DNA of 61,806 nt, taken from Armatimonadota bacterium. GTDB taxonomy: Bacteria; Armatimonadota; Fimbriimonadia; Fimbriimonadales; Fimbriimonadaceae. The notes under the pieces are model-generated. The model was not told the origin of the DNA. It saw only the letters and a list, made by a program, of their open reading frames with translations, and ran no database searches. Shown here piece by piece: positions 1 through 61,806 of the stretch. The position numbers and the translations under genes were made by a program. The stretch lies in assembly GCA_025360125.1 (NCBI GenBank), contig JANYCU010000003.1, positions 1-61,806 of the forward strand, written 5' to 3'. How positions within the stretch are numbered: the stretch's first letter is position 1; every line of letters starts with the position of its first letter.

Positions 1-220
1 CCGAAGCCTGGACAAAGCAAGCTTCTCAGCAGGGTCTTTCACAAACGTTCTCTCCCCCAATAGTTTAGGAGATGGAATCTTAATTGATTGTTTTAGCATT
101 GATCTTCATGATTATGTTAGTCATGAAGCTTGACTGTACAAAAAGTCGTTAAGATTATTCGCTTCGCTCAATCGACTCACCCGGTTCGTTCCTCACCGAC
201 CTCTCTGTCCAACGAGGTAT

Positions 221-240
221 CTCGCTTCGCGAGTTTTTTT
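221..240 (+). terminator. Small terminator-like hairpin
   Basis: CTCGC and GCGAG pair around a TTC loop (221-233) and are followed by seven T (234-240). This is the shape of a short Rho-independent terminator reading rightwards. The gene it would end lies mostly or wholly outside the window. Confidence 0.4.
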
Positions 241-292
241 GGCCCTACCTGCGAAAAAAGTCTGGGTTTATGCAACGCCATATAGTATACAT

Positions 293-314
293 ACGTCTAC
301 TATTATGTAGACGT
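293..314 (+). promoter_or_regulatory. Inverted repeat in leader of next gene
   Basis: ACGTCTAC (293-300) and GTAGACGT (307-314) form a perfect 8-bp inverted repeat with a six-base loop, ending six bases before the preferred ATG at 321. A TATAGT-like -10 lies near 281. It could be an operator or a leader hairpin; no regulator is implicated. Confidence 0.35.
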
Positions 315-320
315 TTCGTT

Positions 321-1463
321 ATGGGGTGGGAAAGTGTTGCTGGCAAGAAATATTTTTACGAAATCCTGTCGGTAGACGGGGAGAAGGTTCGGAAGTTTTG
401 GGGGAGTGGGCTTGAGGCTCAGCGGGCCGCGGCGCGCGTTGAGGCAGAGCGGGAGGCGCGGAAGAAGGATTTAGACGTTGTTCGCGCCTGGGAGAAGCGG
501 AATCGGGTGATCGACCGGAAGACGGATGCGCTGGATGCGTTTATTACCTTGAACTTTGAGCGCGTCATGTTGGACGCAGGATTTCATCGGCACAAGGGGG
601 AGTGGAGAAAAAAACGGAGACCAGCGGGTTTCGGCTCCTTTTCTTCGCTATTCGGCTCTTGGGAACTTCGTTCCTCCAGTTCGCCCGACAGTTTAGGCAA
701 ATCAAATGGAACGGGCTCACCGATCCCTCACTCCCGAGGGATATCAAAGGGGCAGGGACGAAAGACTTTTTGTGACGACTCTCAAGGTTCGACCGACGAT
801 GCGGAAAAGCCCAATGGATCGGTCTCACCTATCTCTCTGGCCAGAGAGATATCTTGCGGAGAGAGACGGGGACCAGCTTGTGTCGGCTCCCTCGCTTCGC
901 CAGACAATTTAGAAAAATCAAAAGGAACTAGCTCAACGATCCCTCACTCCCGAGGGATATCAAAGGGGCACGGACAAAAAACAAATATGAGTGAAATGAA
1001 TCAATCGAGATATATAGAGTTGAAAGCGGACTGTTTGCTATTGCATCAGGAGGGGTTGGCGACGTCGGAGTCGGCGACGGAGTTGGAGGACGAGGTTCGG
1101 CGGTTGTCGCTGGAGGCGTTGCGGGGCCTGACGGGGGTGGAGCATCCGACGTTGGTCTGCAATGTGGACGCGACGATTGCGGAGATTACGAAGAAGGTTC
1201 AGGCGATCAAGGAGGACTTTATGCTTGAGCGGTCGAACGCGTTTGACCGGATGATGCTGGACCAGATGACGACGGCTTGGGTGCAGTGGTACGTGGCGAA
1301 CTGGCTGTTGGACTCGGAGGATTGCTTGAAGCGGAGCCATCGGCAGAATCAGTATTTGGAGCGGCGGTTCTCGCGGGCCCAGGTGCGGCTGACGAAGGCG
1401 ATCGACCAGTTGGCGAGGCTACGGGGGATCCCTAGGGGGATTTTGGAGAAGGGGAAGTGGTGA
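321..1463 (+). CDS. Fused hypothetical protein with internal hairpin-repeat linker
   Basis: Read from ATG 321 this encodes 380 residues; an upstream ATG at 270 adds an unlikely N-terminus. The first about 100 residues (aromatic YFYEI, a GSG, a KDLDVVRAWEKR helix, then FHRHKGEWRKKRR) match in style a short family common in Planctomycetes and Armatimonadota that normally ends at about this point. Residues from the internal Met codon at 987 onward (ending in NQYLERRFSRAQVRLTKAIDQL) look like a second short family usually encoded as a separate, adjacent gene. Between them lie about 36-codon repeats (687-983) rich in Ser, Gly and basic residues. I infer that repeat DNA with no in-frame stop has joined two genes into one frame. 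The function of both halves is unknown. Confidence 0.55.
   Translation: MGWESVAGKKYFYEILSVDGEKVRKFWGSGLEAQRAAARVEAEREARKKDLDVVRAWEKRNRVIDRKTDALDAFITLNFERVMLDAGFHRHKGEWRKKRRPAGFGSFSSLFGSWELRSSSSPDSLGKSNGTGSPIPHSRGISKGQGRKTFCDDSQGSTDDAEKPNGSVSPISLAREISCGERRGPACVGSLASPDNLEKSKGTSSTIPHSRGISKGHGQKTNMSEMNQSRYIELKADCLLLHQEGLATSESATELEDEVRRLSLEALRGLTGVEHPTLVCNVDATIAEITKKVQAIKEDFMLERSNAFDRMMLDQMTTAWVQWYVANWLLDSEDCLKRSHRQNQYLERRFSRAQVRLTKAIDQLARLRGIPRGILEKGKW
687..983 (+). repeat. Three 108-bp in-frame hairpin repeat units
   Basis: Units at 687-794, 795-902 and 903-983 have a 108-base (36-codon) period; units 1 and 3 are the most similar. Each carries a palindrome: ATCCCTC...GAGGGAT in units 1 and 3, ATCTCTC...GAGAGAT in unit 2. 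Bases differ on both sides of the stem in step, so pairing is kept although the encoded residues change. The DNA is translated in the fused protein. Confidence 0.7.
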
Positions 1464-1497
1464 AGGGTTTGGACTTTGGAGTTTGGAGTTAATAAAC

Positions 1498-1542
1498 ATG
1501 GACAACTCCCAGCTTCGCGGACGTCGCTGACCGTGCCACCCG
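1498..1542 (+). repeat. Dispersed 45-bp repeat (family C), copy 1
   Basis: This stretch, starting at GGACAACTC and ending GTGCCACCCG, recurs at 4525-4569 with few differences, including the shared core GTCGCTGACCGTGCCACCCG. Both copies are intergenic and in the same orientation. Confidence 0.75.
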
Positions 1543-1609
1543 TCGAAGACTTATTGAACCAGAAGTACCCAGCTCGCACCAGTGACTCGACGAGGTTCGG
1601 TAACTGAGA

Positions 1610-1615
1610 TAGAAT
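1610..1615 (+). promoter_or_regulatory. -10 hexamer, leaderless start
   Basis: TAGAAT lies 6 nt before the ATG at 1622. At the usual 6-8 nt from the -10 to the transcription start the transcript would begin at or next to the start codon. Confidence 0.5.
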
Positions 1616-1621
1616 AGTTCT

Positions 1622-2293
1622 ATGTCGTTTAGTGCTTGGAAAGCCCTAATTCATAAAGCTGGCGTCGATCTCAACGGGGTTGATAACAACTGGCTTATCC
1701 AGCAATTTCAAATGGGTGTCAGCCCAGGGCAAACAGCCCAAGCCATTAATTTGGCCAGGAAAACACCTGCGCGGTTGGTACCTCCAGTACAGTTTGTCTC
1801 GCAAAGGCAGTTGACCACACCGACGGCATTAACTTCCAAACATGTATGGTATTTAATTGGACTTATTGTCTGTCTCTTGGTAGTAATTCAAATATCGATT
1901 AATACTTCGCACGGAGATAATGTTTCGAACGAAAACAAGGAAGTGGAAAGGACTGCGAATGCTCCTTTGCCAAACCAAGAGAATAGTTTAATGCCCTCCA
2001 ATTCTGCTAAAGCTTCGGAAAGTGAACAAAAAGATGAAGCATTCGCTAGCCGTTGGAGAGATATAAGTAAAATTTTCGAAGATCAGGGATCGTACGTCGA
2101 ACCTTGGGACGCCGACGCACCATATACGATGCGAGTCCACCTACCATCACGAGTTGCAATGGACCTCTCTTCGTTCCAGGCGCGCGAAATGGCAGGAATG
2201 GCCCGTTCTAGATTAGACAAAAGAGCAATTGTTTACATTAAAAGCGAGGGGGGACAGACGCTTGCGAAAGCCGCTCCGTGGGGGATTGAGTAA
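1622..2293 (+). CDS. Hypothetical single-pass membrane protein
   Basis: The 223-residue product is not one I recognise. Residues about 1-45 form a soluble N-terminal segment with a helical DNNWLIQQFQMGVSPGQTAQAI stretch. One hydrophobic segment (about 78-96, WYLIGLIVCLLVVIQISI) would span the membrane, followed by a Ser/Asn/Glu-rich linker and a C-terminal domain of about 90 residues containing a conserved-looking PYTMRVHLPSRVAMDLSSF. The start is set by the ATG six bases after a TAGAAT hexamer. Flanked by repeat DNA on both sides, it is probably accessory. The topology (short cytoplasmic N-terminus, outside C-terminus) is inference. Confidence 0.6.
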   Translation: MSFSAWKALIHKAGVDLNGVDNNWLIQQFQMGVSPGQTAQAINLARKTPARLVPPVQFVSQRQLTTPTALTSKHVWYLIGLIVCLLVVIQISINTSHGDNVSNENKEVERTANAPLPNQENSLMPSNSAKASESEQKDEAFASRWRDISKIFEDQGSYVEPWDADAPYTMRVHLPSRVAMDLSSFQAREMAGMARSRLDKRAIVYIKSEGGQTLAKAAPWGIE

Positions 2294-2321
2294 TGTGAGT
2301 TACCATAAGGTTGCCTTACCT

Positions 2322-2342
2322 GCCCACACAGTGGCTCGCCGC
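2322..2342 (+). repeat. Short dispersed repeat (family D), copy 1
   Basis: The 21 bases starting GCCCACACAGTGG recur at 4581-4601 with one mismatch. Here it fills most of the gap between two convergent genes, so it may also act at their 3' ends. Confidence 0.6.
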
Positions 2343-2344
2343 GG

Positions 2345-3535
2345 TCACTTTCCTTTATTTTGGTACTTTTCGCCTTCTGCAGCGAACTCTTCAAAAAAGG
2401 CCCTGTGGCGCGAGCCAATGGCATTGGCTTCCAGTTCGGCGGCGGCCGCAGCCTTGACGTCCTGGTTCTTGGCAGCAGCCCATCGGTGTTTCAAAGCCGA
2501 ACGCATCTCCTCCATTACAAGCATAAAAGTGGCGTGCTGGTGAGAGTACTCAGTTGGTGGATCTATCTTGTTTAGCGCAGTGATCAATCCGTCGGCTACA
2601 TTCAGGCGCTTCTCATCTTCGTCGACAAGGTATTTAAGTTTTGCGGCATCATTTGCCGACATTGCCTTTTCATCGATTTCGGATTTGGGAGATTTGAATG
2701 GAGACGGATACTCGTTTATAGCAGTTTGCATCGCAGCCCAATATTGCTCTTTTGTCAAACGTCCAGTAACATTTTTAGAATTCATGCGGAGCGCATTTAT
2801 TCGATCTGGGATCGCAGGATGTGTCGACAGAAATCCGCCTCCTGTGTCCGATTCCTGTTTTGAAATTGAGTCAAGAGCTGCACACATGACTTCGACCGCA
2901 TTAATGGGATAGCCCGCTTTCTTCAACAACTCCACGCTACCAGCGTCAGCCTCAAGCTCTTGATTCTTACTGTAGGGTGCGAATGCAACATTGACGGCCC
3001 ACGAAGCTGCCTCGTCCGTAGTTTCCGAATCGTTACCCAGAAGGCCCCCAATTATTTTCGTGGCCTTGCCTACATTGTTCACTAGACCTGTTGATCTTCC
3101 GCTGTGATCTTTGATGGCGTGCGTTACCTCGTGACCCATTACCGCGTCGAGGGACTCGTCTGACAGCTTCTCGAGACCTTCGCAAAACACAAACGTATCG
3201 GTACCAACGGTCATTGCGTTAATATGCTGGTCCACAGCTATTGCCACGCGAATTTTGTTCACATCCAGGCCCGCGGCCTTGGCCAGTTTTACCAGTGAAG
3301 CTACAAGGCGTTTGTCTTTCTCATTTTTAGCTTCAATATCACGGATTTTAACTTCTTTTTCTTTCGACGGGTGGGTAACACCAACGCATGACAGGAACTT
3401 CTTTGCATCTTTGGAGCAACTGGCAAAGGTGAAAAATAGGATGATGCAAATGAAACCACCCTGGAAAAGGCAACCGAAGCCAGTCCCGACGCCATTCTTT
3501 AGGCGATTAATTAGTGGCGGTTTATCTTTTTGCAT
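2345..3535 (-). CDS. M48 family zinc metalloprotease
   Basis: A membrane-anchored peptidase of the M48 (Ste24/HtpX/BepA-like) superfamily, numbered here from the ATG at 3535 (396 residues). A hydrophobic segment at about 21-40 ends in a Cys (FASC) that could be a lipobox or just a membrane anchor. The zinc site is HEVTH at 135-139 with the third ligand in ELEAD (193-197), the M48 signature. The C-terminal about 120 residues, after the protease core, are helical and unassigned. The reading frame extends to 3631, but a TATAAT on the minus strand at 3561-3566 fits a start at 3535. The expected role is quality control of envelope proteins. Confidence 0.85.
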   Translation of the reverse strand: MQKDKPPLINRLKNGVGTGFGCLFQGGFICIILFFTFASCSKDAKKFLSCVGVTHPSKEKEVKIRDIEAKNEKDKRLVASLVKLAKAAGLDVNKIRVAIAVDQHINAMTVGTDTFVFCEGLEKLSDESLDAVMGHEVTHAIKDHSGRSTGLVNNVGKATKIIGGLLGNDSETTDEAASWAVNVAFAPYSKNQELEADAGSVELLKKAGYPINAVEVMCAALDSISKQESDTGGGFLSTHPAIPDRINALRMNSKNVTGRLTKEQYWAAMQTAINEYPSPFKSPKSEIDEKAMSANDAAKLKYLVDEDEKRLNVADGLITALNKIDPPTEYSHQHATFMLVMEEMRSALKHRWAAAKNQDVKAAAAAELEANAIGSRHRAFFEEFAAEGEKYQNKGK

Positions 3536-3560
3536 TTGTAGCCCAATCTTGGACAATGGC

Positions 3561-3566
3561 ATTATA
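3561..3566 (-). promoter_or_regulatory. -10 hexamer of M48 protease gene
   Basis: TATAAT on the minus strand (plus-strand ATTATA) lies 25 nt upstream of the ATG at 3535, inside the upstream extension of the reading frame, which argues for the shorter protein. Confidence 0.45.
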
Positions 3567-3631
3567 CTACTCGTCAACGATTTGCAATAAGAAAACATTG
3601 ACGTGTAACGCATTAGCCCAGTTGAGGCCAC

Positions 3632-3842
3632 TGGTTTCTCCCGGCGTCACTTCGTTCGACGCAGAGTACGGAATGCAGTGCCACAGGAAGATAACCATGC
3701 CCACGAAGTGGCCCGCCCGCTATCATGGGCCTGTGCGAGACAGTTGTCTGAGCCAGTGGCCCGAAAGATACCACTGGCTACAAAGTGGCTCCCATGGTAT
3801 ATGGATTGGGAAGCGTACTATGCGACAAAGTACAGAGTCTGT
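3632..3842. other. Gene-free region with degenerate hairpins
   Basis: No credible gene. The DNA contains imperfect inverted repeats built on CCAGTGGC/GCCACTGG words, for example GCCAGTGG at about 3753 pairing with CCACTGGC at about 3772. The words resemble repeat family D at 2322 and 4581, suggesting eroded copies. Confidence 0.45.
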
Positions 3843-3848
3843 TATATT
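3843..3848 (+). promoter_or_regulatory. -10 hexamer, leaderless start
   Basis: TATATT lies 6 nt before the ATG at 3855 and decides the start of the downstream membrane protein in favour of that ATG rather than upstream ones in the repeat DNA. Confidence 0.5.
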
Positions 3849-3854
3849 GTCCAC

Positions 3855-4460
3855 ATGACCTCCAATTCCGATTTCAGACAAGCCAAGGCAGCGTACGAGT
3901 CTATGACGCCGGCCAAACATGTCGCCCTTTCCAATGAATCGTTTATTGCGATGGGGTCGCCGTGGAGAGCGGTTGAGTCGATACCGCATGATCAGTTAGG
4001 ACCAGGATTGGCCAACGGCTCGGTTCGCATCGTCCCAACACAAGAATTACGGCTACACACAGCTCAAGGAACAAGGATTTTTTCGTGCCTAATGCTTCTT
4101 TACTTAGTAGCACCAGTGGTTGCCTCGATCTTCTTTGCGGTCCATTTGAAGCAGCCACTGGTGCTTATCACATTAGTGCTTCAATTCGTTGCGATTGCCT
4201 TTGCAGGAGTTACAGCTTCGGGCTTCTGGAGGTACATGCTTGTCTTAGCTACGATTATTCTCGGATTTGTAAGGGGCTTTGAAGATTTGTCCACGCTACT
4301 GGTGGGTATTCCGGCAGCTGCGGCAGTGCTTTATAGGTACTCCGATAATTTCAAGAACCAGGAATATTTTCGGGAAATCATCGCCAATGAAGAGCTATTC
4401 AACCATGAGGTGGACAGCGGGTCGATATTGCTCCAAATTGACACCAGTCGATTTGCGTAG
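3855..4460 (+). CDS. Hypothetical multi-pass membrane protein
   Basis: A 201-residue protein that I do not recognise. The N-terminal about 75 residues are soluble. Three or four closely spaced hydrophobic segments follow (about 79-100, 104-125, 128-150 and a shorter one ending LLVGIPAAAAVLYRY), then a charged C-terminal tail of about 35 residues. The frame is open upstream to 3678, but that part is repeat-derived and the ATG at 3855 sits 6 nt after a TATATT. No partner gene is evident; it stands alone between repeat-rich stretches. Confidence 0.6.
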   Translation: MTSNSDFRQAKAAYESMTPAKHVALSNESFIAMGSPWRAVESIPHDQLGPGLANGSVRIVPTQELRLHTAQGTRIFSCLMLLYLVAPVVASIFFAVHLKQPLVLITLVLQFVAIAFAGVTASGFWRYMLVLATIILGFVRGFEDLSTLLVGIPAAAAVLYRYSDNFKNQEYFREIIANEELFNHEVDSGSILLQIDTSRFA

Positions 4461-4524
4461 GATGGGGAGCACAAGATAACCCAACCCGCGGGGAGAGGTT
4501 CACCAGAGTTTGTAGCAAAGGAAC

Positions 4525-4569
4525 ACGGACAACTCTCAGCTTTGCAGTGGTCGCTGACCGTGCCACCCG
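4525..4569 (+). repeat. Dispersed 45-bp repeat (family C), copy 2
   Basis: This is the second copy of the element at 1498-1542, in the same orientation. The 20-base core GTCGCTGACCGTGCCACCCG is identical; the first half differs at scattered positions. Confidence 0.75.
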
Positions 4570-4580
4570 GAAACTACCAA

Positions 4581-4601
4581 GCCCACCCAGTGGCTCGCCG
4601 C
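4581..4601 (+). repeat. Short dispersed repeat (family D), copy 2
   Basis: Matches 2322-2342 in 20 of 21 bases, and lies eleven bases after the family C copy. Confidence 0.6.
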
Positions 4602-4769
4602 TGGCAGATTGTCCCGGTGTCGGCCCGACTGCCAAGCCTCTTGTATTGATTTTCCTTAAGCAGACCCTGTTGTGGGAGGGGTTATCTTGTGTGACTCTGC
4701 CGCCAGTGCTGTAGTAAGCCATTGCCGACTTCTTAGGCTGACGGCGATGACAAAGCTCCCTGTAAGATT

Positions 4770-4838
4770 GCAGCGAGACAAGTCTCGCAGGCCAAAGCGC
4801 GAACAGGTTCGCGCACTCCAAGGTCCGCTTCGCGGACG
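4770..4838 (-). repeat. REP-like multi-hairpin element, dispersed copy 1
   Basis: Three hairpins in a row: GCGAGA/TCTCGC (4773-4788), GCGCGAA/TTCGCGC (4797-4814) and GTCCGC/GCGGAC (about 4822-4836). On the minus strand GGAG precedes the second hairpin. The same architecture flanks the transposase at 47527-48051, where the stems have different but self-complementary bases. Confidence 0.75.
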
Positions 4839-4921
4839 AAGAACCAGACGTTCCAGGAGTGCGAGGGCAAGTGGGTCCCGATGCGGCGAGCCTTTCGGGA
4901 TGTCGCTGAGACGACAAGTGC

Positions 4922-4979
4922 GAGAAAGAAGGGCTAGCTTCGCGGGGCTAGCTTCGCAGGGGGCTGCTTTGCAGGGCTA
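4922..4979 (+). repeat. GCTTCGC tandem repeat, copy left of lipoprotein gene
   Basis: GAGAAAGAAGGGC is followed by three or four imperfect units of GGGCTAGCTTCGC. A close relative (5465-5518) lies just past the end of the lipoprotein gene in the same orientation, so the gene is bracketed by direct repeats. Confidence 0.65.
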
Positions 4980-5023
4980 GGACAGGTGCTGGCTTCGCCA
5001 GATTAGGCGAGGTAGCATGGGCC

Positions 5024-5461
5024 ATGAGATGGTGGTTCGGTTTGGCGTTGTTGGTTGGCGTGGGATGCGCTCCTCCGAAGGCACCCGATCCGGTGGCGGG
5101 GCATTACGTTGGGTGGCAGATTCTGGGTGGAACCGCCACCGAGATGGACGGCTTGAAAGGCATGTCCGAACGGCTATGGCTCAAGGCGGACGGCACGTTT
5201 ACCTACGACCTTAAATCCGTGGTGATGATGAACCTCTTACAAAATGCCACTGGCACCTGGACTCACTCTGGCACCAGCGTGACCCTGACGGGCACCGAGA
5301 AAGGCTATGCCGACGACGGTTACAAAAATAGCCCGAACAATGGTCCGTATTCGGGGACGTTGACGGTTGAGAGTGGGATGTTGGTGAACTCGATGTGGCC
5401 GAAAGGCGAGCATTATTTGCGCCGGGAAGGCGAGGGTGCTCCGCCGGTTGGGGGGAAGTAG
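5024..5461 (+). CDS. Small lipoprotein of unknown function
   Basis: The 145-residue product starts with a classic lipoprotein signal: MRWWFGLALLVGVGC, with basic Arg2, a hydrophobic core and a lipobox ending in Cys15. The mature part (about 130 residues) has alternating polar and hydrophobic residues typical of small beta-rich domains (LKADGTFTYDL, ATGTWTHSGTSVTLTG), a pattern seen in lipocalin-like or META/DUF-type stress lipoproteins; I cannot name the family. It is probably anchored in an envelope membrane. It stands alone, and near-identical GCTTCGC tandem repeats flank it on both sides, which may mean it is a mobile or recently inserted segment. Confidence 0.7.
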   Translation: MRWWFGLALLVGVGCAPPKAPDPVAGHYVGWQILGGTATEMDGLKGMSERLWLKADGTFTYDLKSVVMMNLLQNATGTWTHSGTSVTLTGTEKGYADDGYKNSPNNGPYSGTLTVESGMLVNSMWPKGEHYLRREGEGAPPVGGK

Positions 5462-5464
5462 GGC

Positions 5465-5518
5465 AAGAAAGAAGGGCATGCTTCGCTAGGGCACGCTTCG
5501 CTAGGGCTGCTTCGCAGG
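5465..5518 (+). repeat. GCTTCGC tandem repeat, copy right of lipoprotein gene
   Basis: AAGAAAGAAGGGC followed by three imperfect units of about 16 bases containing GCTTCGCT and AGGGC. It is the direct-repeat partner of 4922-4979. Confidence 0.65.
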
Positions 5519-5549
5519 GCGAGTGTAACGACCTGAAGTCTGAGAATTC

Positions 5550-5650
5550 AGCCCCCTCGTCAGGCGAATCGAGTTGTTTTCGAACAGTTGTTGAACGATT
5601 CGCCTGCCACTCCCCCTTTCAAGGTGGAGAGCTTGGCTGGTCGAAACTTG
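5550..5650 (-). repeat. Dispersed repeat (family B), copy 1
   Basis: Contains CCCCCTCGTCAGGCGAATC and, after about 45 bases, a segment ending GGTGGAGAGCTTGGCTGG. The second segment aligns with 5890-5945 and with part of the alanyl-tRNA synthetase gene at 50290-50345 (family words CACTCCCC, GGTGGAG/GGAGGAG, AGCTTGG). Outer GCGAATC and GATTCGC are inverted, so the element can fold. Confidence 0.6.
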
Positions 5651-5678
5651 AGGGTGAGGGTACGAATTCACGTTCATT

Positions 5679-5797
5679 TTCAGCGAAACAGGTTTCGCAG
5701 TTTGAAAGCGCGAACAGGTTCACCTCAAAAATCCATGCCTTTGTGGCATAGATTTTCAAGGACTCTCACTCCAAGGTTTGCTTCGCGAACGAAGAAA
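5679..5797 (-). repeat. REP-like element, degenerate or interrupted copy 2
   Basis: The first hairpin is intact (GCGAAACAGGTTTCGC, 5683-5698). The second begins like the copy at 4797 but is interrupted by about 45 bases that themselves form an imperfect hairpin (AAAATC...GATTTT). The tail CACTCCAAGG plus hairpin GTTTGC/GCGAAC then resumes. Relative to copy 1 this last stem changed from GTCCGC/GCGGAC, with both sides altered in step. Confidence 0.65.
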
Positions 5798-5839
5798 GCC
5801 GGAAGGCGGCGGCAAGCGCGGAGTGCAGGCTTCGCCAGA

Positions 5840-5955
5840 TCATCCCCCTCGTCAAGCTCATCACGCGTTTTCTTTTGCTTTTTGGAGTGATTTCGCTCGC
5901 CACTCCCCCAATCCATGGAGGAGAGCTTTGTTTGGTCGAAGCTCGGGAGCGGGGG
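5840..5955 (-). repeat. Dispersed repeat (family B), copy 2
   Basis: ATCCCCCTCGTCAAGC starts a segment parallel to 5550-5650. After a T-rich middle, CGCCACTCCCCCA and GGAGGAGAGCTTTG align with copy 1 and with the in-frame copy inside alaS. Confidence 0.6.
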
Positions 5956-6043
5956 AATGCGCCTAGATTTATTTCCCGCCCCGCATAACGATAAACAACG
6001 GCTTTGAACCTGGTAAACTTGTCTTTCATCCTCTCGGAGCCCG

Positions 6044-7609
6044 ATGAGTGATCGGAAAAACGACTCAACCCACCCGTCAGCAATTGAGCTGACAAACGGA
6101 CCGGCGACAGCAACGCCGATGCCCGCTTCTTCTATTATTCAAGCGATTTCGGGCATTCCAGTAGAGCAGGAGCAGACTCAGACTATGGCAAATGATCAAT
6201 TCGACGCAGACATTATCGTGATAGGCGCAGGTCCTGGGGGCTATTACGCCTCCATTCGGGCCGCACAGATGGGGGCAAAAGTCATCTGTGTCGAGAAAGG
6301 ATTCCTTGGGGGAACCTGCCTTAACGTCGGATGTGTGCCGTCGAAAGCGATGATTGCCAGCGTGGAAATGCTGCAGAAAGCCAAAAAGGCGACGAGCTTT
6401 GGTTTGAAGGCAATTGCCGAACCAGAAATGGACTTTGATGCGTTCATGAAGCGCAAAGAAAAGATCGTTTTGACCGAGCGCGGCGGCATCGGGATGCTTT
6501 ATAAAAAGCGCGGAGTGACCCACGTCGAAGGGTTTGCAAAATTTGTCGATGCCAACACCGTTTCGGTGACCGGGGCAGACGGTAAGGAAACCAAGTACCG
6601 AGGTAAGAACTTTATCCTCGCGATGGGCTCATCGGTTATTCAGCTTCCGATTCCGGGCCTTGAGGGCGGACGCGATGCGAACGTTTGGACATCGGACGAC
6701 GCGGTAACCGCTCCATTCGTGCCGGACAGCATGATCGTTTTGGGTGGCGGCGCGGTCGGCTGCGAATTCTCTTACGTTTTTAATGGCCTTGGCACCAAGG
6801 TGACCTTGGTCGAAATGATGCCAAACCTGATCAACATCATGGATGAGGAGCTTGGCGTCGAGCTGGGCAAGCAACTTTCGAAACAAGGAATCACGGTCAA
6901 GACCGGAGCGACCATCGAGAAGGTGGAAAAGACGAAGACGGGATGGAAAGCCACGGTCAAGAAGGGCACCGAGACCGAAGTGATTGAAGCTCAAGTGGTC
7001 TTGCTCGGCGTGGGACGAAAGCCGAATACCGACGGTATGAACCTCGAAGGGATCGGCATCAAGCTTCAACGCGGTGCGGTTCAGATCGCTGACGACACGC
7101 TTCGAACCCATGTGGCTAATATTTGGGCGATTGGCGACGTGACGGGGCGAATTCAGCTGGCGCACGTTGCCCAGCAAGAGGGTTTGACTGCGGTCAACAA
7201 TATCTTGAAGCCGGAATCTCAGAAAAAAGTTGACTATCGATTTGTGCCGAACGTGGTTTATACGGTTCCGGAGGTTGCCAGCGTGGGAATGACCGAATCG
7301 AAAGCACGATCGGAAGGGTACGACGTGGTGGTTGGCCGGTCGAAGTTTGGCATCTTTGCCAAGGCGATGGCATCGAACGAAACCGAAGGGTTTGTGAAAG
7401 TTGTGGCCGAGAAGAAATACGGCGAGATTTTGGGCTTGCACATGATCGGCGGGCACGTGGGCGACACGGTTCACGAAGCGGTGGTTGCCTTGGTGCATGA
7501 AGCGACGTTGGAATCGATGGAGACGGTTATTCACGCTCACCCAACGATGGCGGAAGCGATCATCGAGGCGTTTGAAGACGCTATGGGTCACGCGATCCAC
7601 AAGATGTAG
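6044..7609 (+). CDS. lpdA: Dihydrolipoyl dehydrogenase (E3)
   Basis: This flavoprotein reoxidises the dihydrolipoyl group of 2-oxoacid dehydrogenase or glycine-cleavage complexes with NAD. Numbered from the first ATG (521 residues), the FAD site is GAGPGG (61-66), the redox disulfide is in GGTCLNVGCVPSK (Cys92 and Cys97), the NAD site is around VLGGGAVGCEF, a second FAD motif is IWAIGDVTG, and the C-terminal catalytic His-Glu is in HAHPTMAEAIIEA. The first 47 residues are Pro/Thr/Gln-rich and not part of the fold. An alternative ATG at 6185 (MANDQFDADI) gives the usual 474-residue enzyme, and I cannot decide between the two from spacing alone. No E1 or E2 genes are adjacent. Confidence 0.95.
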   Translation: MSDRKNDSTHPSAIELTNGPATATPMPASSIIQAISGIPVEQEQTQTMANDQFDADIIVIGAGPGGYYASIRAAQMGAKVICVEKGFLGGTCLNVGCVPSKAMIASVEMLQKAKKATSFGLKAIAEPEMDFDAFMKRKEKIVLTERGGIGMLYKKRGVTHVEGFAKFVDANTVSVTGADGKETKYRGKNFILAMGSSVIQLPIPGLEGGRDANVWTSDDAVTAPFVPDSMIVLGGGAVGCEFSYVFNGLGTKVTLVEMMPNLINIMDEELGVELGKQLSKQGITVKTGATIEKVEKTKTGWKATVKKGTETEVIEAQVVLLGVGRKPNTDGMNLEGIGIKLQRGAVQIADDTLRTHVANIWAIGDVTGRIQLAHVAQQEGLTAVNNILKPESQKKVDYRFVPNVVYTVPEVASVGMTESKARSEGYDVVVGRSKFGIFAKAMASNETEGFVKVVAEKKYGEILGLHMIGGHVGDTVHEAVVALVHEATLESMETVIHAHPTMAEAIIEAFEDAMGHAIHKM

Positions 7610-7658
7610 TCTTCTGGTTGTTGCATAGTCGGTCGATTTGGCTTACTATGTAATTACT

Positions 7659-9449
7659 ATGGTGTCGATACTGCTTGCGATGGCCTTTCATCAAGGGTCT
7701 ATTCGAGTCGATCCTCGATTCGCACAGCCGATGACGTTTGATGCGTCGCTGGTTCCTTTGCCTCAACTCATCGGCAATATTTCGGTGATGACGGGGGTCA
7801 CGCTGAAAGTTGATCCTTTGCTGGAGAATTTGAAGGCGGACGTCTTTCTTGAAGACCAATCGGTGGGGACAACTTTGGCGAATTTGGCCGATGTGTTTGA
7901 CCTTGAATGGCAGGCAAGCGGCGATGGTTACAAGCTACTTCCTAGTGGGAAAGCTATGGCGGATCGGACCAGCTATATTGACGCAGAGGACCAACTGGTC
8001 GCGGACGTTGTCCAAAAGCAAATTGCGGTTTATCAGCTCATCAACAATTTAGTTCCGACGAGCAAGAAGCCATGGCGAGCCAAAGACCCTCGGTTTGATT
8101 CGTTCATTCCGGCCAAGAATCAGGCTCATCGCGATTTGGATTCGGCCAAAGAAAACGGAACGAGCAAAGAGAAGCTCTGGGACTTGGAAGTTACCGCCGA
8201 TGCCCTCGATAAGCTTTGTGAAGGGTTGCCTAACCTGCAACTGGCCCGAATTTTTTCCCAGATGACGACGAACGATATCGCTCGGTACCGAACAGGAGTT
8301 CCGTTCATTGCCTCGAACATGGTGGGTTCAAGATTCATTTACTCTCGAGGTGATATTCGACCCAACGAAGACATCATCGGTGATATTGAACCGAAGTCGG
8401 TCGTTTTCACCCGAATCGATCCGGGTTCAAAACGGATTGGATTTAAGGAAATGACTTATGTCAACAATATTTCCGCCGTGGGAGCCGACCCCGCATCTCA
8501 CTATCCGTTCGAGGACATTGCGCCACGGTTAGCGAAGAAACCCTTCGCGGTCAGCTTGACGAATTGGGATCAGACTTCGTCGTTAACGAAGAGCATGGCC
8601 GCTGCCCTTGTGAAAGATGATTCGGCCGTTGAGGGGTGGCCCTCGACTTGGTACAGCAAGCGGTTCCGGTTGGGAGACCATTTGCGATGGTTCCATCAGG
8701 TTTCTGGGGTTCCGGTTATTGCGGCGGCCGATCGGACGATTCACCCGTTCTTGGTGCTGAACCGAACGGCAAAGAGCCAGGGGGATTACCTCAATAAGCT
8801 ACTCGGAGCGTGCAATGGTTTTGCGCATCAGAGTGATGGCGTGCTTTTGGTTCGCGACGGCGTGTTTTGGCGAAAGTCGGCCGAGGAAATTCCTGAGGAA
8901 CTTTTCGCTCCGCTGGAAACCCAGCGAAAAGGAAAGCTTGGCCTTGCCGATTTCGTCAAATTTGACAACAAGATTTCGCGTCAGCAAGCGATGCTGGTTC
9001 AGGATAACAAAGGGTTTGTTGTCAACTTCCGGCGAGATTCTTTTGGTGAGGTCTATCCAATCCTTCAGCTTTTGGGTACGTTAACTCCTGATCAACTTGA
9101 GGTTGCAAATTCGAAGCGCGGACTTACTTATACTGAGTTAGCCGCGAATCAAAAGGATATGTTTCAGTTCAGCCTCATCGAAGGGGTAACGGGTCGGGCA
9201 TTCATTAGCGAACCGCTCTTGGATGGTCTTGCTTCTCTTGGCTTTGATCAACTTAAATTGAATGACATGCTGCTACACATAGGAAGATCACGACTTTCGG
9301 CTATTTATTCGGCGGTGACGGCCGTCGAGGATGGAAAGCAACTTGAATTGATTCCGAGAAAGAATCAACCGAATCGCCCTACCATTGACTTTGAGTTTGG
9401 ATTTGACAAGCGGCGGATGATTAAGTTTTCGACCGAGGATACTGAGTGA
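7659..9449 (+). CDS. STN-domain exported protein, tandem paralogue 1
   Basis: First of three related proteins (596 residues from ATG 7659; a TTG at 7638 adds seven residues). After a short hydrophobic N-terminus (MVSILLAMAFHQ), residues about 20-95 resemble the STN (secretin/TonB short N-terminal) fold: TFDASLVPLPQLIGNIS, VDVFLEDQSVGTTLANLADVF and a final YKLLPSG strand. A second shared motif in the middle, LGDHLRWFHQVSGVPVIAAADR, looks like another STN-like repeat and is followed by LLVRDGVFWRKSAEEIPEELF. STN domains occur in secretins, TonB receptors and anti-sigma regulators, but here there is no barrel or secretin domain. The gene overlaps the cupin gene by four bases. Role unknown; probably envelope. 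Confidence 0.65.
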   Translation: MVSILLAMAFHQGSIRVDPRFAQPMTFDASLVPLPQLIGNISVMTGVTLKVDPLLENLKADVFLEDQSVGTTLANLADVFDLEWQASGDGYKLLPSGKAMADRTSYIDAEDQLVADVVQKQIAVYQLINNLVPTSKKPWRAKDPRFDSFIPAKNQAHRDLDSAKENGTSKEKLWDLEVTADALDKLCEGLPNLQLARIFSQMTTNDIARYRTGVPFIASNMVGSRFIYSRGDIRPNEDIIGDIEPKSVVFTRIDPGSKRIGFKEMTYVNNISAVGADPASHYPFEDIAPRLAKKPFAVSLTNWDQTSSLTKSMAAALVKDDSAVEGWPSTWYSKRFRLGDHLRWFHQVSGVPVIAAADRTIHPFLVLNRTAKSQGDYLNKLLGACNGFAHQSDGVLLVRDGVFWRKSAEEIPEELFAPLETQRKGKLGLADFVKFDNKISRQQAMLVQDNKGFVVNFRRDSFGEVYPILQLLGTLTPDQLEVANSKRGLTYTELAANQKDMFQFSLIEGVTGRAFISEPLLDGLASLGFDQLKLNDMLLHIGRSRLSAIYSAVTAVEDGKQLELIPRKNQPNRPTIDFEFGFDKRRMIKFSTEDTE

Positions 9450-9955
9450 TTCGGACGGATTTTAGCAACGGCTCTCTTCACGGAGAGGCGGTTCGTTCTG
9501 TCCGAACGGTTGGCGACTTGCGGGATTATTGGCACAATCCTTTGGCTGCAGATTTGGTTGCGCTTCAGCCCTTGTATGAGACGGAAACGTATTTCTCGAA
9601 GCCAGACGGCACCGAGGGGGCGATTCTCTGGGGTTCGACTCGGCTGTTTCCGGGTGATGTTGGCGGCGAGTACTTCATGACGCGCGGGCATTGGCATACG
9701 AAACCGACCCACGGAGAGCTAATCGTTTGCGTGTCGGGAACTGGTTTGGTGGTGCTGATGGATGAGGGTCGGGTGACGACGACGGTTGAGCTTGGGCCGT
9801 GGGTGACGTATCACATCGACGGGACGTTGGCGCATCGGACGGTGAACACGGGCAGCGAGCCGCTGATTTTCTGGTGTGCCTGGGCAGCGGACTGCGGTCA
9901 TAACTACGAAAATATTCTTCGCGAGGGGTTTTCGCGACGATTTTTTGTAGAATGA
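9446..9955 (+). CDS. Cupin-type glucose-6-phosphate isomerase
   Basis: A 169-residue cupin of the archaeal-type phosphoglucose isomerase family (GPI, PF06560-like), which interconverts glucose 6-phosphate and fructose 6-phosphate with a bound metal. The metal ligands are visible in GHWHTKPTHGE (His82, His84, Glu91) and in a downstream His (HIDGTLAHRTVNTG). The length is normal for the family. It starts with GTG at 9446, overlapping the TGA of the upstream gene (GTGA), so the two are probably translationally coupled. Its own TGA is in frame with, and two codons before, the GTG of the next STN gene. Why a glycolytic enzyme sits between STN paralogues is not clear. Confidence 0.85.
   Translation: MIRTDFSNGSLHGEAVRSVRTVGDLRDYWHNPLAADLVALQPLYETETYFSKPDGTEGAILWGSTRLFPGDVGGEYFMTRGHWHTKPTHGELIVCVSGTGLVVLMDEGRVTTTVELGPWVTYHIDGTLAHRTVNTGSEPLIFWCAWAADCGHNYENILREGFSRRFFVE
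9948..9953 (+). promoter_or_regulatory. -10 hexamer overlapping cupin gene end
   Basis: TAGAAT lies 8 nt before the GTG at 9962 within a stretch (CGATTTTTTGTAGAATGA) that recurs upstream of the third STN gene at about 11931-11948. At this copy it also encodes the last residues of the cupin. Confidence 0.5.
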
Positions 9956-9961
9956 TGGGTA

Positions 9962-11884
9962 GTGGTACTACTTGGACTTGTCATTACCCTCCAGGGTGGG
10001 GTGTTGAGCGATACTCGACTCACCGCGCCGAAAGACTTCGACGTTAGTCTGAACCAGATCACCGATTTTTGTTCGGATGTTTCTGGGTCATCGGGAGTTA
10101 GGTTTTCGGTCGCTAAAAATATTCAGGATCTGAAGGTCGACGTCTTTGTGGATGGGCGTCCATTGGGCGAGACATTGGACAAGGTTGCGAAGGTGCTTGA
10201 TTGCCAGTGGGTTCCAGTTGAGCGAGGTTATCGGTTGGAGATGGACGTTCCAACCGCAAATCGCGAAAGGAACTTCGTCAAAGCGGAGGATGACCTTCGG
10301 TTGGCGGATTTGAAGCTGAAGTTGTGGGGGTGTCAGTACGTGGCGAGTAAGTTGCCTTACAGCAACGAGCCAGATTCCATTAAGCCACTATCTGGATCGC
10401 AAGATTCACATGTCCTTACCCGGAAGGAAGCAGATGATCAATTCATGGCTGATTTTAGGGCCAAACAGCAAAAGCAGCAAGAATTCATGGCCCGCATCAC
10501 CAAGGAATTTGATGATGAACTGAAGGCTGCCGTCATCGCAAAAGACGAAACAAGGACCGATGAAGCTATCCGGCGTATTTCTGCCTTGAGCTTTGGCTCT
10601 CGAGAAAGTTCGCTCGGTCGAGTACTTCTTCAGATGAGCACAAAGGAAACCGAAGATTTTTGGAATGGCGTCCCTTTTGCGGCGAGCACGATTCCAGGTG
10701 TGAAACTGAGGCTCTATCAATCGGATTTTGATCATTCAGGGCGAACGTTTTCAACTGGCCCGGACGGCAAACGGTTTGAAGCAGAATATCGACATTTTGT
10801 CTTTTTTCGCTACAACCCCATTAACGGAAATTTCAAGGCCAATGAGTTAGAGTTTGACTTTAATTCGGCTAAACCTGAGCAGCCACTCGGTGGTTCGCAG
10901 GGGGGTGGAATGTTTTCTTCGACAAGTGCCTATTCAAATATCGACCCTTCCCTTAAAAAGCTGCCTTTTTACACGCAACTTGAACCTTGGATGAAGGAAA
11001 AGGAAACTCCTTTGCGGTTTCCTCAAGTAACCGATATAAAAACGCCCGAATGGGACTCACCATGGGCGGGAAAGCTCTTACGAATGGGAGATCATCTGCG
11101 ATGGCTGCACCGTGCGACCGGAATTCCGATAGTTGCGCAGGCTGACCGTTCCGTATTGCCTGATTATTCATCATTTGGTCGAACGCCACCAAAGCTTAAT
11201 CGAGGCAAATCAACTGCCGCTCAGGATCTTAGGATGCTGATGGAAGAGTACAGGTGCTTGGCAAAAGAGGACAGTGGATATCTTCTCGCCCGGAATTTCG
11301 GCTATTGGTCGCGACGAGAAAAGGAAGTGCCAGAAGTCATTTGGAAGAAAGTCGAACCAAAAGACTCCGATCAGTTGCCGACGGTTGAGGAAGCGTTTGC
11401 CATTTCAACGCTATTCGTTGAGACTCAGTTATCAAGCCGAGAAACCAATTATCCGGTTTCGCGATTGAACCTTACCCAGATTATTGACTGCCTAGATTCG
11501 CTGAAGTTATACGCGACGTTTTCAAAGCAGCAGCAGGAAATTGCCGCGAGTGACGACGGGATTGGAATGTCGGACCTTAGCGGTAGTCAGCATGAGCAAA
11601 TGCTGAACACGGCTTTGAAAGTGATCCTGCAGGGATATCGGTGCACCTATGAATTGGCACGAAGTCTCGCCCTGAACGGATTTGGATTGGACCAACTGCG
11701 AGGTATTCGATTTACGGCCAAATGGAAGCCCCGAGTGAGTAACTATAAGATTATTCAATCGGCTGACGGGGCAAAGCTGGTTGAGCAGCCGACGTCTGAG
11801 GAATTAAAACGGCAAACCCTATGGTTCACGTTTTCGCTTTCCAAGCAAGAGGGACTTACTCAGTCCATTGATTTCAAAAAGTAA
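9962..11884 (+). CDS. STN-domain exported protein, tandem paralogue 2
   Basis: The 640-residue product starts at GTG 9962; an in-frame TGA two codons upstream rules out a longer form. The N-terminus is a short uncharged hydrophobic run (MVLLGLVITLQGG), then an STN-like domain (residues about 20-95: DFDVSLNQITDF, LKVDVFVDGRPLGETLDKVAKV). The shared central motif is LRMGDHLRWLHRATGIPIVAQADR, followed by LLARNFGYWSRREKEVPEVIW. Identity to paralogue 3 is high across the whole STN domain; paralogue 1 is more distant. A central Gly/Ser-rich low-complexity loop (GGSQGGGMFSS) is also found in paralogue 3. No enzyme motif is visible. Confidence 0.65.
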   Translation: MVLLGLVITLQGGVLSDTRLTAPKDFDVSLNQITDFCSDVSGSSGVRFSVAKNIQDLKVDVFVDGRPLGETLDKVAKVLDCQWVPVERGYRLEMDVPTANRERNFVKAEDDLRLADLKLKLWGCQYVASKLPYSNEPDSIKPLSGSQDSHVLTRKEADDQFMADFRAKQQKQQEFMARITKEFDDELKAAVIAKDETRTDEAIRRISALSFGSRESSLGRVLLQMSTKETEDFWNGVPFAASTIPGVKLRLYQSDFDHSGRTFSTGPDGKRFEAEYRHFVFFRYNPINGNFKANELEFDFNSAKPEQPLGGSQGGGMFSSTSAYSNIDPSLKKLPFYTQLEPWMKEKETPLRFPQVTDIKTPEWDSPWAGKLLRMGDHLRWLHRATGIPIVAQADRSVLPDYSSFGRTPPKLNRGKSTAAQDLRMLMEEYRCLAKEDSGYLLARNFGYWSRREKEVPEVIWKKVEPKDSDQLPTVEEAFAISTLFVETQLSSRETNYPVSRLNLTQIIDCLDSLKLYATFSKQQQEIAASDDGIGMSDLSGSQHEQMLNTALKVILQGYRCTYELARSLALNGFGLDQLRGIRFTAKWKPRVSNYKIIQSADGAKLVEQPTSEELKRQTLWFTFSLSKQEGLTQSIDFKK

Positions 11885-11941
11885 ATCATTCGAGAAATAG
11901 AATTGAAATTGGATTTGACGTTTCGAAGATCGATTTTTTTG

Positions 11942-11947
11942 TAGAAT
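11942..11947 (+). promoter_or_regulatory. -10 hexamer, leaderless start
   Basis: TAGAAT lies 8 nt before the ATG at 11956. The surrounding 18 bases duplicate the end of the cupin gene at 9938-9955, marking the duplication boundary between paralogues 2 and 3. Confidence 0.5.
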
Positions 11948-11955
11948 GAGTAACG

Positions 11956-13746
11956 ATGGTGCTTCTCGGATTAGTCTTTGCTATTCAGGGCAACCTTCTT
12001 ACCGATACTCGGCTAGCGAAAGTTGTCGATTTTGACGCGAGTCTTCGTCAAATAACGGACTTTTGCTCCGAGTCCGCCCAGATTTCTGGAGTCGATCTCA
12101 CGGTTGCCAAAGACGTTCAGGATCTTAAAGTTGACGTGTTTGTTGACGATCGCCCCCTTGGCGAGACGCTCGACAAGGTTGCGAAGGTGCTGAATTGCGA
12201 ATGGGTCCCTGCGGGCAAGGGCTATCGGCTGGAAATGAGTGTTCCCTTTAAGAACCGCGAACGGAATTTTAATCTCGCGGAGGATGCTGAGAATCGGCAC
12301 ATCGTTGAGACTAAGCTTTGGGCCTGTGAATTCTTCGCCAACATGATTCCCGGGTCGAATAAGCAGATTGGCTATAGGCAGGACTTGATTTCATCGGCGG
12401 ATCGAAATGCGATCATAGCTCCCTATGAAAAGGCGTTTCGCGACGCGCTGGCGGGGAAAAATGCGGATGAAATCAGCGAGACTCGGCTGAAGTACTCGGC
12501 CATTTCGGAAGCGGCAGGATCCCTTGACCACGTCAACATTGGCCACGTAATGCTTCAGATGAATAAGTCGGCTCGGGAGGCGTTTTGGCAAGGCGAACCG
12601 ATGATGGCGGCATCGTTTCCTGGCAACGGATACAAAGTGTGGCCATCGGATTTTTTCTCTCGCACGAATACTATTTACTCGAACGGCCAATTGGTCACGG
12701 ACGGTGAGAGCAACTACTTCGATTTCTTGCACTTTAATCCAATGACAGGCAACTTGGATACGCGAATCTATTCCTATTTTTCCTCGAAAGGACCGTACGG
12801 AAATTCACAAAGTGGATCGAGCAGTAGTGGTCCGTTTGGGGGGTCTTCCAGCAGCCATCCAGTTTCTCTGAAATTGAAAAAAATGCCCTTCTATCAAGAC
12901 CTGTTGCCATGGCTCAAAATCACCGAAACTCCGGCCAAATTTTCCCAGGCTATCAATCAGGACACTGAGGAGTGGCTGTCGCCCTGGTTTGGCGGTCGGC
13001 GACGCCTAGGAGAGCATCTCCGGTGGCTGCATCGGGCTTCTGGCATTCCGATCGTGGCTCAGGCAGACCGAAGCTGCCTTTATAACTGGATCGCCCTAAA
13101 GCGGCCTTACAAAACTGCGAGTGAATATCTCAAAGGGCTAATGGACGAGTCTGAGGTTTATTGCCAAGAGGATCACGGGTACCTTGTCGCCCGAAACTTT
13201 CGGTTCTGGACGCATCGCCGCCATGAGGCCCCGGAAGCGGTTTGGCAAAAACTTGCGCCAGCCAAAGATGATGGTCCGATGGACTTGAATCGGTATGCAG
13301 CTTATGCTCTGGCTTTGCGAGAAGATCAGACTCAGTCGGTCGATCTTGGATACCCGCTTTGTGAGATTGACCTTGCAAGAGTGGCCCATTCCTACCAAAT
13401 GCTTCGATTTTACGGAATGCTCAATGATGATCAACGGAAAACGGCTCGTCAGGAAGCTGGTTTAGGCGCAGAAAGTCTGACTGACACTCAACGATCAGAG
13501 ATGAACTCCTTGTTGAAGACGGTGATTTTCACAGATGGATTCTGTTCGGTTGGAATGGCAAAGTATTTGTTCACCAATGGTCTTATGTCGAGTGACCTTC
13601 AGCAAATGCGCCTCCATTTGCAGGAGAGTGGCTTCCAGCAAAACACCAACCACGTTTATGATGAGGGATTCTGGAGTCGTTATCCGACCTTCAGGCACGG
13701 TAAAGGTCCAGGTCAACCAGGTCATGTTTCGCTTTCAGTTAGATAA
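11956..13746 (+). CDS. STN-domain exported protein, tandem paralogue 3, C-terminus frameshifted
   Basis: Read as is, the gene gives 596 residues. The first about 560 match paralogue 2 in order: MVLLGLVFAIQGN, STN domain to about 95, Gly/Ser loop, LGEHLRWLHRASGIPIVAQADR, then LVARNFRFWTHRRHEAPEAVW. The last residues do not match, but another frame, ending at 13786, carries VMFRFQLDKEQTITQSISIDK, which corresponds to paralogue 2's WFTFSLSKQEGLTQSIDFKK. Removing one A from the AAAA at 13640-13643 would join the frames. This is either a recent mutation that swaps the final strands for about 35 unrelated residues, or a sequencing error. Confidence 0.65.
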   Translation: MVLLGLVFAIQGNLLTDTRLAKVVDFDASLRQITDFCSESAQISGVDLTVAKDVQDLKVDVFVDDRPLGETLDKVAKVLNCEWVPAGKGYRLEMSVPFKNRERNFNLAEDAENRHIVETKLWACEFFANMIPGSNKQIGYRQDLISSADRNAIIAPYEKAFRDALAGKNADEISETRLKYSAISEAAGSLDHVNIGHVMLQMNKSAREAFWQGEPMMAASFPGNGYKVWPSDFFSRTNTIYSNGQLVTDGESNYFDFLHFNPMTGNLDTRIYSYFSSKGPYGNSQSGSSSSGPFGGSSSSHPVSLKLKKMPFYQDLLPWLKITETPAKFSQAINQDTEEWLSPWFGGRRRLGEHLRWLHRASGIPIVAQADRSCLYNWIALKRPYKTASEYLKGLMDESEVYCQEDHGYLVARNFRFWTHRRHEAPEAVWQKLAPAKDDGPMDLNRYAAYALALREDQTQSVDLGYPLCEIDLARVAHSYQMLRFYGMLNDDQRKTARQEAGLGAESLTDTQRSEMNSLLKTVIFTDGFCSVGMAKYLFTNGLMSSDLQQMRLHLQESGFQQNTNHVYDEGFWSRYPTFRHGKGPGQPGHVSLSVR

Positions 13747-13832
13747 GGAGCAGACGATTACCCAATCCATCTCGATTGATAAGTAGGGTCGTTCGTCTGG
13801 CTCGGCCCGAGGAAGTAAACTAATGACTGCCC

Positions 13833-14177
13833 ATGGTTGAGCTTGAGACGTTTCCGAACCCGAACCCAAACCGCAATTACACGATCAAGCATGTGAACCC
13901 TGAGTTCACCAGCGTTTGCCCAAAGACGGGGTTGCCCGATTTCGCCACCATCGAGCTGGAATACATCCCCGGTGATGTCTGCATCGAGCTAAAGAGTCTC
14001 AAGTACTACTACCTCGACTTCCGCAACAAGGGAATCTTCTATGAGGCGGTCATCAATCAGATGCTCGATGATCTCGTTGGAGCCTGCAGTCCTCGGTGGA
14101 TGCGAGTAACTGGTAACTTCAGCGCACGTGGTGGAATCCACTCAGTGGTCACCTGTGAATCTGGAAGTCGCTACTAG
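13833..14177 (+). CDS. queF: preQ0 reductase
   Basis: NADPH-dependent 7-cyano-7-deazaguanine reductase, which makes preQ1 in the queuosine pathway in the cytosol. At 114 residues it is the short type I (unimodular) form of the T-fold enzyme. The catalytic Cys29 lies in SVCPKTGLPDFA with the acid Asp36, and the NADPH-binding ELKSLKYYYLDFRN follows at about 52-65. The start is ATG 13833; a TAAACT hexamer 11 nt upstream is a possible promoter. No other queuosine gene is nearby and I see no preQ1 riboswitch in the 86-base gap before it. Confidence 0.95.
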   Translation: MVELETFPNPNPNRNYTIKHVNPEFTSVCPKTGLPDFATIELEYIPGDVCIELKSLKYYYLDFRNKGIFYEAVINQMLDDLVGACSPRWMRVTGNFSARGGIHSVVTCESGSRY

Positions 14178-14196
14178 TCAGCTGAAAGCTGAAAGC

Positions 14197-15063
14197 TCAG
14201 ATCTGTCTCAACTCTTCAATCGCTCGCTGAATCTCGTGGGCCTCGGTTTCGACTCGGCTGAGGTTCGCTCGGAGCGGTTCAAGGTCAATTTGAACTGACT
14301 GTTGGTTTTGGAGGTTCATGCTCCTTAACGTGTCGCGAGTCTTCAGAAAGGTTTGCTTGGTCAATTCAAGATGGGCCTCAGTTCGCTCAGCCTGGACCGC
14401 GATCGAGTCCCACTTCGAAAGTCGATCCGTCGCGAGTTGCAAACTTTCGTGATACGCCTCTTTTGCGATGGGGTCGGTGGTCTGGGCGATCAGCCCTTTA
14501 ATGCGATTAATCTCTGCCAAGTTTTCGCTGTGGTTTTTGGAGCCGGATGACGTTTGCATCTCACTCGTAAGATTGGTTAAGTTTAAGGCCTGATCTAAAG
14601 CATTATACAAAACGGTGCGCCACGATTTCTTTTGGCTTGCATCAAGCACTTTAGTTTCTTCGATGTTTTTTAGACACTCCAAATAGAGTGTTTGGGGCTC
14701 ATTCAGCGCCAATGCGGGTCGCAGGGCTTCAAGCTCTTGCCATGTCAAAAGGCTCGCGTTCCGCTCATAGGCCTTCATTCCGATGATCGCCCAAATACTC
14801 ATGAGAGTCACGAAAACTAAGACTTTTCCTGGCTTACCCAAATGTTCTGCCGAGAAAGCAGTTGTGGCAATGACGCCAGCCAGGCCAATTCCCATCGCCA
14901 CCATGCCTTTCCAGTATTCGGCAAACCAAATAGTTGAGTGCTTTGTCGCCGCCTGGGTAGCGGTTGCTTCTGTCAATGTCCCATTCATATGGGCTCCGGT
15001 CACGCTCAAAACCGCTTCGAAAATCGAAGCGTGGATGTCTTTTGGTGTGTAGCGCGCGCTCAT
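14197..15063 (-). CDS. Paralogous membrane protein with coiled-coil C-terminus
   Basis: This 288-residue protein has no family I recognise. It has an N-terminal helical part, two transmembrane segments at about 52-72 and 82-100 (GMVAMGIGLAGVIATTAF and GKVLVFVTLMSIWAIIGMKAY), then LTWQELEALRPALALNEPQTLYLECLKNIEE and a long Glu/Arg/Leu-rich helical tail likely to form coiled coil (about 190-285). The upstream neighbour on the same strand shares the arrangement and the phrases LTWxEL, SLWxxLxxR and YLxCxxxIxE, so they are duplicates. A TAAAAT six bases before the ATG suggests it is transcribed on its own. Confidence 0.6.
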   Translation of the reverse strand: MSARYTPKDIHASIFEAVLSVTGAHMNGTLTEATATQAATKHSTIWFAEYWKGMVAMGIGLAGVIATTAFSAEHLGKPGKVLVFVTLMSIWAIIGMKAYERNASLLTWQELEALRPALALNEPQTLYLECLKNIEETKVLDASQKKSWRTVLYNALDQALNLTNLTSEMQTSSGSKNHSENLAEINRIKGLIAQTTDPIAKEAYHESLQLATDRLSKWDSIAVQAERTEAHLELTKQTFLKTRDTLRSMNLQNQQSVQIDLEPLRANLSRVETEAHEIQRAIEELRQI

Positions 15064-15069
15064 GGTTTC

Positions 15070-15075
15070 ATTTTA
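15070..15075 (-). promoter_or_regulatory. -10 hexamer, leaderless start
   Basis: TAAAAT on the minus strand lies 6 nt before the ATG at 15063. Confidence 0.45.
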
Positions 15076-15116
15076 TTACGGAAAGTCGGGATGATCGGTT
15101 ATATCCATTTTTACGG

Positions 15117-15749
15117 TTATTCCGGTTTGATGAGTTCGTTCTTCATTCGTTCCAATTCAGAATCGATTTGCCCATGCTTGATGAGGGTGTCGCGGGCTTT
15201 GAAGAGAGTTTCTGCCGCTTGTCGGTTTGGACCTTTGTTGCTTAAGACAAAGGTTAGCGTTGCATTCAGTCGGTCAACCCATTCGATCTTATCTGGGCCA
15301 AGAATCGTTCTTGATTCATCAATCGCCTGTATGCAGTCTAAATAAGCGTACTGCTCCGATGGAAGATATAGGGCTCCCTTTAAGCTGTTGAGCTCCGGCC
15401 AAGTGAGGCGTCGATCCTGCTTTTGGTAAAGACGAATACTCAGAACAGACCAAAGGGATATGACTATTATTGATACAAGTACAGCTTGATTTTGGCTCAA
15501 TAGGGTCAAAGCAATTGCAACGGTCACCAATCCGCCAACAAACCCGGCTCCGATTACCGCGAAGACTTTCGAGTAAGAGCTTGCTCGGATCTGGCAATAC
15601 ATCGTTGCGGCAGCAATCGACCGCTGATCCGTCAGCTTTCCATCCATGATTCCGGTCCTGACGGCATCTACTACCGTTAGGATCGAAGGGTGTATTGCTT
15701 CCGGCCCCGAAATATCTCTCACCCTTTCTTCTACGAGGTTCCCTTGCAA
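15117..15749 (-). CDS. Paralogous two-helix membrane protein
   Basis: A 210-residue relative of the protein encoded just downstream. It has a helical N-terminal region (HPSILTVVDAVRTGIMDGKLT), two transmembrane segments (about 67-86 FAVIGAGFVGGLVTVAIALTL and 90-107 VLVSIIVISLWSVLSIRL), then LTWPELNSLKGALYLPSEQYAYLDCIQAIDES and a shorter helical tail. It lacks most of the long coiled-coil extension of its partner. Function unknown; the pair may form a hetero-oligomer, which is inference. Confidence 0.55.
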   Translation of the reverse strand: MQGNLVEERVRDISGPEAIHPSILTVVDAVRTGIMDGKLTDQRSIAAATMYCQIRASSYSKVFAVIGAGFVGGLVTVAIALTLLSQNQAVLVSIIVISLWSVLSIRLYQKQDRRLTWPELNSLKGALYLPSEQYAYLDCIQAIDESRTILGPDKIEWVDRLNATLTFVLSNKGPNRQAAETLFKARDTLIKHGQIDSELERMKNELIKPE

Positions 15750-15790
15750 AGTTGGGGTTAATGTCGGTCGTTACCACTACACGAATCAGG

Positions 15791-15796
15791 CAAAAT
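15791..15796 (+). promoter_or_regulatory. -10 hexamer, leaderless start
   Basis: CAAAAT lies 7 nt before the ATG at 15804. Confidence 0.4.
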
Positions 15797-15803
15797 ATCC
15801 GTA

Positions 15804-16487
15804 ATGCGACACATTGTAGCCATCGGTGGCGGCGGATTTAGTTCGGAGCCTGAGACTCTCGCGCTGGATCGATATATTTTGTCGCTGGTTTCGAAGCCAA
15901 AACCGAAGGTCTGTTTCATTCCAACCGCCTCGGCAGATAACCAGGGCTATATCGACCGATTTCACGAAGCTTACGGGCAGCAATTGGGCTGCGAAACCTC
16001 GCACTTGAGCCTCTACTGGCCCCACCGCCTCGATTTTGAGTCATACATGATGGAACAAGATGTGATTTACGTTGGTGGCGGGAACACCCGCAATTTGCTC
16101 GTGTTATGGCGAGATTGGGGCTTGGATACTGCGGTTCGAAAAGCCTATGAGAATGGTACGGTTTTGGCGGGGGTTAGCGCCGGGGCAAACTGTTGGTTCG
16201 ATGAGTTCAGCACGGACTCTATGGGGCCGCTGGCACCTTGGAAAGGATTGGGGTGGTTAAAAGGAAGCTACTGTCCGCACTATGACAGCGAGGAAGACCG
16301 TCGCCCTTCGCTGAAGCGCATGCTGGAGGCCAGGGAAATTGGGCCTGGACTGGCCTGCGAAGACCGGACGGCGGTTCATTTTGTGAATGAAGAGTTGCAT
16401 CGGTGCGTTTCATCGAATCCTGGCTCAGGCGTTTTTCGAGTGGATGTGAAGGGCGAGTTTGAATTGCCGACCGACATGATTGTCTAG
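15804..16487 (+). CDS. Peptidase S51 family (dipeptidase E-like)
   Basis: A 227-residue cytosolic serine peptidase of the S51 family (aspartyl dipeptidase PepE and cyanophycinase relatives). The nucleophile Ser125 is in GVSAGA, the S51 elbow. YVGGGNTRNLL (89-99) is the usual preceding turn, and IPTAS near residue 40 is also typical. PepE cleaves Asp-X dipeptides; a general short peptidase role is safer than a named substrate. A strong bidirectional terminator follows it. Confidence 0.85.
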   Translation: MRHIVAIGGGGFSSEPETLALDRYILSLVSKPKPKVCFIPTASADNQGYIDRFHEAYGQQLGCETSHLSLYWPHRLDFESYMMEQDVIYVGGGNTRNLLVLWRDWGLDTAVRKAYENGTVLAGVSAGANCWFDEFSTDSMGPLAPWKGLGWLKGSYCPHYDSEEDRRPSLKRMLEAREIGPGLACEDRTAVHFVNEELHRCVSSNPGSGVFRVDVKGEFELPTDMIV

Positions 16488-16527
16488 GGCATTCACTTTC
16501 CAGTTAGTCAAGCGAAAGCGAAAAAAA

Positions 16528-16568
16528 AAGAGTTCATTGTCGGGAGAACAATGAACTCTTTTTGTAAG
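16528..16568. terminator. Bidirectional Rho-independent terminator
   Basis: AAGAGTTCATTGT (16528-16540) pairs with ACAATGAACTCTT (16548-16560) around a CGGGAGA loop. A run of A precedes the stem and T-rich DNA follows it, so it can end both the S51 gene (plus) and typA (minus), which converge here. Confidence 0.9.
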
Positions 16569-16630
16569 AGAAATCCGGGCGGGACACTTTGAGGACTTCG
16601 TTCCAGCACATGGTAGTGCTTAATTGAATT

Positions 16631-16684
16631 TCAGCAAAGCAGGCTTTGCAGGCCAAAGCGATTGCAGGCAATCGCACTCCCAAA
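16631..16684 (-). repeat. REP-like double hairpin, dispersed copy 3
   Basis: Hairpins GCAAAGCAGGCTTTGC (16633-16648) and GCGATTGCAGGCAATCGC (16658-16675), followed by ACTCCC. The layout and spacing match the elements flanking the transposase at 47527-48051, but stem bases differ on both sides. It lies between the terminator and the end of typA. Confidence 0.8.
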
Positions 16685-16713
16685 GGAGCATCCGCCTGCA
16701 AAATACTCCGACC

Positions 16714-18546
16714 TTAGACAACAACTTCGCTTCGTCGTTCGGAGACCCGTCGTTCGGAGTGATCGAGGACCTTCTTTCGGAATCGGAGTTGCTTTGGCGT
16801 GACCTCGAGCAATTCGTCATCGCGGAGCCAAGACAAGGCTTGCTCTAGCGAGAAATCCTTATGTGGGTCGAGCGACGCGGTCTGCTCCGACGTGGCTGAT
16901 CGAATGTTGTTTGCGGCCTTTTCCTTGGTCGCATTAACGATCATGTCTTCGTCACGGCTACAGGCACCAACGATCATTCCGCTATAAAGGGCAGTTCCAA
17001 CCGGATAGAACAACATTCCTCGAACCATGACGTCCTCGTAAGCGTATCGTGTCAACTTACCGGTGTCTTTCGAGATGAGAGAACCCTGGACGCGGAAGGA
17101 GATTTCGCCTTTGTACGGCTTGTATCCGTCGTACAGCGAGCCGATGAGTCCCAAACCACGGGTGAGCGTGAGGAAGTTTGAACGGAAGCCAATGAGACCA
17201 CGAGTTGGAACGGAATATTCCAGCGAGTTCGTCCCGTTGTCGTTGGTTCTCATGTCCAATAGATCGCCCTTTCGGCGGCTCATTTCTTCCATGACTGCGC
17301 CAACCGCGTCTTCGGGGACTTCAAGCGTTGCCGCTTCGTTTGGCTCGAGAATCTTGTTGTTTTCGTCGCGCTTAAGAATAACCTGGGGTCGCGAAATCTG
17401 CATTTCGTAGCCTTCTCGTCGCATGGTTTCGATGAGGATTGCCAGTTGGAGCTCACCTCTTGCCTTTACTTTGACGGTGTCGGAAGCTGCGTCGGGGTCG
17501 ACTTTAATTGAAACCGAAACTGCTTCTTCTTTCAGGATTCGGTCGCGAATCTTGTGGATGGTGAGGAACTTGCCGCCATCTTTGCCCGCAAGTGGCGAGT
17601 TATTTGCATAGAAGTTCATCGACAAAGTGCTTGGTTCGACCTTGATTGCAGGCAGTGCCTCGCTTGTGTCGATGATGGCAATCGTGTCAGAAATAAGAAC
17701 GTTATCGAGTCCGGCAAGCATCGCGATTTCTCCGGCTGAAACCGACTCAACGTCCTTCAGGTCAATACCTTCGTAAGTCCAAAGTTTGCTGACATTAAAG
17801 GCTACTTTCTTAACAACATCTTCACGAATCATTTCGACGCGGTCGCCAACTTTGACGGTACCCCGGAGGACTTTTCCGCCGAACATACGTCCGAGATAGT
17901 CGCTGTAGTCAAGGTTGTTGACTTGAAGTCGGAACGGACCTTCCAGTTCGACCTTCGGCTCAGGGATGTGCTCAAGGATAGCTTCGAACAGCACTCGCAT
18001 ATCCATATCGTCATCGCCCGGATTTTTTCGAGCGTAACCGCCAATTCCTGATCCGTACAGAACGGGGAAGAAAAGAGCGTCTTCGTCGGCACCGAGGTCG
18101 ATGAAGAGATCGAGGGTCTTGTCGTAGGCGTACTCGGGACGTGAATTTTCGCGGTCAATTTTGTTGACAAAAACGATTGGTTTGAGTCCGTTTTGGAACG
18201 CCTTTTTGAGAACAAACCGCGTTTGGGGCATTGGCCCTTCGTTGGCGTCTACAACCAGAAGAACGCCGTCGACCATGCTCAGAACTCGCTCAACTTCGCC
18301 ACCGAAGTCGGCGTGGCCAGGAGTATCAACAATGTTAATTTTCGTATCGAGGTATTGGACAGACGCTACCTTGGACAAAATAGTGATGCCCTTTTCGCGT
18401 TCGAGATCGTTGCTATCCATGACACGAATGCCCATGTGCTGGTTCTCACGAAACGTTCCAGCTTGTTTAAAAATAGCGTCTACGAGGGTCGTCTTCCCGT
18501 GATCAACGTGCGCAATGATGCCTATATTCCGTATCTTGGGGGACAT
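16714..18546 (-). CDS. typA: Translational GTPase TypA/BipA
   Basis: A 610-residue ribosome-associated GTPase of the EF-G-like class, involved in ribosome assembly and stress responses. The GTPase motifs are HVDHGKT (13-19), DTPGH (74-78) and NKID (128-131), with the switch segment EREKGITI near 48-55. EF-G-like domains III and V and the TypA-specific C-terminal domain (GLIGFRSNFLTLTRG ... VTPKQLRFRKKVL) follow; length is normal. A TAAAAT hexamer 8 nt before the ATG suggests its own leaderless promoter although it lies 25 bases after yqgF on the same strand. Confidence 0.97.
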   Translation of the reverse strand: MSPKIRNIGIIAHVDHGKTTLVDAIFKQAGTFRENQHMGIRVMDSNDLEREKGITILSKVASVQYLDTKINIVDTPGHADFGGEVERVLSMVDGVLLVVDANEGPMPQTRFVLKKAFQNGLKPIVFVNKIDRENSRPEYAYDKTLDLFIDLGADEDALFFPVLYGSGIGGYARKNPGDDDMDMRVLFEAILEHIPEPKVELEGPFRLQVNNLDYSDYLGRMFGGKVLRGTVKVGDRVEMIREDVVKKVAFNVSKLWTYEGIDLKDVESVSAGEIAMLAGLDNVLISDTIAIIDTSEALPAIKVEPSTLSMNFYANNSPLAGKDGGKFLTIHKIRDRILKEEAVSVSIKVDPDAASDTVKVKARGELQLAILIETMRREGYEMQISRPQVILKRDENNKILEPNEAATLEVPEDAVGAVMEEMSRRKGDLLDMRTNDNGTNSLEYSVPTRGLIGFRSNFLTLTRGLGLIGSLYDGYKPYKGEISFRVQGSLISKDTGKLTRYAYEDVMVRGMLFYPVGTALYSGMIVGACSRDEDMIVNATKEKAANNIRSATSEQTASLDPHKDFSLEQALSWLRDDELLEVTPKQLRFRKKVLDHSERRVSERRSEVVV

Positions 18547-18554
18547 ATAGATTC

Positions 18555-18560
18555 ATTTTA
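18555..18560 (-). promoter_or_regulatory. -10 hexamer of typA, leaderless start
   Basis: TAAAAT on the minus strand lies 8 nt before the typA ATG at 18546, inside the end of yqgF's intergenic gap. Confidence 0.45.
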
Positions 18561-18571
18561 CCGTTTTTCGG

Positions 18572-18988
18572 TTACCCTTCACTCAGAACACGCTCCGCAA
18601 GCACCAGTGCAGCGTAGTCATCATAGGGCTCTTGGGGAGTCTGGAGAGTGGCTGGCCAGAGTTTTCTCCAACCTTTTCTGGGATTGTATTCCCAGTACCT
18701 TTCTCGGGCCTGAATCGTGGTTTCTTTCTCGTCAACGACGAGAATTCCCATGCTTGGAAGGTGGCGTCGGAGGTCGGTTTTGACTTTCTTTGATCCAGTC
18801 GAATCGCCGATGATCACGAGATGAAATTCTTCGATGATGTAGGCCTCGTGGAGTTTCACGATGACTGACTCGACGGGCACGACTTCGTGCCACAAAAGCT
18901 TGATCGACATATCTTCATCGCGTTGAACCAGGGCCATGCCGCACTTGGACGTGCCGGGGTCGATCGACAGAACGGTTTTCTTGGTCAT
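18572..18988 (-). CDS. YqgF/RuvX-like RNase H-fold nuclease
   Basis: A 138-residue RNase H-fold protein of the YqgF/RuvC-like type, a family linked to 16S rRNA 5'-end processing and resolvase-like activity. The first catalytic acid is Asp10 in SIDPGTSKCGMALV. IIGDST is the second strand region, Glu in VVDEKETT is a likely second acid, and DDYAALVLAERVL supplies the last. It is not the canonical YqgF (no standard RxxxxPxxLxxR loops are obvious), so a resolvase-like protein of unknown substrate is possible. It is the last gene of the lpt operon, overlapping DUF3084 by 4 bases; DUF3084 and YqgF-like genes are also neighbours in cyanobacteria. Confidence 0.75.
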   Translation of the reverse strand: MTKKTVLSIDPGTSKCGMALVQRDEDMSIKLLWHEVVPVESVIVKLHEAYIIEEFHLVIIGDSTGSKKVKTDLRRHLPSMGILVVDEKETTIQARERYWEYNPRKGWRKLWPATLQTPQEPYDDYAALVLAERVLSEG

Positions 18989-20538
18989 CGAACCTCAAGG
19001 GTGATTTCTAAGGGGTCGCCTGCTCTCGTGTCTTGTTTGGCGATGGCGACGAGGCGTGCTTGTCGGGGAACCGCTTTGACGCTGGCTACCGCGCCAAGCA
19101 GTTGATCCTGGGTGAACTCGCCGAACGATTCGCCGTCTTTTGCCTGAACCGGGATCATGTGGCGGACTCGGGCGCGGGTGTTGACGAAAGCGCGGAGGAA
19201 TTCGCGAATTGAGTTGAGGATTTCGATTTCGCTGGATCGGCCGTCGATTCGGGTTTCGGTGATGATTTCGCCCTTACGGAAAACGATGGGATTTGGTCCA
19301 AATTCGAGTCTGAGAACCACCGATTCATCGTCGAAGAAATTCATTCTGGCTCGGGCGATGATGAGGGTGTCCTGCGTCGATTTTCGTATTTCGTTTACGA
19401 AGTACTGTTCCGTTTCAGCTTCTGTTAGGATACGGCGGGTTTTGAGATCCGCAGACATAATTCCAGCCGAACCAGTGAAGAATTCATTGCCCGGCTTTGC
19501 GCCACCCGAAGATGCTACGGTTTTTGCCCTTCGGATAAGGGTTCGATAAATATCTTCGGCTTGGGTTTGAGAGGGCTTGGGGGGAATTGGCATCCGAGCC
19601 AATTCTTCTTCTCGAACAAAGGAAATTGCCTTGGTCCGATAGAATCGGTTGTTCTCGTCGATGGCGGACTGGGCAGCAGTTTGCGCTTCAGCCAACTTCC
19701 GAAGTACCTCGTCGTACTGAGCCGATGCCTCAATGAGAGCAGATTGGGCCTTTTTCGTATTGGCTTCGGCCGAGGTCTTTTGAGAACGCAAGGTATCGAT
19801 ATCTGTGCTGAGGGTTTTCACTTGCACAAGTAAAGTGTTCTTAGCCGTTTCAATTTCTTCGTTGGCTTTTTGAAGTTTCGAGTTCGTATTTGTCAGCTCA
19901 AGGTTTTTGGAACTTATTTGGCCATATTTGCCCACCGCATTTTTGAAATCCTCTTTGGCTTGCTTTAGCTGTTCCTGGTCCTTCGTCAATTGGGCATTAA
20001 TGGTAATCAATTGACCTTTGGCTACTTCATACTGACTTTTCGCCTTTGCTCTCTCCTGATTTGCTTGAATAACTTTTTGTTCAGCTTGTTTGACGGAAGA
20101 TTGAAGTTCGGCAAGCTTTTTCTTTTGCTGTTGAACTTTGACATCGCTCTGTTTCAGCAGTGCTTCATTTTGGGCGGTCGAACTTTGCAAGACCTTGTTG
20201 GAATTGGCCAACTTCGCGTTTTGGCGTTCACCTTCAACCAATTGAGAGTTGATCTTGCTGACTTCTTTGGATTTTTGCTCGAGGTCGCGAACGATTTCGC
20301 TTCCTTTTTGGAGCCAGGTTCGGAAGGTAGAGCTGACGGAATACAGCAGGGTCATCGTGATAATTGGAATCAACATTCCCGCGATGACGACGCTGATTCG
20401 GGCGACATATTTGGGTCGAATTCGCTTGATCGACAGCCTTTTCTTGCCAATTTTATAGCCGAGAATATCGGCGAGGTAGGCGGAATAACCGCCGATCGCG
20501 ATGACTAAAAGGACAAAGAAAAGTGATTGTGGATCCAA
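18985..20538 (-). CDS. DUF3084 membrane-anchored coiled-coil protein
   Basis: A 517-residue protein matching the DUF3084 family known mainly from cyanobacteria. Two N-terminal transmembrane segments (about 5-25 and 45-65) flank a basic loop (GKKRLSIKRIRPKYVARI). A long Gln/Lys/Ser-rich coiled coil covers about 85-300. The globular C-terminal domain carries the DUF3084 conserved region, ending in TFTQDQLLGAV-like and QDTRAGDPLEITLEV segments. Function unknown. It starts one base after lptF stops and overlaps yqgF, so it is co-expressed with lipopolysaccharide transport; a periplasmic structural role is inference. Confidence 0.85.
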   Translation of the reverse strand: MDPQSLFFVLLVIAIGGYSAYLADILGYKIGKKRLSIKRIRPKYVARISVVIAGMLIPIITMTLLYSVSSTFRTWLQKGSEIVRDLEQKSKEVSKINSQLVEGERQNAKLANSNKVLQSSTAQNEALLKQSDVKVQQQKKKLAELQSSVKQAEQKVIQANQERAKAKSQYEVAKGQLITINAQLTKDQEQLKQAKEDFKNAVGKYGQISSKNLELTNTNSKLQKANEEIETAKNTLLVQVKTLSTDIDTLRSQKTSAEANTKKAQSALIEASAQYDEVLRKLAEAQTAAQSAIDENNRFYRTKAISFVREEELARMPIPPKPSQTQAEDIYRTLIRRAKTVASSGGAKPGNEFFTGSAGIMSADLKTRRILTEAETEQYFVNEIRKSTQDTLIIARARMNFFDDESVVLRLEFGPNPIVFRKGEIITETRIDGRSSEIEILNSIREFLRAFVNTRARVRHMIPVQAKDGESFGEFTQDQLLGAVASVKAVPRQARLVAIAKQDTRAGDPLEITLEVR

Positions 20539-20539
20539 A

Positions 20540-21652
20540 TTATCCTGTGTTCCTTCGCCACATTATAACGACTGCTGCACCCAGTCCGAGAACAATTGGC
20601 GTGAAAGATGCGACGAATGGGGGAATTACACCGCCCATGGCCCATACATTCATGAAGTTTGCGAGGGTCATGTATGCGAACATGATGCCGACGGCAAGGG
20701 CAAATCCGGTGGCGGTTCCGGCCCGGTGGGACCGAATACCAAGGGCTGCACCAAGTACGCCGAACACCAGCGCGGCGAGTGGCACGGCGAATTTATTGCA
20801 CAGCCAATACTGCCGGTTTCGATACTGTTCAGGGGTGAGCGATTTGTCGATGTCAGCTTTCGCGAGTTCTTCTCGAAGTTCCGCGATCGTGAAATAGTCT
20901 GGATTTTTTCGTTCCTGGACTCCAATCTTTTCGGGTGGATCCTTCAGTTTCGGCAGTTGTCCGGGCCAGATATCGCCAGTTATTATTGTGAAATCTTTGT
21001 TATCTGCACTGAAGAGTTTTGCCGGGCCAATGATTCGCCATTCTTTGTTTGACTCGAAATGAAGTCCCTTTGCCTCAAGGTAGAGCGTTGGCTCTCCGTC
21101 GTTATCGAGAGCCTTGATCGTCACTCCGGTTAGCGTTCTATCGCCCAAATTGAAGTCTTTCGCCATGATCATGGCCTTCAGAACGTCGTTTTCGACGATC
21201 GGTTGAAACGTTGGGTGGGAGGTTTTCTTTTTCAGGCTTTTGGATGCGACATCGGTGAGACTTTCGAACTGCTTGACGGCATTGGGTACCAGGGTGTTGT
21301 TGAAATAAAACGTCAAGGCGGCGACGCCCAAGCTAAACAGGGCTGCTGGGCGAATAATTCGATAGATGCTGGCCCCACCAGCGCGGAGGGCGACGATCTC
21401 GGAGTCACCGGAAAGGCGACCGAAGGCGAGAAGCGCTCCAAGGAGGGTTGCCATCGCGAAGCCTTGAACCAAGATGGGCGGCATCATCAGGAGGGTGATT
21501 CTGATGATGAGAGGCACGGGAATTCCTTGAACGACATAGTCCGCGATTCGCCCTAAGTAGGTTGCGGCCAGTAGCAAAGAGGAAAACATGGCGACACCGA
21601 AGAGCCATGGTCCTAGCAACTCTCCTGCAATCAGCCGATCAATTTTTTTCAT
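20540..21652 (-). CDS. LptF/LptG-type permease
   Basis: A 370-residue inner-membrane subunit of the Lpt ABC transporter (YjgP/YjgQ family), which extracts lipopolysaccharide from the inner membrane. Three N-terminal transmembrane segments (about 15-35, 50-75, 98-118), a periplasmic beta-jellyroll domain (about 130-270) and three C-terminal segments are visible, the standard fold. Only one LptF/G gene is present in this operon, so either the permease is a homodimer or its partner is encoded elsewhere. The start overlaps the end of lptB by 14 bases. Confidence 0.92.
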   Translation of the reverse strand: MKKIDRLIAGELLGPWLFGVAMFSSLLLAATYLGRIADYVVQGIPVPLIIRITLLMMPPILVQGFAMATLLGALLAFGRLSGDSEIVALRAGGASIYRIIRPAALFSLGVAALTFYFNNTLVPNAVKQFESLTDVASKSLKKKTSHPTFQPIVENDVLKAMIMAKDFNLGDRTLTGVTIKALDNDGEPTLYLEAKGLHFESNKEWRIIGPAKLFSADNKDFTIITGDIWPGQLPKLKDPPEKIGVQERKNPDYFTIAELREELAKADIDKSLTPEQYRNRQYWLCNKFAVPLAALVFGVLGAALGIRSHRAGTATGFALAVGIMFAYMTLANFMNVWAMGGVIPPFVASFTPIVLGLGAAVVIMWRRNTG

Positions 21653-22385
21653 TGCCTTCGAATAAATCTGTTCCGAACTGGTGCCCCAAGTAAAGCTTGC
21701 GGACTTGAGGGTTGTCGGAGATTTCTTTGCTCGTGCCTTCGGCTACGATTTTGCCGTCGATGAGGATGTAATTTCGGTCGGTGATGCGGAGGGTAGCGGC
21801 AACGTTGTGATCGGTGATGAGAATTCCGATTCCTCGGCTTCGAAGTTTAAATAGGATTTCTTGTATTTCTTCGATGGTTACGGGGTCGATTCCCGTAAAC
21901 GGTTCATCGAGGAGGATGAACATGGGCTCGGTTGCCATTGCCCGTGCAATTTCAACTCGTCGGCGTTCGCCGCCCGAAAGGACTCCCGCAACTGAATCGA
22001 GTCGACTCGTAATATGCAGTTCTTCGGCTAATTCGTCGACTTTGGCTCGTTGCTCTTTTTTCGATTTACCCGCAAGTTCGAGGACCAATAATAGGTTGTC
22101 GCGAACGGACAGTTTTCGAAAGACAGAGGTCTCCTGGGGAAGGTATCCGACACCCGCTCGGGCGCGTTTAAACATTGGCCACTTAGTGATCTCTTTGTCA
22201 TCGAGAAAAACCTTTCCGTCATCGGGTTTGACGAGGCCGACGGTCATATAGAATGAAGTCGTTTTGCCAGCGCCGTTTGGGCCCAGGAGTCCGACGATTT
22301 CGCCCGTATTGACGGTGAATGAAACGCCATTCACGACTTTGCGGCCCTTGTAAGATTTTTGAAGATTCTCCGCGATTATCTTCAA
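21639..22385 (-). CDS. lptB: LPS transport ATPase
   Basis: The 248-residue ATPase powers the Lpt lipopolysaccharide transporter in the cytoplasm. Walker A is GPNGAGKTT (35-43), the signature is LSGGERRRVEIARA, Walker B is FILLDEPFTGIDP and the switch His is in ITDHNV. The stretch LPQETSVFRKLSV is diagnostic of LptB. It overlaps lptA by four bases (ATGA) and lptF by fourteen, consistent with coupled translation. Confidence 0.95.
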   Translation of the reverse strand: MKIIAENLQKSYKGRKVVNGVSFTVNTGEIVGLLGPNGAGKTTSFYMTVGLVKPDDGKVFLDDKEITKWPMFKRARAGVGYLPQETSVFRKLSVRDNLLLVLELAGKSKKEQRAKVDELAEELHITSRLDSVAGVLSGGERRRVEIARAMATEPMFILLDEPFTGIDPVTIEEIQEILFKLRSRGIGILITDHNVAATLRITDRNYILIDGKIVAEGTSKEISDNPQVRKLYLGHQFGTDLFEGNEKN

Positions 22386-23311
22386 GCTCCACCGTTCTTT
22401 TTCTTAGATTTTTCGTCGACTTTCTTTGGAGTGTCGCCTCGGTAAACCGTGCTTTTCACTTGCTTACCTTGGGGAGCGATGAATTTTAGTTTTATGATTT
22501 CATTCTTCTTGTTGAGTTCAAGAACAAGGCGGTCTCCACCTTCGACGGTTGCTACTTCACCGGTTGCATCGACATTTTGGAGTTCGAGATTTCCTTCGAG
22601 AGTTACTTCGGGATTTTTTGAGTCGCCGCTAATGGTGTATCGCATTTGGTCGGCCCTTGCGGTTACCTTTTGAAGCTTTTCGCCATCGGCGTCCCGAATG
22701 AGTTGAACTCCGGTCATATGGATTGGGCCATGAACGATGGCGGTTTGGATTTCGGAAGTCTCTTTCTTCTTATCATCGATTACTGTTTTGAACGTGATGG
22801 TTGCTGATTTTGAGGTCGTGGTCATCGTTGAGTTGGTTTTATTTGGCGTTTTGCTCCCGTCTTTTTTAGTGGTCGTGCCGTCGGACGTACCTTCGAACGA
22901 CACTTTGACATCGCCATTGATTGTGATTTCCTTGAGCGAATCTTTGATATCGTAGTCGGCGCTACTTCCAGTTGCGTCTACCGAGCTAGCTTTTCCTTTT
23001 TGGGTGAAGTGAATTCCTTCGGTCATTCGAACCTTATCGACTTCGGTTACTGCGTTCTTTTTAAAGAAGATCCCAGTCGCTTTGCCGCAGGTCATGATGG
23101 TTTCGGCACCTTCGATTGCGCGTTGAATTTGGACGTTTCCGGTTAATTCGAAGCTTCCTGGGGCAGTTGGCCCGTTTCCGGGAATGAGGAACCCCTGGTT
23201 GCCTTGAATCGTCACCTTTGGATTTTTCGCGTTATCTCGAAAGATGATCGGCTTTTGGGCCACTGCCAGCGAAAAGAGGCTGAGGAGGACGATGAGTTGG
23301 AGACGTTTCAT
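22382..23311 (-). CDS. lptA: LptA-like periplasmic LPS carrier
   Basis: A 309-residue exported protein of the OstA/LptA superfamily, which bridges inner and outer membranes during lipopolysaccharide transport. An N-terminal signal peptide (MKRLQLIVLLSLFSLAVAQ) is followed by repetitive beta strands typical of the jellyroll (FELTGNVQIQRAIEGAETIMTCGKA, ADYDIKDSLKEITINGDVKVSFEG, MRYTISGDSKNPEVTLEGNL). It is longer than E. coli LptA (about 185 residues), with a Thr/Lys-rich insertion near 155-180. Position between lptC and lptB supports the assignment. Confidence 0.88.
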   Translation of the reverse strand: MKRLQLIVLLSLFSLAVAQKPIIFRDNAKNPKVTIQGNQGFLIPGNGPTAPGSFELTGNVQIQRAIEGAETIMTCGKATGIFFKKNAVTEVDKVRMTEGIHFTQKGKASSVDATGSSADYDIKDSLKEITINGDVKVSFEGTSDGTTTKKDGSKTPNKTNSTMTTTSKSATITFKTVIDDKKKETSEIQTAIVHGPIHMTGVQLIRDADGEKLQKVTARADQMRYTISGDSKNPEVTLEGNLELQNVDATGEVATVEGGDRLVLELNKKNEIIKLKFIAPQGKQVKSTVYRGDTPKKVDEKSKKKNGGA

Positions 23312-23883
23312 TTCTTAAAATATTCTTTGGAAGAGGCGACTTTTGAGAGATCGGAATTGGTGTAAAGTGCATCAACGGGCCCTACGACACCGCTTTCGCT
23401 AACGAGAGTTACCTCTCCACTAGCCTTAAACAGTTTTAAGTCTGCCAACCATTCCACCTTTTTTGCTGCTAACTCCGTTTTTGATCGTTTCGAGGTGACA
23501 ATAATGCCGCCATCTAATATAAGACGATTGACAGCCTTATCTGCCTCAGCATGATCGGCAAAGAATGTACTGGCGATCTCACCTTTTTCATACGCTTCGC
23601 CTTTTACCTTGAACATGAAGCCAGATTGCTTTCCATTGACGATGGCAATATTGGCACTTTGCCAACTGATGTGCCACTGTGTTTCGCGTGTCTGATTACC
23701 TTTGGGGCCAACAAACTCCGTTCGTGTATCTTCGGCGGGGCCGATGGCGACGGCAAATGGCTCGGCTTTCTTGGTGTTTGCCGGGGCATTATTGGATGCA
23801 GAATTGTTTGAAGCTTCCGGTTTGTGTTTAGCACACCCGGTCAGAACCGCGGCAATCATGAGCGCTGAGGCAATTGTGCGGAT
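23308..23883 (-). CDS. lptC: LptC-like lipoprotein, probable AUC start
   Basis: The product anchors or guides the periplasmic Lpt bridge. The first ATG in frame (23859) would leave only eight residues before the lipobox Cys, too short for a signal. Starting at the AUC codon 23883-23881 gives MRTIASALMIAAVLTGC, a proper lipoprotein signal with Arg2, a hydrophobic core and lipobox LTGC, and a strong GAGGAGGG Shine-Dalgarno lies five to six bases upstream. The mature part has an Asn/Ser/Ala linker, then LptC-type strands (YEKGEIASTFFADHAEADKAVNRLILDGGIIVTSK). The protein is 191 residues with the AUC start. It overlaps rlmN and, by four bases, lptA. The family assignment rests on fold pattern and operon position. 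Confidence 0.75.
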   Translation of the reverse strand: MRTIASALMIAAVLTGCAKHKPEASNNSASNNAPANTKKAEPFAVAIGPAEDTRTEFVGPKGNQTRETQWHISWQSANIAIVNGKQSGFMFKVKGEAYEKGEIASTFFADHAEADKAVNRLILDGGIIVTSKRSKTELAAKKVEWLADLKLFKASGEVTLVSESGVVGPVDALYTNSDLSKVASSKEYFKK

Positions 23884-24932
23884 GAATCCCTCCTCGCAAA
23901 TTTTCCTTGGTGTTGCCCGGCCAGTTGTCCGCAGGCAGCGGCGATATCATGCCCTCTTTCGGTTCGCTCGGTGACGTTCATTCCGGCTTGTTCTAAGATT
24001 CGTCGGAAATGACGAACTCGGTCGCGGTCGGGACGTGCAAATCCATTTCCGGTATCGACCCAGTTAAATGGAATAAGGTTAATCACATTTGGCATGCCTT
24101 TGAGGAGAGGAATAAGGGCTTTTGCTTGCTCGGGCGTATCGGTCACGTCCTTGATGAGCAGGTATTCAAAGGTCACTTTTCGGCTCGTCGTGGTTTGATA
24201 ATCTCTCATGGCGCGAACGACTTCGCGTACAGGCCACTTTTGGTTGACGGGCATGAGGCGATCTCGCACTTCGTCAAAGGGAGAATGGAGGGAAAGGGCG
24301 AGGTGGATTGGGAGTCGCTCCTTGGCCAATTCTTTGATTTGCGGAACGAGGCCGACGGTCGAAACGGTGAGATGTCGATAGGATAGTCCGATGTCTTCAT
24401 GCAAGAATTTGAGCGCCTTAATTAGGTTCTTTAAATTCAAGAGCGGCTCTCCCATTCCCATAAAAACAACGTGGGAGATTCTTCGTTCCGTCAAACTTTG
24501 CAGCAAGAGATATTGGCCAACGATTTCACCCGCCGTAAGGTTTCGGTCAAAGCCTCCAAGTCCAGTAGCGCAGAATGTGCATCCCATCGGACAGCCGACC
24601 TGGCTTGAAATGCAACATGAGACCCGGTCTTTGTACGGCAGCAGGACACATTCGTATACTTGGTTATCGCCGTTGTGGACGAGGAGTTTTTCGACCCCAT
24701 CGACAGATTTTCGATGGGTCGCAATTTCTAGCGGTGAAATTTTATAGTTTTCGGCAAGCACTTCTCGAAAGTCCTTCGGCAAGTCTTGCATGTTGTTGAA
24801 GTCTGTTTCAGCGCGAGTGTAGATATGGTGTGCAAGTTGTTTACCTCGCATTTTCGCGTCTTTTCGGTCCGGGAACAGGGCGGCAAGCTCGACACTGTCG
24901 AGTCCGATGAGCGGCACCTTCGGTATTTCCAC
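23856..24932 (-). CDS. rlmN: 23S rRNA A2503 / tRNA A37 methyltransferase
   Basis: A 358-residue radical-SAM enzyme that methylates C2 of adenosine in 23S rRNA and some tRNAs. The iron-sulfur cluster motif is GCPMGCTFC (Cys114, Cys118, Cys121), followed by GLGGFDRNLTAGEIVGQ. Other conserved blocks are VVFMGMGEPLLN, the SAM-binding HLALSLHSP, and the catalytic Cys in HDIAAACGQL near the C-terminus. The start is GTG 24932, six bases after a TAAACT hexamer, so this is the probable promoter and first gene of the rlmN-lpt operon. Its stop overlaps the lptC frame. Confidence 0.96.
   Translation of the reverse strand: MEIPKVPLIGLDSVELAALFPDRKDAKMRGKQLAHHIYTRAETDFNNMQDLPKDFREVLAENYKISPLEIATHRKSVDGVEKLLVHNGDNQVYECVLLPYKDRVSCCISSQVGCPMGCTFCATGLGGFDRNLTAGEIVGQYLLLQSLTERRISHVVFMGMGEPLLNLKNLIKALKFLHEDIGLSYRHLTVSTVGLVPQIKELAKERLPIHLALSLHSPFDEVRDRLMPVNQKWPVREVVRAMRDYQTTTSRKVTFEYLLIKDVTDTPEQAKALIPLLKGMPNVINLIPFNWVDTGNGFARPDRDRVRHFRRILEQAGMNVTERTERGHDIAAACGQLAGQHQGKFARRDSSAQLPQRS
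23884..23896 (-). promoter_or_regulatory. Strong Shine-Dalgarno deciding lptC start
   Basis: GCGAGGAGGGATTC on the minus strand, within the last codons of rlmN, places AGGAGG five bases before an AUC codon. No such site precedes the ATG at 23859. Confidence 0.6.
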
Positions 24933-24938
24933 CCCCAG

Positions 24939-24944
24939 AGTTTA
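24939..24944 (-). promoter_or_regulatory. -10 hexamer of rlmN-lpt operon
   Basis: TAAACT on the minus strand lies 6 nt before the GTG at 24932; the implied transcript is leaderless and would carry the whole lpt operon. Confidence 0.45.
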
Positions 24945-25034
24945 CATGGATATTGCTAGGAAGCCGACAACTTGACCGCCTTTACCTAGCCAATGGACGG
25001 CACCTCGACAAAGCGATAGGCACTTTAACCCGAA

Positions 25035-26123
25035 CTATGCAGCTTGCTCGAACACCACTTCTTTCACACTGGTTAGCTTGAGTTCGCGTTTCGCAAGTCG
25101 TCGTTTGGCCATTTCGATGCTCGGCAATTCAATGCATTCGTACCCGAACCAAGCAAACAGCAGCGACAGAATTAATTGAGCAGGAATAACCACAATTGGC
25201 GACCAATTGTGAGGGACCACTGCCAGAGCAATCGGATGTAATAGATACAGTGAATAGCTGACTTTCCCAAGCCAAAGAATCCACTTTGGGAAAGTAAGAG
25301 ATCGAGCTTTGAGCATGAAAAGAAAGAACAAATAGCCTGTCGCGACACTCAGAATTGCGCAAAACTGAGTTGGCTGCAAGACATCCGTCAGAGATCGGGT
25401 CGCACTGTAGTTGACGATTGATGACCCGACAGTGACGCCAAGACACAGCACCATTACAGCTATCGCCTCACTCAGTTTGAACTTGCCCGTAAACCAGCGG
25501 AATAGTGCTAGGCCAGCGATAATTGACCCGAAGACCGCGGATGCTCCGGCGGGGAATCGGATATGAAATTGATAGGGAAACACGATCGAACTCACTCCAA
25601 TAGCGACCAGCAGCGAACCTGCAATGAGCCAAGTCCGGCCAAGAAATCCCTTTATGAAGGCGACCGAAATTGCGGAATACAATACCAGTTCAAGCCCCAA
25701 AGTCCAGGCAACGGGATTTATTTCTGGCACTTGGGCAAACCCTTGAAGCATCGATATATTGGCGATCCATACTTTCAGGCTTCCAAGATCAGTGCCATTG
25801 AGTGACGCAATGCCCGCTATTGGTAGCAAGCCAATGAAAAGTAAACTGAACCAGTAGGCTGGAAACAGGCGCATGAATCTGGCCCGCCAGAAAGCTTTCA
25901 AATCGCCATGCTGCTCCAGGCTTCGTGGAACAATGAATCCGCTGACTAGGAAAAAGGCAACCACTCCGAATCGACCAGGGCTCCATACGGTTGAGAAAAA
26001 TGATTCGATACCGGGCGATAGCGGCCAAAGAAAGTGTTGGAACACTACCGCGATTGCAGCAAGGCCGCGAATAGCATCAAGAAATTGCCATCGCGATACG
26101 ACTGGAGTTGTTGAGGTGCCCAC
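25035..26123 (-). CDS. Acyltransferase 3 (OafA/NodX-type) membrane protein
   Basis: A 362-residue integral membrane O-acyltransferase of the acyltransferase 3 family, which modifies surface sugars or lipids with small acyl groups. Typical features are the start WQFLDAIRGLAAIAVVFQHF (catalytic His in the first helix), FFLVSGFIVPRS in the next segment, the FMRLFPAYWFSLL loop, and about ten transmembrane helices to residue 335. The initiation codon is GTG 26123. It stands alone between rlmN and the protease gene; its substrate cannot be told. Confidence 0.9.
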   Translation of the reverse strand: MGTSTTPVVSRWQFLDAIRGLAAIAVVFQHFLWPLSPGIESFFSTVWSPGRFGVVAFFLVSGFIVPRSLEQHGDLKAFWRARFMRLFPAYWFSLLFIGLLPIAGIASLNGTDLGSLKVWIANISMLQGFAQVPEINPVAWTLGLELVLYSAISVAFIKGFLGRTWLIAGSLLVAIGVSSIVFPYQFHIRFPAGASAVFGSIIAGLALFRWFTGKFKLSEAIAVMVLCLGVTVGSSIVNYSATRSLTDVLQPTQFCAILSVATGYLFFLFMLKARSLTFPKWILWLGKVSYSLYLLHPIALAVVPHNWSPIVVIPAQLILSLLFAWFGYECIELPSIEMAKRRLAKRELKLTSVKEVVFEQAA

Positions 26124-26237
26124 CCATGGTTTTCATTCCACTTTTCGGACTAAAATCCCTACGAAATTATTGCCTAGGAACTTCTTTGGCAAGAAATCGT
26201 TATTACATGCACGATCTAATCGTACAGAAAAGAAACA

Positions 26238-27413
26238 ATGAAAAAAACTGGTTTTGTACTAACCCTGGCTGCATGCTTCGTCGGTGTCTTCGGAGCACTG
26301 CAGGCAGACAAGTGGCTTTCGGCGCATAACAAGCCGGACGACATCTTCGCCCAATCGACACCATCCAGCTACGGAAAAATTCGGCCGATCAACTCGGATC
26401 CTCTTCCCGCTCCTGCCTTTGACTTTCGCGATGCGGCTAAAAAGGCAATGCCAAGTGTGGTCTCGGTCGACCGATATGACAAGATGCGAGGCTTTATGGA
26501 GTCTCAGGCAACTGAACGAGAAACGGGCACTGGCTCGGGTGTGATCGTCAGCGCCGACGGTATTGTTGTCACTAACAACCACGTCGTCAAAGCGATGACC
26601 AATCGACGCGGTCAAGCTGGCGAGCCTCCTCGGATAGTTGTCCGACTTTATGACGGACAAAAAGTTGATGCCAAAATTCTCGGCACCGACGAGCGGTCTG
26701 ACCTCGCGGTACTCAAAATCGAAGCCAAAAACCTTCGACCAATTGAACTCGGAACAAGCAGTACGCTTGAAGTTGGGGAGTGGGTCATGGCCGTCGGTAA
26801 CCCGCTCGGTTTTGACAATACCGTCAGTGTTGGCGTTGTCAGTTCCACCAAGCGCAACCTTCCGGTCGGAGACCAGGGTCTCGTCGAAGGAATCCAAACC
26901 GACGCGGCGATCAACCCAGGAAACTCGGGCGGTGCGCTTTGCAATGCCCAGGGTCAATTGATCGGGATTAACAGTGCGATCGCTTCGGGAACGGGTGAAT
27001 CGGTTGGAATCGGATTCGCGATTCCGGTTGATCGCGCCAAGAAGGTTGTCAACGACATCGTTAAGTTTGGCCATGCCAAGTATCCCGTTCTCGGGATTAG
27101 TTACGACGGTCGGCTTGTTGGACACTTCGATGACCCCGATTATCGAGCCTATGTCGGCAACATCATCAAGCGAACTGACTTCCCAACGACTGGCTTACTG
27201 GTCGGTGAAGTGAGTGGTGGAGCAACTGGATCCGGAATCTCGAAGGACGATTTCGTTCTTGAAGTCGAAGGACAAAAGATCGAAACGACCTTTGACCTCA
27301 ACAAGGTGCTTTTACCCAAGAAGGTAGGAGACAAGGTTAAGGTCAAGTACTGGCACGCTGGGCAGACCAAGGAAACTTCGATTTCCTTGGCTGAATCGCA
27401 AACAAACATCTAA
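26238..27413 (+). CDS. HtrA/DegP-type serine protease
   Basis: A 391-residue exported trypsin-like S1C protease with one PDZ domain, expected in envelope protein quality control. An N-terminal signal or anchor segment (about 1-22) precedes the catalytic domain, with His115 (TNNHVV), Asp155 (RSDLAVLK) and Ser230 (NPGNSGGAL). The PDZ domain runs from about 275 to 385 (GLLVGEVSGGATGSGISKDDFVLEVEG). A Rho-independent terminator (27470-27512) follows. No partner two-component system is adjacent. Confidence 0.94.
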   Translation: MKKTGFVLTLAACFVGVFGALQADKWLSAHNKPDDIFAQSTPSSYGKIRPINSDPLPAPAFDFRDAAKKAMPSVVSVDRYDKMRGFMESQATERETGTGSGVIVSADGIVVTNNHVVKAMTNRRGQAGEPPRIVVRLYDGQKVDAKILGTDERSDLAVLKIEAKNLRPIELGTSSTLEVGEWVMAVGNPLGFDNTVSVGVVSSTKRNLPVGDQGLVEGIQTDAAINPGNSGGALCNAQGQLIGINSAIASGTGESVGIGFAIPVDRAKKVVNDIVKFGHAKYPVLGISYDGRLVGHFDDPDYRAYVGNIIKRTDFPTTGLLVGEVSGGATGSGISKDDFVLEVEGQKIETTFDLNKVLLPKKVGDKVKVKYWHAGQTKETSISLAESQTNI

Positions 27414-27469
27414 ATTTAACTAAGTTTAGAGTGCGGACCGACGCAAATAAGCGTCATAAAATATGGAAG

Positions 27470-27512
27470 AAGCTCCTCAACCGAAACCAATCGACTGAGG
27501 AGCTTTTCTCTT
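27470..27512 (+). terminator. Rho-independent terminator after HtrA gene
   Basis: AAGCTCCTCA (27470-27479) pairs with TGAGGAGCTT (27496-27505), followed by TTTCTCTTT. It lies inside the upstream extension of the next reading frame and therefore supports the later start of that gene. Confidence 0.85.
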
Positions 27513-27526
27513 TATCGTTGAATAAT

Positions 27527-29143
27527 ATGGCTCGCTATTCTGATGGAATCGCTGAATTTTTAAACGTCCTTCCCGGTATTGTCCGCCAACGAATTGAAGA
27601 TGTTGGCACTGCAGGTTTGATTGAAGTCGTGCTCGACTACGGACGACCTGCTGAAGTTCGCTACAACGACCACGTTGAACGGTACACCGATGTTGTGGTG
27701 ACGGAGCTTGACATTGACTTTGTCAGCAAATCTCTTGGTGAATTTGGAACCGACAACCGAGCAGGCATCGAACGGACTTTGCATCGCATTTCGGCGATTC
27801 GGAACCGACACCACAAAATTGTCGGACTCACTTGCCGAGTTGGTCGCGCAATGGAAGGGACCATCGACATCATTGACGACATAGTGCGGTCTGGCCAATC
27901 CATTTTGATCCTTGGCAAGCCAGGCGTTGGCAAAACAACTAAGTTGCGAGAAGTTGCGCGAGTGCTGGCCGACGAGGTCAAGAAACGAGTCGTCATCGTT
28001 GATACCTCCAACGAAATTGCGGGCGATGGCGACGTCCCCCACCCTGGAATTGGCTTTGCCCGTCGCATGCAGGTGCGAATCGCCGCCGAGCAGCACAACG
28101 TGATGATCGAAGCGGTTGAAAACCACATGCCCGAAGTCATCATCATTGATGAAATCGGTAACGAAGCCGAGGCGATGGCGGTTCGGACGATTGCCGAACG
28201 GGGTGTCCAACTGATTGGTACCGCCCACGGCCAGACCCTCGAGAACCTCATGCTCAACCCATCGCTTGCGGACCTGATCGGCGGAATCCAAGCAGTCACG
28301 CTTTCGGATGCCGAGGCCCAGCGCCGGGGGACTCAAAAAACGGTTCTCGAGCGTAAGTCGCCACCTACGTTTGACGTTGTCGTCGAGTTGTTGGATTACG
28401 ACCGGCTTGCGGTTCATCACAACGTGCAAAAGACGGTTGATATGATCCTTCGTGGCGTTCCACCGAGGCCCGAAATTCGCGTCCGAACGGATGTAGGTAA
28501 GGTCGAAGTTGTTCAAGAAGAGCAAACTGCCGATCTGCCAGATCCGGCCTTTAACCAGCGCTTCCCATCGCTGGCCAGAAATGGAAAGCGGCGAGATGAT
28601 GGAGACAGCGGTAAGCCTATCGAGCCGAAGCCAGCAGTTCCGACTTCTGGGCCAGATTCGACGGGAATGGTTCGAATTTTCCCTTATGGCATCGCTCGGA
28701 CGCGGCTCGAACGAGCGATCCGCGAGAAAAAAGTCGGCGCTATGGTCACTGCCGACATTGAAAGCGCGGACGCGGTGATGGCCATTCGCTCAACATATCA
28801 AAGTAAGCCAAGAAAGATTCGCGAGTTGGCAGGAAAGAATGTTAAGACGATCGTTGTCCGGTCGAACACTTTTGCGAATATTGCCTCTGCTTTGGATGAT
28901 CTGGTGAAAGGCAACGTTGAGACCGTATCGACCTCATCGCGTATGGATGAGAAAGCCTTTGCTGAAGTCCAAGCGGGAATTGAAACGGTGTTGCAAAGCG
29001 GAAAGCCGTTTGAGCTGAGTCCTCAGTCGCCTTCGATTCGAAAGGCGCAATTTCAGTTGATTGAAGCTCGGCGATTGGCGAGTGAGGCGATCGGCGAGGA
29101 TCCGAACCGCAGGGTCCGGATCTTGCCGACACGGATGAGCTAG
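27527..29143 (+). CDS. SpoIIIAA/Ycf45-like AAA ATPase with R3H-like end
   Basis: A 538-residue protein (from ATG 27527) of the Ycf45 family, related to sporulation ATPase SpoIIIAA and found in non-sporulating bacteria and plastids. Residues about 1-110 form the N-terminal domain. The ATPase has Walker A GKPGVGKTT (130-138), VVIVDTSNEIAGDGDVPHPGIG, Walker B VIIIDEIGNEAEA and the sensor IGTAHGQTLENL. The C-terminal part (PYGIARTRLERAI ... SIRKAQFQLIEARRLA ... EDPNRRVRILP) matches the putative nucleic-acid-binding R3H-type end of Ycf45. A GTG at 27431 would add 32 residues but lies before a terminator hairpin, so I reject it. Cellular role unknown. Confidence 0.88.
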   Translation: MARYSDGIAEFLNVLPGIVRQRIEDVGTAGLIEVVLDYGRPAEVRYNDHVERYTDVVVTELDIDFVSKSLGEFGTDNRAGIERTLHRISAIRNRHHKIVGLTCRVGRAMEGTIDIIDDIVRSGQSILILGKPGVGKTTKLREVARVLADEVKKRVVIVDTSNEIAGDGDVPHPGIGFARRMQVRIAAEQHNVMIEAVENHMPEVIIIDEIGNEAEAMAVRTIAERGVQLIGTAHGQTLENLMLNPSLADLIGGIQAVTLSDAEAQRRGTQKTVLERKSPPTFDVVVELLDYDRLAVHHNVQKTVDMILRGVPPRPEIRVRTDVGKVEVVQEEQTADLPDPAFNQRFPSLARNGKRRDDGDSGKPIEPKPAVPTSGPDSTGMVRIFPYGIARTRLERAIREKKVGAMVTADIESADAVMAIRSTYQSKPRKIRELAGKNVKTIVVRSNTFANIASALDDLVKGNVETVSTSSRMDEKAFAEVQAGIETVLQSGKPFELSPQSPSIRKAQFQLIEARRLASEAIGEDPNRRVRILPTRMS

Positions 29144-29151
29144 AGAGTCCC

Positions 29152-29193
29152 CAGTCATCAGTCGATGGTCGTCAGACTCGTGACTGATGACTG
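29152..29193. terminator. Inverted repeat between convergent genes
   Basis: CAGTCATCAGTC (29152-29163) pairs perfectly with GACTGATGACTG (29182-29193) across an 18-base loop, between a plus-strand and a minus-strand gene end. There is no long T run, so terminator function is plausible rather than clear. Confidence 0.5.
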
Positions 29194-29208
29194 TTGGCTG
29201 ATGACTAT

Positions 29209-29643
29209 TTACAGCTTCAGATCGATGATGCCAGTGATGCCGACTTCATCGACGGCTTTGATGTCTTTTTCGATCGTATCCGAATCGATTGGGATCATCG
29301 CTCGGATTTTGATCTCCTTGCCGAAGAGGTCTTGATCGAGTTGGGCAACCGCCTTAACCTTTTCAACCTGTTGGCGTGGACCGCAGACTTGCACCATTCC
29401 AATTGCCTGTCGGCTGCTGATGCCGCCGCTAATAATTGGAACCACCTTCGTCATGAGCGACGACTTCGCATCGCGCTTCTCCAACTTATTCAGGGCTTTG
29501 TTGATGTCGCCGCCAAATCGCTTGACCACTTCTCTGATGCCAAGAAGCTTGATGACTTGGGCGACCTGAGGAGCCGCGAATGGTGCCATCAACGCGACAA
29601 GCAGGATTGGAGCTACGATTTTAGTTGTACGAGAAAATCTCAT
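29209..29643 (-). CDS. Small exported protein of unknown function
   Basis: A 144-residue protein with a signal peptide (MRFSRTTKIVAPILLVALMAPFAAPQ; cleavage probably after AFA or APQ). The mature 118 residues mix helices (VAQVIKLLGIREVVKRFGGDINKALNKLEK) with a C-terminal segment EIKIRAMIPIDSDTIEKDIKAVDEVGITGIIDLKL. I do not recognise the family. It lies 57 bases past the end of uvrC on the same strand and could share its transcript. Confidence 0.6.
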   Translation of the reverse strand: MRFSRTTKIVAPILLVALMAPFAAPQVAQVIKLLGIREVVKRFGGDINKALNKLEKRDAKSSLMTKVVPIISGGISSRQAIGMVQVCGPRQQVEKVKAVAQLDQDLFGKEIKIRAMIPIDSDTIEKDIKAVDEVGITGIIDLKL

Positions 29644-29699
29644 ACATTCATGATACGGGATAAATAGCGTCTAGCTATCAGCTTCAAGCTGCAAGCCTT

Positions 29700-31562
29700 T
29701 TAACCCTCGTTCAAATACTCTTTCACTTTGCTGGCTAATTGCTGAGTCATGGTTGGAACCGAGGCGATTTCTTCGGCGGTTGCCTTTCGGATGGCGTCTA
29801 TCGAGCCAAACGTTCGAAGCAGCATCCGTCGGCGACGCGGGCCAACGCCCGGCACTTCATCGAGCACCGAACCATTGAGACGCTTGTCACGAATCTTTCG
29901 GTGGAAAGTCAATGCGAAACGATGAGCCTCATCCCGCAGCTTTCTGAGGAGCATGAGGCCGGGGTCGGTCATTGGCAAGACGACTTCGCGATAGGAATAG
30001 CTACCGTCGAGATTCTTGTGGGTTGGTGTGAAGATCAGCTCTTGTTTTTTGGCGAGGCCGATCATTGGCACGGTCAGCCCTAAATCGTCCCTGGCTTTGA
30101 GGGCTGCACTTAGTTGTCCTTTGCCACCATCAATCATGATGAGGTCGGGCAAATTGATGAATTTCTCATTGCCATCCAAATAATTTCTGAGCCGACGCAT
30201 GATGACTTCGTTCATCATCGCAAAGTCGTTAGGAGTCTCCTGTAGGAATTTGATTTTGAATCTTCGATACTCGGCCTTTGAAGCGGAGCCGTTTTCGGTA
30301 ACGACCATCGAGCCGACCGGGGCAGTGCCCTGAATATTGGAAATGTCATATCCTTCGATTCGTAGGGGCAAAGTTGGGAGTTGAAGTTCTTCATAGAGTT
30401 GCTGCATCGCAGCGGCGGCCCAATCCTCGTTCACCTCAACTTCTTGGCGGAAGGCAGTTAAGGCGAGTTCGGCATTCGTTGCTGCCATTTCCACCATTCG
30501 AAGCTTCTCGCCACCCGCTGGGACCTCGATGGTGACTGCGGAGCCTTTTTTCTGCCTCAGCCACGCCTGAACGATGTTGATTTCTTCAATTTCGACGGGT
30601 AACAATATCTCGCGGGGAACCTCGGGAGCACTCGCGTAATACTGCTTGACGAATTCCTGGACTGCCACTCCTGGTGCCGCATCAGTGGCACCGTCCAAAA
30701 TGTATTGATGTTGGCCGATGAGCTTTCCGTTACGGATATAGAGCATCTGAATTGCGGCTCCTCTTTCGTCTTTCACCACCGCGATAACATCTTGGTCGAC
30801 TTGGTCGGAAGAGAGCACTTTTTGACGCTGCAACGTGTGATCAATGGCATTCAATTGATCGCGAATATAGGCGGCTTTTTCGAAGTCCAGTATTTCCGCA
30901 GCGGCTTCCATTTCGGTTTTTAGTGACGTTACAAGCGAGTCTTCCCGTCCTTTAAGGACATGGCCGACCTGCTCGATGACTTTGTCGTATTCAGCCTTCT
31001 TTGCGAGCCCCGCGCACGGAGCCAGACAACGCCCGAGATGGTAGTACAGGCAGGGTCGTTGTTCGTTCCTGCCGCTCCAACTTTTGCCGCACGGGATGAG
31101 CGGAAAGACCTTGTGGAGGAGTTGAAGCATGTCTCGGACGGCGTATGAGCTTGAGTAAGGGCCGAAGTATTGGGCACCGTCTTTTCGCAACTGCCTCGTG
31201 AAGAGTACGCGAGGAAAGGCTTCTTTGGTGATGGTGATGTACGGATACGACTTGTCATCTCTCAGCCGAACGTTATAGGGCGGTCGATGCTGCTTGATGA
31301 GGTTGCATTCGAGGACCAATGCTTCGAGTTCAGAGTCAACGACAATCCATTCGATATCGTGAATCTTGCTGACCATTCGTTCGATTCGAATTCCGTGTTT
31401 GGTTGAAGTTTGAAAGTAGCTACGGACTCGATTTCGCAGCACAATGGCTTTGCCGACGTACAACACTTCACCTTTTTCGTTCGTGTAGATGTAACAGCCC
31501 GGAGACTTTGGAACCTTTTTGAGCTTTTCAACTACCGTATCCGGTACGTTTCGAATAGGCAT
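29700..31562 (-). CDS. uvrC: Excinuclease ABC subunit C
   Basis: The 620-residue nuclease makes both incisions in UvrABC nucleotide excision repair. The N-terminal GIY-YIG domain is SPGCYIYTNEKGEVLYVGKA (about 19-38). A UVR motif around 205-240 (AAEILDFEKAAYIRDQLNAI) binds UvrB. The C-terminal RNase H-like endonuclease contains DLIMIDGGKGQLSAA, and a helix-hairpin-helix VPGVGPRRRRMLL lies near the end; length is standard. The gene begins 20 bases after the pfkB-type kinase gene, suggesting one transcript. Confidence 0.97.
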   Translation of the reverse strand: MPIRNVPDTVVEKLKKVPKSPGCYIYTNEKGEVLYVGKAIVLRNRVRSYFQTSTKHGIRIERMVSKIHDIEWIVVDSELEALVLECNLIKQHRPPYNVRLRDDKSYPYITITKEAFPRVLFTRQLRKDGAQYFGPYSSSYAVRDMLQLLHKVFPLIPCGKSWSGRNEQRPCLYYHLGRCLAPCAGLAKKAEYDKVIEQVGHVLKGREDSLVTSLKTEMEAAAEILDFEKAAYIRDQLNAIDHTLQRQKVLSSDQVDQDVIAVVKDERGAAIQMLYIRNGKLIGQHQYILDGATDAAPGVAVQEFVKQYYASAPEVPREILLPVEIEEINIVQAWLRQKKGSAVTIEVPAGGEKLRMVEMAATNAELALTAFRQEVEVNEDWAAAAMQQLYEELQLPTLPLRIEGYDISNIQGTAPVGSMVVTENGSASKAEYRRFKIKFLQETPNDFAMMNEVIMRRLRNYLDGNEKFINLPDLIMIDGGKGQLSAALKARDDLGLTVPMIGLAKKQELIFTPTHKNLDGSYSYREVVLPMTDPGLMLLRKLRDEAHRFALTFHRKIRDKRLNGSVLDEVPGVGPRRRRMLLRTFGSIDAIRKATAEEIASVPTMTQQLASKVKEYLNEG

Positions 31563-31582
31563 CTGTCTACTAGTCTAACCGA

Positions 31583-32488
31583 TTAAATGTCATATGCTTG
31601 CGCAATTTCTGGGTTGGCTTTTATCCAATTATTTACTTCGGCGACACTTGGGACATTTTCGGTCGCCCCTAAGTTTGCAACCTTGAGGGCAGCGGCGGCG
31701 GCCCCAAATCGCAACGCATGATTTAGTGACATATTTTGAATCAGGCCATAGAGGGTTCCCGCCCGAAAAGCATCACCAGCACCAGTTGAATCGATGACGA
31801 CCATTGCAGGGAATGAAGGGAAGTAGCGAGGATCATCGCCTGGTTCAACGACGTAAAGGCCAAGGCTTCCGTCAGTCAGAATCGTGGTGCAGTTGTGTTT
31901 TGCCGTCCAATCAGAGGCCCACTTCATGTTCAATTCGCGATTGCCACGCTCTCCGACCGAATCGGTTCCGAACTGACAAACGGCCCCCCGAGGAATGATT
32001 TCGTTGTCCCGAGAAAAATCCATGAGGTACAGCTTCATTTTCTTGGTATGCGCCATTTTCGCGGCGAGTCGGCTCGCGTTAGGAATATTGGGGTCCGCCG
32101 TAAACCAATGGCCCGCTTTAAAGGGAAGGGCATCGAACGGTGTGTGGTTGGCTTCTTCGTGGAAGCCGTAACCGAACATCGTTCGGTCACCATCGGCGGT
32201 CACGTAAACATCACAAACTGGCGTGGTTCCGGTTTTTTGTAGCAGGTGTACATCCAGACCCTTTTCGAGCAACTTCATTCGAAGCATTTCGCCGTCGTAG
32301 CCCGAACCTAGCGCGTTTCCAGCTAAAACGACTTCTTGGCGCCACATGGTGAGATAGCAGGCCGTATTCGCTCCCTCACCACCGAGAAGCTCGGTTTGAT
32401 CTTCGACAGCACAATAGCCCCCTTTCTTTGGGAGGCTACCTATTCGCCGTATGCAGTCGATGCAAATAGTGCCAAAGACCAAAACCAC
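31583..32488 (-). CDS. PfkB-family sugar kinase
   Basis: A 301-residue ribokinase-like (PfkB) kinase that phosphorylates a sugar or nucleoside; the substrate cannot be told. The family motifs are GGEGANTA (36-43) for substrate binding and DSTGAGDAFRAG (233-244) with the catalytic Asp239. It starts at GTG 32488, six bases after a TAAATT hexamer, so the transcript is probably leaderless and continues into uvrC. Confidence 0.9.
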   Translation of the reverse strand: MVLVFGTICIDCIRRIGSLPKKGGYCAVEDQTELLGGEGANTACYLTMWRQEVVLAGNALGSGYDGEMLRMKLLEKGLDVHLLQKTGTTPVCDVYVTADGDRTMFGYGFHEEANHTPFDALPFKAGHWFTADPNIPNASRLAAKMAHTKKMKLYLMDFSRDNEIIPRGAVCQFGTDSVGERGNRELNMKWASDWTAKHNCTTILTDGSLGLYVVEPGDDPRYFPSFPAMVVIDSTGAGDAFRAGTLYGLIQNMSLNHALRFGAAAAALKVANLGATENVPSVAEVNNWIKANPEIAQAYDI

Positions 32489-32494
32489 CGAGCT

Positions 32495-32500
32495 AATTTA
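32495..32500 (-). promoter_or_regulatory. -10 hexamer, leaderless start
   Basis: TAAATT on the minus strand lies 6 nt before the GTG at 32488 of the kinase gene. Confidence 0.4.
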
Positions 32501-32514
32501 CCGCTTTGAGTACG

Positions 32515-32862
32515 ATGGACGTAATGGTATGGGTCTTAGGAATCGTTTTTCTTACGTTTGTCATAGGGTTAGCCGCCTGGTTATTTCGCCAATCAGAGGC
32601 GAATCGAAAGGTTTTGACTGGGATTCCGAGAGGACGGCGAGTATTTTTCGCTGTAGTCGCTTGTCTCTTATCTTTCGCATCAGCCTATGGTGCGTTGGTG
32701 GCGGCATCTACAATTACAAACTGGAATAACCCTTCGATTTTGGGTTCTCTTGGTGTACTTTGCTGTATGCTCGGATTTGTCGGTCTGCAGGTTGCATCCA
32801 TGCTTTGTTTGGTTTCGGTCGCGATTGGATCAGAAACCCCGGACGATTCAAAGCGTTCATAA
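32515..32862 (+). CDS. Small three-helix membrane protein
   Basis: A 115-residue protein with three hydrophobic segments (about 4-22, 42-65 and 75-102) and short polar ends; no family recognised. ATG 32515 is preferred over an in-frame TTG nine bases earlier. It is divergent from the sugar kinase, and the next gene starts 12 bases after its stop. Confidence 0.5.
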   Translation: MDVMVWVLGIVFLTFVIGLAAWLFRQSEANRKVLTGIPRGRRVFFAVVACLLSFASAYGALVAASTITNWNNPSILGSLGVLCCMLGFVGLQVASMLCLVSVAIGSETPDDSKRS

Positions 32863-32874
32863 TCTAGGGATATC

Positions 32875-33474
32875 ATGAAATTTAAAGTTTTTCTCGCGCT
32901 TGGCATTGCCTTAATCTCATCGTTTGGCTACTCACAAGAGGTCACCCAGGCTGGAAAGGATGTTGATCAAATCATTTTGAAGATCAACAAGCTCAACATT
33001 GTGAAGTACGTCACGCCGCTCCTGCTGAAAAAGGACCAACTCAATGCTCTGATGTCAACAATCGAGAAGTGCCGAGCTAAGCAATCAGAAATTGTCGCGC
33101 TCGACGCTATGGAATTTAAGAAGCAGAAGTTGGAAGCGGAGATTGACAAAGCTCTGGACGATGCAATGAACAACGGAAGCTATCCAAAGCGTGATCTTCA
33201 GAGCAAGGTTATTAAGATTCAAGATGCCTTGTTGATGCGACGAAAAATTGCCACCAACGAGATGGTTGAAATGCTCCTCGAGACTTGCAAGAAGCAATTG
33301 AACGAGGGTCAACTTGCAGTGATGAGGAACCTGACCGATCCAAACTATGTGGAAGGCGAAACCAAAGCTTCGAAATTACCTGACGACGAGCGGACTAAGC
33401 TTTTTATTCGGGAAATCTTGCTCAGCCCACTCACTTACGACATCTTTAAGCAATTGGCAAAGCACGCTCAATGA
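32875..33474 (+). CDS. Exported helical protein of unknown function
   Basis: A 199-residue protein with a signal peptide (MKFKVFLALGIALISSFGYSQ). The mature chain is almost entirely helical and rich in Lys, Leu and Gln (LLLKKDQLNALMSTIEKCRAKQ, KKQKLEAEIDKALDDAM, LLETCKKQLNEGQLAVMRNL), which recalls small periplasmic helical chaperone-like or LTxxQ/Spy-type proteins, although no diagnostic motif is visible. Its stop overlaps the start of plsC (ATGA). Confidence 0.6.
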   Translation: MKFKVFLALGIALISSFGYSQEVTQAGKDVDQIILKINKLNIVKYVTPLLLKKDQLNALMSTIEKCRAKQSEIVALDAMEFKKQKLEAEIDKALDDAMNNGSYPKRDLQSKVIKIQDALLMRRKIATNEMVEMLLETCKKQLNEGQLAVMRNLTDPNYVEGETKASKLPDDERTKLFIREILLSPLTYDIFKQLAKHAQ

Positions 33475-34199
33475 GCGAAGTAAGGGCTCAGAGCATCCCA
33501 ACGAAAATCGCAAAAGCGCGCCCGACGTGGTTCGCTTTTTGCCGTTGGTTTGTCCGAGTCTTCTTTTATCGACTTGGGGGTGGATTTCGGTCCATCGGTC
33601 GTGAAAATATCCCCGCAACTGGTCCGGTCATCTTTGCGCCGATCCACCTGAGTCATACGGACCCACCTGCGGTTGCATGCGGTTGCAGTCGTCGACTTAG
33701 GTTTATGTCAAAGTCGGAAATGTTTGAGAAGAAGTTCTTGGGCGGCCTGATTGCATCGCTTGGAGCCTTCCCTGTATCTCGAGGCGAAGGCGATACGGAA
33801 TCCGTCCGGACGTCCATTGAATTGTTGAATTCGGGCGAGGCCATTTTGATTTTTCCCGAAGGCACTCGAGGTGACGGAAAGACAATGAATCCGATTAGCC
33901 GCGGAGTGGGGCTCTTGGCCAAAAAGACCAATGCCCAAATCATTCCGGTTGCACTCATCGGAACATTTGATCGATTGCCCAAAGGGTCAGGAAAGCTCAA
34001 CCGCAGCGTCGTGACGGTCGTTTACGGAAAACCATTTACGTACGCCGAGGTTTGCCATGACAGTAGCGAGAAGGCGAATCGGATTACGTTTTCGAGAGAA
34101 CTCAGTCGGCGAATCGTTGAGCTCTGCAATGCCCACGGCCTGATGGTTAAAAGCGGTGAGAATAGTTCAGACCCAGCATCAGAATCCCGTCCTGAGTGA
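33471..34199 (+). CDS. plsC: 1-acyl-glycerol-3-phosphate acyltransferase family
   Basis: A 242-residue membrane-associated acyltransferase that makes phosphatidic acid or acylates a related lipid. The HxxxxD catalytic motif is in IHLSHTDPPA (about 60-68), with the second block FPEGTRGDGK (about 128-137) binding glycerol phosphate, and VPVALIGTFDRLP downstream. It overlaps the helical exported protein by four bases, so translation is coupled. Its last about 50 bases overlap the end of a convergent gene. Confidence 0.9.
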   Translation: MSEVRAQSIPTKIAKARPTWFAFCRWFVRVFFYRLGGGFRSIGRENIPATGPVIFAPIHLSHTDPPAVACGCSRRLRFMSKSEMFEKKFLGGLIASLGAFPVSRGEGDTESVRTSIELLNSGEAILIFPEGTRGDGKTMNPISRGVGLLAKKTNAQIIPVALIGTFDRLPKGSGKLNRSVVTVVYGKPFTYAEVCHDSSEKANRITFSRELSRRIVELCNAHGLMVKSGENSSDPASESRPE

Positions 34200-34764
34200 T
34201 GACTCGACCGTGAATTTGGTTTTGCAAATTGAGATCGAAACCCGTTGAAATTCTGACTCCATTGTGCTCGACCAAGAAACGCAAATTACTGGAGAACGGC
34301 AAAGAGACGCCGACAAAGCCCGAGTTGAGATGGCCGAATTGGACCCCCATCGTGACTTCACCGTTGGCGCCTTTTTCTCCGACGTCCAGTAATTCGCGGA
34401 ATGTAAAAGCAATGTAGGTTCTTCGTCCATCAACCGTTTCGTTGAGACCGTCGAGCATTCCGACCGAAATACCGGGGGAGAGCGCAGCGACAGGAGAGAC
34501 AAAATTGTAGGCAAAGTCGAACGTTCCGTGGCCATTTTCGTTGGCTCGAATTCGTTGACGAAAATTAAATTCAATTCCGGTCAGCGGTGAATAACCGATC
34601 ATGCGGTCGCGAGACCCACCTTGGTTCAATCCTTCCATATCGGAAACCTGGAAAGTGCCCATGCTGAGCGATCGTCCAATGGGGACATCGATGAGACGGT
34701 CGCCAAAAGCGATTGCCCCCAAGCTCAAAACACCAAGAATCACCCATACTCGCATGAATTTCAA
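34147..34764 (-). CDS. Putative outer-membrane beta-barrel protein
   Basis: A 205-residue exported protein: a signal peptide (VWVILGVLSLGAIAFG), then alternating strands rich in Gly, Asn and aromatics (GIEFNFRQRIRANENGHGTFDFAYNF, TYIAFTFREL, EVTMGVQFGHLNSGFVGVSLPF), ending LMLGLNYSHRF with a C-terminal Phe typical of outer-membrane barrels. TTG 34764 (good ribosome-binding spacing after AGAGG) and ATG 34755 are both possible starts. The 3' end overlaps plsC by 53 bases tail to tail. Confidence 0.55.
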   Translation of the reverse strand: MKFMRVWVILGVLSLGAIAFGDRLIDVPIGRSLSMGTFQVSDMEGLNQGGSRDRMIGYSPLTGIEFNFRQRIRANENGHGTFDFAYNFVSPVAALSPGISVGMLDGLNETVDGRRTYIAFTFRELLDVGEKGANGEVTMGVQFGHLNSGFVGVSLPFSSNLRFLVEHNGVRISTGFDLNLQNQIHGRVITQDGILMLGLNYSHRF

Positions 34765-34771
34765 GATACCT

Positions 34772-35821
34772 CTATCGACTTACTTTGACTATTCCAGGCT
34801 CTCCCTGATTGCCTTTGACAACAATTCTCACTGGCGAGAACTGCTTGATCACCCACGCGATAGTCATGAAGCGGGATGTTAATTCAGATACGTTAAATTC
34901 GGAGCTCTCGTCAGCAAAGCAGCTTGGTAGAAGGGCATGTTCGGCTGCTATCGCGTCAAGTGCGGCCTCCGTTGCGATCCAGTCGTAGCACTTTTCAAAC
35001 GCCTCTTGGGCGACCTGCTCGGCGGGCAGTTTTTTGGCACCCATTGCGCTGCCACCCCCTATTCCATGTTCAAACTTCATCCACACCGTGATTTGGATTC
35101 CTGCGATGTCACCGGGCAATTCGTGGATTTCACAATTAAAGGTGGCTTTTACAGAGTGGGCAAGCTTTTGTAGGTGTGACGCCGCGCGGTCGGCAATCGC
35201 GTGACTGAGTTTTGAATAGCTAATTGAGGCTTCCAGTACCATGGCTCGACCTCGGTTATTGAATCTAACTCCCGAAAATGGGCCGGGTTCGATTTCAAAG
35301 TGGCAGCTCCCTTCCGCATCTCTCGAAAAAGCGGCGCGAATGATTTCGCTGTGAGTCTGCAAGTTCTGCTTTTGCCACAGGCAACCAAGTACGTTTTTAT
35401 AGTAGTCGAACGTCATCGAGTTGTTTGAAAATGTCTCGCCTTCAACGTCAAATTCGGAATACCCTCCGCTTCGAGCCAGGATGGGGGCAAGGGCAGCGGC
35501 GATGACTAAAGCGTTGGAACCTCGACCAGAAAGGTTCCGCTCGGTCTTTACCAAGCCTTTGAGCGGCTTTACGGCCCGTTTGGGGACAAAAAGGAGGCTA
35601 AGGGCTCCCGGTGTTAATTCGGATGTATCGGCGTCGCAGACGGACGCGAGGGCCTTGATGAGGGTGATATCTTCGACGTCGAGACCAACAAACTTCGTCC
35701 CAGTGCGAAGATGCTCGATTTGAAAGCCCTGTTGGGTCAAAGCCGACATCGAAAGGGCGGACCGCAGAAGCGCTCCGCCACCTTCGCCATGAGACCAGTC
35801 GAGTTTGATCAAACTCGACAT
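34772..35821 (-). CDS. rtcA: RNA 3'-terminal phosphate cyclase
   Basis: The 349-residue enzyme converts RNA 3'-phosphates to 2',3'-cyclic ends using ATP. It begins with the family signature DWSHGEGGGALLRSALSMS (9-27). The later glycine-rich block is GIGGGSAMGAKKLPAEQV, and the catalytic-His region is AAEHALLPSCFAD. Length is normal. Its ATG overlaps the upstream stop by one base (TAATG). No RtcB ligase or RtcR activator is present in the window. Confidence 0.93.
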   Translation of the reverse strand: MSSLIKLDWSHGEGGGALLRSALSMSALTQQGFQIEHLRTGTKFVGLDVEDITLIKALASVCDADTSELTPGALSLLFVPKRAVKPLKGLVKTERNLSGRGSNALVIAAALAPILARSGGYSEFDVEGETFSNNSMTFDYYKNVLGCLWQKQNLQTHSEIIRAAFSRDAEGSCHFEIEPGPFSGVRFNNRGRAMVLEASISYSKLSHAIADRAASHLQKLAHSVKATFNCEIHELPGDIAGIQITVWMKFEHGIGGGSAMGAKKLPAEQVAQEAFEKCYDWIATEAALDAIAAEHALLPSCFADESSEFNVSELTSRFMTIAWVIKQFSPVRIVVKGNQGEPGIVKVSR

Positions 35822-36906
35822 TAGATCTTGAGTTTAAAGATTGCGTATTCGACTATTTTGATGGTGTAGGCCAACATCATGAGGACGGCCGCTCCAACTG
35901 CGAACTGCGTGAAGGCGTCGCCTGTTTCGACGTTCTTGACTGCCCCTGCGGATGCATTTGTCAGGGCCTGACTTCCTTTCGAAATGAAATTATTGATTCC
36001 AGTAGCCAGTGGAACTCGAAGCAATATGTAAACGAGAACATAGCCGATAATGACCATGGGCATGGCCAGCTTATACTTGTGCTTTTGGTGTTCGTTATAG
36101 ATGACGCAGGTCTTGCAGCGCTCTCGCTTGGCCGCATCGGTGAGTTTAGTGTTGCGTGGAATGGCAGCACCGGACATCAATGCTTCTTTCGAGACAGGCT
36201 TATTTTCCATGGCAGCGCGAATCACGGACTCTTCGCACATACATCCGACTAACTCTCGCCAGCAAGTCCGCTGAGCATGGTAGATAGGGCATTTTTCGCG
36301 AACAAATTTTCGGCAATAGGGCAGTTGCCAGCACTTGCCCATAAAGACGTTTTTGCGATCGCTTTCTTCGGTGACGCCTTTGCCATACTTGAGGCTGTCT
36401 TTTTTCGCCCCAACTTTCGACCGCTGATTGACACGGAGGGCAATATCGACGATCAGGATTGCGAACGCAAATCCAAGGTAAATCTTGCCCGCAAGTCCGA
36501 GCGCATTATAGCCAGCATCGACACCAACGTTCTTCCCTGGTTCGGCCATTTGCATTGCTGTTGGAAGAATCGAACTTGATAAAAAGAGAACGAAAGCGCC
36601 GCCCAAATTAACTGCGACCATGATCTCTTCTTCCCAGAAAAGCCATGCTGAGCCTGCGACCGTGCAAACTACGCCGATCAGCATTCCCTTCATCATGAGT
36701 TCGACACTGTTAGCAATGGTTGTCGCCTTGTTGATGTCGCCATTGGCAACCGTCATCAAGAAAATTGTCGCGATGACGCAAAAAATAAGCGTGCCAACCC
36801 CGCCCCAAAACGCATACTTGGCAATTGCATAGGGGATTTCTCCCAACATGTCGGGTTGAAATTCTGTCGGATCCTTTTTCTTTGACGTTGGAGGTCCTGG
36901 CTTCAT
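35821..36906 (-). CDS. Membrane protein with cysteine-rich two-CW-like domain
   Basis: A 361-residue protein with about six transmembrane segments (about 30-55, 70-92, 96-118, 134-156 before, and 276-300, 333-355 after) around a cytoplasmic insert of about 110 residues. The insert holds ordered cysteines: GKCWQLPYCRKFVREKCP, then TCWRELVGCMCEE, then RCKTCVIYNEHQ. The CW...C...C spacing resembles two-CW-type domains found in signalling proteins of unknown ligand; metal or iron-sulfur binding is inference. It lies 10 bases after efp and overlaps rtcA by one base, so it is part of that operon. Confidence 0.6.
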   Translation of the reverse strand: MKPGPPTSKKKDPTEFQPDMLGEIPYAIAKYAFWGGVGTLIFCVIATIFLMTVANGDINKATTIANSVELMMKGMLIGVVCTVAGSAWLFWEEEIMVAVNLGGAFVLFLSSSILPTAMQMAEPGKNVGVDAGYNALGLAGKIYLGFAFAILIVDIALRVNQRSKVGAKKDSLKYGKGVTEESDRKNVFMGKCWQLPYCRKFVREKCPIYHAQRTCWRELVGCMCEESVIRAAMENKPVSKEALMSGAAIPRNTKLTDAAKRERCKTCVIYNEHQKHKYKLAMPMVIIGYVLVYILLRVPLATGINNFISKGSQALTNASAGAVKNVETGDAFTQFAVGAAVLMMLAYTIKIVEYAIFKLKI

Positions 36907-36916
36907 AGTAATTTGC

Positions 36917-37489
36917 CTACTTCTTTAAATTGACGCGCTCGACGTACGAACCGCTACGAGTATCTATTTTTAACAGGTCACCAACGTTAATGTGAAACGG
37001 AACTTGAATCGACGCACCAGTTTCTACTTTGGCCCCTTTCGTTGCTCCTCCACTTACCGTATTTCCCCGTTCGCCTGGGTCTGTTTCAACGACGGTAAGT
37101 TCAACAAAGTTCGGTAATTCGTACCCCAAAACCTGCTCCTTGACTTGAAGACTGATGATTTCCATGTCTTCCTTTAAGAACTCGGCTTGGCTACCTAATG
37201 TGGCCATATCCACTGGTACTTGTTCATACGAATCAAGGTCCATCAAAACTGCTTCGCCCTGTTGTTTATACAGAAACTGCATTTTAACTTTTTCAAGATG
37301 AACTGGCTCGATTTTCTCACCTGAACGGAAAGTTTTTTCTAAAACTTGTCCAGACTTAACTTTTCGCAGTTTGGTTCGGACAAATGCACCACCTTTACCG
37401 GGTTTAACGTGTTGAAAATCCAACAACGTCCAAGTGTCGCCTTCCATCTGAAACGCCATTCCTGTCTTAAAATCGCTTGTATCTGCCAA
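36917..37489 (-). CDS. efp: Elongation factor P
   Basis: A 190-residue translation factor that relieves ribosome stalling at proline runs. The modifiable loop residue is Lys32 in KPGKGGAF, aligned with Lys34 of E. coli EF-P. Domains II and III follow (MDLDSYEQVPVDMATLGSQ; FVELTVVETDPGERGNT; ASIQVPFHINVGDLLKIDTRSGSYVERV). The start codon is TTG at 37489 (plus-strand CAA 37487-37489); no ATG or GTG lies in a suitable place. EpmA/EpmB or rhamnosylation genes are not present nearby. Confidence 0.95.
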   Translation of the reverse strand: MADTSDFKTGMAFQMEGDTWTLLDFQHVKPGKGGAFVRTKLRKVKSGQVLEKTFRSGEKIEPVHLEKVKMQFLYKQQGEAVLMDLDSYEQVPVDMATLGSQAEFLKEDMEIISLQVKEQVLGYELPNFVELTVVETDPGERGNTVSGGATKGAKVETGASIQVPFHINVGDLLKIDTRSGSYVERVNLKK

Positions 37490-37566
37490 GTTAATTCACC
37501 AATCTGTGCCCCTTTTTTGCAGAAGGGTTCATTGGATTTTGGCAGATTAAGAAGATTGGATGCGTT

Positions 37567-38625
37567 TTATTCGAAAGTTCTTCGAGAATTCCTGTGCATA
37601 TGACCAATCTCTTGTAAGATCCTTACGTTCGATTCGGGGATTGATCCGTCGTATTTGGGCCCAATTCCGAGCAAAAAGTTCCCTCCTCGCTGGTTGGTGA
37701 TTTTGATCTCCTCGAATACAATTTCGGCCGTTTTGAACGGTTGACCCTCAACGTATTTCCAATCTGGCCCGAGAGGGAGGCAGGCTTCCCAGACTTCTGG
37801 GAGTGCTTCGTCGGGGATTTCTCGCTCAGGGGTCACAAAATCTTCAAATTCGTCGCCAACGGTTCGATTGGCAACAATTAGGCCGGGCTGGAGCTCTCGG
37901 GCCATCGCGACCATTTCGGCCATGCGAATGTCTTCTTTTCCTTTGACCCAGCCGGCGTCGAGCCACAAAATGTCGATCTTGCCGTAGTTGGTCATGAGCT
38001 CGCAAATCTGCTCGTGCGTGAATTGGACGAACTTCTCCCACGTTTCCGGATCGTCTACGGTGTTCGCGGTTTGGCTCATTGGCCTTGGTTCGGGTTGCCA
38101 GTAATAGGGGCAATCCCAGTCAGCTTTGCTGAAATAGACGCTCACGGCCAAGCCTTTTTTGCGGCAGGCATCGAATAATGCTTTGGTGACATCGGCGTTG
38201 GGATTGGTATGAAATGGGCATTCTTCGCCCGTGACCTTGTAGTCGGTGGTTTTTGTATTCCACATACAAAAACCATCATGATGCTTTGTAGTGAAGCAGA
38301 CGTACTTCGCTCCAGCTTCTACAAACAGATTTGCCCATTCATCTGGATCAAAGTTCGTTGGATTGAACTGCTTGTGCAGATTCTTATAGTCCCGCTGAAA
38401 GAGATCGATATCCTTGTTTCGTTCGGTCCAGCACTTGATCTCGTCGCGGCGCGACCAGTCGCAGTCGGGAACGAGCGGCCAGCTTTCGCAGCAATCCCAA
38501 AACGCATAAACGCCCCAGTGGAGGATGATGCCAAATTCGAGGCGCTTAAACCATTTGAGCCTTTCTTGGAGCCATTCCGGCTTTTCGCCGGATTGTTTTG
38601 TATGGGCGATGACGTCTTGGCGCAT
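37567..38625 (-). CDS. GH29-type alpha-L-fucosidase, catalytic domain only
   Basis: A 352-residue glycoside hydrolase of the GH29 (alpha-L-fucosidase) fold. The barrel hallmarks are FGIILHWGVYA (31-41), YVCFTTKHHDGFCMW (108-122) and the nucleophile Asp223 in IDILWLDAGW. The protein ends just after the barrel (NVRILQEIGHMH) and lacks the C-terminal beta-sandwich domain of most GH29 enzymes. No signal peptide is visible, so it is probably cytosolic. It starts two bases after argG stops, an odd partner for arginine synthesis. Substrate may not be fucose. Confidence 0.85.
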   Translation of the reverse strand: MRQDVIAHTKQSGEKPEWLQERLKWFKRLEFGIILHWGVYAFWDCCESWPLVPDCDWSRRDEIKCWTERNKDIDLFQRDYKNLHKQFNPTNFDPDEWANLFVEAGAKYVCFTTKHHDGFCMWNTKTTDYKVTGEECPFHTNPNADVTKALFDACRKKGLAVSVYFSKADWDCPYYWQPEPRPMSQTANTVDDPETWEKFVQFTHEQICELMTNYGKIDILWLDAGWVKGKEDIRMAEMVAMARELQPGLIVANRTVGDEFEDFVTPEREIPDEALPEVWEACLPLGPDWKYVEGQPFKTAEIVFEEIKITNQRGGNFLLGIGPKYDGSIPESNVRILQEIGHMHRNSRRTFE

Positions 38626-38627
38626 GT

Positions 38628-40079
<1,452 letters not shown>

Positions 40080-40126
40080 TCAAAGCACTCTCAATTCATC
40101 GTCACAATTTCCTTTTGTCCATGAAC

Positions 40127-40209
40127 AGTCCCGAAGGGGCGGCAAGATTTCAGCCCAGCCAGCATGGCTGGGTTAGAGAATTTCCTGATTTGCAGCCTGA
40201 AGGGTTGCG
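40127..40209 (+). repeat. Left inverted repeat of first Y1 transposase unit
   Basis: Begins AGTCCCGAAGGGGCGGCAAG, has an internal hairpin CCCAGCCA/TGGCTGGG (from 40154), and ends GCCTGAAGGGTTGCG. The reverse complement matches 40705-40789 closely at both ends. The inner stem differs between the copies but stays self-complementary, as expected of REP hairpins. Confidence 0.88.
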
Positions 40210-40240
40210 TTAATTTTCTTCGGATACAATCGAGCACGTT

Positions 40241-40694
40241 ATGCCTCAGTCTCTAAGTCGTGTCTTAGTCCATGGTGTGTTCAGTACAAAAAAACAGAGA
40301 ACCCAGCCTATTGCCCGAAATTCAAGATGACCTTTACCGCTACCTCGCAGCTGTGCTCGAGTCGAAAAAGCACTTTCCAATCAAGATTGGGGGATATAAC
40401 GACCATGTCCATATGCTCTTCGGGTTATCGCGAACCATGGCAATTTCCGACACCATAGAATTGGTAAAGGTGTCATCGTCTAAGTGGCTGAAGACGAAGA
40501 CTCCTGAATTGGCTAACTTTAGTTGGCAACTGGGATACGGGATTTTTAGCGTTTCGCCCGAAGATTCTCCAATTATTGTTGACTACATTGAACGGCAGCA
40601 TGAGCATCATGCAGTGGTCTCATTTCAAGATGAACTGCGAAAGCTGTTGACGGAACACAGAATTCCGTTCGATGAGAAGTACCTTTGGGAATGA
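40241..40694 (+). pseudogene. IS200/REP-associated Y1 transposase, frameshifted
   Basis: An HUH single-strand transposase of the Y1 (IS200/TnpA-like) superfamily. The natural start is ATG 40241 (MPQSLSRVLVHGVFST), but a run of seven A at 40288-40294 puts the remainder out of frame; six A would give KNREPSLLPEIQDDLYRYL and a 150-residue protein. The HUH motif is DHVHML, and the catalytic Tyr is in VDYIERQHEHHAVVSF. It ends ten bases before the right inverted repeat. It may be inactive, frameshift-expressed, or subject to a homopolymer read error. Confidence 0.85.
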
Positions 40695-40704
40695 AGAAAG
40701 GTAG

Positions 40705-40789
40705 CGCGACCCTTCAGGCCGCAGGAAAAAATACGATCCTCAACCCAGACCTGCGATCTGGGCTGAAATCTTGCCGCCCCTTCGGGACT
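40705..40789 (-). repeat. Right inverted repeat of first Y1 transposase unit
   Basis: Partner of 40127-40209 in opposite orientation, with inner hairpin CCCAGACC/GATCTGGG and outer end CCGCCCCTTCGGGACT. A GTAG tetranucleotide (40701-40704) abuts its inner end, like the tetranucleotides used by REP-associated transposases. Confidence 0.88.
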
Positions 40790-40805
40790 ATTTCGTCTCT
40801 ATACT

Positions 40806-41060
40806 CTAGCTCGCCAGGTCTAGCCCGAATATTTTCCTGGCTTCGTTTTGTTCCCATCGAATCACAGCCATTGCTTGTTCGCTCGTTACATCGGGCCAGC
40901 CGTCCAGAAATTCTGAAAGGCCTTGCCCTTCGTCCAGGGTGTCAAGTAGAGCGCGCAGTGGCACCCGCGTTCCCTTAAAGCGAACACTACCACCCAATGT
41001 ATCGGATGTGCTGACGAGAACACTTTCTAATTCTTGTGGAATTTGCGCTTGCTTTACCAC
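40806..41060 (-). CDS. DUF433 domain protein (antitoxin-like)
   Basis: An 84-residue protein of the DUF433/VapB45-like family: DTLGGSVRFKGTRVPLRALLDTLDEGQGLSEFLDGWPDVTSEQAMAVI is the whole conserved domain. Such proteins are usually the first gene of a toxin-antitoxin pair with a DUF5615 PIN-like partner. Here the downstream position is occupied by the right inverted repeat of the transposase unit, so it is an orphan. The start is GTG 41060, six bases after a TAATCT hexamer, giving a leaderless message. Confidence 0.85.
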   Translation of the reverse strand: MVKQAQIPQELESVLVSTSDTLGGSVRFKGTRVPLRALLDTLDEGQGLSEFLDGWPDVTSEQAMAVIRWEQNEARKIFGLDLAS

Positions 41061-41066
41061 AATTAG

Positions 41067-41072
41067 AGATTA
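41067..41072 (-). promoter_or_regulatory. -10 hexamer, leaderless start
   Basis: TAATCT on the minus strand lies 6 nt before the GTG at 41060 of the DUF433 gene, in the 18-base gap after pepF. Confidence 0.4.
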
Positions 41073-41078
41073 CGACAT

Positions 41079-42884
41079 TTACGCGTTATGCTCAGACCAG
41101 AGTCGCTCGAACTCAACCAGGAACTTGTCCATCGCCGCGAATCCGCCGCGCCAGAACTCTTCTGATTTTAGGTCGACGCCGAGCATCGTCATTAACTCCT
41201 CGGGAGTCTTGGACCCGCCCAGACGTAGAACGCGGATGTAGTCGTCGGCAAACGATGGTCCTTGCTTCTTCGCCATTTCGTACAAGCTTAGGACCAAAAG
41301 TTCTCCAAATGAGTAGGCATAGACATAGAACGGACTGCCAGTGAAGTGCGAAACGTACATCCACCAGCACTTGTGCTGATCTCCCAATTTGACTGAGTCA
41401 CCGAACATGGACTGCAGTTCTTCTTGCCAAATCTCACCAAACTCTTCGGCGGCAAGTTCACCTTGCTTGCGACGAGCATCGTGGATTCGCATTTCGAATT
41501 GGTACATTGCGGCCTGTCGGAAAACCGTCGCGAAAATGCCTTCGATTTTTTCAGCATAGAGGGCTAATTTGTCTTTGGTTTCGGCTCCGGCGACGAGCTT
41601 TTCGAACACCAGCATTTCGCCAAACGTGCTGGCGAGCTCGGCCAATGGAAGCGTGCCATGAAAGTTGAAGTAGCTCTGGTCTCGGCTGAATGAGGCGTGG
41701 ACGCCGTGTCCTAGCTCGTGGGCTAAGGTCATCACATCGTCCATCTTGTTGAGAAACGACTGGAGGATCACCGGGTGGGTATCTGGTGTGTTGTAGGAAC
41801 AGAATGCGCCCCCCGTCTTGCCTTTTCGTGGCTCGGCGTCGATCCAATTCTTGTCGAAAAACTCTTTCGCCCGGTCGCTGACTTCAGTCGAAAATTCGCC
41901 AAAGGCATCGAGAACAATCTTCCGTGCTTCCTCCCAAGAAACTTTGCCTTCGGCGGCGAATAAGGGAGCATAGCGGTCGATATGCGTCAGCTCGTTTAAG
42001 CCAAGAACTTGCTTCTTCACGCGGTAATAGCGCGCCACCATCGGATAGAACTCGCGGCAAAGTTTGACCACGAGGTCGACCGTTTCGCGGTCAAGTTCGT
42101 TGGCCATGTGTCGGCTTTGCTCGGCGAATTGGAATCCGCGAAGGCGATCTTCGATCGACTTGTCTTGCATGAGCGTGTTGAAAATGAACGCCAGAACCCG
42201 TTCTTGATCCTTCAATCCCGCAGTTAAGGAGTCTGCGGCGGCCTGTCGTTTGGTTCGATCCTCGTGTCGAAGAAACGCCAAGACTTCTTGCTGGCTCTTT
42301 TCTTCAACCTTTCCATCGAGCGTGATTTTGAAAACGTAGTTGGAGGTGACCTCGTCGAACAAGCGATTGAAAGCCCGCGAGCCAGTGTTCGCCATCTCCT
42401 CCATCAGAACCTCTTCCTTTTCGCTCAATCGGTAGGGGCTGTAAGTCCGGGAAACCTGGATATGGTGGCGATAGTTGGCCAGTTTGGCTTCGTCGGCGAG
42501 CTTGTTGATGACTTCGGACGGAGCGGCTTGGAGCTCTAATTCGAAAAACATCAGCTTGACTTGCAACTCGGTGGCCTTTTCCATCTGCGACTGCATGAAG
42601 GCCCCGATTGCCGCGTTGCTTGCATCTCCGGCGAAAAGCAGATTTGCGTATGTGATGGGCTTGGCTAGGTCGGTCGTGAGGACTTCGAGGTCGGTTAAGG
42701 CCTGATTGAGCGTGTCGGCGGTCAGCGATGAACTATCGATGTTGCCACGAAATTGGGCGGCAAACGCATCGGCTCGCTCATGGCTGAGCTTCCAGATCGC
42801 TTCGATCTTGGGGTCATCCATGGATGCGAAAAGGGCAGATAAATCCCAACGAACGGCAGGCGGCAAAACTTCCACGGAAGACAT
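41079..42884 (-). CDS. pepF: Oligoendopeptidase F
   Basis: A 601-residue M3B zinc metallopeptidase that degrades short peptides in the cytosol. The zinc site is HELGH at 389-393 (MTLAHELGHGVHASFSRDQS). The N-terminal helical domain begins RWDLSALFASMDDP, and GGAFCSYNTPDTHPVILQSF is the typical block before the active site. The frame extends to 42998, but the CATAAT hexamer six bases before the ATG at 42884 and the family's usual N-terminus support the shorter form. Confidence 0.95.
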   Translation of the reverse strand: MSSVEVLPPAVRWDLSALFASMDDPKIEAIWKLSHERADAFAAQFRGNIDSSSLTADTLNQALTDLEVLTTDLAKPITYANLLFAGDASNAAIGAFMQSQMEKATELQVKLMFFELELQAAPSEVINKLADEAKLANYRHHIQVSRTYSPYRLSEKEEVLMEEMANTGSRAFNRLFDEVTSNYVFKITLDGKVEEKSQQEVLAFLRHEDRTKRQAAADSLTAGLKDQERVLAFIFNTLMQDKSIEDRLRGFQFAEQSRHMANELDRETVDLVVKLCREFYPMVARYYRVKKQVLGLNELTHIDRYAPLFAAEGKVSWEEARKIVLDAFGEFSTEVSDRAKEFFDKNWIDAEPRKGKTGGAFCSYNTPDTHPVILQSFLNKMDDVMTLAHELGHGVHASFSRDQSYFNFHGTLPLAELASTFGEMLVFEKLVAGAETKDKLALYAEKIEGIFATVFRQAAMYQFEMRIHDARRKQGELAAEEFGEIWQEELQSMFGDSVKLGDQHKCWWMYVSHFTGSPFYVYAYSFGELLVLSLYEMAKKQGPSFADDYIRVLRLGGSKTPEELMTMLGVDLKSEEFWRGGFAAMDKFLVEFERLWSEHNA

Positions 42885-42890
42885 ACGAAT

Positions 42891-42896
42891 ATTATG
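42891..42896 (-). promoter_or_regulatory. -10 hexamer of pepF, leaderless start
   Basis: CATAAT on the minus strand lies 6 nt before the pepF ATG at 42884. Confidence 0.5.
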
Positions 42897-43236
42897 AATG
42901 GTTACGTTCCGTTGGTTGCGTCGGACGACAGGGTGGCCTGTCCTAAACAAAGGTCGCGAAGATCGCCTTCGGCGGGGACGCTTGCTAGGTAATTTCAAAT
43001 TAGAGTCGGCAGGAGCGTCCTTTGAAAAGACAGGGTTCGATTCTTACCCAGGCCTCCGTTACTTATTGAGCGGAACATCGCTCAAGAAATAACTCCAACC
43101 TGGGCTGACTTACTACCGACCCTTTGGGCCTCAGGAGGACTTGGAAATGCCAATTTTTGCGTTTTAGCCTTTTGGCTTTTCTGATTAACCAGCTGGGCAT
43201 TGGCCGGGACGCCTGTCGGCCGACAGCCCGACCTTC
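42897..43236. other. Gene-free divergent intergenic region
   Basis: About 340 bases between two divergent genes. It contains GC-rich repeat-like DNA around 42930-42985, a perfect palindrome CTGTCGGCCGACAG near 43213-43226, and a GGTTCGATTC word near 43034 that does not belong to a tRNA. Both flanking genes have their own -10 hexamer directly at their starts, so most of this DNA has no assigned role. Confidence 0.5.
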
Positions 43237-43242
43237 CATAAT
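43237..43242 (+). promoter_or_regulatory. -10 hexamer, leaderless start
   Basis: CATAAT lies 6 nt before the ATG at 43249, mirroring the identical arrangement at the divergent pepF gene. Confidence 0.5.
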
Positions 43243-43248
43243 GAATCC

Positions 43249-44763
43249 ATGATCTCCAACGCGGCACTTTTGCACAACCTCATTCCGAACCTCGACGAGC
43301 TCTCTGGCGATGACCTTGTTGTCACTTCGCCTATCGACGGATCCATTTTAGGTAGCTTGCGGGTCGACAGTATCTCCGAGATCGACGCCAAGATCGCCCA
43401 ATCCGTACAAGCATTTCACGCTTGGCGAGAGATTCCGGGACCACGCCGAGGTGAACTTGTCCGAATCCTCGGAAACAAGCTTCGAGAGAAGAAGGAAGAC
43501 CTTGCTCGATTGGTCACTCTCGAGTGCGGCAAGATACTTGAGGAAGGCCGTGGCGAAGTCCAAGAGATGATCGATATTTGCGACTTCGCGGTTGGCATTT
43601 CGCGCCAGCTTTACGGACTCACCATCGCCAGCGAGCGGCCAAACCATACGATGCAGGAGAATTGGTTGCCGCTCGGCCCGGTCGGAATCATTTCTGCGTT
43701 CAATTTTCCCGTCGCGGTTTGGTCGTGGAACACAGCTCTCGCGCTTGTCTGCGGCGACAGCTGCCTTTGGAAGCCGTCAGAGAAGACTCCGCTCGTTGCA
43801 CTGGCCTGCCAAGCCATTTTCGACGAAGCCGCCCATGACTTCGGAGGAGTACCTGATGGTCTTAGCCAGGTGATTCTCGGCACGGCCGATGCCGGAGCCC
43901 AGATGGTCGACGACCATCGCGTCCCCCTCATCAGTGCAACAGGCTCGACGCGAATGGGTGGAATCGTGGCGCAAAGGGTTGCCGCTCGTTTCGGACGTTC
44001 ACTCCTTGAACTCGGCGGCAACAACGCGATGATCATCACCGAAACCGCCGACCTCGGCGTCGCCATTCCGAGCATCCTGTTTGGTAGCGTCGGCACCGCG
44101 GGCCAGCGATGTACATCGACTCGACGGGTTATTGTCCACCGATCCATTTTTGATCAAGTCTTCAATACTCTGAAAGGGGCATACCTTTCAATCGGCGCGA
44201 CCAAGATTGGCGATCCGCTTGAAAATGGGACTCTCGTCGGTCCACTCATCGACGAAGCATCGTTTAACGGCATGCAAGGTGCGTTGGATCGCATCAAGCC
44301 GGAAGCCATTGAGACTGTTGGTGGCGAACGAGTTATGACGGAAGAGTTTCCGAATGCTTATTACGTTCATCCATCGGTCGTTAAGCTTGCCAAGCAAACC
44401 GAAACCATCTTCGCGGAGACGTTCGCGCCGATTACTTACGTCCTCCCTTACGACACAATCGAAGAAGCACTCCAGATTCATAACGCGGTTCCTCAGGGGC
44501 TCAGTTCATCAATTATGACCACCGATCTTCGCGATGCTGAATACTTTAAGAGGCATAGCGATTGTGGAATCGCCAACGTCAACATTGGGACCTCGGGCGC
44601 AGAAATCGGCGGCGCGTTTGGCGGTGAAAAAGAGACTGGCGGAGGACGCGAGTCTGGCTCGGACGCTTGGCGCGCCTACATGAGACGCCAAACCAGCACC
44701 ACTTTCTTTGGACGCGAGAAGCCAGCCCTGGCTCAAGGTATTAAGTTTGACTTGCCTGAATAG
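43249..44763 (+). CDS. Antiquitin-like (ALDH7) aldehyde dehydrogenase
   Basis: A 504-residue NAD-dependent aldehyde dehydrogenase closest in motif to the ALDH7/antiquitin and AmaB group (alpha-aminoadipic semialdehyde dehydrogenase, lysine breakdown). Seen: ISAFNFPVAVWSWN with Asn152, WKPSEKTPL, general base Glu254 in LLELGGNNA, catalytic Cys288 in GTAGQRCTSTRR, and the C-terminal AEIGGAFGGEKETGGGRESGSDAW. The ELGGNNA and CTSTRR words favour ALDH7 over betaine or succinate semialdehyde enzymes. No lysine catabolic partner is adjacent, so substrate is inference. Confidence 0.9.
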   Translation: MISNAALLHNLIPNLDELSGDDLVVTSPIDGSILGSLRVDSISEIDAKIAQSVQAFHAWREIPGPRRGELVRILGNKLREKKEDLARLVTLECGKILEEGRGEVQEMIDICDFAVGISRQLYGLTIASERPNHTMQENWLPLGPVGIISAFNFPVAVWSWNTALALVCGDSCLWKPSEKTPLVALACQAIFDEAAHDFGGVPDGLSQVILGTADAGAQMVDDHRVPLISATGSTRMGGIVAQRVAARFGRSLLELGGNNAMIITETADLGVAIPSILFGSVGTAGQRCTSTRRVIVHRSIFDQVFNTLKGAYLSIGATKIGDPLENGTLVGPLIDEASFNGMQGALDRIKPEAIETVGGERVMTEEFPNAYYVHPSVVKLAKQTETIFAETFAPITYVLPYDTIEEALQIHNAVPQGLSSSIMTTDLRDAEYFKRHSDCGIANVNIGTSGAEIGGAFGGEKETGGGRESGSDAWRAYMRRQTSTTFFGREKPALAQGIKFDLPE

Positions 44764-44824
44764 GACGAAAGTCCCTATTTCAAAAGTAATGGATTTATTT
44801 CCCCACGTAGTTCCGATTCTCGGT

Positions 44825-44859
44825 TAGAATTTCCCCAACCTGGCGAACACCAGGTGGGG
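44825..44859 (+). promoter_or_regulatory. -10 hexamer and hairpin hiding the ribosome-binding site
   Basis: TAGAAT (44825-44830) is followed by a stem: CCCCAACCTGG (44833-44843) pairs, with one bulged A, with CCAGGTGGGG (44850-44859). The right arm is the Shine-Dalgarno (AGGTGGGG), seven bases before the GTG at 44867. The implied transcript would begin with the stem. Confidence 0.55.
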
Positions 44860-44866
44860 ATTAATT

Positions 44867-46051
44867 GTGTTAACCATACTTTCAGCTATCCATTCACTCC
44901 AACTTCCAATGTTGGATCCAAATATTCAAGTTCCATCAACGTCAGTTATTCGAAACGAAGACTACGGTCTTCGCGCCCATACGAACCACTTGATATTGAC
45001 CGGGCCGTTTAAAGGCACCAACATTGACCCAGACGCGCTCCAAGCCAATACAAGACCAATGGTCTTGGCTCCGTCTGGCTACGGACCAAGTTCAATTCGA
45101 GCTGCTTATAACTTGGCGTCAACTGGTGGATCTGGGGTTCATGCTTGTATCATTGCCTATCATTACAAGAATGCGATGCGCGACTTTAATGTCTTTTCAA
45201 CCCAGTTTGGATTGCCAACCGAAACGTCTTCGAGCCAAATTGCTTCGACCAACTCGGTCTTTCAAGTGGTCTACCAGGGATCATCTGCTCCTTCAACCAA
45301 TACTGGTTGGAACCAAGAAGCTGCACTCGATATCGAGTGGTCACATTCCATGGCTCCGAATGCCAAGATCGTTCTGGTTGAAGCAAATTCTGCTAGTTTT
45401 GCCGACCTCAATGCTGCGGTTACCAAGGCTGGAACTATTCCAGGGGTCCGTTCCATTTCAATGAGCTACGGAGCAACTGAATTTTCTGGAGTAACTGCAT
45501 ACGAGTCAGTCTTTTCCCACGCGGGAATTGTGTACTTCGCGTCTACTGGTGATACTGGTGGTCAACATTCTTGGCCAGCACTCTCGCCAAGCGTTGTTGC
45601 GGTAGGTGGAACAACATTAACTGGGTCTGGGGCATCATGGACTGAAACAACTTGGTCGGGTTCTGGTTGTGGATTGAGCTCGTATTTTAGCCGCCCTTCT
45701 TATCAAAATGGTGTTCAAGCAATTGTTGGAACCATGCGAGGAGCTGCTGACATTTCGGCAGTTGCTGATCCTAACACTGGTTGTGCGGTTTATGCCCCAA
45801 CAAGTTCTCGAAATAGCGGTTGGCTAGTCTTTGGCGGGACCAGCCTTTCTTGCCCAATCATGGCGGGAATCTACAACCTCAGTGGTCAAGCATCAGCCTC
45901 TAGTTCAGCTGAGCTAACCCGAATCTATTCACACCTTGGATCATCTTCGTTCCGGGATGTGGTTAGCGGCTCGGCGGGTGGAAATGTTGCCACCGTGGGA
46001 TATGATCTCGCCAACGGAGTCGGAACTCCGCTTGGATTAAGCGGGTTCTGA
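44867..46051 (+). CDS. Sedolisin (S53) peptidase, tandem copy 1
   Basis: A 394-residue serine-carboxyl peptidase of family S53. The catalytic Glu and Asp are four residues apart in NQEAALDIEW, the oxyanion Asp is in FASTGDTGGQ, and the Ser is in FGGTSLSCP; the C-terminal calcium-site region FRDVVSG ... YDLANGVGTP is present. The usual propeptide of about 180 residues is replaced by about 80 residues of different type (LDPNIQVPSTSVIRNEDYGLRAHTNH). The N-terminal hydrophobic run MLTILSAIHSLQ is short and uncharged, so export is uncertain. Starts at GTG behind a hairpin-covered ribosome-binding site. Codons end in A or T more often than in copy 2. Confidence 0.88.
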   Translation: MLTILSAIHSLQLPMLDPNIQVPSTSVIRNEDYGLRAHTNHLILTGPFKGTNIDPDALQANTRPMVLAPSGYGPSSIRAAYNLASTGGSGVHACIIAYHYKNAMRDFNVFSTQFGLPTETSSSQIASTNSVFQVVYQGSSAPSTNTGWNQEAALDIEWSHSMAPNAKIVLVEANSASFADLNAAVTKAGTIPGVRSISMSYGATEFSGVTAYESVFSHAGIVYFASTGDTGGQHSWPALSPSVVAVGGTTLTGSGASWTETTWSGSGCGLSSYFSRPSYQNGVQAIVGTMRGAADISAVADPNTGCAVYAPTSSRNSGWLVFGGTSLSCPIMAGIYNLSGQASASSSAELTRIYSHLGSSSFRDVVSGSAGGNVATVGYDLANGVGTPLGLSGF

Positions 46052-46058
46052 TACCAGT

Positions 46059-46114
46059 GCAAGTGCGAGAAAGCAGTGCAAGGAAAGAGGCTAAACCATC
46101 TTTCTCGCACTTGC
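46059..46114. repeat. Hairpin repeat between sedolisin genes
   Basis: GCAAGTGCGAGAAAG (46059-46073) pairs perfectly with CTTTCTCGCACTTGC (46100-46114). The AAGTGCGAGAAAG word recurs near 4914-4927. The 15-bp stem could end transcription of the first peptidase gene or be a mobile hairpin element; there is no T run. Confidence 0.6.
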
Positions 46115-46198
46115 CCTCGTACTTGCCCTTTCATTCCTAGCATTTCTCCCTTGTCGATTTTGCGGCCATTTGGGCATAAGCGAGGCAAGGGAAAAACT

Positions 46199-47386
46199 GT
46201 GTTCATATTACTTTCAGCTATTCACGCGATCGAACAAAGTCCTTTGTTCGATCCAAATATTGAAGTTCCATCGTCATCGATCGTCCGCATTGCCGACATC
46301 GGATTTCGAGCTCACACCAACCATATGATCCTGCGGGGTCCGTTCCAGGGCGACATTCTTTATCCAGAGGGTTTGCAGGCTAATCTTTCTGCTCCTGCCT
46401 TTGCACCGTCTGGCTACGGTCCATCGTCGATTCGAGCCGCTTACAATTTGGCTTCGACGGGTGGCTCGGGTGCTCACGCGATCGTTATTGCCTACCATTA
46501 TGCAAATGCCCGGCGAGACTTCAACGTGTTTTCGACGACGTATGGCCTTCCGACTGAGACCTCGACCAATCAGGCCGCGACTTCGAATACGAAATTTCAA
46601 GTGGTGTATCAGGGCACGGCGGCTCCGGCGGGCAACGTCGGTTGGAACCAAGAGGCTGCTCTTGACATCGAGTGGTCCCATGCGATGGCTCCGAACGCAA
46701 AGATCTATTTGGTCGAAGCCAATTCGAACAGCTTTAATGACTTGAATGCTGCGATAAAGAAAGCGGCGGCCATTCCGGGAGTTCGGTCGGTTTCGATGAG
46801 CTTTGGGGCGAGCGAATTCTCGGGAGAAGTCAATTTTGAGTCTGATTTTGCCCAGGCAAACGTGGTCTTCTTCGCATCGACGGGCGATTCGGGTGGACAA
46901 CACTCTTGGCCCGCTCTCTCGCCTAAAGTTGTTGCCGTTGGTGGTACTTCGCTGAAGGGTTCGGGGTCGAGTTGGACCGAGTCAGTCTGGTCGGGATCGG
47001 GCGGAGGTATCAGTTCTTTCTTTAGTCGACCTGCTTATCAAAATGCGGTCCAGACGGTTGTTGGTGCAAAGCGCGGTAGCCCGGATATCTCGGCGGTCGC
47101 CGACCCTAACACGGGTTGTGCGGTGTACGCTCCGACGAGTTCGACATCGAGCGCGTGGATGGTGTTCGGCGGAACGAGTTTGTCTTGCCCCATCATTGCT
47201 GGGATCTATAACCTGAGTGGTCAAACGTCGGCGTCTTCGGGTGCCGAGTTGACTCGGATTTACGGAAATCTGGGGAGTTTGTCTTTCCGGGATGTCACTT
47301 CGGGGTCGTCGGGACCGAATGCGTCGAAAGTCGGTTACGACTTGACGACGGGCGTCGGCACTCCGCTGGGCGTCAGCGGGTTCTAA
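46199..47386 (+). CDS. Sedolisin (S53) peptidase, tandem copy 2
   Basis: A 395-residue paralogue of the preceding gene, starting at GTG 46199, seven bases after AAGGG; the start matches copy 1 (FILLSAIHAIE against LTILSAIHSLQ). Catalytic residues are in NQEAALDIEW, FASTGDSGGQ and FGGTSLSCP. The WSGSGGGISSFFSRPAYQNAV block is closer to the S53 consensus than copy 1's WSGSGCGLSSYF, which has Cys for Gly. The open frame upstream to 46076 is repeat-derived. The pair probably arose by duplication and has diverged in codon choice. Confidence 0.88.
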   Translation: MFILLSAIHAIEQSPLFDPNIEVPSSSIVRIADIGFRAHTNHMILRGPFQGDILYPEGLQANLSAPAFAPSGYGPSSIRAAYNLASTGGSGAHAIVIAYHYANARRDFNVFSTTYGLPTETSTNQAATSNTKFQVVYQGTAAPAGNVGWNQEAALDIEWSHAMAPNAKIYLVEANSNSFNDLNAAIKKAAAIPGVRSVSMSFGASEFSGEVNFESDFAQANVVFFASTGDSGGQHSWPALSPKVVAVGGTSLKGSGSSWTESVWSGSGGGISSFFSRPAYQNAVQTVVGAKRGSPDISAVADPNTGCAVYAPTSSTSSAWMVFGGTSLSCPIIAGIYNLSGQTSASSGAELTRIYGNLGSLSFRDVTSGSSGPNASKVGYDLTTGVGTPLGVSGF

Positions 47387-47463
47387 ATCCGAGAACATTG
47401 GAGAGAGCAAGGGCAATTATTTGTCCTTGACCTCTTTGCATAAAGCTGGAGCTGGTCATTTTT

Positions 47464-47515
47464 GGAGTGCTCAAGCCTGCTTGAGCTTTGGTGCTGCGAA
47501 GCCTGCTTCGCTGAA
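47464..47515 (+). repeat. REP element flanking second RAYT, downstream side
   Basis: GGAG (47464-47467) is followed by hairpin GCTCAAGCCTGCTTGAGC (47469-47486), a TTTGGTG spacer and hairpin GCGAAGCCTGCTTCGC (47496-47511). It is the inverted partner of 48082-48132; GGAG before a palindrome is the classic REP layout. Confidence 0.9.
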
Positions 47516-47526
47516 CGGCACTTCGA

Positions 47527-48051
47527 TCAGAAATCGTCGTCTATTTCAAGCAGATCTGTCTTAAACGATTTCACCGTCTCAACGAACGATTTATCTCCTT
47601 GTGTCTCGAACCAGTGAGCGCTACAAAATGGGTAGTTTAGCGAAGGTCCTAACCCATGTTTCGTTGGATTATTATGAACGTAGTTGAGGCGGGCCAGATA
47701 CGATGTCTCGAAACTAAGCAAGGTGTCCCACATGTTGTACCAAATTCGTCGTCCGGCTTGTCCTTCAAGGCGATTGAGCTTTCGGGCCGAAACTCCGTGA
47801 ATCTTTTCAGTTAGCTTCTTGACTCCTTTTTCAACCGGACAAAACCCGACTATGTGGTAGTGATTTGGAAAGATAGCCCAAGCTTGCAATTCAAAATTGA
47901 ATTCAATACAAGTCACAAAGATCACGGATTGGAGTAGATTCAACTTCTCGTGGGAAGCGAATCGGTGTTGTTTTTGGTAAGTTGCAGCAGTAATGAAGTA
48001 GGTCCCAGGTTCAGTTACCGACCTACTGGGAGCATGGGGCCAGGAGTGCAC
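47527..48051 (-). CDS. REP-associated tyrosine transposase (RAYT)
   Basis: A 174-residue Y1 transposase of the RAYT (TnpA-REP) class, which cuts and moves single-stranded REP hairpins. The HUH motif is WAIFPNHYHIVGF (His-Tyr-His) at about 77-89; the catalytic Tyr lies in YLARLNYVHNNPTKHGLG, matching the family consensus YIHxNPVKxGL. The start TYFITAATYQKQHRF also fits. It is bracketed 12 bases downstream and 31 bases upstream by inverted copies of a two-hairpin GGAG repeat, and three more copies of that repeat lie at 4.77, 5.68 and 16.63 kb. The gene appears intact. Confidence 0.93.
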   Translation of the reverse strand: MHSWPHAPSRSVTEPGTYFITAATYQKQHRFASHEKLNLLQSVIFVTCIEFNFELQAWAIFPNHYHIVGFCPVEKGVKKLTEKIHGVSARKLNRLEGQAGRRIWYNMWDTLLSFETSYLARLNYVHNNPTKHGLGPSLNYPFCSAHWFETQGDKSFVETVKSFKTDLLEIDDDF

Positions 48052-48081
48052 AACCGCATTTTATCCCAGACGCAACTCTTT

Positions 48082-48132
48082 TCAGCGAAGCAGGCTTCGC
48101 AGTACCAAAGCTAACGCAGGCGTTAGCACTCC
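48082..48132 (-). repeat. REP element flanking second RAYT, upstream side
   Basis: Hairpins GCGAAGCAGGCTTCGC (48085-48100) and GCTAACGCAGGCGTTAGC (48110-48127), then ACTCC (GGAG on the minus strand). The first stem is identical to the opposite copy; the second has TAAC/GTTA where the other has TCAA/TTGA, so pairing is preserved. Confidence 0.9.
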
Positions 48133-48141
48133 AAAAAAGAG

Positions 48142-51100
48142 CTAACCCAATTGAGAAGCCAAGAAACCTTCCGCTGCCGCCAGAGCCTCGTCGGCTTTAC
48201 CTGGATCGCGGCCACCCGCCGTGGCGAAGGCAGCCTGTCCGCCACCGCCGCCGCCCGCGATTTTCGCGAGTTCCTTGAGCAGGTTTCCGGCGTGGGCACC
48301 TTTGACTTGGGCTTCGGTGCCGACTTTGCACATGAACGTCACTTTGTCGCTGACCACACAGAGTATCGTGACCTGATTGGGCTTGTTATTCGCTTCGTTG
48401 TCGAGGGCTTGGCTAGCTACCTTGGGGTCGGCATCGCCGAGGTTCTTGACGTAGAAATCGACTCCGTTGACGTTCTTGGTTGCGCTGGTTGCTGCACCGC
48501 CACCGGACATCGCCGCCATTTCGGCTTTCTCGCGCTTCTTGCGCTCGTCCTTCAGTTGGTCGACGGTTCGTTCGACCGCGCTCACGAGCTCTTTTGGATT
48601 CGCTTTTAATAGGCTTGCGGCCTCTTTGATGGCGTTGGAATCGTGCTTAAAGAGGTCGTAGGCGGCTTCGCCCGTGATCGCTTCGATTCGCCGAACACCC
48701 GATGCTGCGGAGCTTTCGCTCACGATCTTGAACAGACCGATTTCGCCCGTCGTTCGGACGTGGATGCCGCCACACAGTTCCTTGCTGAACTCGCCAATTT
48801 CGACCATGCGAACTTTGTCGCCATACTTCTCGCCGAAGAGCGCCATCGCGCCCTTGGCCCTGGCTTCGTCGATCGGTAAATCGACGTAGGTCGTGACGTC
48901 GATATTGGCGAGAATCTCCTCGTTGACCAACTGCTCGACCTCGGCGATTTCGGTCGCGGTCATGCCCTTGCCGTAGGTGAAGTCGAAGCGCAGGTTGTCG
49001 GGTCCGACGTATGACCCGGCTTGGGTGACCGTGGTTCCGAGAACTTGCCGCAGGGCCGCTTGGAGCAGGTGAGTCGCAGTGTGATTTCGCTTGATACGGG
49101 CTCGACGCTTGGCGTCCACAATAGCCTCGACGGGTTTGCCGAGCATCGATTCGACATCGGTTCCGATGACATCGTGCCAGAACGTTCCCGAGCTTTTCGT
49201 CGTATTTTCGACGATGAGCTGGCTACCGTTGACGCGGATTTCGCCGGTATCGCCGGTCTGTCCGCCCGATTCTCCGTAGAACGGCGTTTGGTTGAGCGCG
49301 ACCCGGTATCGACCTTCGCCATTCGCCCGAATGCGAACGAGTTTGGCGCGGGCATGGACGTTTTGGTAGCCAAGGAAGTTGGTCTCTTTCGGAGCGTCGT
49401 CGGTTGCGAGTTCGTCTTCGCTTGACATTCCGCCGTATGCCGATTTCTCGCCTTGGGCTCCGCGTGAACGCTCTTGGGCTTCTTTCATCGCGGTTTCATA
49501 TCCGTCTATGTCGACCTCAAAACCTCGCTCAGTACATATTTCTTCTGTAATCTCTAAAGGGAATCCGAACGTGTCATATAGCTGAAACACTTTGTCACCG
49601 GGCAAAACAAGGCGAAGGGAATTTAATGTTTGGACAGCCGAGTTTGGCTCCAAGTTTCCATATTTTTCAAAGAAAAATTTGCACTTTTCTATAAGGGAAT
49701 TCGCCGCTTCAACAGAGGGGATTTTGCTCTTGAAAAGATCGTAAACGTTAGAGCCTACAAATGAATAGCTAAGAGATTCATAGAACTCACTAAATTTGGG
49801 ATCGTTCGGCAGCTTAAGTTTTCCGTCAGCATCTTGAAATACGTGCCAGAAATAGTTCCGATGTTGCTGTGCATAGTTAAAGGTAACTTCAAGTAGCAGG
49901 TTTTCTAGTAACTCAATTCCTTTGTCAAGCGTTCTTCGGAACAACGCTTCCTCGCTTTGCAACGTTTCTTCAATGATGCTTCTCCGAGCGATGAGTTCTT
50001 TGTAGTGCCCGCCAAACGTGTCGAAGACTGCTTCGGCGACTTCGTGCATAAACAGGTCGTTGAAGCCAAGCACTCGTTGCCCCTTGAGGACGGCACGGCG
50101 AATCAACCGCCGCAGCACGTAGCCACGGCCATTGTTGGCGGGCATGACTCCGTCGGCGATGCAGAAGCAGGAGGTGCGAATGTGGTCGGCGATGATTCGG
50201 CGGGCGGTTTGGGTCTCGGGAGAGTTAATAATTGTAGGTTGATCGATGCGATCGGAGCCTTCCGATGCTCCATCGATCCTCCCCCCCTCCGTCGCGGCAA
50301 AGCCCTCGCGCCACCTCCCCTCAAGTGGAGGAGCTTGGTTGGTGGATGTTGCCGAGTGATTACTTCCAAGTCTGAGCTCGTCGATCTTCGCTAAGATTGG
50401 GAGGAAGGCGTCGGTGTCGTAGACCGAGGATTTGCCTTCGAGGACGGCGACCGTGCGCTCCATTCCCATTCCGGTGTCGATCGATGCGAACGGAAGATCG
50501 GGCATGCCCGACTTCTCCCAGCCATCCGACGGGCGCTCAGGATTTCGGAGTTTGCCTTGCCAATCGAACTGGATGAACACGTCGTTCCAGATCTCGAGCC
50601 AGTTGCGGGCGTCGTCGTCGGCGATCCACTGCTCGCGCGAGTAATCACCCGCCTTGATCCCAGGAACCGTTAAAGGATTCGTCCAGTAGAACATCTCGGA
50701 GTTCGGTCCGCACGGCCCGGGCGAACCCGCGCTTACTGATTTGGGCGGCCAATAGTTGGTCTCTTCGCTCAGGCGCATGATGCGCGTCGATGGATCGATA
50801 CCCGCGGCGGAAATATGTTCGGACCAGCATTGGTACGCGACATCGTCATCTTCGAAAACCGTAAACGAGAGTCTTTTTGGATCCAGTCCGAGCCATTCTG
50901 AACCGGTCAAAAACTCCCAAGAGTATGCGATAGCATCGTCTTTGAAGTAGTCGCCGAACGAGAAGTTGCCGAGCATCTCGAAGAAGGTGAGGTGGCTGTC
51001 GTCGCCGACTTCGTCAATGTCTCCGGTTCGAACGCATTTTTGGGCGGTGACCAGTCGCTTGTTGGGGGGCGTCGCGGTGCCGAGGAAATAGGGCTTGAAC

Positions 51101-51246
51101 TGGATCATTCCCGCGCCGTTGAAGAGCAGGCTTTCATCCAGACGCCCGGTGACGTCGGTGGGGATCAGCGACCCAGAATCATGGATCGTGTGCCCTTTGC
51201 TCTCAAAAAAGCGGAGATATTTCTCTCGCAACTCGCGAACGGTCAT
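48142..51246 (-). CDS. alaS: Alanyl-tRNA synthetase with two insertions
   Basis: The enzyme charges tRNA-Ala. At 1034 residues it is about 150 longer than usual. The class II core begins LREKYLRFFESKGH; the editing domain has the zinc motif HTATHLL and CGGIHV; the C-Ala domain ends GGGGGQAAFATAGG. Two stretches have no counterpart in the family: residues about 293-343 (contains APPLEGRWREGFAATEGG, an in-frame repeat B copy) just before IIADHIRTSCFCIADG, and about 453-545, aromatic, Asn-rich and from AT-rich DNA, between ELLENLLL and LVLPGDKVFQLYDTFGFP. Both lie between standard blocks, so the core looks functional. A CAAAAT lies 6 nt before the ATG. Confidence 0.96.
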   Translation of the reverse strand: MTVRELREKYLRFFESKGHTIHDSGSLIPTDVTGRLDESLLFNGAGMIQFKPYFLGTATPPNKRLVTAQKCVRTGDIDEVGDDSHLTFFEMLGNFSFGDYFKDDAIAYSWEFLTGSEWLGLDPKRLSFTVFEDDDVAYQCWSEHISAAGIDPSTRIMRLSEETNYWPPKSVSAGSPGPCGPNSEMFYWTNPLTVPGIKAGDYSREQWIADDDARNWLEIWNDVFIQFDWQGKLRNPERPSDGWEKSGMPDLPFASIDTGMGMERTVAVLEGKSSVYDTDAFLPILAKIDELRLGSNHSATSTNQAPPLEGRWREGFAATEGGRIDGASEGSDRIDQPTIINSPETQTARRIIADHIRTSCFCIADGVMPANNGRGYVLRRLIRRAVLKGQRVLGFNDLFMHEVAEAVFDTFGGHYKELIARRSIIEETLQSEEALFRRTLDKGIELLENLLLEVTFNYAQQHRNYFWHVFQDADGKLKLPNDPKFSEFYESLSYSFVGSNVYDLFKSKIPSVEAANSLIEKCKFFFEKYGNLEPNSAVQTLNSLRLVLPGDKVFQLYDTFGFPLEITEEICTERGFEVDIDGYETAMKEAQERSRGAQGEKSAYGGMSSEDELATDDAPKETNFLGYQNVHARAKLVRIRANGEGRYRVALNQTPFYGESGGQTGDTGEIRVNGSQLIVENTTKSSGTFWHDVIGTDVESMLGKPVEAIVDAKRRARIKRNHTATHLLQAALRQVLGTTVTQAGSYVGPDNLRFDFTYGKGMTATEIAEVEQLVNEEILANIDVTTYVDLPIDEARAKGAMALFGEKYGDKVRMVEIGEFSKELCGGIHVRTTGEIGLFKIVSESSAASGVRRIEAITGEAAYDLFKHDSNAIKEAASLLKANPKELVSAVERTVDQLKDERKKREKAEMAAMSGGGAATSATKNVNGVDFYVKNLGDADPKVASQALDNEANNKPNQVTILCVVSDKVTFMCKVGTEAQVKGAHAGNLLKELAKIAGGGGGGQAAFATAGGRDPGKADEALAAAEGFLASQLG
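49612..49890 (-). other. AT-rich insertion inside alaS
   Basis: Encodes residues about 453-545 of the synthetase (FNYAQQHRNYFWHVFQDADG onward). Base composition is visibly richer in A and T than the rest of the gene, and the residues (many Phe, Tyr, Asn, Lys) do not match any synthetase domain I know. Possibly a transferred segment or a lineage-specific extension. Confidence 0.55.
50218..50370 (-). repeat. Family B repeat inserted in frame in alaS
   Basis: The segment 50275-50350 aligns with the intergenic copies at 5550-5650 and 5840-5955 (CACCTCCCC, AGTGGAGGAGCTTGG words). In alaS it is translated as part of residues about 293-343, leaving the frame intact on both sides. Confidence 0.7.
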
Positions 51247-51252
51247 TGGTTC

Positions 51253-51258
51253 ATTTTG
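51253..51258 (-). promoter_or_regulatory. -10 hexamer of alaS, leaderless start
   Basis: CAAAAT on the minus strand lies 6 nt before the alaS ATG at 51246. Confidence 0.4.
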
Positions 51259-51322
51259 GCAGGTTTGAGACCAGTTGGCAGTCAGCAGTTGGCAGTTAGC
51301 AGAAAATTCGACGTAGTTGACT

Positions 51323-51328
51323 TATAAT
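51323..51328 (+). promoter_or_regulatory. -10 hexamer, leaderless start
   Basis: A perfect TATAAT lies 7 nt before the ATG at 51336 of the first cytochrome P460 gene. Confidence 0.6.
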
Positions 51329-51335
51329 TGAATCT

Positions 51336-51935
51336 ATGGTGTCGCTCGGTAAGACATTCTTTTTTGTGGGTTGTAGTGCGGTGTTGGTCGTCGGAACCGT
51401 TCTCGCAACTTCTAAACGTGAACCAGCCACGACGCTAGAACTGGTTAAGGACTATGCGAAGTGGACCAAGGCGACTGCGACTCCAGTTCGACTTTCATCC
51501 TATCTCGATGGCTTGTGCGTAGCCCTCCCCCAAAAGGAAATTGATGCACTTCACGCCGCCAATCCGCACCTTGATCGGTTCATTCAGGTTTACGTGAACC
51601 CGGTGGGCGAAAAAGCCATGATGAAAAACGGTACGTTCCCGGTCGGCTCGGTTATCGTAAAAGAAAAGCACGATGGCGAAGACGGGGCCGTTCTTTTGTC
51701 AACAGTCATGATCAAACGAGAGAAAGGATACAACTCGGCATGCGGCGATTGGCAGTTTGCGGTGATTGACGGGTTTACGACCAAGGTTACGGTTGACGGA
51801 AAGCTGGAATCATGTATGACCTGCCACATGCAAAGGTCAGAGCAGGATTTTGTGTTTCGAAGCTATGTTGGCATGAAGAAGGGCGAAGTCAGGGGAAGTG
51901 AGGCACGGTCCGACTTATGGTTAAAGGGTGGTTAG
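51336..51935 (+). CDS. Cytochrome P460 family protein, copy 1
   Basis: A 199-residue exported c-type haem protein of the cytochrome P460 superfamily, whose members oxidise hydroxylamine or bind NO. A signal or anchor segment (about 6-24) precedes the family core: TLELVKDYAKWTKA, VYVNPVGEKAMMKNGTFPVGSVIVKEK, VMIKREKGYNSACGDWQFAVID. The haem motif is Cys160-Cys163-His164 (SCMTCHMQ). The lysine that crosslinks haem in true P460 cannot be fixed without alignment. It is followed by a close relative, and no nitrogen-oxidation genes are nearby. Confidence 0.88.
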   Translation: MVSLGKTFFFVGCSAVLVVGTVLATSKREPATTLELVKDYAKWTKATATPVRLSSYLDGLCVALPQKEIDALHAANPHLDRFIQVYVNPVGEKAMMKNGTFPVGSVIVKEKHDGEDGAVLLSTVMIKREKGYNSACGDWQFAVIDGFTTKVTVDGKLESCMTCHMQRSEQDFVFRSYVGMKKGEVRGSEARSDLWLKGG

Positions 51936-52058
51936 TACCAAACATGATGATTGGCTCTATTATCCAAAGTTCAACAAATAGCAGTTTTGGGAGATTCGGT
52001 GTACCAAATGCTGATTCAATTCGTTCAGATAATTATGGGAAGGGATAATCGTCCAATT

Positions 52059-52652
52059 ATGCCATGGCTAAGTAAGGTTTTATTTCTCGGAAGCGCGGTT
52101 GGGTTTGCGGTTTTCAGCGCGGCCGTTCGACAAGAAAAGCCAGCTACGACAGTTGAGCTGGTTAAGGACTACTCAAAGTGGACTAAGGCGAATCCGATTC
52201 CGATCCGCCTCGGAACTTCGCTCGATATGCTCTGCCGTGGGATATCGAATGATGAGCGAAAAAGCTATCAAAAGACAGCGATTCACTTCGATCGATACAT
52301 GACCGTTTATGTGAATCCGGCGGGAGAGAAGGCGATGCAGAAGGGAGGGGTCTTTCCGGTTGGGTCGATCATTGTCAAAGAGAAGCGGGACTCGAAAACG
52401 GGGCCGATTGTTTTGTCCACCGTGATGATCAAGCGGGAAAAGGGATACAACCCGGTATGCGGCGATTGGCAATTTGCGGCATTGAATGCTGATGCCACAA
52501 AGACCGACGGAGACGGAAAGCTTGACTCCTGCATGAAGTGTCACAAGGATCAGTCGAAGAAAGACTTTGTGTATCGAACGTACGTTGGCGTTCGGGAATT
52601 TGGGTCATCGAGCGGCTATGATCCCGGAAAGGGGCTGTTTGGCGGCGGCTAG
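52059..52652 (+). CDS. Cytochrome P460 family protein, copy 2
   Basis: A 197-residue paralogue of the preceding gene, from ATG 52059 (nine bases after GATAAT; the open frame to 51951 is unlikely to be translated). N-terminal anchor WLSKVLFLGSAVGFAVFSAAV; core TVELVKDYSKWTKA, VYVNPAGEKAMQKGGVFPVGSIIVKEK, VMIKREKGYNPVCGDWQFA; haem motif Cys158-Cys161-His162 (SCMKCHKD). The central segment before VYVNP differs most between the copies, which may reflect different ligands or partners. Confidence 0.88.
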   Translation: MPWLSKVLFLGSAVGFAVFSAAVRQEKPATTVELVKDYSKWTKANPIPIRLGTSLDMLCRGISNDERKSYQKTAIHFDRYMTVYVNPAGEKAMQKGGVFPVGSIIVKEKRDSKTGPIVLSTVMIKREKGYNPVCGDWQFAALNADATKTDGDGKLDSCMKCHKDQSKKDFVYRTYVGVREFGSSSGYDPGKGLFGGG

Positions 52653-52698
52653 GAGTTTAACTTAACGCTGCTCTTGCCATAGTAGGGGCAGAGCCTGT

Positions 52699-52720
52699 GC
52701 AGGCGGGACGCCCGCGCTCC
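52699..52720. other. Short palindrome between convergent genes
   Basis: GCGGG and CCCGC pair around ACG (52703-52715) inside GCAGGCGGGACGCCCGCGCT, between the P460 and mutS gene ends. Similar GC palindromes are scattered in many genomes of this type; terminator function is uncertain. Confidence 0.35.
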
Positions 52721-52724
52721 GGCA

Positions 52725-55289
52725 TTAAGAACTAAATTTCCGTTTCCAGTCGTCGAGGAGTTTGAGGGCCTCGATTGGAGTGAGGGCATTTACGTTCACT
52801 CGCTCAAGCTCATCGAGGACGGGTGGGCGTTCGGCCTCGAATAAAGTCATTTGTAGCCGCTGAGTGCTGACGGGGATTGCGGTTGGCGCGCTCGTGTTTT
52901 CCAGGTCCTGAAGCACCTCGTTGGCGCGGGTCAAGACTGCTTGTGGGACGCCCGCCATTCGGGCGACGTGGATTCCGTACGATCGGTCAGCCCCGCCTGG
53001 AAGCACGCGGTGAGTCCAGACGATGTCGTCGCCAAACTCTTCGACCGCGACGCGGAAGTTCTTTACCGTCGACATTGAATTCTCCAGCTCGTTGAGCTGG
53101 TGATAGTGGGTCGCGAACAGAGTTTTCGATCTCATTCCCACCAAATGCTCGATCATTGCCCAGGCGATGGCGAGACCATCGTAGGTTGAGGTTCCGCGTC
53201 CAACCTCGTCCAAAATGACCAAGCTTTGCTCGGTCGCATGGTTGAGGATATTGGCGGATTCGACCATTTCAACCATGAAGGTGCTTTGGCCGTGGGCGAG
53301 CTCGTCTTTCGCGCCGATTCGGGCGAAGATTCGGTCGCAGATTCCCACTTTGGCGTCCTTACAAGGCACGTATGACCCGATCTGAGCCATTAAGATGATC
53401 AGCGCGGTTTGGCGAAGGTAGGTCGATTTTCCGGCCATGTTTGGACCTGTGATGATGAGCGACCGGGGTAATTCAGATCCGAGTTCGAGGTCATTGGGAA
53501 CGAAATTGGGATTATTTGCTTCGACGACCGCGTGGCGGCCGGAATGATAGATGAGGACATCTTCTTCGACCACTTCGGGACGGGTGTAGTTTCGCACGAC
53601 GGCTACCTCGGCAAAATTCGACAATACGTCGATTTCGGCGATGGCGCGGGCGGTCTGTAAAAGCGAACCTGCATGCTCAGCAACTCGCAGGCGAACCCGG
53701 TTAAAGAGGTCGGATTCGAGCGAAGTTGCCTTCTCTTCGGCTCCGAGGACTTGGGCTTCCTGATCCTTTAGTTCGGCGGTGATATACCGCTCGGCGTTGG
53801 CGGTGGTCTGCTTGCGGATGTAGTGGTCGGGCACCTTTTCGATGTGCTGTTTGGTCACTTCGATGTAGTAGCCAAACACGGAATTAAATCCGATTTTGAG
53901 GGAGTTGATGCCCGTCGTCTCTTTTTCTTTGGCTTCAAGGCTGGCGATGAAAGTTTTTCCAGAGCGGCCGAGCTCTCGCAATTTATCGAGTTCATGGTCA
54001 TGTTCGGGGCGGATGATGCCGCCGTCTCGGACCGAATGGGGTGGCTCGGGGACAATGGCATTGATGAGCAGCGTTGCCAGGTCGCCGTGCGACTGCACTT
54101 GCTCGATAAGCTCTTGGATACGACCAAATCCAAGCTTTTCGGCGGGTTGTAGCACCTTGGGAAGATTGATGAGGGTTTGGCGAAGGGCGGCGAGGTCACG
54201 CGGACCCGCTAGGTTCGCCGAGCAACGAGAAACGAGCCGTTCGATGTCGCTTAAACCGCCCAAAGCGTCTCGCAAGTCTCCACGGTGAATGGATGACCCC
54301 ATGAACCGGGTTACCGCATCGTGACGCCGCTTGATTTCTTCACGGTCAAGTAATGGCTGTTCGACCCATCGGCGCAGGAGCCGCATGCCCATGGGGGTCT
54401 TCGTCATGTCTAAGACCCCGAGGAGGGTAAATCGCTTGGAGCCATCGGCGAGGTTCTGGGTTAATTCGAGCGAACGCCGGGTGGCGGGGTCGAGGCGCAT
54501 GAATCCATCAACTGAATAGGTTGACAGCCCTTGCAGGTGGGCGAGTGACACATGATTTCGCTCGGCGTACGCCACGATCATCGAAGCGGCGGTGATCGCG
54601 GCCGGCTTATCAGCGCAACCGAAACCGCTGAGCGACGAAACGTGGAACGTTTCGGTCAACTTCCGAGTGGCTTGATCGAGACGTGGCTGGTTGAAGTCAG
54701 TTGTCGAAGAACCGAGTGCGTTGCGCGCAACTTCGCCGTAGGCATCGACATCTTTGCCCAGGAGGAGTTCGGACGGGCGAAGGCGAGCAAGTTCTTGGAG
54801 TAGTCGCTCTTGGGACTCGCTGCCAGAAATCTCTGTGACCTGAAATTCGCCCGTCGAAGGGTCGAGTATGGCCAGTCCAAGCGAACCATCGTTGACGCAG
54901 AGCGCGGCAAGAAAGTTATTTCGGCCAGAATCCAGAAGCGTGTCTTCGAGTACGGTTCCGGCGGTCATGACCCGAGTGACACCGCGCTTGACCAAACCTT
55001 TTGCGGTTTTGGTGTCTTCGAGTTGGTCGCAGATAGCGACTTTGTGTCCTTTTTGAAGCAATCGAGCGAGATATTTTTCGACTGAATGGTAGGGAACACC
55101 CGCCATGGCGACTTTGCCATTCTCGCCATCAGACTTCGAAGTGAGGGTTATTTCGAGCGCGGCTGAAGCGGTTTCGGCATCATCTCCGTAAAACTCATAG
55201 AAGTCACCAACGCGCATGGCCAGGAGTACACCGGGGTGCTCTGCCCTTGCGGAGAAATACTGTTGGAGCATTGGTGTTTTCGCGGTCAT
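52725..55289 (-). CDS. mutS: DNA mismatch repair protein
   Basis: An 854-residue mismatch sensor ATPase, numbered from the ATG at 55289 (MTAKTPMLQQYFSARAEHPG). The mismatch-binding motif is GDFYEFYGDDA near 30-40. Walker A is TGPNMAGKSTYLRQTA (about 612), with STFMVEM and VILDEVGRGTSTYDGLAIA as signature and Walker B, and TLFATHYHQL as the sensor. The C-terminal helix-turn-helix ends in the usual position. The open frame continues to 55433, but the extra residues overlap a divergent gene and do not match the family. No mutL follows. Confidence 0.97.
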   Translation of the reverse strand: MTAKTPMLQQYFSARAEHPGVLLAMRVGDFYEFYGDDAETASAALEITLTSKSDGENGKVAMAGVPYHSVEKYLARLLQKGHKVAICDQLEDTKTAKGLVKRGVTRVMTAGTVLEDTLLDSGRNNFLAALCVNDGSLGLAILDPSTGEFQVTEISGSESQERLLQELARLRPSELLLGKDVDAYGEVARNALGSSTTDFNQPRLDQATRKLTETFHVSSLSGFGCADKPAAITAASMIVAYAERNHVSLAHLQGLSTYSVDGFMRLDPATRRSLELTQNLADGSKRFTLLGVLDMTKTPMGMRLLRRWVEQPLLDREEIKRRHDAVTRFMGSSIHRGDLRDALGGLSDIERLVSRCSANLAGPRDLAALRQTLINLPKVLQPAEKLGFGRIQELIEQVQSHGDLATLLINAIVPEPPHSVRDGGIIRPEHDHELDKLRELGRSGKTFIASLEAKEKETTGINSLKIGFNSVFGYYIEVTKQHIEKVPDHYIRKQTTANAERYITAELKDQEAQVLGAEEKATSLESDLFNRVRLRVAEHAGSLLQTARAIAEIDVLSNFAEVAVVRNYTRPEVVEEDVLIYHSGRHAVVEANNPNFVPNDLELGSELPRSLIITGPNMAGKSTYLRQTALIILMAQIGSYVPCKDAKVGICDRIFARIGAKDELAHGQSTFMVEMVESANILNHATEQSLVILDEVGRGTSTYDGLAIAWAMIEHLVGMRSKTLFATHYHQLNELENSMSTVKNFRVAVEEFGDDIVWTHRVLPGGADRSYGIHVARMAGVPQAVLTRANEVLQDLENTSAPTAIPVSTQRLQMTLFEAERPPVLDELERVNVNALTPIEALKLLDDWKRKFSS

Positions 55290-55333
55290 GCCTATCATGA
55301 GTATGACTCGCGTCATAATGAATCTGAGCAAAG

Positions 55334-55726
55334 ATGAAACGGTTAGGTCTTCGATGGATTTTATTGGCGGTTTCGGTTTTCGCCGCTTCCATATTGTGTC
55401 GTGCGATGAATCTTGGATTTCAGGCCAACGCATCGACCTTTCAACAAGCGATTGTTCTCATGATTGGCGTCGCCTTGCTGGCGTTTCTCAACGCTACCCT
55501 CGGCAAATTTCTTAAGTTCATCACTCTGCCATTGAGTTGCATCACGCTGGGACTTTTTTCGCTCGTTGTGAATGCGGCGGTTCTCTATTCTGCGGCCAGG
55601 CTAGAGCTTGGTTTCAAAGTAACGGAAACTGGATTGGGTGGTTTTTTTGCGGCTTTCGTGGCCTCCTTACTCATATCCTTTATCAACGGAGTGTTGGGCG
55701 TCTTCTTGCCCGATGACAAAGAGTGA
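55334..55726 (+). CDS. Phage holin-type 4-helix membrane protein (YvlD-like)
   Basis: A 130-residue protein with four transmembrane segments (about 6-25, 38-58, 62-88 and 100-122) of the Phage_holin_4_2 / YvlD family. The conserved small-residue helix SCITLGLFSLVVNAAVLYSAA is diagnostic. Despite the name, chromosomal members are not phage lysis proteins; the function is unknown. Its stop overlaps the GTG of yvcK (GTGA). Confidence 0.85.
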   Translation: MKRLGLRWILLAVSVFAASILCRAMNLGFQANASTFQQAIVLMIGVALLAFLNATLGKFLKFITLPLSCITLGLFSLVVNAAVLYSAARLELGFKVTETGLGGFFAAFVASLLISFINGVLGVFLPDDKE

Positions 55727-57030
55727 GTCGGCGGCATCGGTTAAGAAAAGTTTTAGCTCCGACAAAAGGCATCGGTAAGGGCCTGATTTTTGGATTTTTT
55801 GGCCTCCTCACTGCCCTCCTTGGTTCACTTTTAGCGTTTGGTTTCCAACTAAGGTCGCTCATTGCCTTTGTTCACGGCCTAGTTTCCAGCATTTTTGATA
55901 GCTGGCTCGACGTCAATCAAACCGATAACTCCATTTACTGGATCGGGGCAACCCTTTTCATCCTTGGCCTCGTCCTTTTGGTCCTTTCGGTGCGAAACGT
56001 TCTCAACCACATCATTGAAACCTTTAGTCCAAACGTGACCACGGGGCACGCGGACGTCTACCGCCGAAAGCAACTTCTTGCTCAGGGCCCACAGATCGTG
56101 ACGATTGGTGGCGGCACTGGCCTCTCAACGCTTTTGAGAGGTTGGAAGCAGCATAGTTCGAACATCACTGCGATTGTCACTGTAACGGATGACGGAGGGT
56201 CTTCGGGTCGGCTGGTGCATGAGAAGGGGATGATTCCTCCCGGCGATATCCGAAACTGTTTGGTGGCGCTCGCAGACGCAGAAAAGGCGATGACCGACCT
56301 TTTCTCGTATCGATTTCGGGATGGTGGCTCGCTTAGCGGGCACTCGATGGGAAATCTACTGATCACTGCGCTGGTTGACCAGGCACAAGGGGATTTTGAA
56401 CGAGCAATTAACATTGCTTCTGAAGTTTTGGCTATCCGTGGACAAGTTATGCCTTCGACGCTGGACCACGTCGGACTGCATGCGCTGCTGGATGACGACC
56501 TCGAGATTTCAGGTGAAACCGCGATTGTCGAGGCTGGCCGAAAAATCCGTGAGCTTCGATTGGCGCCAAAGGATGTTCAGGCGTATCAACCCGCGCTTGA
56601 CGCGATTGCAACGGCTGACCTGATCTGCATCGGCCCCGGAAGCGTGTATACGTCGGTCATTCCCAATTTGTTAATCCCAGGCATGGCGCAGGCTTTGAAG
56701 GAGAGCAAGGCGATCAAGGTTTACATCTGCAATGTGATGACGCAAAAGGGTGAGAGCGACACCTTTAGTGCTAGCGAGCATGTTGGCGCGATCATGCAGC
56801 AAGTGAAGGAAAGAGTTTTCGATTATGTCTTGGTCAATACAGGAGTGCCGACCGATGCATCACTGGAAAAATACCGCGCAGTTGGCCAGATTTTTGTCGA
56901 CCCGGACATCGACCGGATCAAGGCGATGGGCCTTCGCATAATCCCCGGGAACTTCATGTCGGACTCCGAGCACGTCCGCCATGACCACGTCAAGGTTGTG
57001 AGCAAGCTGATGACGATCCTTGGGCTATGA
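55723..57030 (+). CDS. yvcK: YvcK-type UDP-GlcNAc-binding protein
   Basis: A 435-residue protein of the YvcK/CofD-like family, which binds UDP-sugars and is needed for morphology and gluconeogenic growth in Bacillus. Two N-terminal hydrophobic segments (about 18-45 and 70-92) precede the CofD fold, an extension absent from short YvcK proteins. The fold has GGGTGLSTLLRG, TVTDDGGSSGRLVHEKG, PPGDIRNCLVALAD, LSGHSMGNLLITAL and IGPGSVYTSVIPNLL. It starts at GTG 55723, coupled to the holin-like gene. Its link to cell-wall precursor supply fits the gmk-coaBC neighbourhood only loosely. Confidence 0.92.
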   Translation: MSRRHRLRKVLAPTKGIGKGLIFGFFGLLTALLGSLLAFGFQLRSLIAFVHGLVSSIFDSWLDVNQTDNSIYWIGATLFILGLVLLVLSVRNVLNHIIETFSPNVTTGHADVYRRKQLLAQGPQIVTIGGGTGLSTLLRGWKQHSSNITAIVTVTDDGGSSGRLVHEKGMIPPGDIRNCLVALADAEKAMTDLFSYRFRDGGSLSGHSMGNLLITALVDQAQGDFERAINIASEVLAIRGQVMPSTLDHVGLHALLDDDLEISGETAIVEAGRKIRELRLAPKDVQAYQPALDAIATADLICIGPGSVYTSVIPNLLIPGMAQALKESKAIKVYICNVMTQKGESDTFSASEHVGAIMQQVKERVFDYVLVNTGVPTDASLEKYRAVGQIFVDPDIDRIKAMGLRIIPGNFMSDSEHVRHDHVKVVSKLMTILGL

Positions 57031-57109
57031 CGGTTGTCTACTCCCTCTTGCAAAAAGGGATAGTTGACGATTTTGGGATTATAAGTACACTCTCAGTAAT
57101 AAATTTACT

Positions 57110-57655
57110 GTGAGCGGAAACCTCATCATCCTCAGCGGCCCTAGTGGGGTCGGAAAAGACACCATCATCGATGCCTGGCGAGAAATCAATCCCAAGGTTG
57201 AGCGCGTTGTCGCGACCACTACTCGAAAGCCTCGGCTAGGGGAAGTAGATGGGGTCGACTACGACTTTGTGTCGGTACCAGAGTTTCACCAAAAAGCTGC
57301 GATCGGTGAGTTTCTTGAGTTCAAAGAAGTTCATGGGAATTGGTACGCAACTCCGCTTAACAGTATGGAAAATCTCATTGCTTCGGGAAAGATTGCAATC
57401 CTCAAGATCGATGTTCAGGGTGCCATCCACGCCATGCACTTGCGAAAAGATGCGATTTCGGTATTCATTCTGCCGCCATCGATGGAGGAACTTGAGCAAC
57501 GAATTCGGGGAAGAGGGACGGATGACGACGCGATCATCGAGCAGCGACTCATCAATGCTCAGGATGAAGTTGCTTTTGCCAACAAGTATCAACACCGAAT
57601 CGTCAATTTGGATGTTGACATGACGGTGGCGCTTTTGGAGAAGATTGTCGAATGA
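57110..57655 (+). CDS. gmk: Guanylate kinase
   Basis: A 181-residue enzyme that converts GMP to GDP. The P-loop is SGPSGVGKDT (about 9-18), with Asp in place of the usual Ser after the Lys, as in some other bacterial gmk genes. TTRKPRLGEVDGVDYDFVS is the GMP-binding block, followed by EVHGNWYATP and DVQGA. It starts at GTG 57110, and its stop overlaps coaBC (ATGA). Confidence 0.96.
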   Translation: MSGNLIILSGPSGVGKDTIIDAWREINPKVERVVATTTRKPRLGEVDGVDYDFVSVPEFHQKAAIGEFLEFKEVHGNWYATPLNSMENLIASGKIAILKIDVQGAIHAMHLRKDAISVFILPPSMEELEQRIRGRGTDDDAIIEQRLINAQDEVAFANKYQHRIVNLDVDMTVALLEKIVE

Positions 57656-58842
57656 ACATTTTGCTGGGCGTCAGTGGTTCTGTTTCGGCATACCGAGCGG
57701 CAGATTTATCGCGCGAACTGATGCGTCAGGGTCACACGGTTCGGGTTTGCCTTACGGATGCCGCCCAGAACTTCGTCAGCGCGGTTCTATTCGAAACTCT
57801 GACTTCGCAGCCGTGCCTTGTTGACACCTTCGAGGAGCCGACCGTTGGCCGCATGGCGCATATTGATTGGGCTCGCCAAGCGGATGTCATCGTGATTGCC
57901 CCGGCAACTGCGAACACGATCAACAAGCTCGCTAATGGACTTGCGGATGACATGCTGAGCACGCTTGCGCTCGTCACGACTCGGCCCATGATCATTTGCC
58001 CGGCGATGAATCCGCAAATGTACGTTCACGAAACCGTACAGACCTCGTTGCGACATTTGATTTCCCGTGGGGCTACCGTAGTTGAACCGACCGAAGGCGA
58101 CGTTGCGAGCGGAGAGACCGGAGTGGGCAAATTGGCCCCCATTGAGCGGATTGTCGAATGCGTTGAAGAAGTTCTGTTTTCGTCTCAAGCGTTGATCGGT
58201 AAAAAGATTTTGATCACATCGGGCCCAACCCAAGAGCCGATCGATTCGGTTCGGTACATCTCGAACCATTCGAGCGGAAAGATGGGCTCGGCGGTCGCAA
58301 AAGCTGCTTTGCAGATGGGTGCCGAAGTCACGGTTATTGCTGGTCCTCAATCCGAACCGCTCCCGATCGGAGCGAAGGTTCATTCCGTAACCACTGCCCA
58401 GCAGATGCATGACCAAGCGGTGAAGCTCGCTCCATCTTTTGATTGGGTGATCGCAGTCGCCGCGGTAGCCGACTACCGGATGTCAGCCCCAATTGAGGGC
58501 AAGCTACGGCGAACGGAAGACTCGATGACCCTTGACCTCGTCGCAAACCCTGACGTCATTGCGGCGGTGGCGAAAGCTGCACCTAATGCCCTCCTGGTGG
58601 GATTCGCGGCGGAGCCGACGAGCGAGACAACCATGGCTCAAGAAAAGATCAAGCGAAAAGGGCTTTTTGCGATTGCCGCCAATGATATTTCAAACCCTTC
58701 CACCACATTTGGGTCAGCTCAGAATCACCTTAAACTAATTTTTAACGACGGGTCTATCGCTGAAAGTGGACTCACATCGAAATTTCAGTGTTCTATTTGG
58801 CTTCTGAAACAAATTATCTACAAATGTGCGAATAAAAGTTAA
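57652..58842 (+). CDS. coaBC: Phosphopantothenate-cysteine ligase / decarboxylase
   Basis: A 396-residue bifunctional enzyme of coenzyme A synthesis. The N-terminal flavoprotein domain (about 1-180) shows GSVSAYRAADL, ATANTINKLANGLADDML and PAMNPQMY. The position of the decarboxylase's catalytic Cys (usual word ACG) reads ASGETGVGKL, a Ser. The ligase domain (about 185-396) has ITSGPTQEPIDSVRYISNHSSGKMG, AVAAVADYR and GFAAEP. Both domains are full length. Coupled to gmk by a four-base overlap. Confidence 0.95.
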   Translation: MNILLGVSGSVSAYRAADLSRELMRQGHTVRVCLTDAAQNFVSAVLFETLTSQPCLVDTFEEPTVGRMAHIDWARQADVIVIAPATANTINKLANGLADDMLSTLALVTTRPMIICPAMNPQMYVHETVQTSLRHLISRGATVVEPTEGDVASGETGVGKLAPIERIVECVEEVLFSSQALIGKKILITSGPTQEPIDSVRYISNHSSGKMGSAVAKAALQMGAEVTVIAGPQSEPLPIGAKVHSVTTAQQMHDQAVKLAPSFDWVIAVAAVADYRMSAPIEGKLRRTEDSMTLDLVANPDVIAAVAKAAPNALLVGFAAEPTSETTMAQEKIKRKGLFAIAANDISNPSTTFGSAQNHLKLIFNDGSIAESGLTSKFQCSIWLLKQIIYKCANKS

Positions 58843-58866
58843 ACTGAGAAACGTTTACAAATTGAC

Positions 58867-59589
58867 ATGAATCATTCCGCAGAAGTCGAAGCTCCAGCTA
58901 AGTGGAAACCTTCTCCGTTGGTATTGATCGTCGCTGGAATTCTTGCAATAAGTAGCATCTTCCTTTTCCTTCCATCGAATCAAACCGCTCGAAAGGTAAG
59001 AGCCCTTAAACTTCTCAAAACTGAATATGTCGGGCCGAAAGATATTTCCAATCTGTATGCTGGCTTTTTGGTGAATATGAAGAACAAAGTCGTCAAGATG
59101 TCCGCAACCGACATCGGGCAACTTTACGTGCTGATGCCCACTCCGACAGAAACCGTGTCATCGAATACATTCAATGAATTAGACGACCGCTATTATTCCA
59201 ACGAAAACCGCAAGTCGGTTTCGGCTTGCCTTCTGGCTCCTGACCCAAGCAGTACTGGTTGGAGTTTGTTTGCCAAGGTATGGATCGCCTCAACTCTTTT
59301 GAATAAAACGGATCGATTTGCAGATCAATACGGACAAATGCTGTCGTATTCCAATGCGCAAGCGATGAAGGAATTGACTAAACTTTGGAGTGCTTTCCCC
59401 ACTGAAATTCAATCTCAGGCCGAAGATATTTTGGCCAAGAACCGCGAACTGGTTAAGACCCTGAAAAAGTCACGCCGGTTTTTCCAAGACGGGGAAGGAA
59501 TTAACTACGAAGTTGACATCTCCAACAACATCTGGGAGCTTAGGAGCCTGTTACGCGAAGCCTATCCTAACCGCCGATTGGTTCAATAA
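58867..59589 (+). CDS. Hypothetical membrane-anchored protein
   Basis: A 240-residue protein that I do not recognise. One N-terminal transmembrane segment (about 17-37, SPLVLIVAGILAISSIFLFL) is followed by a helical extracytoplasmic domain (KVWIASTLLNKTDRFADQYGQML, AMKELTKLWSAFPTEIQSQAEDILAKNRELVKTLKK). It is 24 bases after coaBC and may share its transcript. Its last 23 bases overlap the convergent hydrolase gene. Confidence 0.55.
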   Translation: MNHSAEVEAPAKWKPSPLVLIVAGILAISSIFLFLPSNQTARKVRALKLLKTEYVGPKDISNLYAGFLVNMKNKVVKMSATDIGQLYVLMPTPTETVSSNTFNELDDRYYSNENRKSVSACLLAPDPSSTGWSLFAKVWIASTLLNKTDRFADQYGQMLSYSNAQAMKELTKLWSAFPTEIQSQAEDILAKNRELVKTLKKSRRFFQDGEGINYEVDISNNIWELRSLLREAYPNRRLVQ

Positions 59590-60478
59590 CCGAAAGGTCC
59601 GGTACGCCGCTATTCATCAGGAACCAATTAATTTCCCCAGTCACGCGTTCCGCCTGTTCCTCGATCAAGAACCGTCCTGATTCATCAAACTGGATCGCTT
59701 GGGCATTGGGGAAAGACTTCTGCATGCGAGCAAGGGCGTCGGGGCCGAACATCGGATCTTTCATTCCCCACAGCAAAAGCACCCGTTTGGTTTGAAGAGA
59801 ATTTGTTTTGGCTAGCACTGAGTCGTACCAGGCTCCACTCGTCAGCCAACTTCCGACCATTGCAAATACCGCCTTTCGTTCGGTCGAGTCACTAAAAGGT
59901 TTTAGATATTGTCGCTCAATGCTCCGAGATATTCGGTAGCGATCGGCAAAGAGGGCGGGCAAGACAAACCCCGGAGCTGATTGAATGAATCGGTAGTAAA
60001 AACGATTCGCCGGACTTTGGATCATTTTGGCCAGCTTCGTTGCGGTTGGGTTTTCACTCAAATTCCAAAGGTGAGAGTTAAAGATCACTAATTCGCGGAC
60101 CAAGTCGGGATTGGCTGCCGCCCAATCCATCGCAATGGCAACGCCCGCATCATGAGCAACGATCGTGACGTCGTTCAAACCCAAGTACTGCATGAACCGG
60201 GCAAATCGTTTGGCGTGAGCTTCGGGTTTATAGTTGGCATCGCTAGGCTTGTCGCTGAGGCCAAAGCCCAGGTGATCTACCGCAATGCATCGGTGGGATT
60301 GTTTGAGGGATTCGATGGCTCGACGAAACATGAACGACCACGTCATGTTTCCATGAACAAAAATAATTGGGCGACCTTCACCTTCGTCGATGTAGTTCAT
60401 CCACCCTTCGCCAGAGTCGAATTCTCGAAAGGCAAAGGGATATTCAAGCCGATTCAGCCAGAACCGATGGTCGTCCAC
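59567..60478 (-). CDS. Alpha/beta hydrolase of haloalkane-dehalogenase type, catalytic His missing
   Basis: A 303-residue alpha/beta hydrolase closest to haloalkane dehalogenases and epoxide-hydrolase-like enzymes. The oxyanion block is VHGNMTWSFMFR (41-52), DHLGFGLSDKP follows, and the nucleophile elbow VAHDAG has Asp110, as in dehalogenases. A later acid is in LLWGMKDPMFG. The family's catalytic His (usual GHFxxEE) is Arg269 in DESGRFLIEE, and no His follows. The protein may be an inactive binding homologue or use a different base. Confidence 0.8.
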   Translation of the reverse strand: MDDHRFWLNRLEYPFAFREFDSGEGWMNYIDEGEGRPIIFVHGNMTWSFMFRRAIESLKQSHRCIAVDHLGFGLSDKPSDANYKPEAHAKRFARFMQYLGLNDVTIVAHDAGVAIAMDWAAANPDLVRELVIFNSHLWNLSENPTATKLAKMIQSPANRFYYRFIQSAPGFVLPALFADRYRISRSIERQYLKPFSDSTERKAVFAMVGSWLTSGAWYDSVLAKTNSLQTKRVLLLWGMKDPMFGPDALARMQKSFPNAQAIQFDESGRFLIEEQAERVTGEINWFLMNSGVPDLSVIEPIGG

Positions 60479-60499
60479 TTCAATTCTATTCTACGAGAT

Positions 60500-61582
60500 T
60501 TATTCGGCGAAGTCGAACCAACCAGGAACATCTTCGACGCGTTTTGCCAAACCAGCGGGCAGGACGTAGGCTTGGGGAAAGTCAGCTTTGCTCAGGGTTG
60601 CTCGGATGGGCGTTCCAGCGGCGTAATGCTTGACCCAGTCGACATCGCAAATGGCTCCACGGGCAATGGCGAGGGCCGTAGGGCCAAGTTGGAGGGCTTT
60701 TGATACATCTTCGGCAGATCGAATTGAGCCGACTCCAATGAGAGGAAGTCGACCGTTTATGTGGACGGAAATTTGTTTGAGGATTGGTTCTTCGCTATCG
60801 GCATGGATGCTTTTCTGATCATAGTTACGGAGCGATATATGGAGAAAAGAGAGTTTAAACTTGCACAATTCATCGATTAGTCTTTTGGTTCGGTCGAGAC
60901 GGATGCCGGGCGTTTCGGGTTCTTCTGGGCTGAAGCGATAGCCAACCGGGAAGTCTGGGCCGACCGCCCTTAGAACGGCTTCGACCAGCCGTTTAGGAAA
61001 CAGGAGATCGTTGGGATTCCACTTGTCTTCTCGGCGGTTACTATGGGGGCTGACAAATTGTTGGATGAGATAGGTGTTCGCGCCGTGGATCTCGACTGCG
61101 TCGTATCCCGCCACTTTGGCGCGGAGGGCAGCCTGGGCGTAGTCCTCGATGGTTCGTTCGATTTCGGTATCAATCATCTCGCGAGGGATGACCGCATTTG
61201 GATTTTCGGCAGCGATGGCGCTGGCCGAAATGCATTCTCCACCCGCGAGCTTTGGTGGGCATTGGCGGCCCCCGTGGTGGATTTGGAGGATGGCTTTAGC
61301 TCCGTTAGATTGGATCGCTTGAGCCACACTTCGCAGGGAGTCTAGTTTGTTGTCGTGGTCGCATCCCCATTGACCAGTGAATGCCTTGCCGGATGAGTGG
61401 ACGTAGCAGGCTGCAGTCATGATCGCGCCAAATCCGCCCTGGGCTCGTCGAGCGAGGTACGGCAACTCGTCAGGAGAAATACAGCCGTTGTCGAGGCTAG
61501 AGTACGTCGTCATGGGGGCGACAATAAAGCCGTTCTTGAGTTCGAGATTGTTGAGGCGGATTGGGTCGAGGAGCGGCTTCAC
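60500..61582 (-). CDS. NADH:flavin oxidoreductase, old yellow enzyme family
   Basis: A 360-residue FMN-dependent TIM-barrel oxidoreductase. It shows the family start PLLDPIRLNNLELKNGFIVAPM, QIHHGGRQ (flavin and substrate binding), VEIHGANTYLIQQFVSPHSNRREDKW and YRFSPEE. It reduces activated double bonds; natural substrates are usually unknown. It lies 21 bases upstream of the alpha/beta hydrolase on the same strand and probably shares a transcript with it. Confidence 0.92.
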   Translation of the reverse strand: MKPLLDPIRLNNLELKNGFIVAPMTTYSSLDNGCISPDELPYLARRAQGGFGAIMTAACYVHSSGKAFTGQWGCDHDNKLDSLRSVAQAIQSNGAKAILQIHHGGRQCPPKLAGGECISASAIAAENPNAVIPREMIDTEIERTIEDYAQAALRAKVAGYDAVEIHGANTYLIQQFVSPHSNRREDKWNPNDLLFPKRLVEAVLRAVGPDFPVGYRFSPEEPETPGIRLDRTKRLIDELCKFKLSFLHISLRNYDQKSIHADSEEPILKQISVHINGRLPLIGVGSIRSAEDVSKALQLGPTALAIARGAICDVDWVKHYAAGTPIRATLSKADFPQAYVLPAGLAKRVEDVPGWFDFAE

Positions 61583-61611
61583 AAACTAAGAGTATGACTT
61601 GCAATTCGATA

Positions 61612-61628
61612 GGAGGGCGTTGCCCTCC
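61612..61628. other. Hairpin upstream of OYE gene
   Basis: GGAGGGC and GCCCTCC pair around GTT, followed by TTAATTC, and a related GGTGGAGGGC follows at about 61640. It lies between the start of the oxidoreductase gene and the transposase gene; it may be a terminator for the plus strand or part of a repeat. Confidence 0.4.
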
Positions 61629-61719
61629 TTAATTCAAAGGTGGAGGGCAGGATGCGAGGGAACTTGGGTCTGCGCCCTTAAATTAAGACACTCAAATATG
61701 TTCGGTGTGGAGAATATAT

Positions 61720-61806
61720 ATGATGCGTCGTAGTTATAGTCGTGAGTTCAAGCTCGATGTCTGTCAGAGGATCACTTCTGGTGAGATATCGAAGTCTCGT
61801 TCGTGT
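61720..61806 (+). CDS. IS3-type transposase OrfA, cut by window edge
   Basis: Only the first 29 codons are in the window: MRRSYSREFKLDVCQRITSGE matches the start of the helix-turn-helix OrfA of IS3/IS911-type elements (consensus like RxYTxEFKxxVCxxI). The ATG at 61720 or 61723 can serve. The left end of the element should lie between 61583 and 61719, but an inverted repeat cannot be confirmed without the right end. Confidence 0.7.
   Translation, partial: MMRRSYSREFKLDVCQRITSGEISKSRSC

Follow-up and report, generated by a model that had tools for sequence, protein, structure and literature searches.

REP/RAYT systems described so far and the locus in the window

Work on REP/RAYT systems has so far dealt mainly with Proteobacteria and with GTAG heads. 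TnpA_REP acts on the single-stranded REP and cleaves at a CT near the hairpin. Positions 3 and 4 of the head may select this CT through base pairing, and the group 3 enzymes depend on bases of the loop (PMC8266576). A GT[AG]G head is a feature of most described subclasses and is missing from subclass 2.6 and class 3 (PMC6006769), so that this head is not strictly defining. In the REP/RAYT literature searched, the head described was GT[AG]G, and a description of a GGAG head was not found. The direct arrangement of two hairpins is reported to be rare for other REPs.

The window (the whole stretch of DNA analyzed, 61,806 nucleotides) is a contig of a 4.13-Mb draft genome from a Fimbriimonas-type host of the Armatimonadota. 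Its RAYT gene and the two bracketing repeat units comprise the following features:

47460..47515 (+), left REP unit on the downstream side of the RAYT, with a TTTT-GGAG head at the outer end followed by two hairpins (covariance-model match, 80.2 bits, E 2e-19)
47464..47467 (+), GGAG head of the left unit, from the sequence
47469..47486 (+), outer hairpin of the left unit, GCTCAAG-CCTG-CTTGAGC
47496..47511 (+), inner hairpin of the left unit, GCGAAG-CCTG-CTTCGC, then TG
47527..48051 (-), RAYT / TnpA_REP gene, 174 aa, GTG start (Y1_Tnp, REP_Tyr_transpos, 4er8 fold)
48081..48136 (-), right REP unit, upstream of the RAYT and opposite in orientation to the left unit (79.8 bits)
48085..48100 (-), inner hairpin of the right unit, GCGAAG-CCTG-CTTCGC
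48110..48127 (-), outer hairpin of the right unit, GCTAACG-CCTG-CGTTAGC
48129..48132 (-), GGAG head of the right unit, from the sequence

With a probability of roughly 87%, this locus is a REPtron, i.e. the gene of a REP-associated Y1/HUH tyrosine transposase located between inverted copies of its substrate repeat. The REP/RAYT system as such is of a known kind, and the variant consists of the GGA[G/C/T]T head, the direct two-hairpin unit and the several RAYT loci per genome.

A sequence-only reading had placed the gene between inverted copies of a double-hairpin element with GGAG beside the outer hairpins. Both statements are borne out, as a 60-nt inverted repeat of 90% complementarity (47456-47515 versus 48081-48140) encloses the RAYT ORF and both GGAG heads form the outer ends of the units. 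The span of 47464-48132 given there ends at the GGAG, and the full units cover approximately 47460-47515 and 48081-48136. From the outer end, each unit comprises TTT(G/T)-GGAG-T, hairpin 1 (a 7-bp stem with the 4-nt loop CCTG), a TTT-linker, hairpin 2 (a 6-bp stem, again with the loop CCTG) and TG. One stem had been described as identical in both copies and the other as variable yet pairing, which holds true, since the outer stems differ in sequence with pairing kept and the inner hairpin is identical; however, the stem called the first one is actually that of the inner hairpin. The same reading had regarded the arrangement as a known recognition layout. This applies to a head adjacent to the hairpin, but not to GGAG as the head, as the window units carry GGAG instead of the canonical GT[AG]G.

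The RAYT ORF is neighbored by alaS (48142-51246, -) and by an ORF with its end at 47386. At 44867-46051 and 46076-47386 (+), two similar ORFs of 394 and 436 aa lie side by side, with the motif FGGTSLSCPI as in sedolisin/S53-like peptidases; a Pfam search with the ORF at 46076-47386 gave no match.

Comparison with the described systems

The REPtrons of E. coli (group 2, subclass 2.2) and of S. maltophilia and Marinomonas (group 3, subclass 2.5) show the same Y1 HUH fold as the locus described here, inverted REPs flanking the gene and dispersed intergenic REPs. The perfect short stem and the small loop are shared with group 3, and the TTTA loop observed here is also found in the Marinomonas REP_Mb. 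Compared to these three, the head is GGA[G/C/T]T instead of GT[AG]G, the motif set is NHYH / WY / YVHNNP, the units are direct two-hairpin units and several RAYTs of the same clade occur per genome. By its motifs, the RAYT resembles subclass 2.8 of the Cyanobacteria (PMC6006769), namely in the NHYH HUH, W[YH] and a proline-containing N-terminus (WPHAPS). However, subclass 2.8 comprises YIHYNP and canonical long GT[AG]G REPs, neither of which was found here, where YVHNNP and GGAG-type heads are present.

A likeness to REPINs or BIMEs (inverted REP pairs) is given by four tail-to-tail pairs in the window genome, about 64 nt apart, although the units described here are built from a direct hairpin pair. 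In the relative G011, a BIME-like array of alternating orientation with a period of 198 bp lies near a RAYT (L216, C23:53360-54008). IS200/IS605 elements (IS608, ISDra2) share the HUH/Y1 chemistry, a same-strand hairpin pair and a guide-like tetranucleotide. In contrast to them, the locus shows a weaker fold match, another Y motif than Y---Q and inverted flanking units, and multiple near-identical copies are missing.

The transposase

The RAYT matched Y1_Tnp (Pfam) with 27.7 bits at a cut-off of 23, and NCBIfam NF047646 (REP_Tyr_transpos) with 73.8 bits (E 1.3e-20), which is just below the curated cut-off of 80, a score threshold and no biological feature. Both the HUH motif (H64-Y65-H66) and the catalytic tyrosine (Y124 in RLNYVHNNP) are intact, and the protein thus comprises the HUH and the single catalytic Tyr in a Y-x-x-x-N-P context of a Y1 domain. 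In the alignment of 28 homologues, H66 and Y124 were invariant and H64 was conserved in more than 90%. For the AlphaFold2 model, computed with the 28 homologues as input (mean pLDDT 88), the top Foldseek match was 4er8, the E. coli TnpA_REP with a bound REP hairpin, which is also the only clear sequence match in the PDB. VIA-align resulted in a Z of 17.4 and an rmsd of 2.6 over 157 residues for 4er8, compared to a Z of 10-12 over about 100 residues for the IS200-type IS608/ISDra2. Accordingly, the modeled fold is nearer to TnpA_REP than to TnpA_IS200. A plasmid search for relatives of the RAYT returned distant matches only (<30% identity).

For the E. coli TnpA_REP, Q95, E100, H101 and R104 are reported to read GTAG (PMC6006769). 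In an approximate alignment with a one-residue gap, these residues correspond to Y/F, D, T/S and S/T, so that three of the four GTAG-reading positions differ. This alteration may reflect the different head. The guide-contact positions Q95, H101 and R104, which are changed and conserved in their new state, offer a test of the reading of head and cleavage site. Based on the intact catalytic residues, the purifying selection and the turnover of sites described below, activity of the window RAYT appears plausible.

Dispersed copies of the repeat

The sequence-only reading had proposed a genome search for the two-hairpin pattern with variable stems, with a lack of copies beyond the window as evidence against it. 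Using a covariance model built from 15 aligned copies, 71-76 REP units were found in the window genome (about 71 copies with compensatory stem changes), including the following in the window:

4769..4823 (-), dispersed REP unit, stem GCGCGAA (covariance model, 70.0 bits)
5679..5731 (-), dispersed REP unit, degenerate (covariance model, 48.1 bits)
16630..16684 (-), dispersed REP unit, stem GCGATTG (covariance model, 78.7 bits)

Among the 15 aligned copies, 99.5% of the pair cells pair, with two-sided changes at 8 of 13 pairs. The covariation score of 0.59 was higher than that of every slid structure and compares to 0.20 in shuffles, none of which reached it (0/500). A stem-free pattern with fixed GGAGTGC, fixed GC and a partly fixed loop matched the genome 48 times compared to once for the reversed control, and nearly all of the 48 matches were self-complementary. 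A literature search on GGAGTGCGG found nothing relevant among the papers returned.

The units are depleted from ORFs and mostly intergenic: 18 of 72 were located inside ORFs of at least 150 aa, compared to 77% for positions drawn at random from these loci. Flanking gene pairs were tandem in 29, convergent in 15 and divergent in 5 cases. Of the two placements that the sequence-only reading had proposed to test, the intergenic one was observed and a clustering near the window RAYT was not, and the units are scattered over the contigs of the whole genome.

Immediately 5' of many GGAG units (e.g. L066, L072, L073, L075) a small GNA-loop palindrome was observed (GATCGCGAAGCGATC, GTGCCGCAGGCAC, GATGGCGTAGCCATC), which might represent a target or another family of repeats. 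About 12 units carry the palindrome TGGAGGAACGAAGTTCCCA in place of the left arm of hairpin 2 (L001, L002, L006, L092, L097, L103, L104, L105), sometimes with a further nested hairpin (L096, L098, L108).

Architecture of the two-hairpin unit

In the window genome, 59 of 62 head-bearing hairpins showed a second hairpin 3-16 nt downstream, while 2.9 were expected from shuffled tails. Since these loci had been picked by a two-hairpin model, the 48 matches found on hairpin 1 alone provide a less biased check, and a comparison of coordinates showed that all of them coincide with model matches over positions 1-56. A search for hairpin 2 alone resulted in 41 matches, all inside two-hairpin units. The second hairpin was also present downstream in 27 of 29 cases in the congener G002 and in 12 of 14 in G011.

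The head of hairpin 1 (TTTGGaGTGC) has a similar counterpart in front of hairpin 2 (TTTGGcCTGC), and hairpin 2 therefore looks like a degenerate direct copy of hairpin 1. The loops of the two hairpins agreed in 35 of 45 units (19 expected, maximum of 29 in 10,000 permutations), and the stems matched in none of the 45. Since the two ends of the loop are complementary to each other in almost every loop type (CCTG, CTTG, TTTA, GCTC), the structure may comprise 8 bp with a 2-nt loop. Kissing between the loops of hairpins 1 and 2 was ruled out, as CCTG and CCTG are non-complementary. Just 3' of hairpin 2, a CT is invariant among the aligned copies.

Heads near homologous RAYTs of other phyla

Scanning named genomes revealed RAYT homologues of 38-64% identity in many phyla, among them Chloroflexi, Ignavibacteriales, WOR-3, KSB1, Verrucomicrobia, Lentisphaerae, Planctomycetota, Omnitrophota, Hydrogenedentota, Sumerlaeota and others. 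Of 28 homologous RAYTs, 24 had a hairpin with a GGANTGC head at a distance of up to 400 bp, and such hairpins amounted to 4.2 per kb there compared to 0.23 per kb further out. The heads comprised GGAG (59), GGAC (24) and GGAT (9), and GGA[GCT] as a whole amounted to 4.9 versus 0.75 per kb. GT[AG]G heads showed no enrichment near the same 28 RAYTs (0.55 versus 0.34 per kb). With a clade of another head beside homologous genes in many phyla, the recognition of head and loop becomes comparable by natural variation.

Linkage of RAYT and repeat

The identification as a REP/RAYT unit made from the window stands, although the genome carries six RAYTs of this clade and not one. All six are bracketed by inverted REP units, and one is frameshifted near its N-terminus (C56, 6 kb). 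Elsewhere, the usual number of RAYTs is one. The RAYTs with CCTG loops form one subclade, and those with CTTG/TTTA loops its sister subclade (genomes G000 and G009, the latter of the same genus as the window genome).

The proposed link between REPs and RAYT-bearing genomes was observed with exceptions in both directions. Among 61 relatives, 14 comprised RAYT and REP, 5 RAYT only, 7 REP only and 35 neither (p 2.8e-5, ignoring kinship); within the genus, the association had a p of 0.02, likewise ignoring kinship. In a sample of 251 genomes of the phylum searched with the stem-free pattern, at least 4 REP matches were found in 11 of 22 genomes with a strong RAYT compared to 6 of 229 others (Fisher p ~1e-9, kinship again ignored). 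In three Armatimonadota genomes with 22-45 matching REPs (G017, G145, G195), the search found no RAYT of this clade, and G014, G029, G035 and others contain the RAYT while REPs of this pattern are not abundant in them.

Site turnover and age of the gene-bearing units

At the matching alaS site, G002 also carries a RAYT unit, with different flanking stems: GCGCGAA upstream and GCTAACG downstream, compared to GCTAACG upstream and GCTCAAG downstream in the window. Two further units out of the six are lacking in G002, and at the matching places there the neighboring genes are directly adjacent. A comparison of the joined flanks with G002 gave two unoccupied RAYT sites whose boundary is not base-accurate, since the intergenic DNA is too diverged between species for an exact insertion boundary. 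The other Fimbriimonas species offered no alignable intergenic DNA at the alaS site for an exact empty site, and divergence likewise prevented exact empty sites from being defined at the REP sites in common with G002. One of the units absent from G002 lies downstream of a gene that is also followed by a RAYT in G009, there in the opposite orientation. At least about 4 of approximately 60 compared REP loci share their place with a REP locus of G002, among the G002 loci listed.

Paralogous RAYTs within the window subclade share 65-72% DNA identity, with a dN of 0.15-0.33 and a saturated dS, which indicates that they are old and under purifying selection. The tree hints at a duplication of the window RAYT after speciation, and a syntenic grouping with G002 was not rejected (AU p 0.19). 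Movement of gene-bearing units would agree with these data, as would gain and loss by transfer.

Alternative explanations and proposed mechanism

An ordinary autonomous IS200/IS605 element with double-hairpin ends by chance, whose MITE-like derivatives are the dispersed copies, would account for several gene-bearing units per genome that are missing at matching sites of a congener, and its ends are hairpins, with the same-strand pair recalling a left and a right end. This origin is nevertheless improbable, since fold and sequence are nearest to TnpA_REP and not to TnpA_IS200, the motif is Y-VHNNP compared to Y---Q in IS200 TnpA (PMC6006769), the subclade paralogues are far from near-identical, and the ends are inverted, whereas both end hairpins of IS200/IS605 lie on one strand. 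The location of the copies between tandem or convergent and seldom divergent genes, together with the compensation that preserves the stems, would also suit selected functional RNA or terminator-like elements among which the RAYT was captured without causing their spread. We regard this as very improbable: such elements would not explain why every one of the six RAYTs is bracketed by inverted units, why 24 of 28 homologous RAYTs of other phyla have the same head nearby, why the loop type tracks the RAYT subclade, or why two congeners share few REP sites.

A dead relic, which spread long ago and whose RAYT has since lost its activity or is retained for a different function, is unlikely, but some observations point in this direction. 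RAYTs have been described as domesticated transposases (PMC8266576), identical recent copies are missing, and one of the six genes is frameshifted. On the other hand, the catalytic residues are intact in the non-frameshifted RAYTs, purifying selection is strong, many full-length units have perfect stems, and site turnover compared to G002 is high.

For the preferred REPtron reading, the mechanism is drawn from TnpA_REP of E. coli, S. maltophilia and Marinomonas, so that binding, cleavage and spread are given here by analogy. The RAYT would bind the strand with GGAG and hairpin only if single-stranded, e.g. behind the replication fork, and head and loop would weigh more than the stem sequence. 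It would nick the CT beside the hairpin, with A3G4 of the head, which GGAG retains, thought to guide the choice of the CT. A 5'-phosphotyrosine link and strand transfer would follow, by which the 56-nt double-hairpin units could spread into intergenic DNA. Through the same-strand hairpin pair, a dimer could grip the unit at its two ends, which would resemble a minimal IS200/IS605 left and right end.

As a tentative extension, which is possible but falls short of being probable, these RAYTs would form a distinct subclass over more than 10 phyla with a GGA[G/C/T]T head, the Fimbriimonas two-hairpin unit would be the smallest left-end/right-end single-strand transposon, and gene-bearing units would relocate as well. 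If true, the last point would contradict the view that REPtrons stay put as units. The two-hairpin units and the multiple RAYT loci bear on the question whether REPs and REPtrons transpose.

Other Y1 genes of the genome

The genome holds about 23 Y1 genes from at least four clades. Seven of them are IS200-like (frames of about 141-186 aa, most with an NQxEHH-type Y motif; L026-L032), one of them located in the window at 40284-40598 (+), and each is bracketed by inverted multi-hairpin repeats of 72-117 nt, which resembles the 'TIRYT' arrangement (PMC3733652). L034 and L039 (C56:38719, C56:210558) belong to another RAYT-like clade with perfect inverted palindromic repeats of 26 nt and 22 nt (TAGGAGGTTGGGCGTCCCGCCCTACA; CGCGGGCTTCCAGCCGGCTCTT). 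L035, L036, L038, L040 and L042 comprise a third Y1 clade (SHYLTFSTYHR type) with inverted repeats of 35-97 nt.
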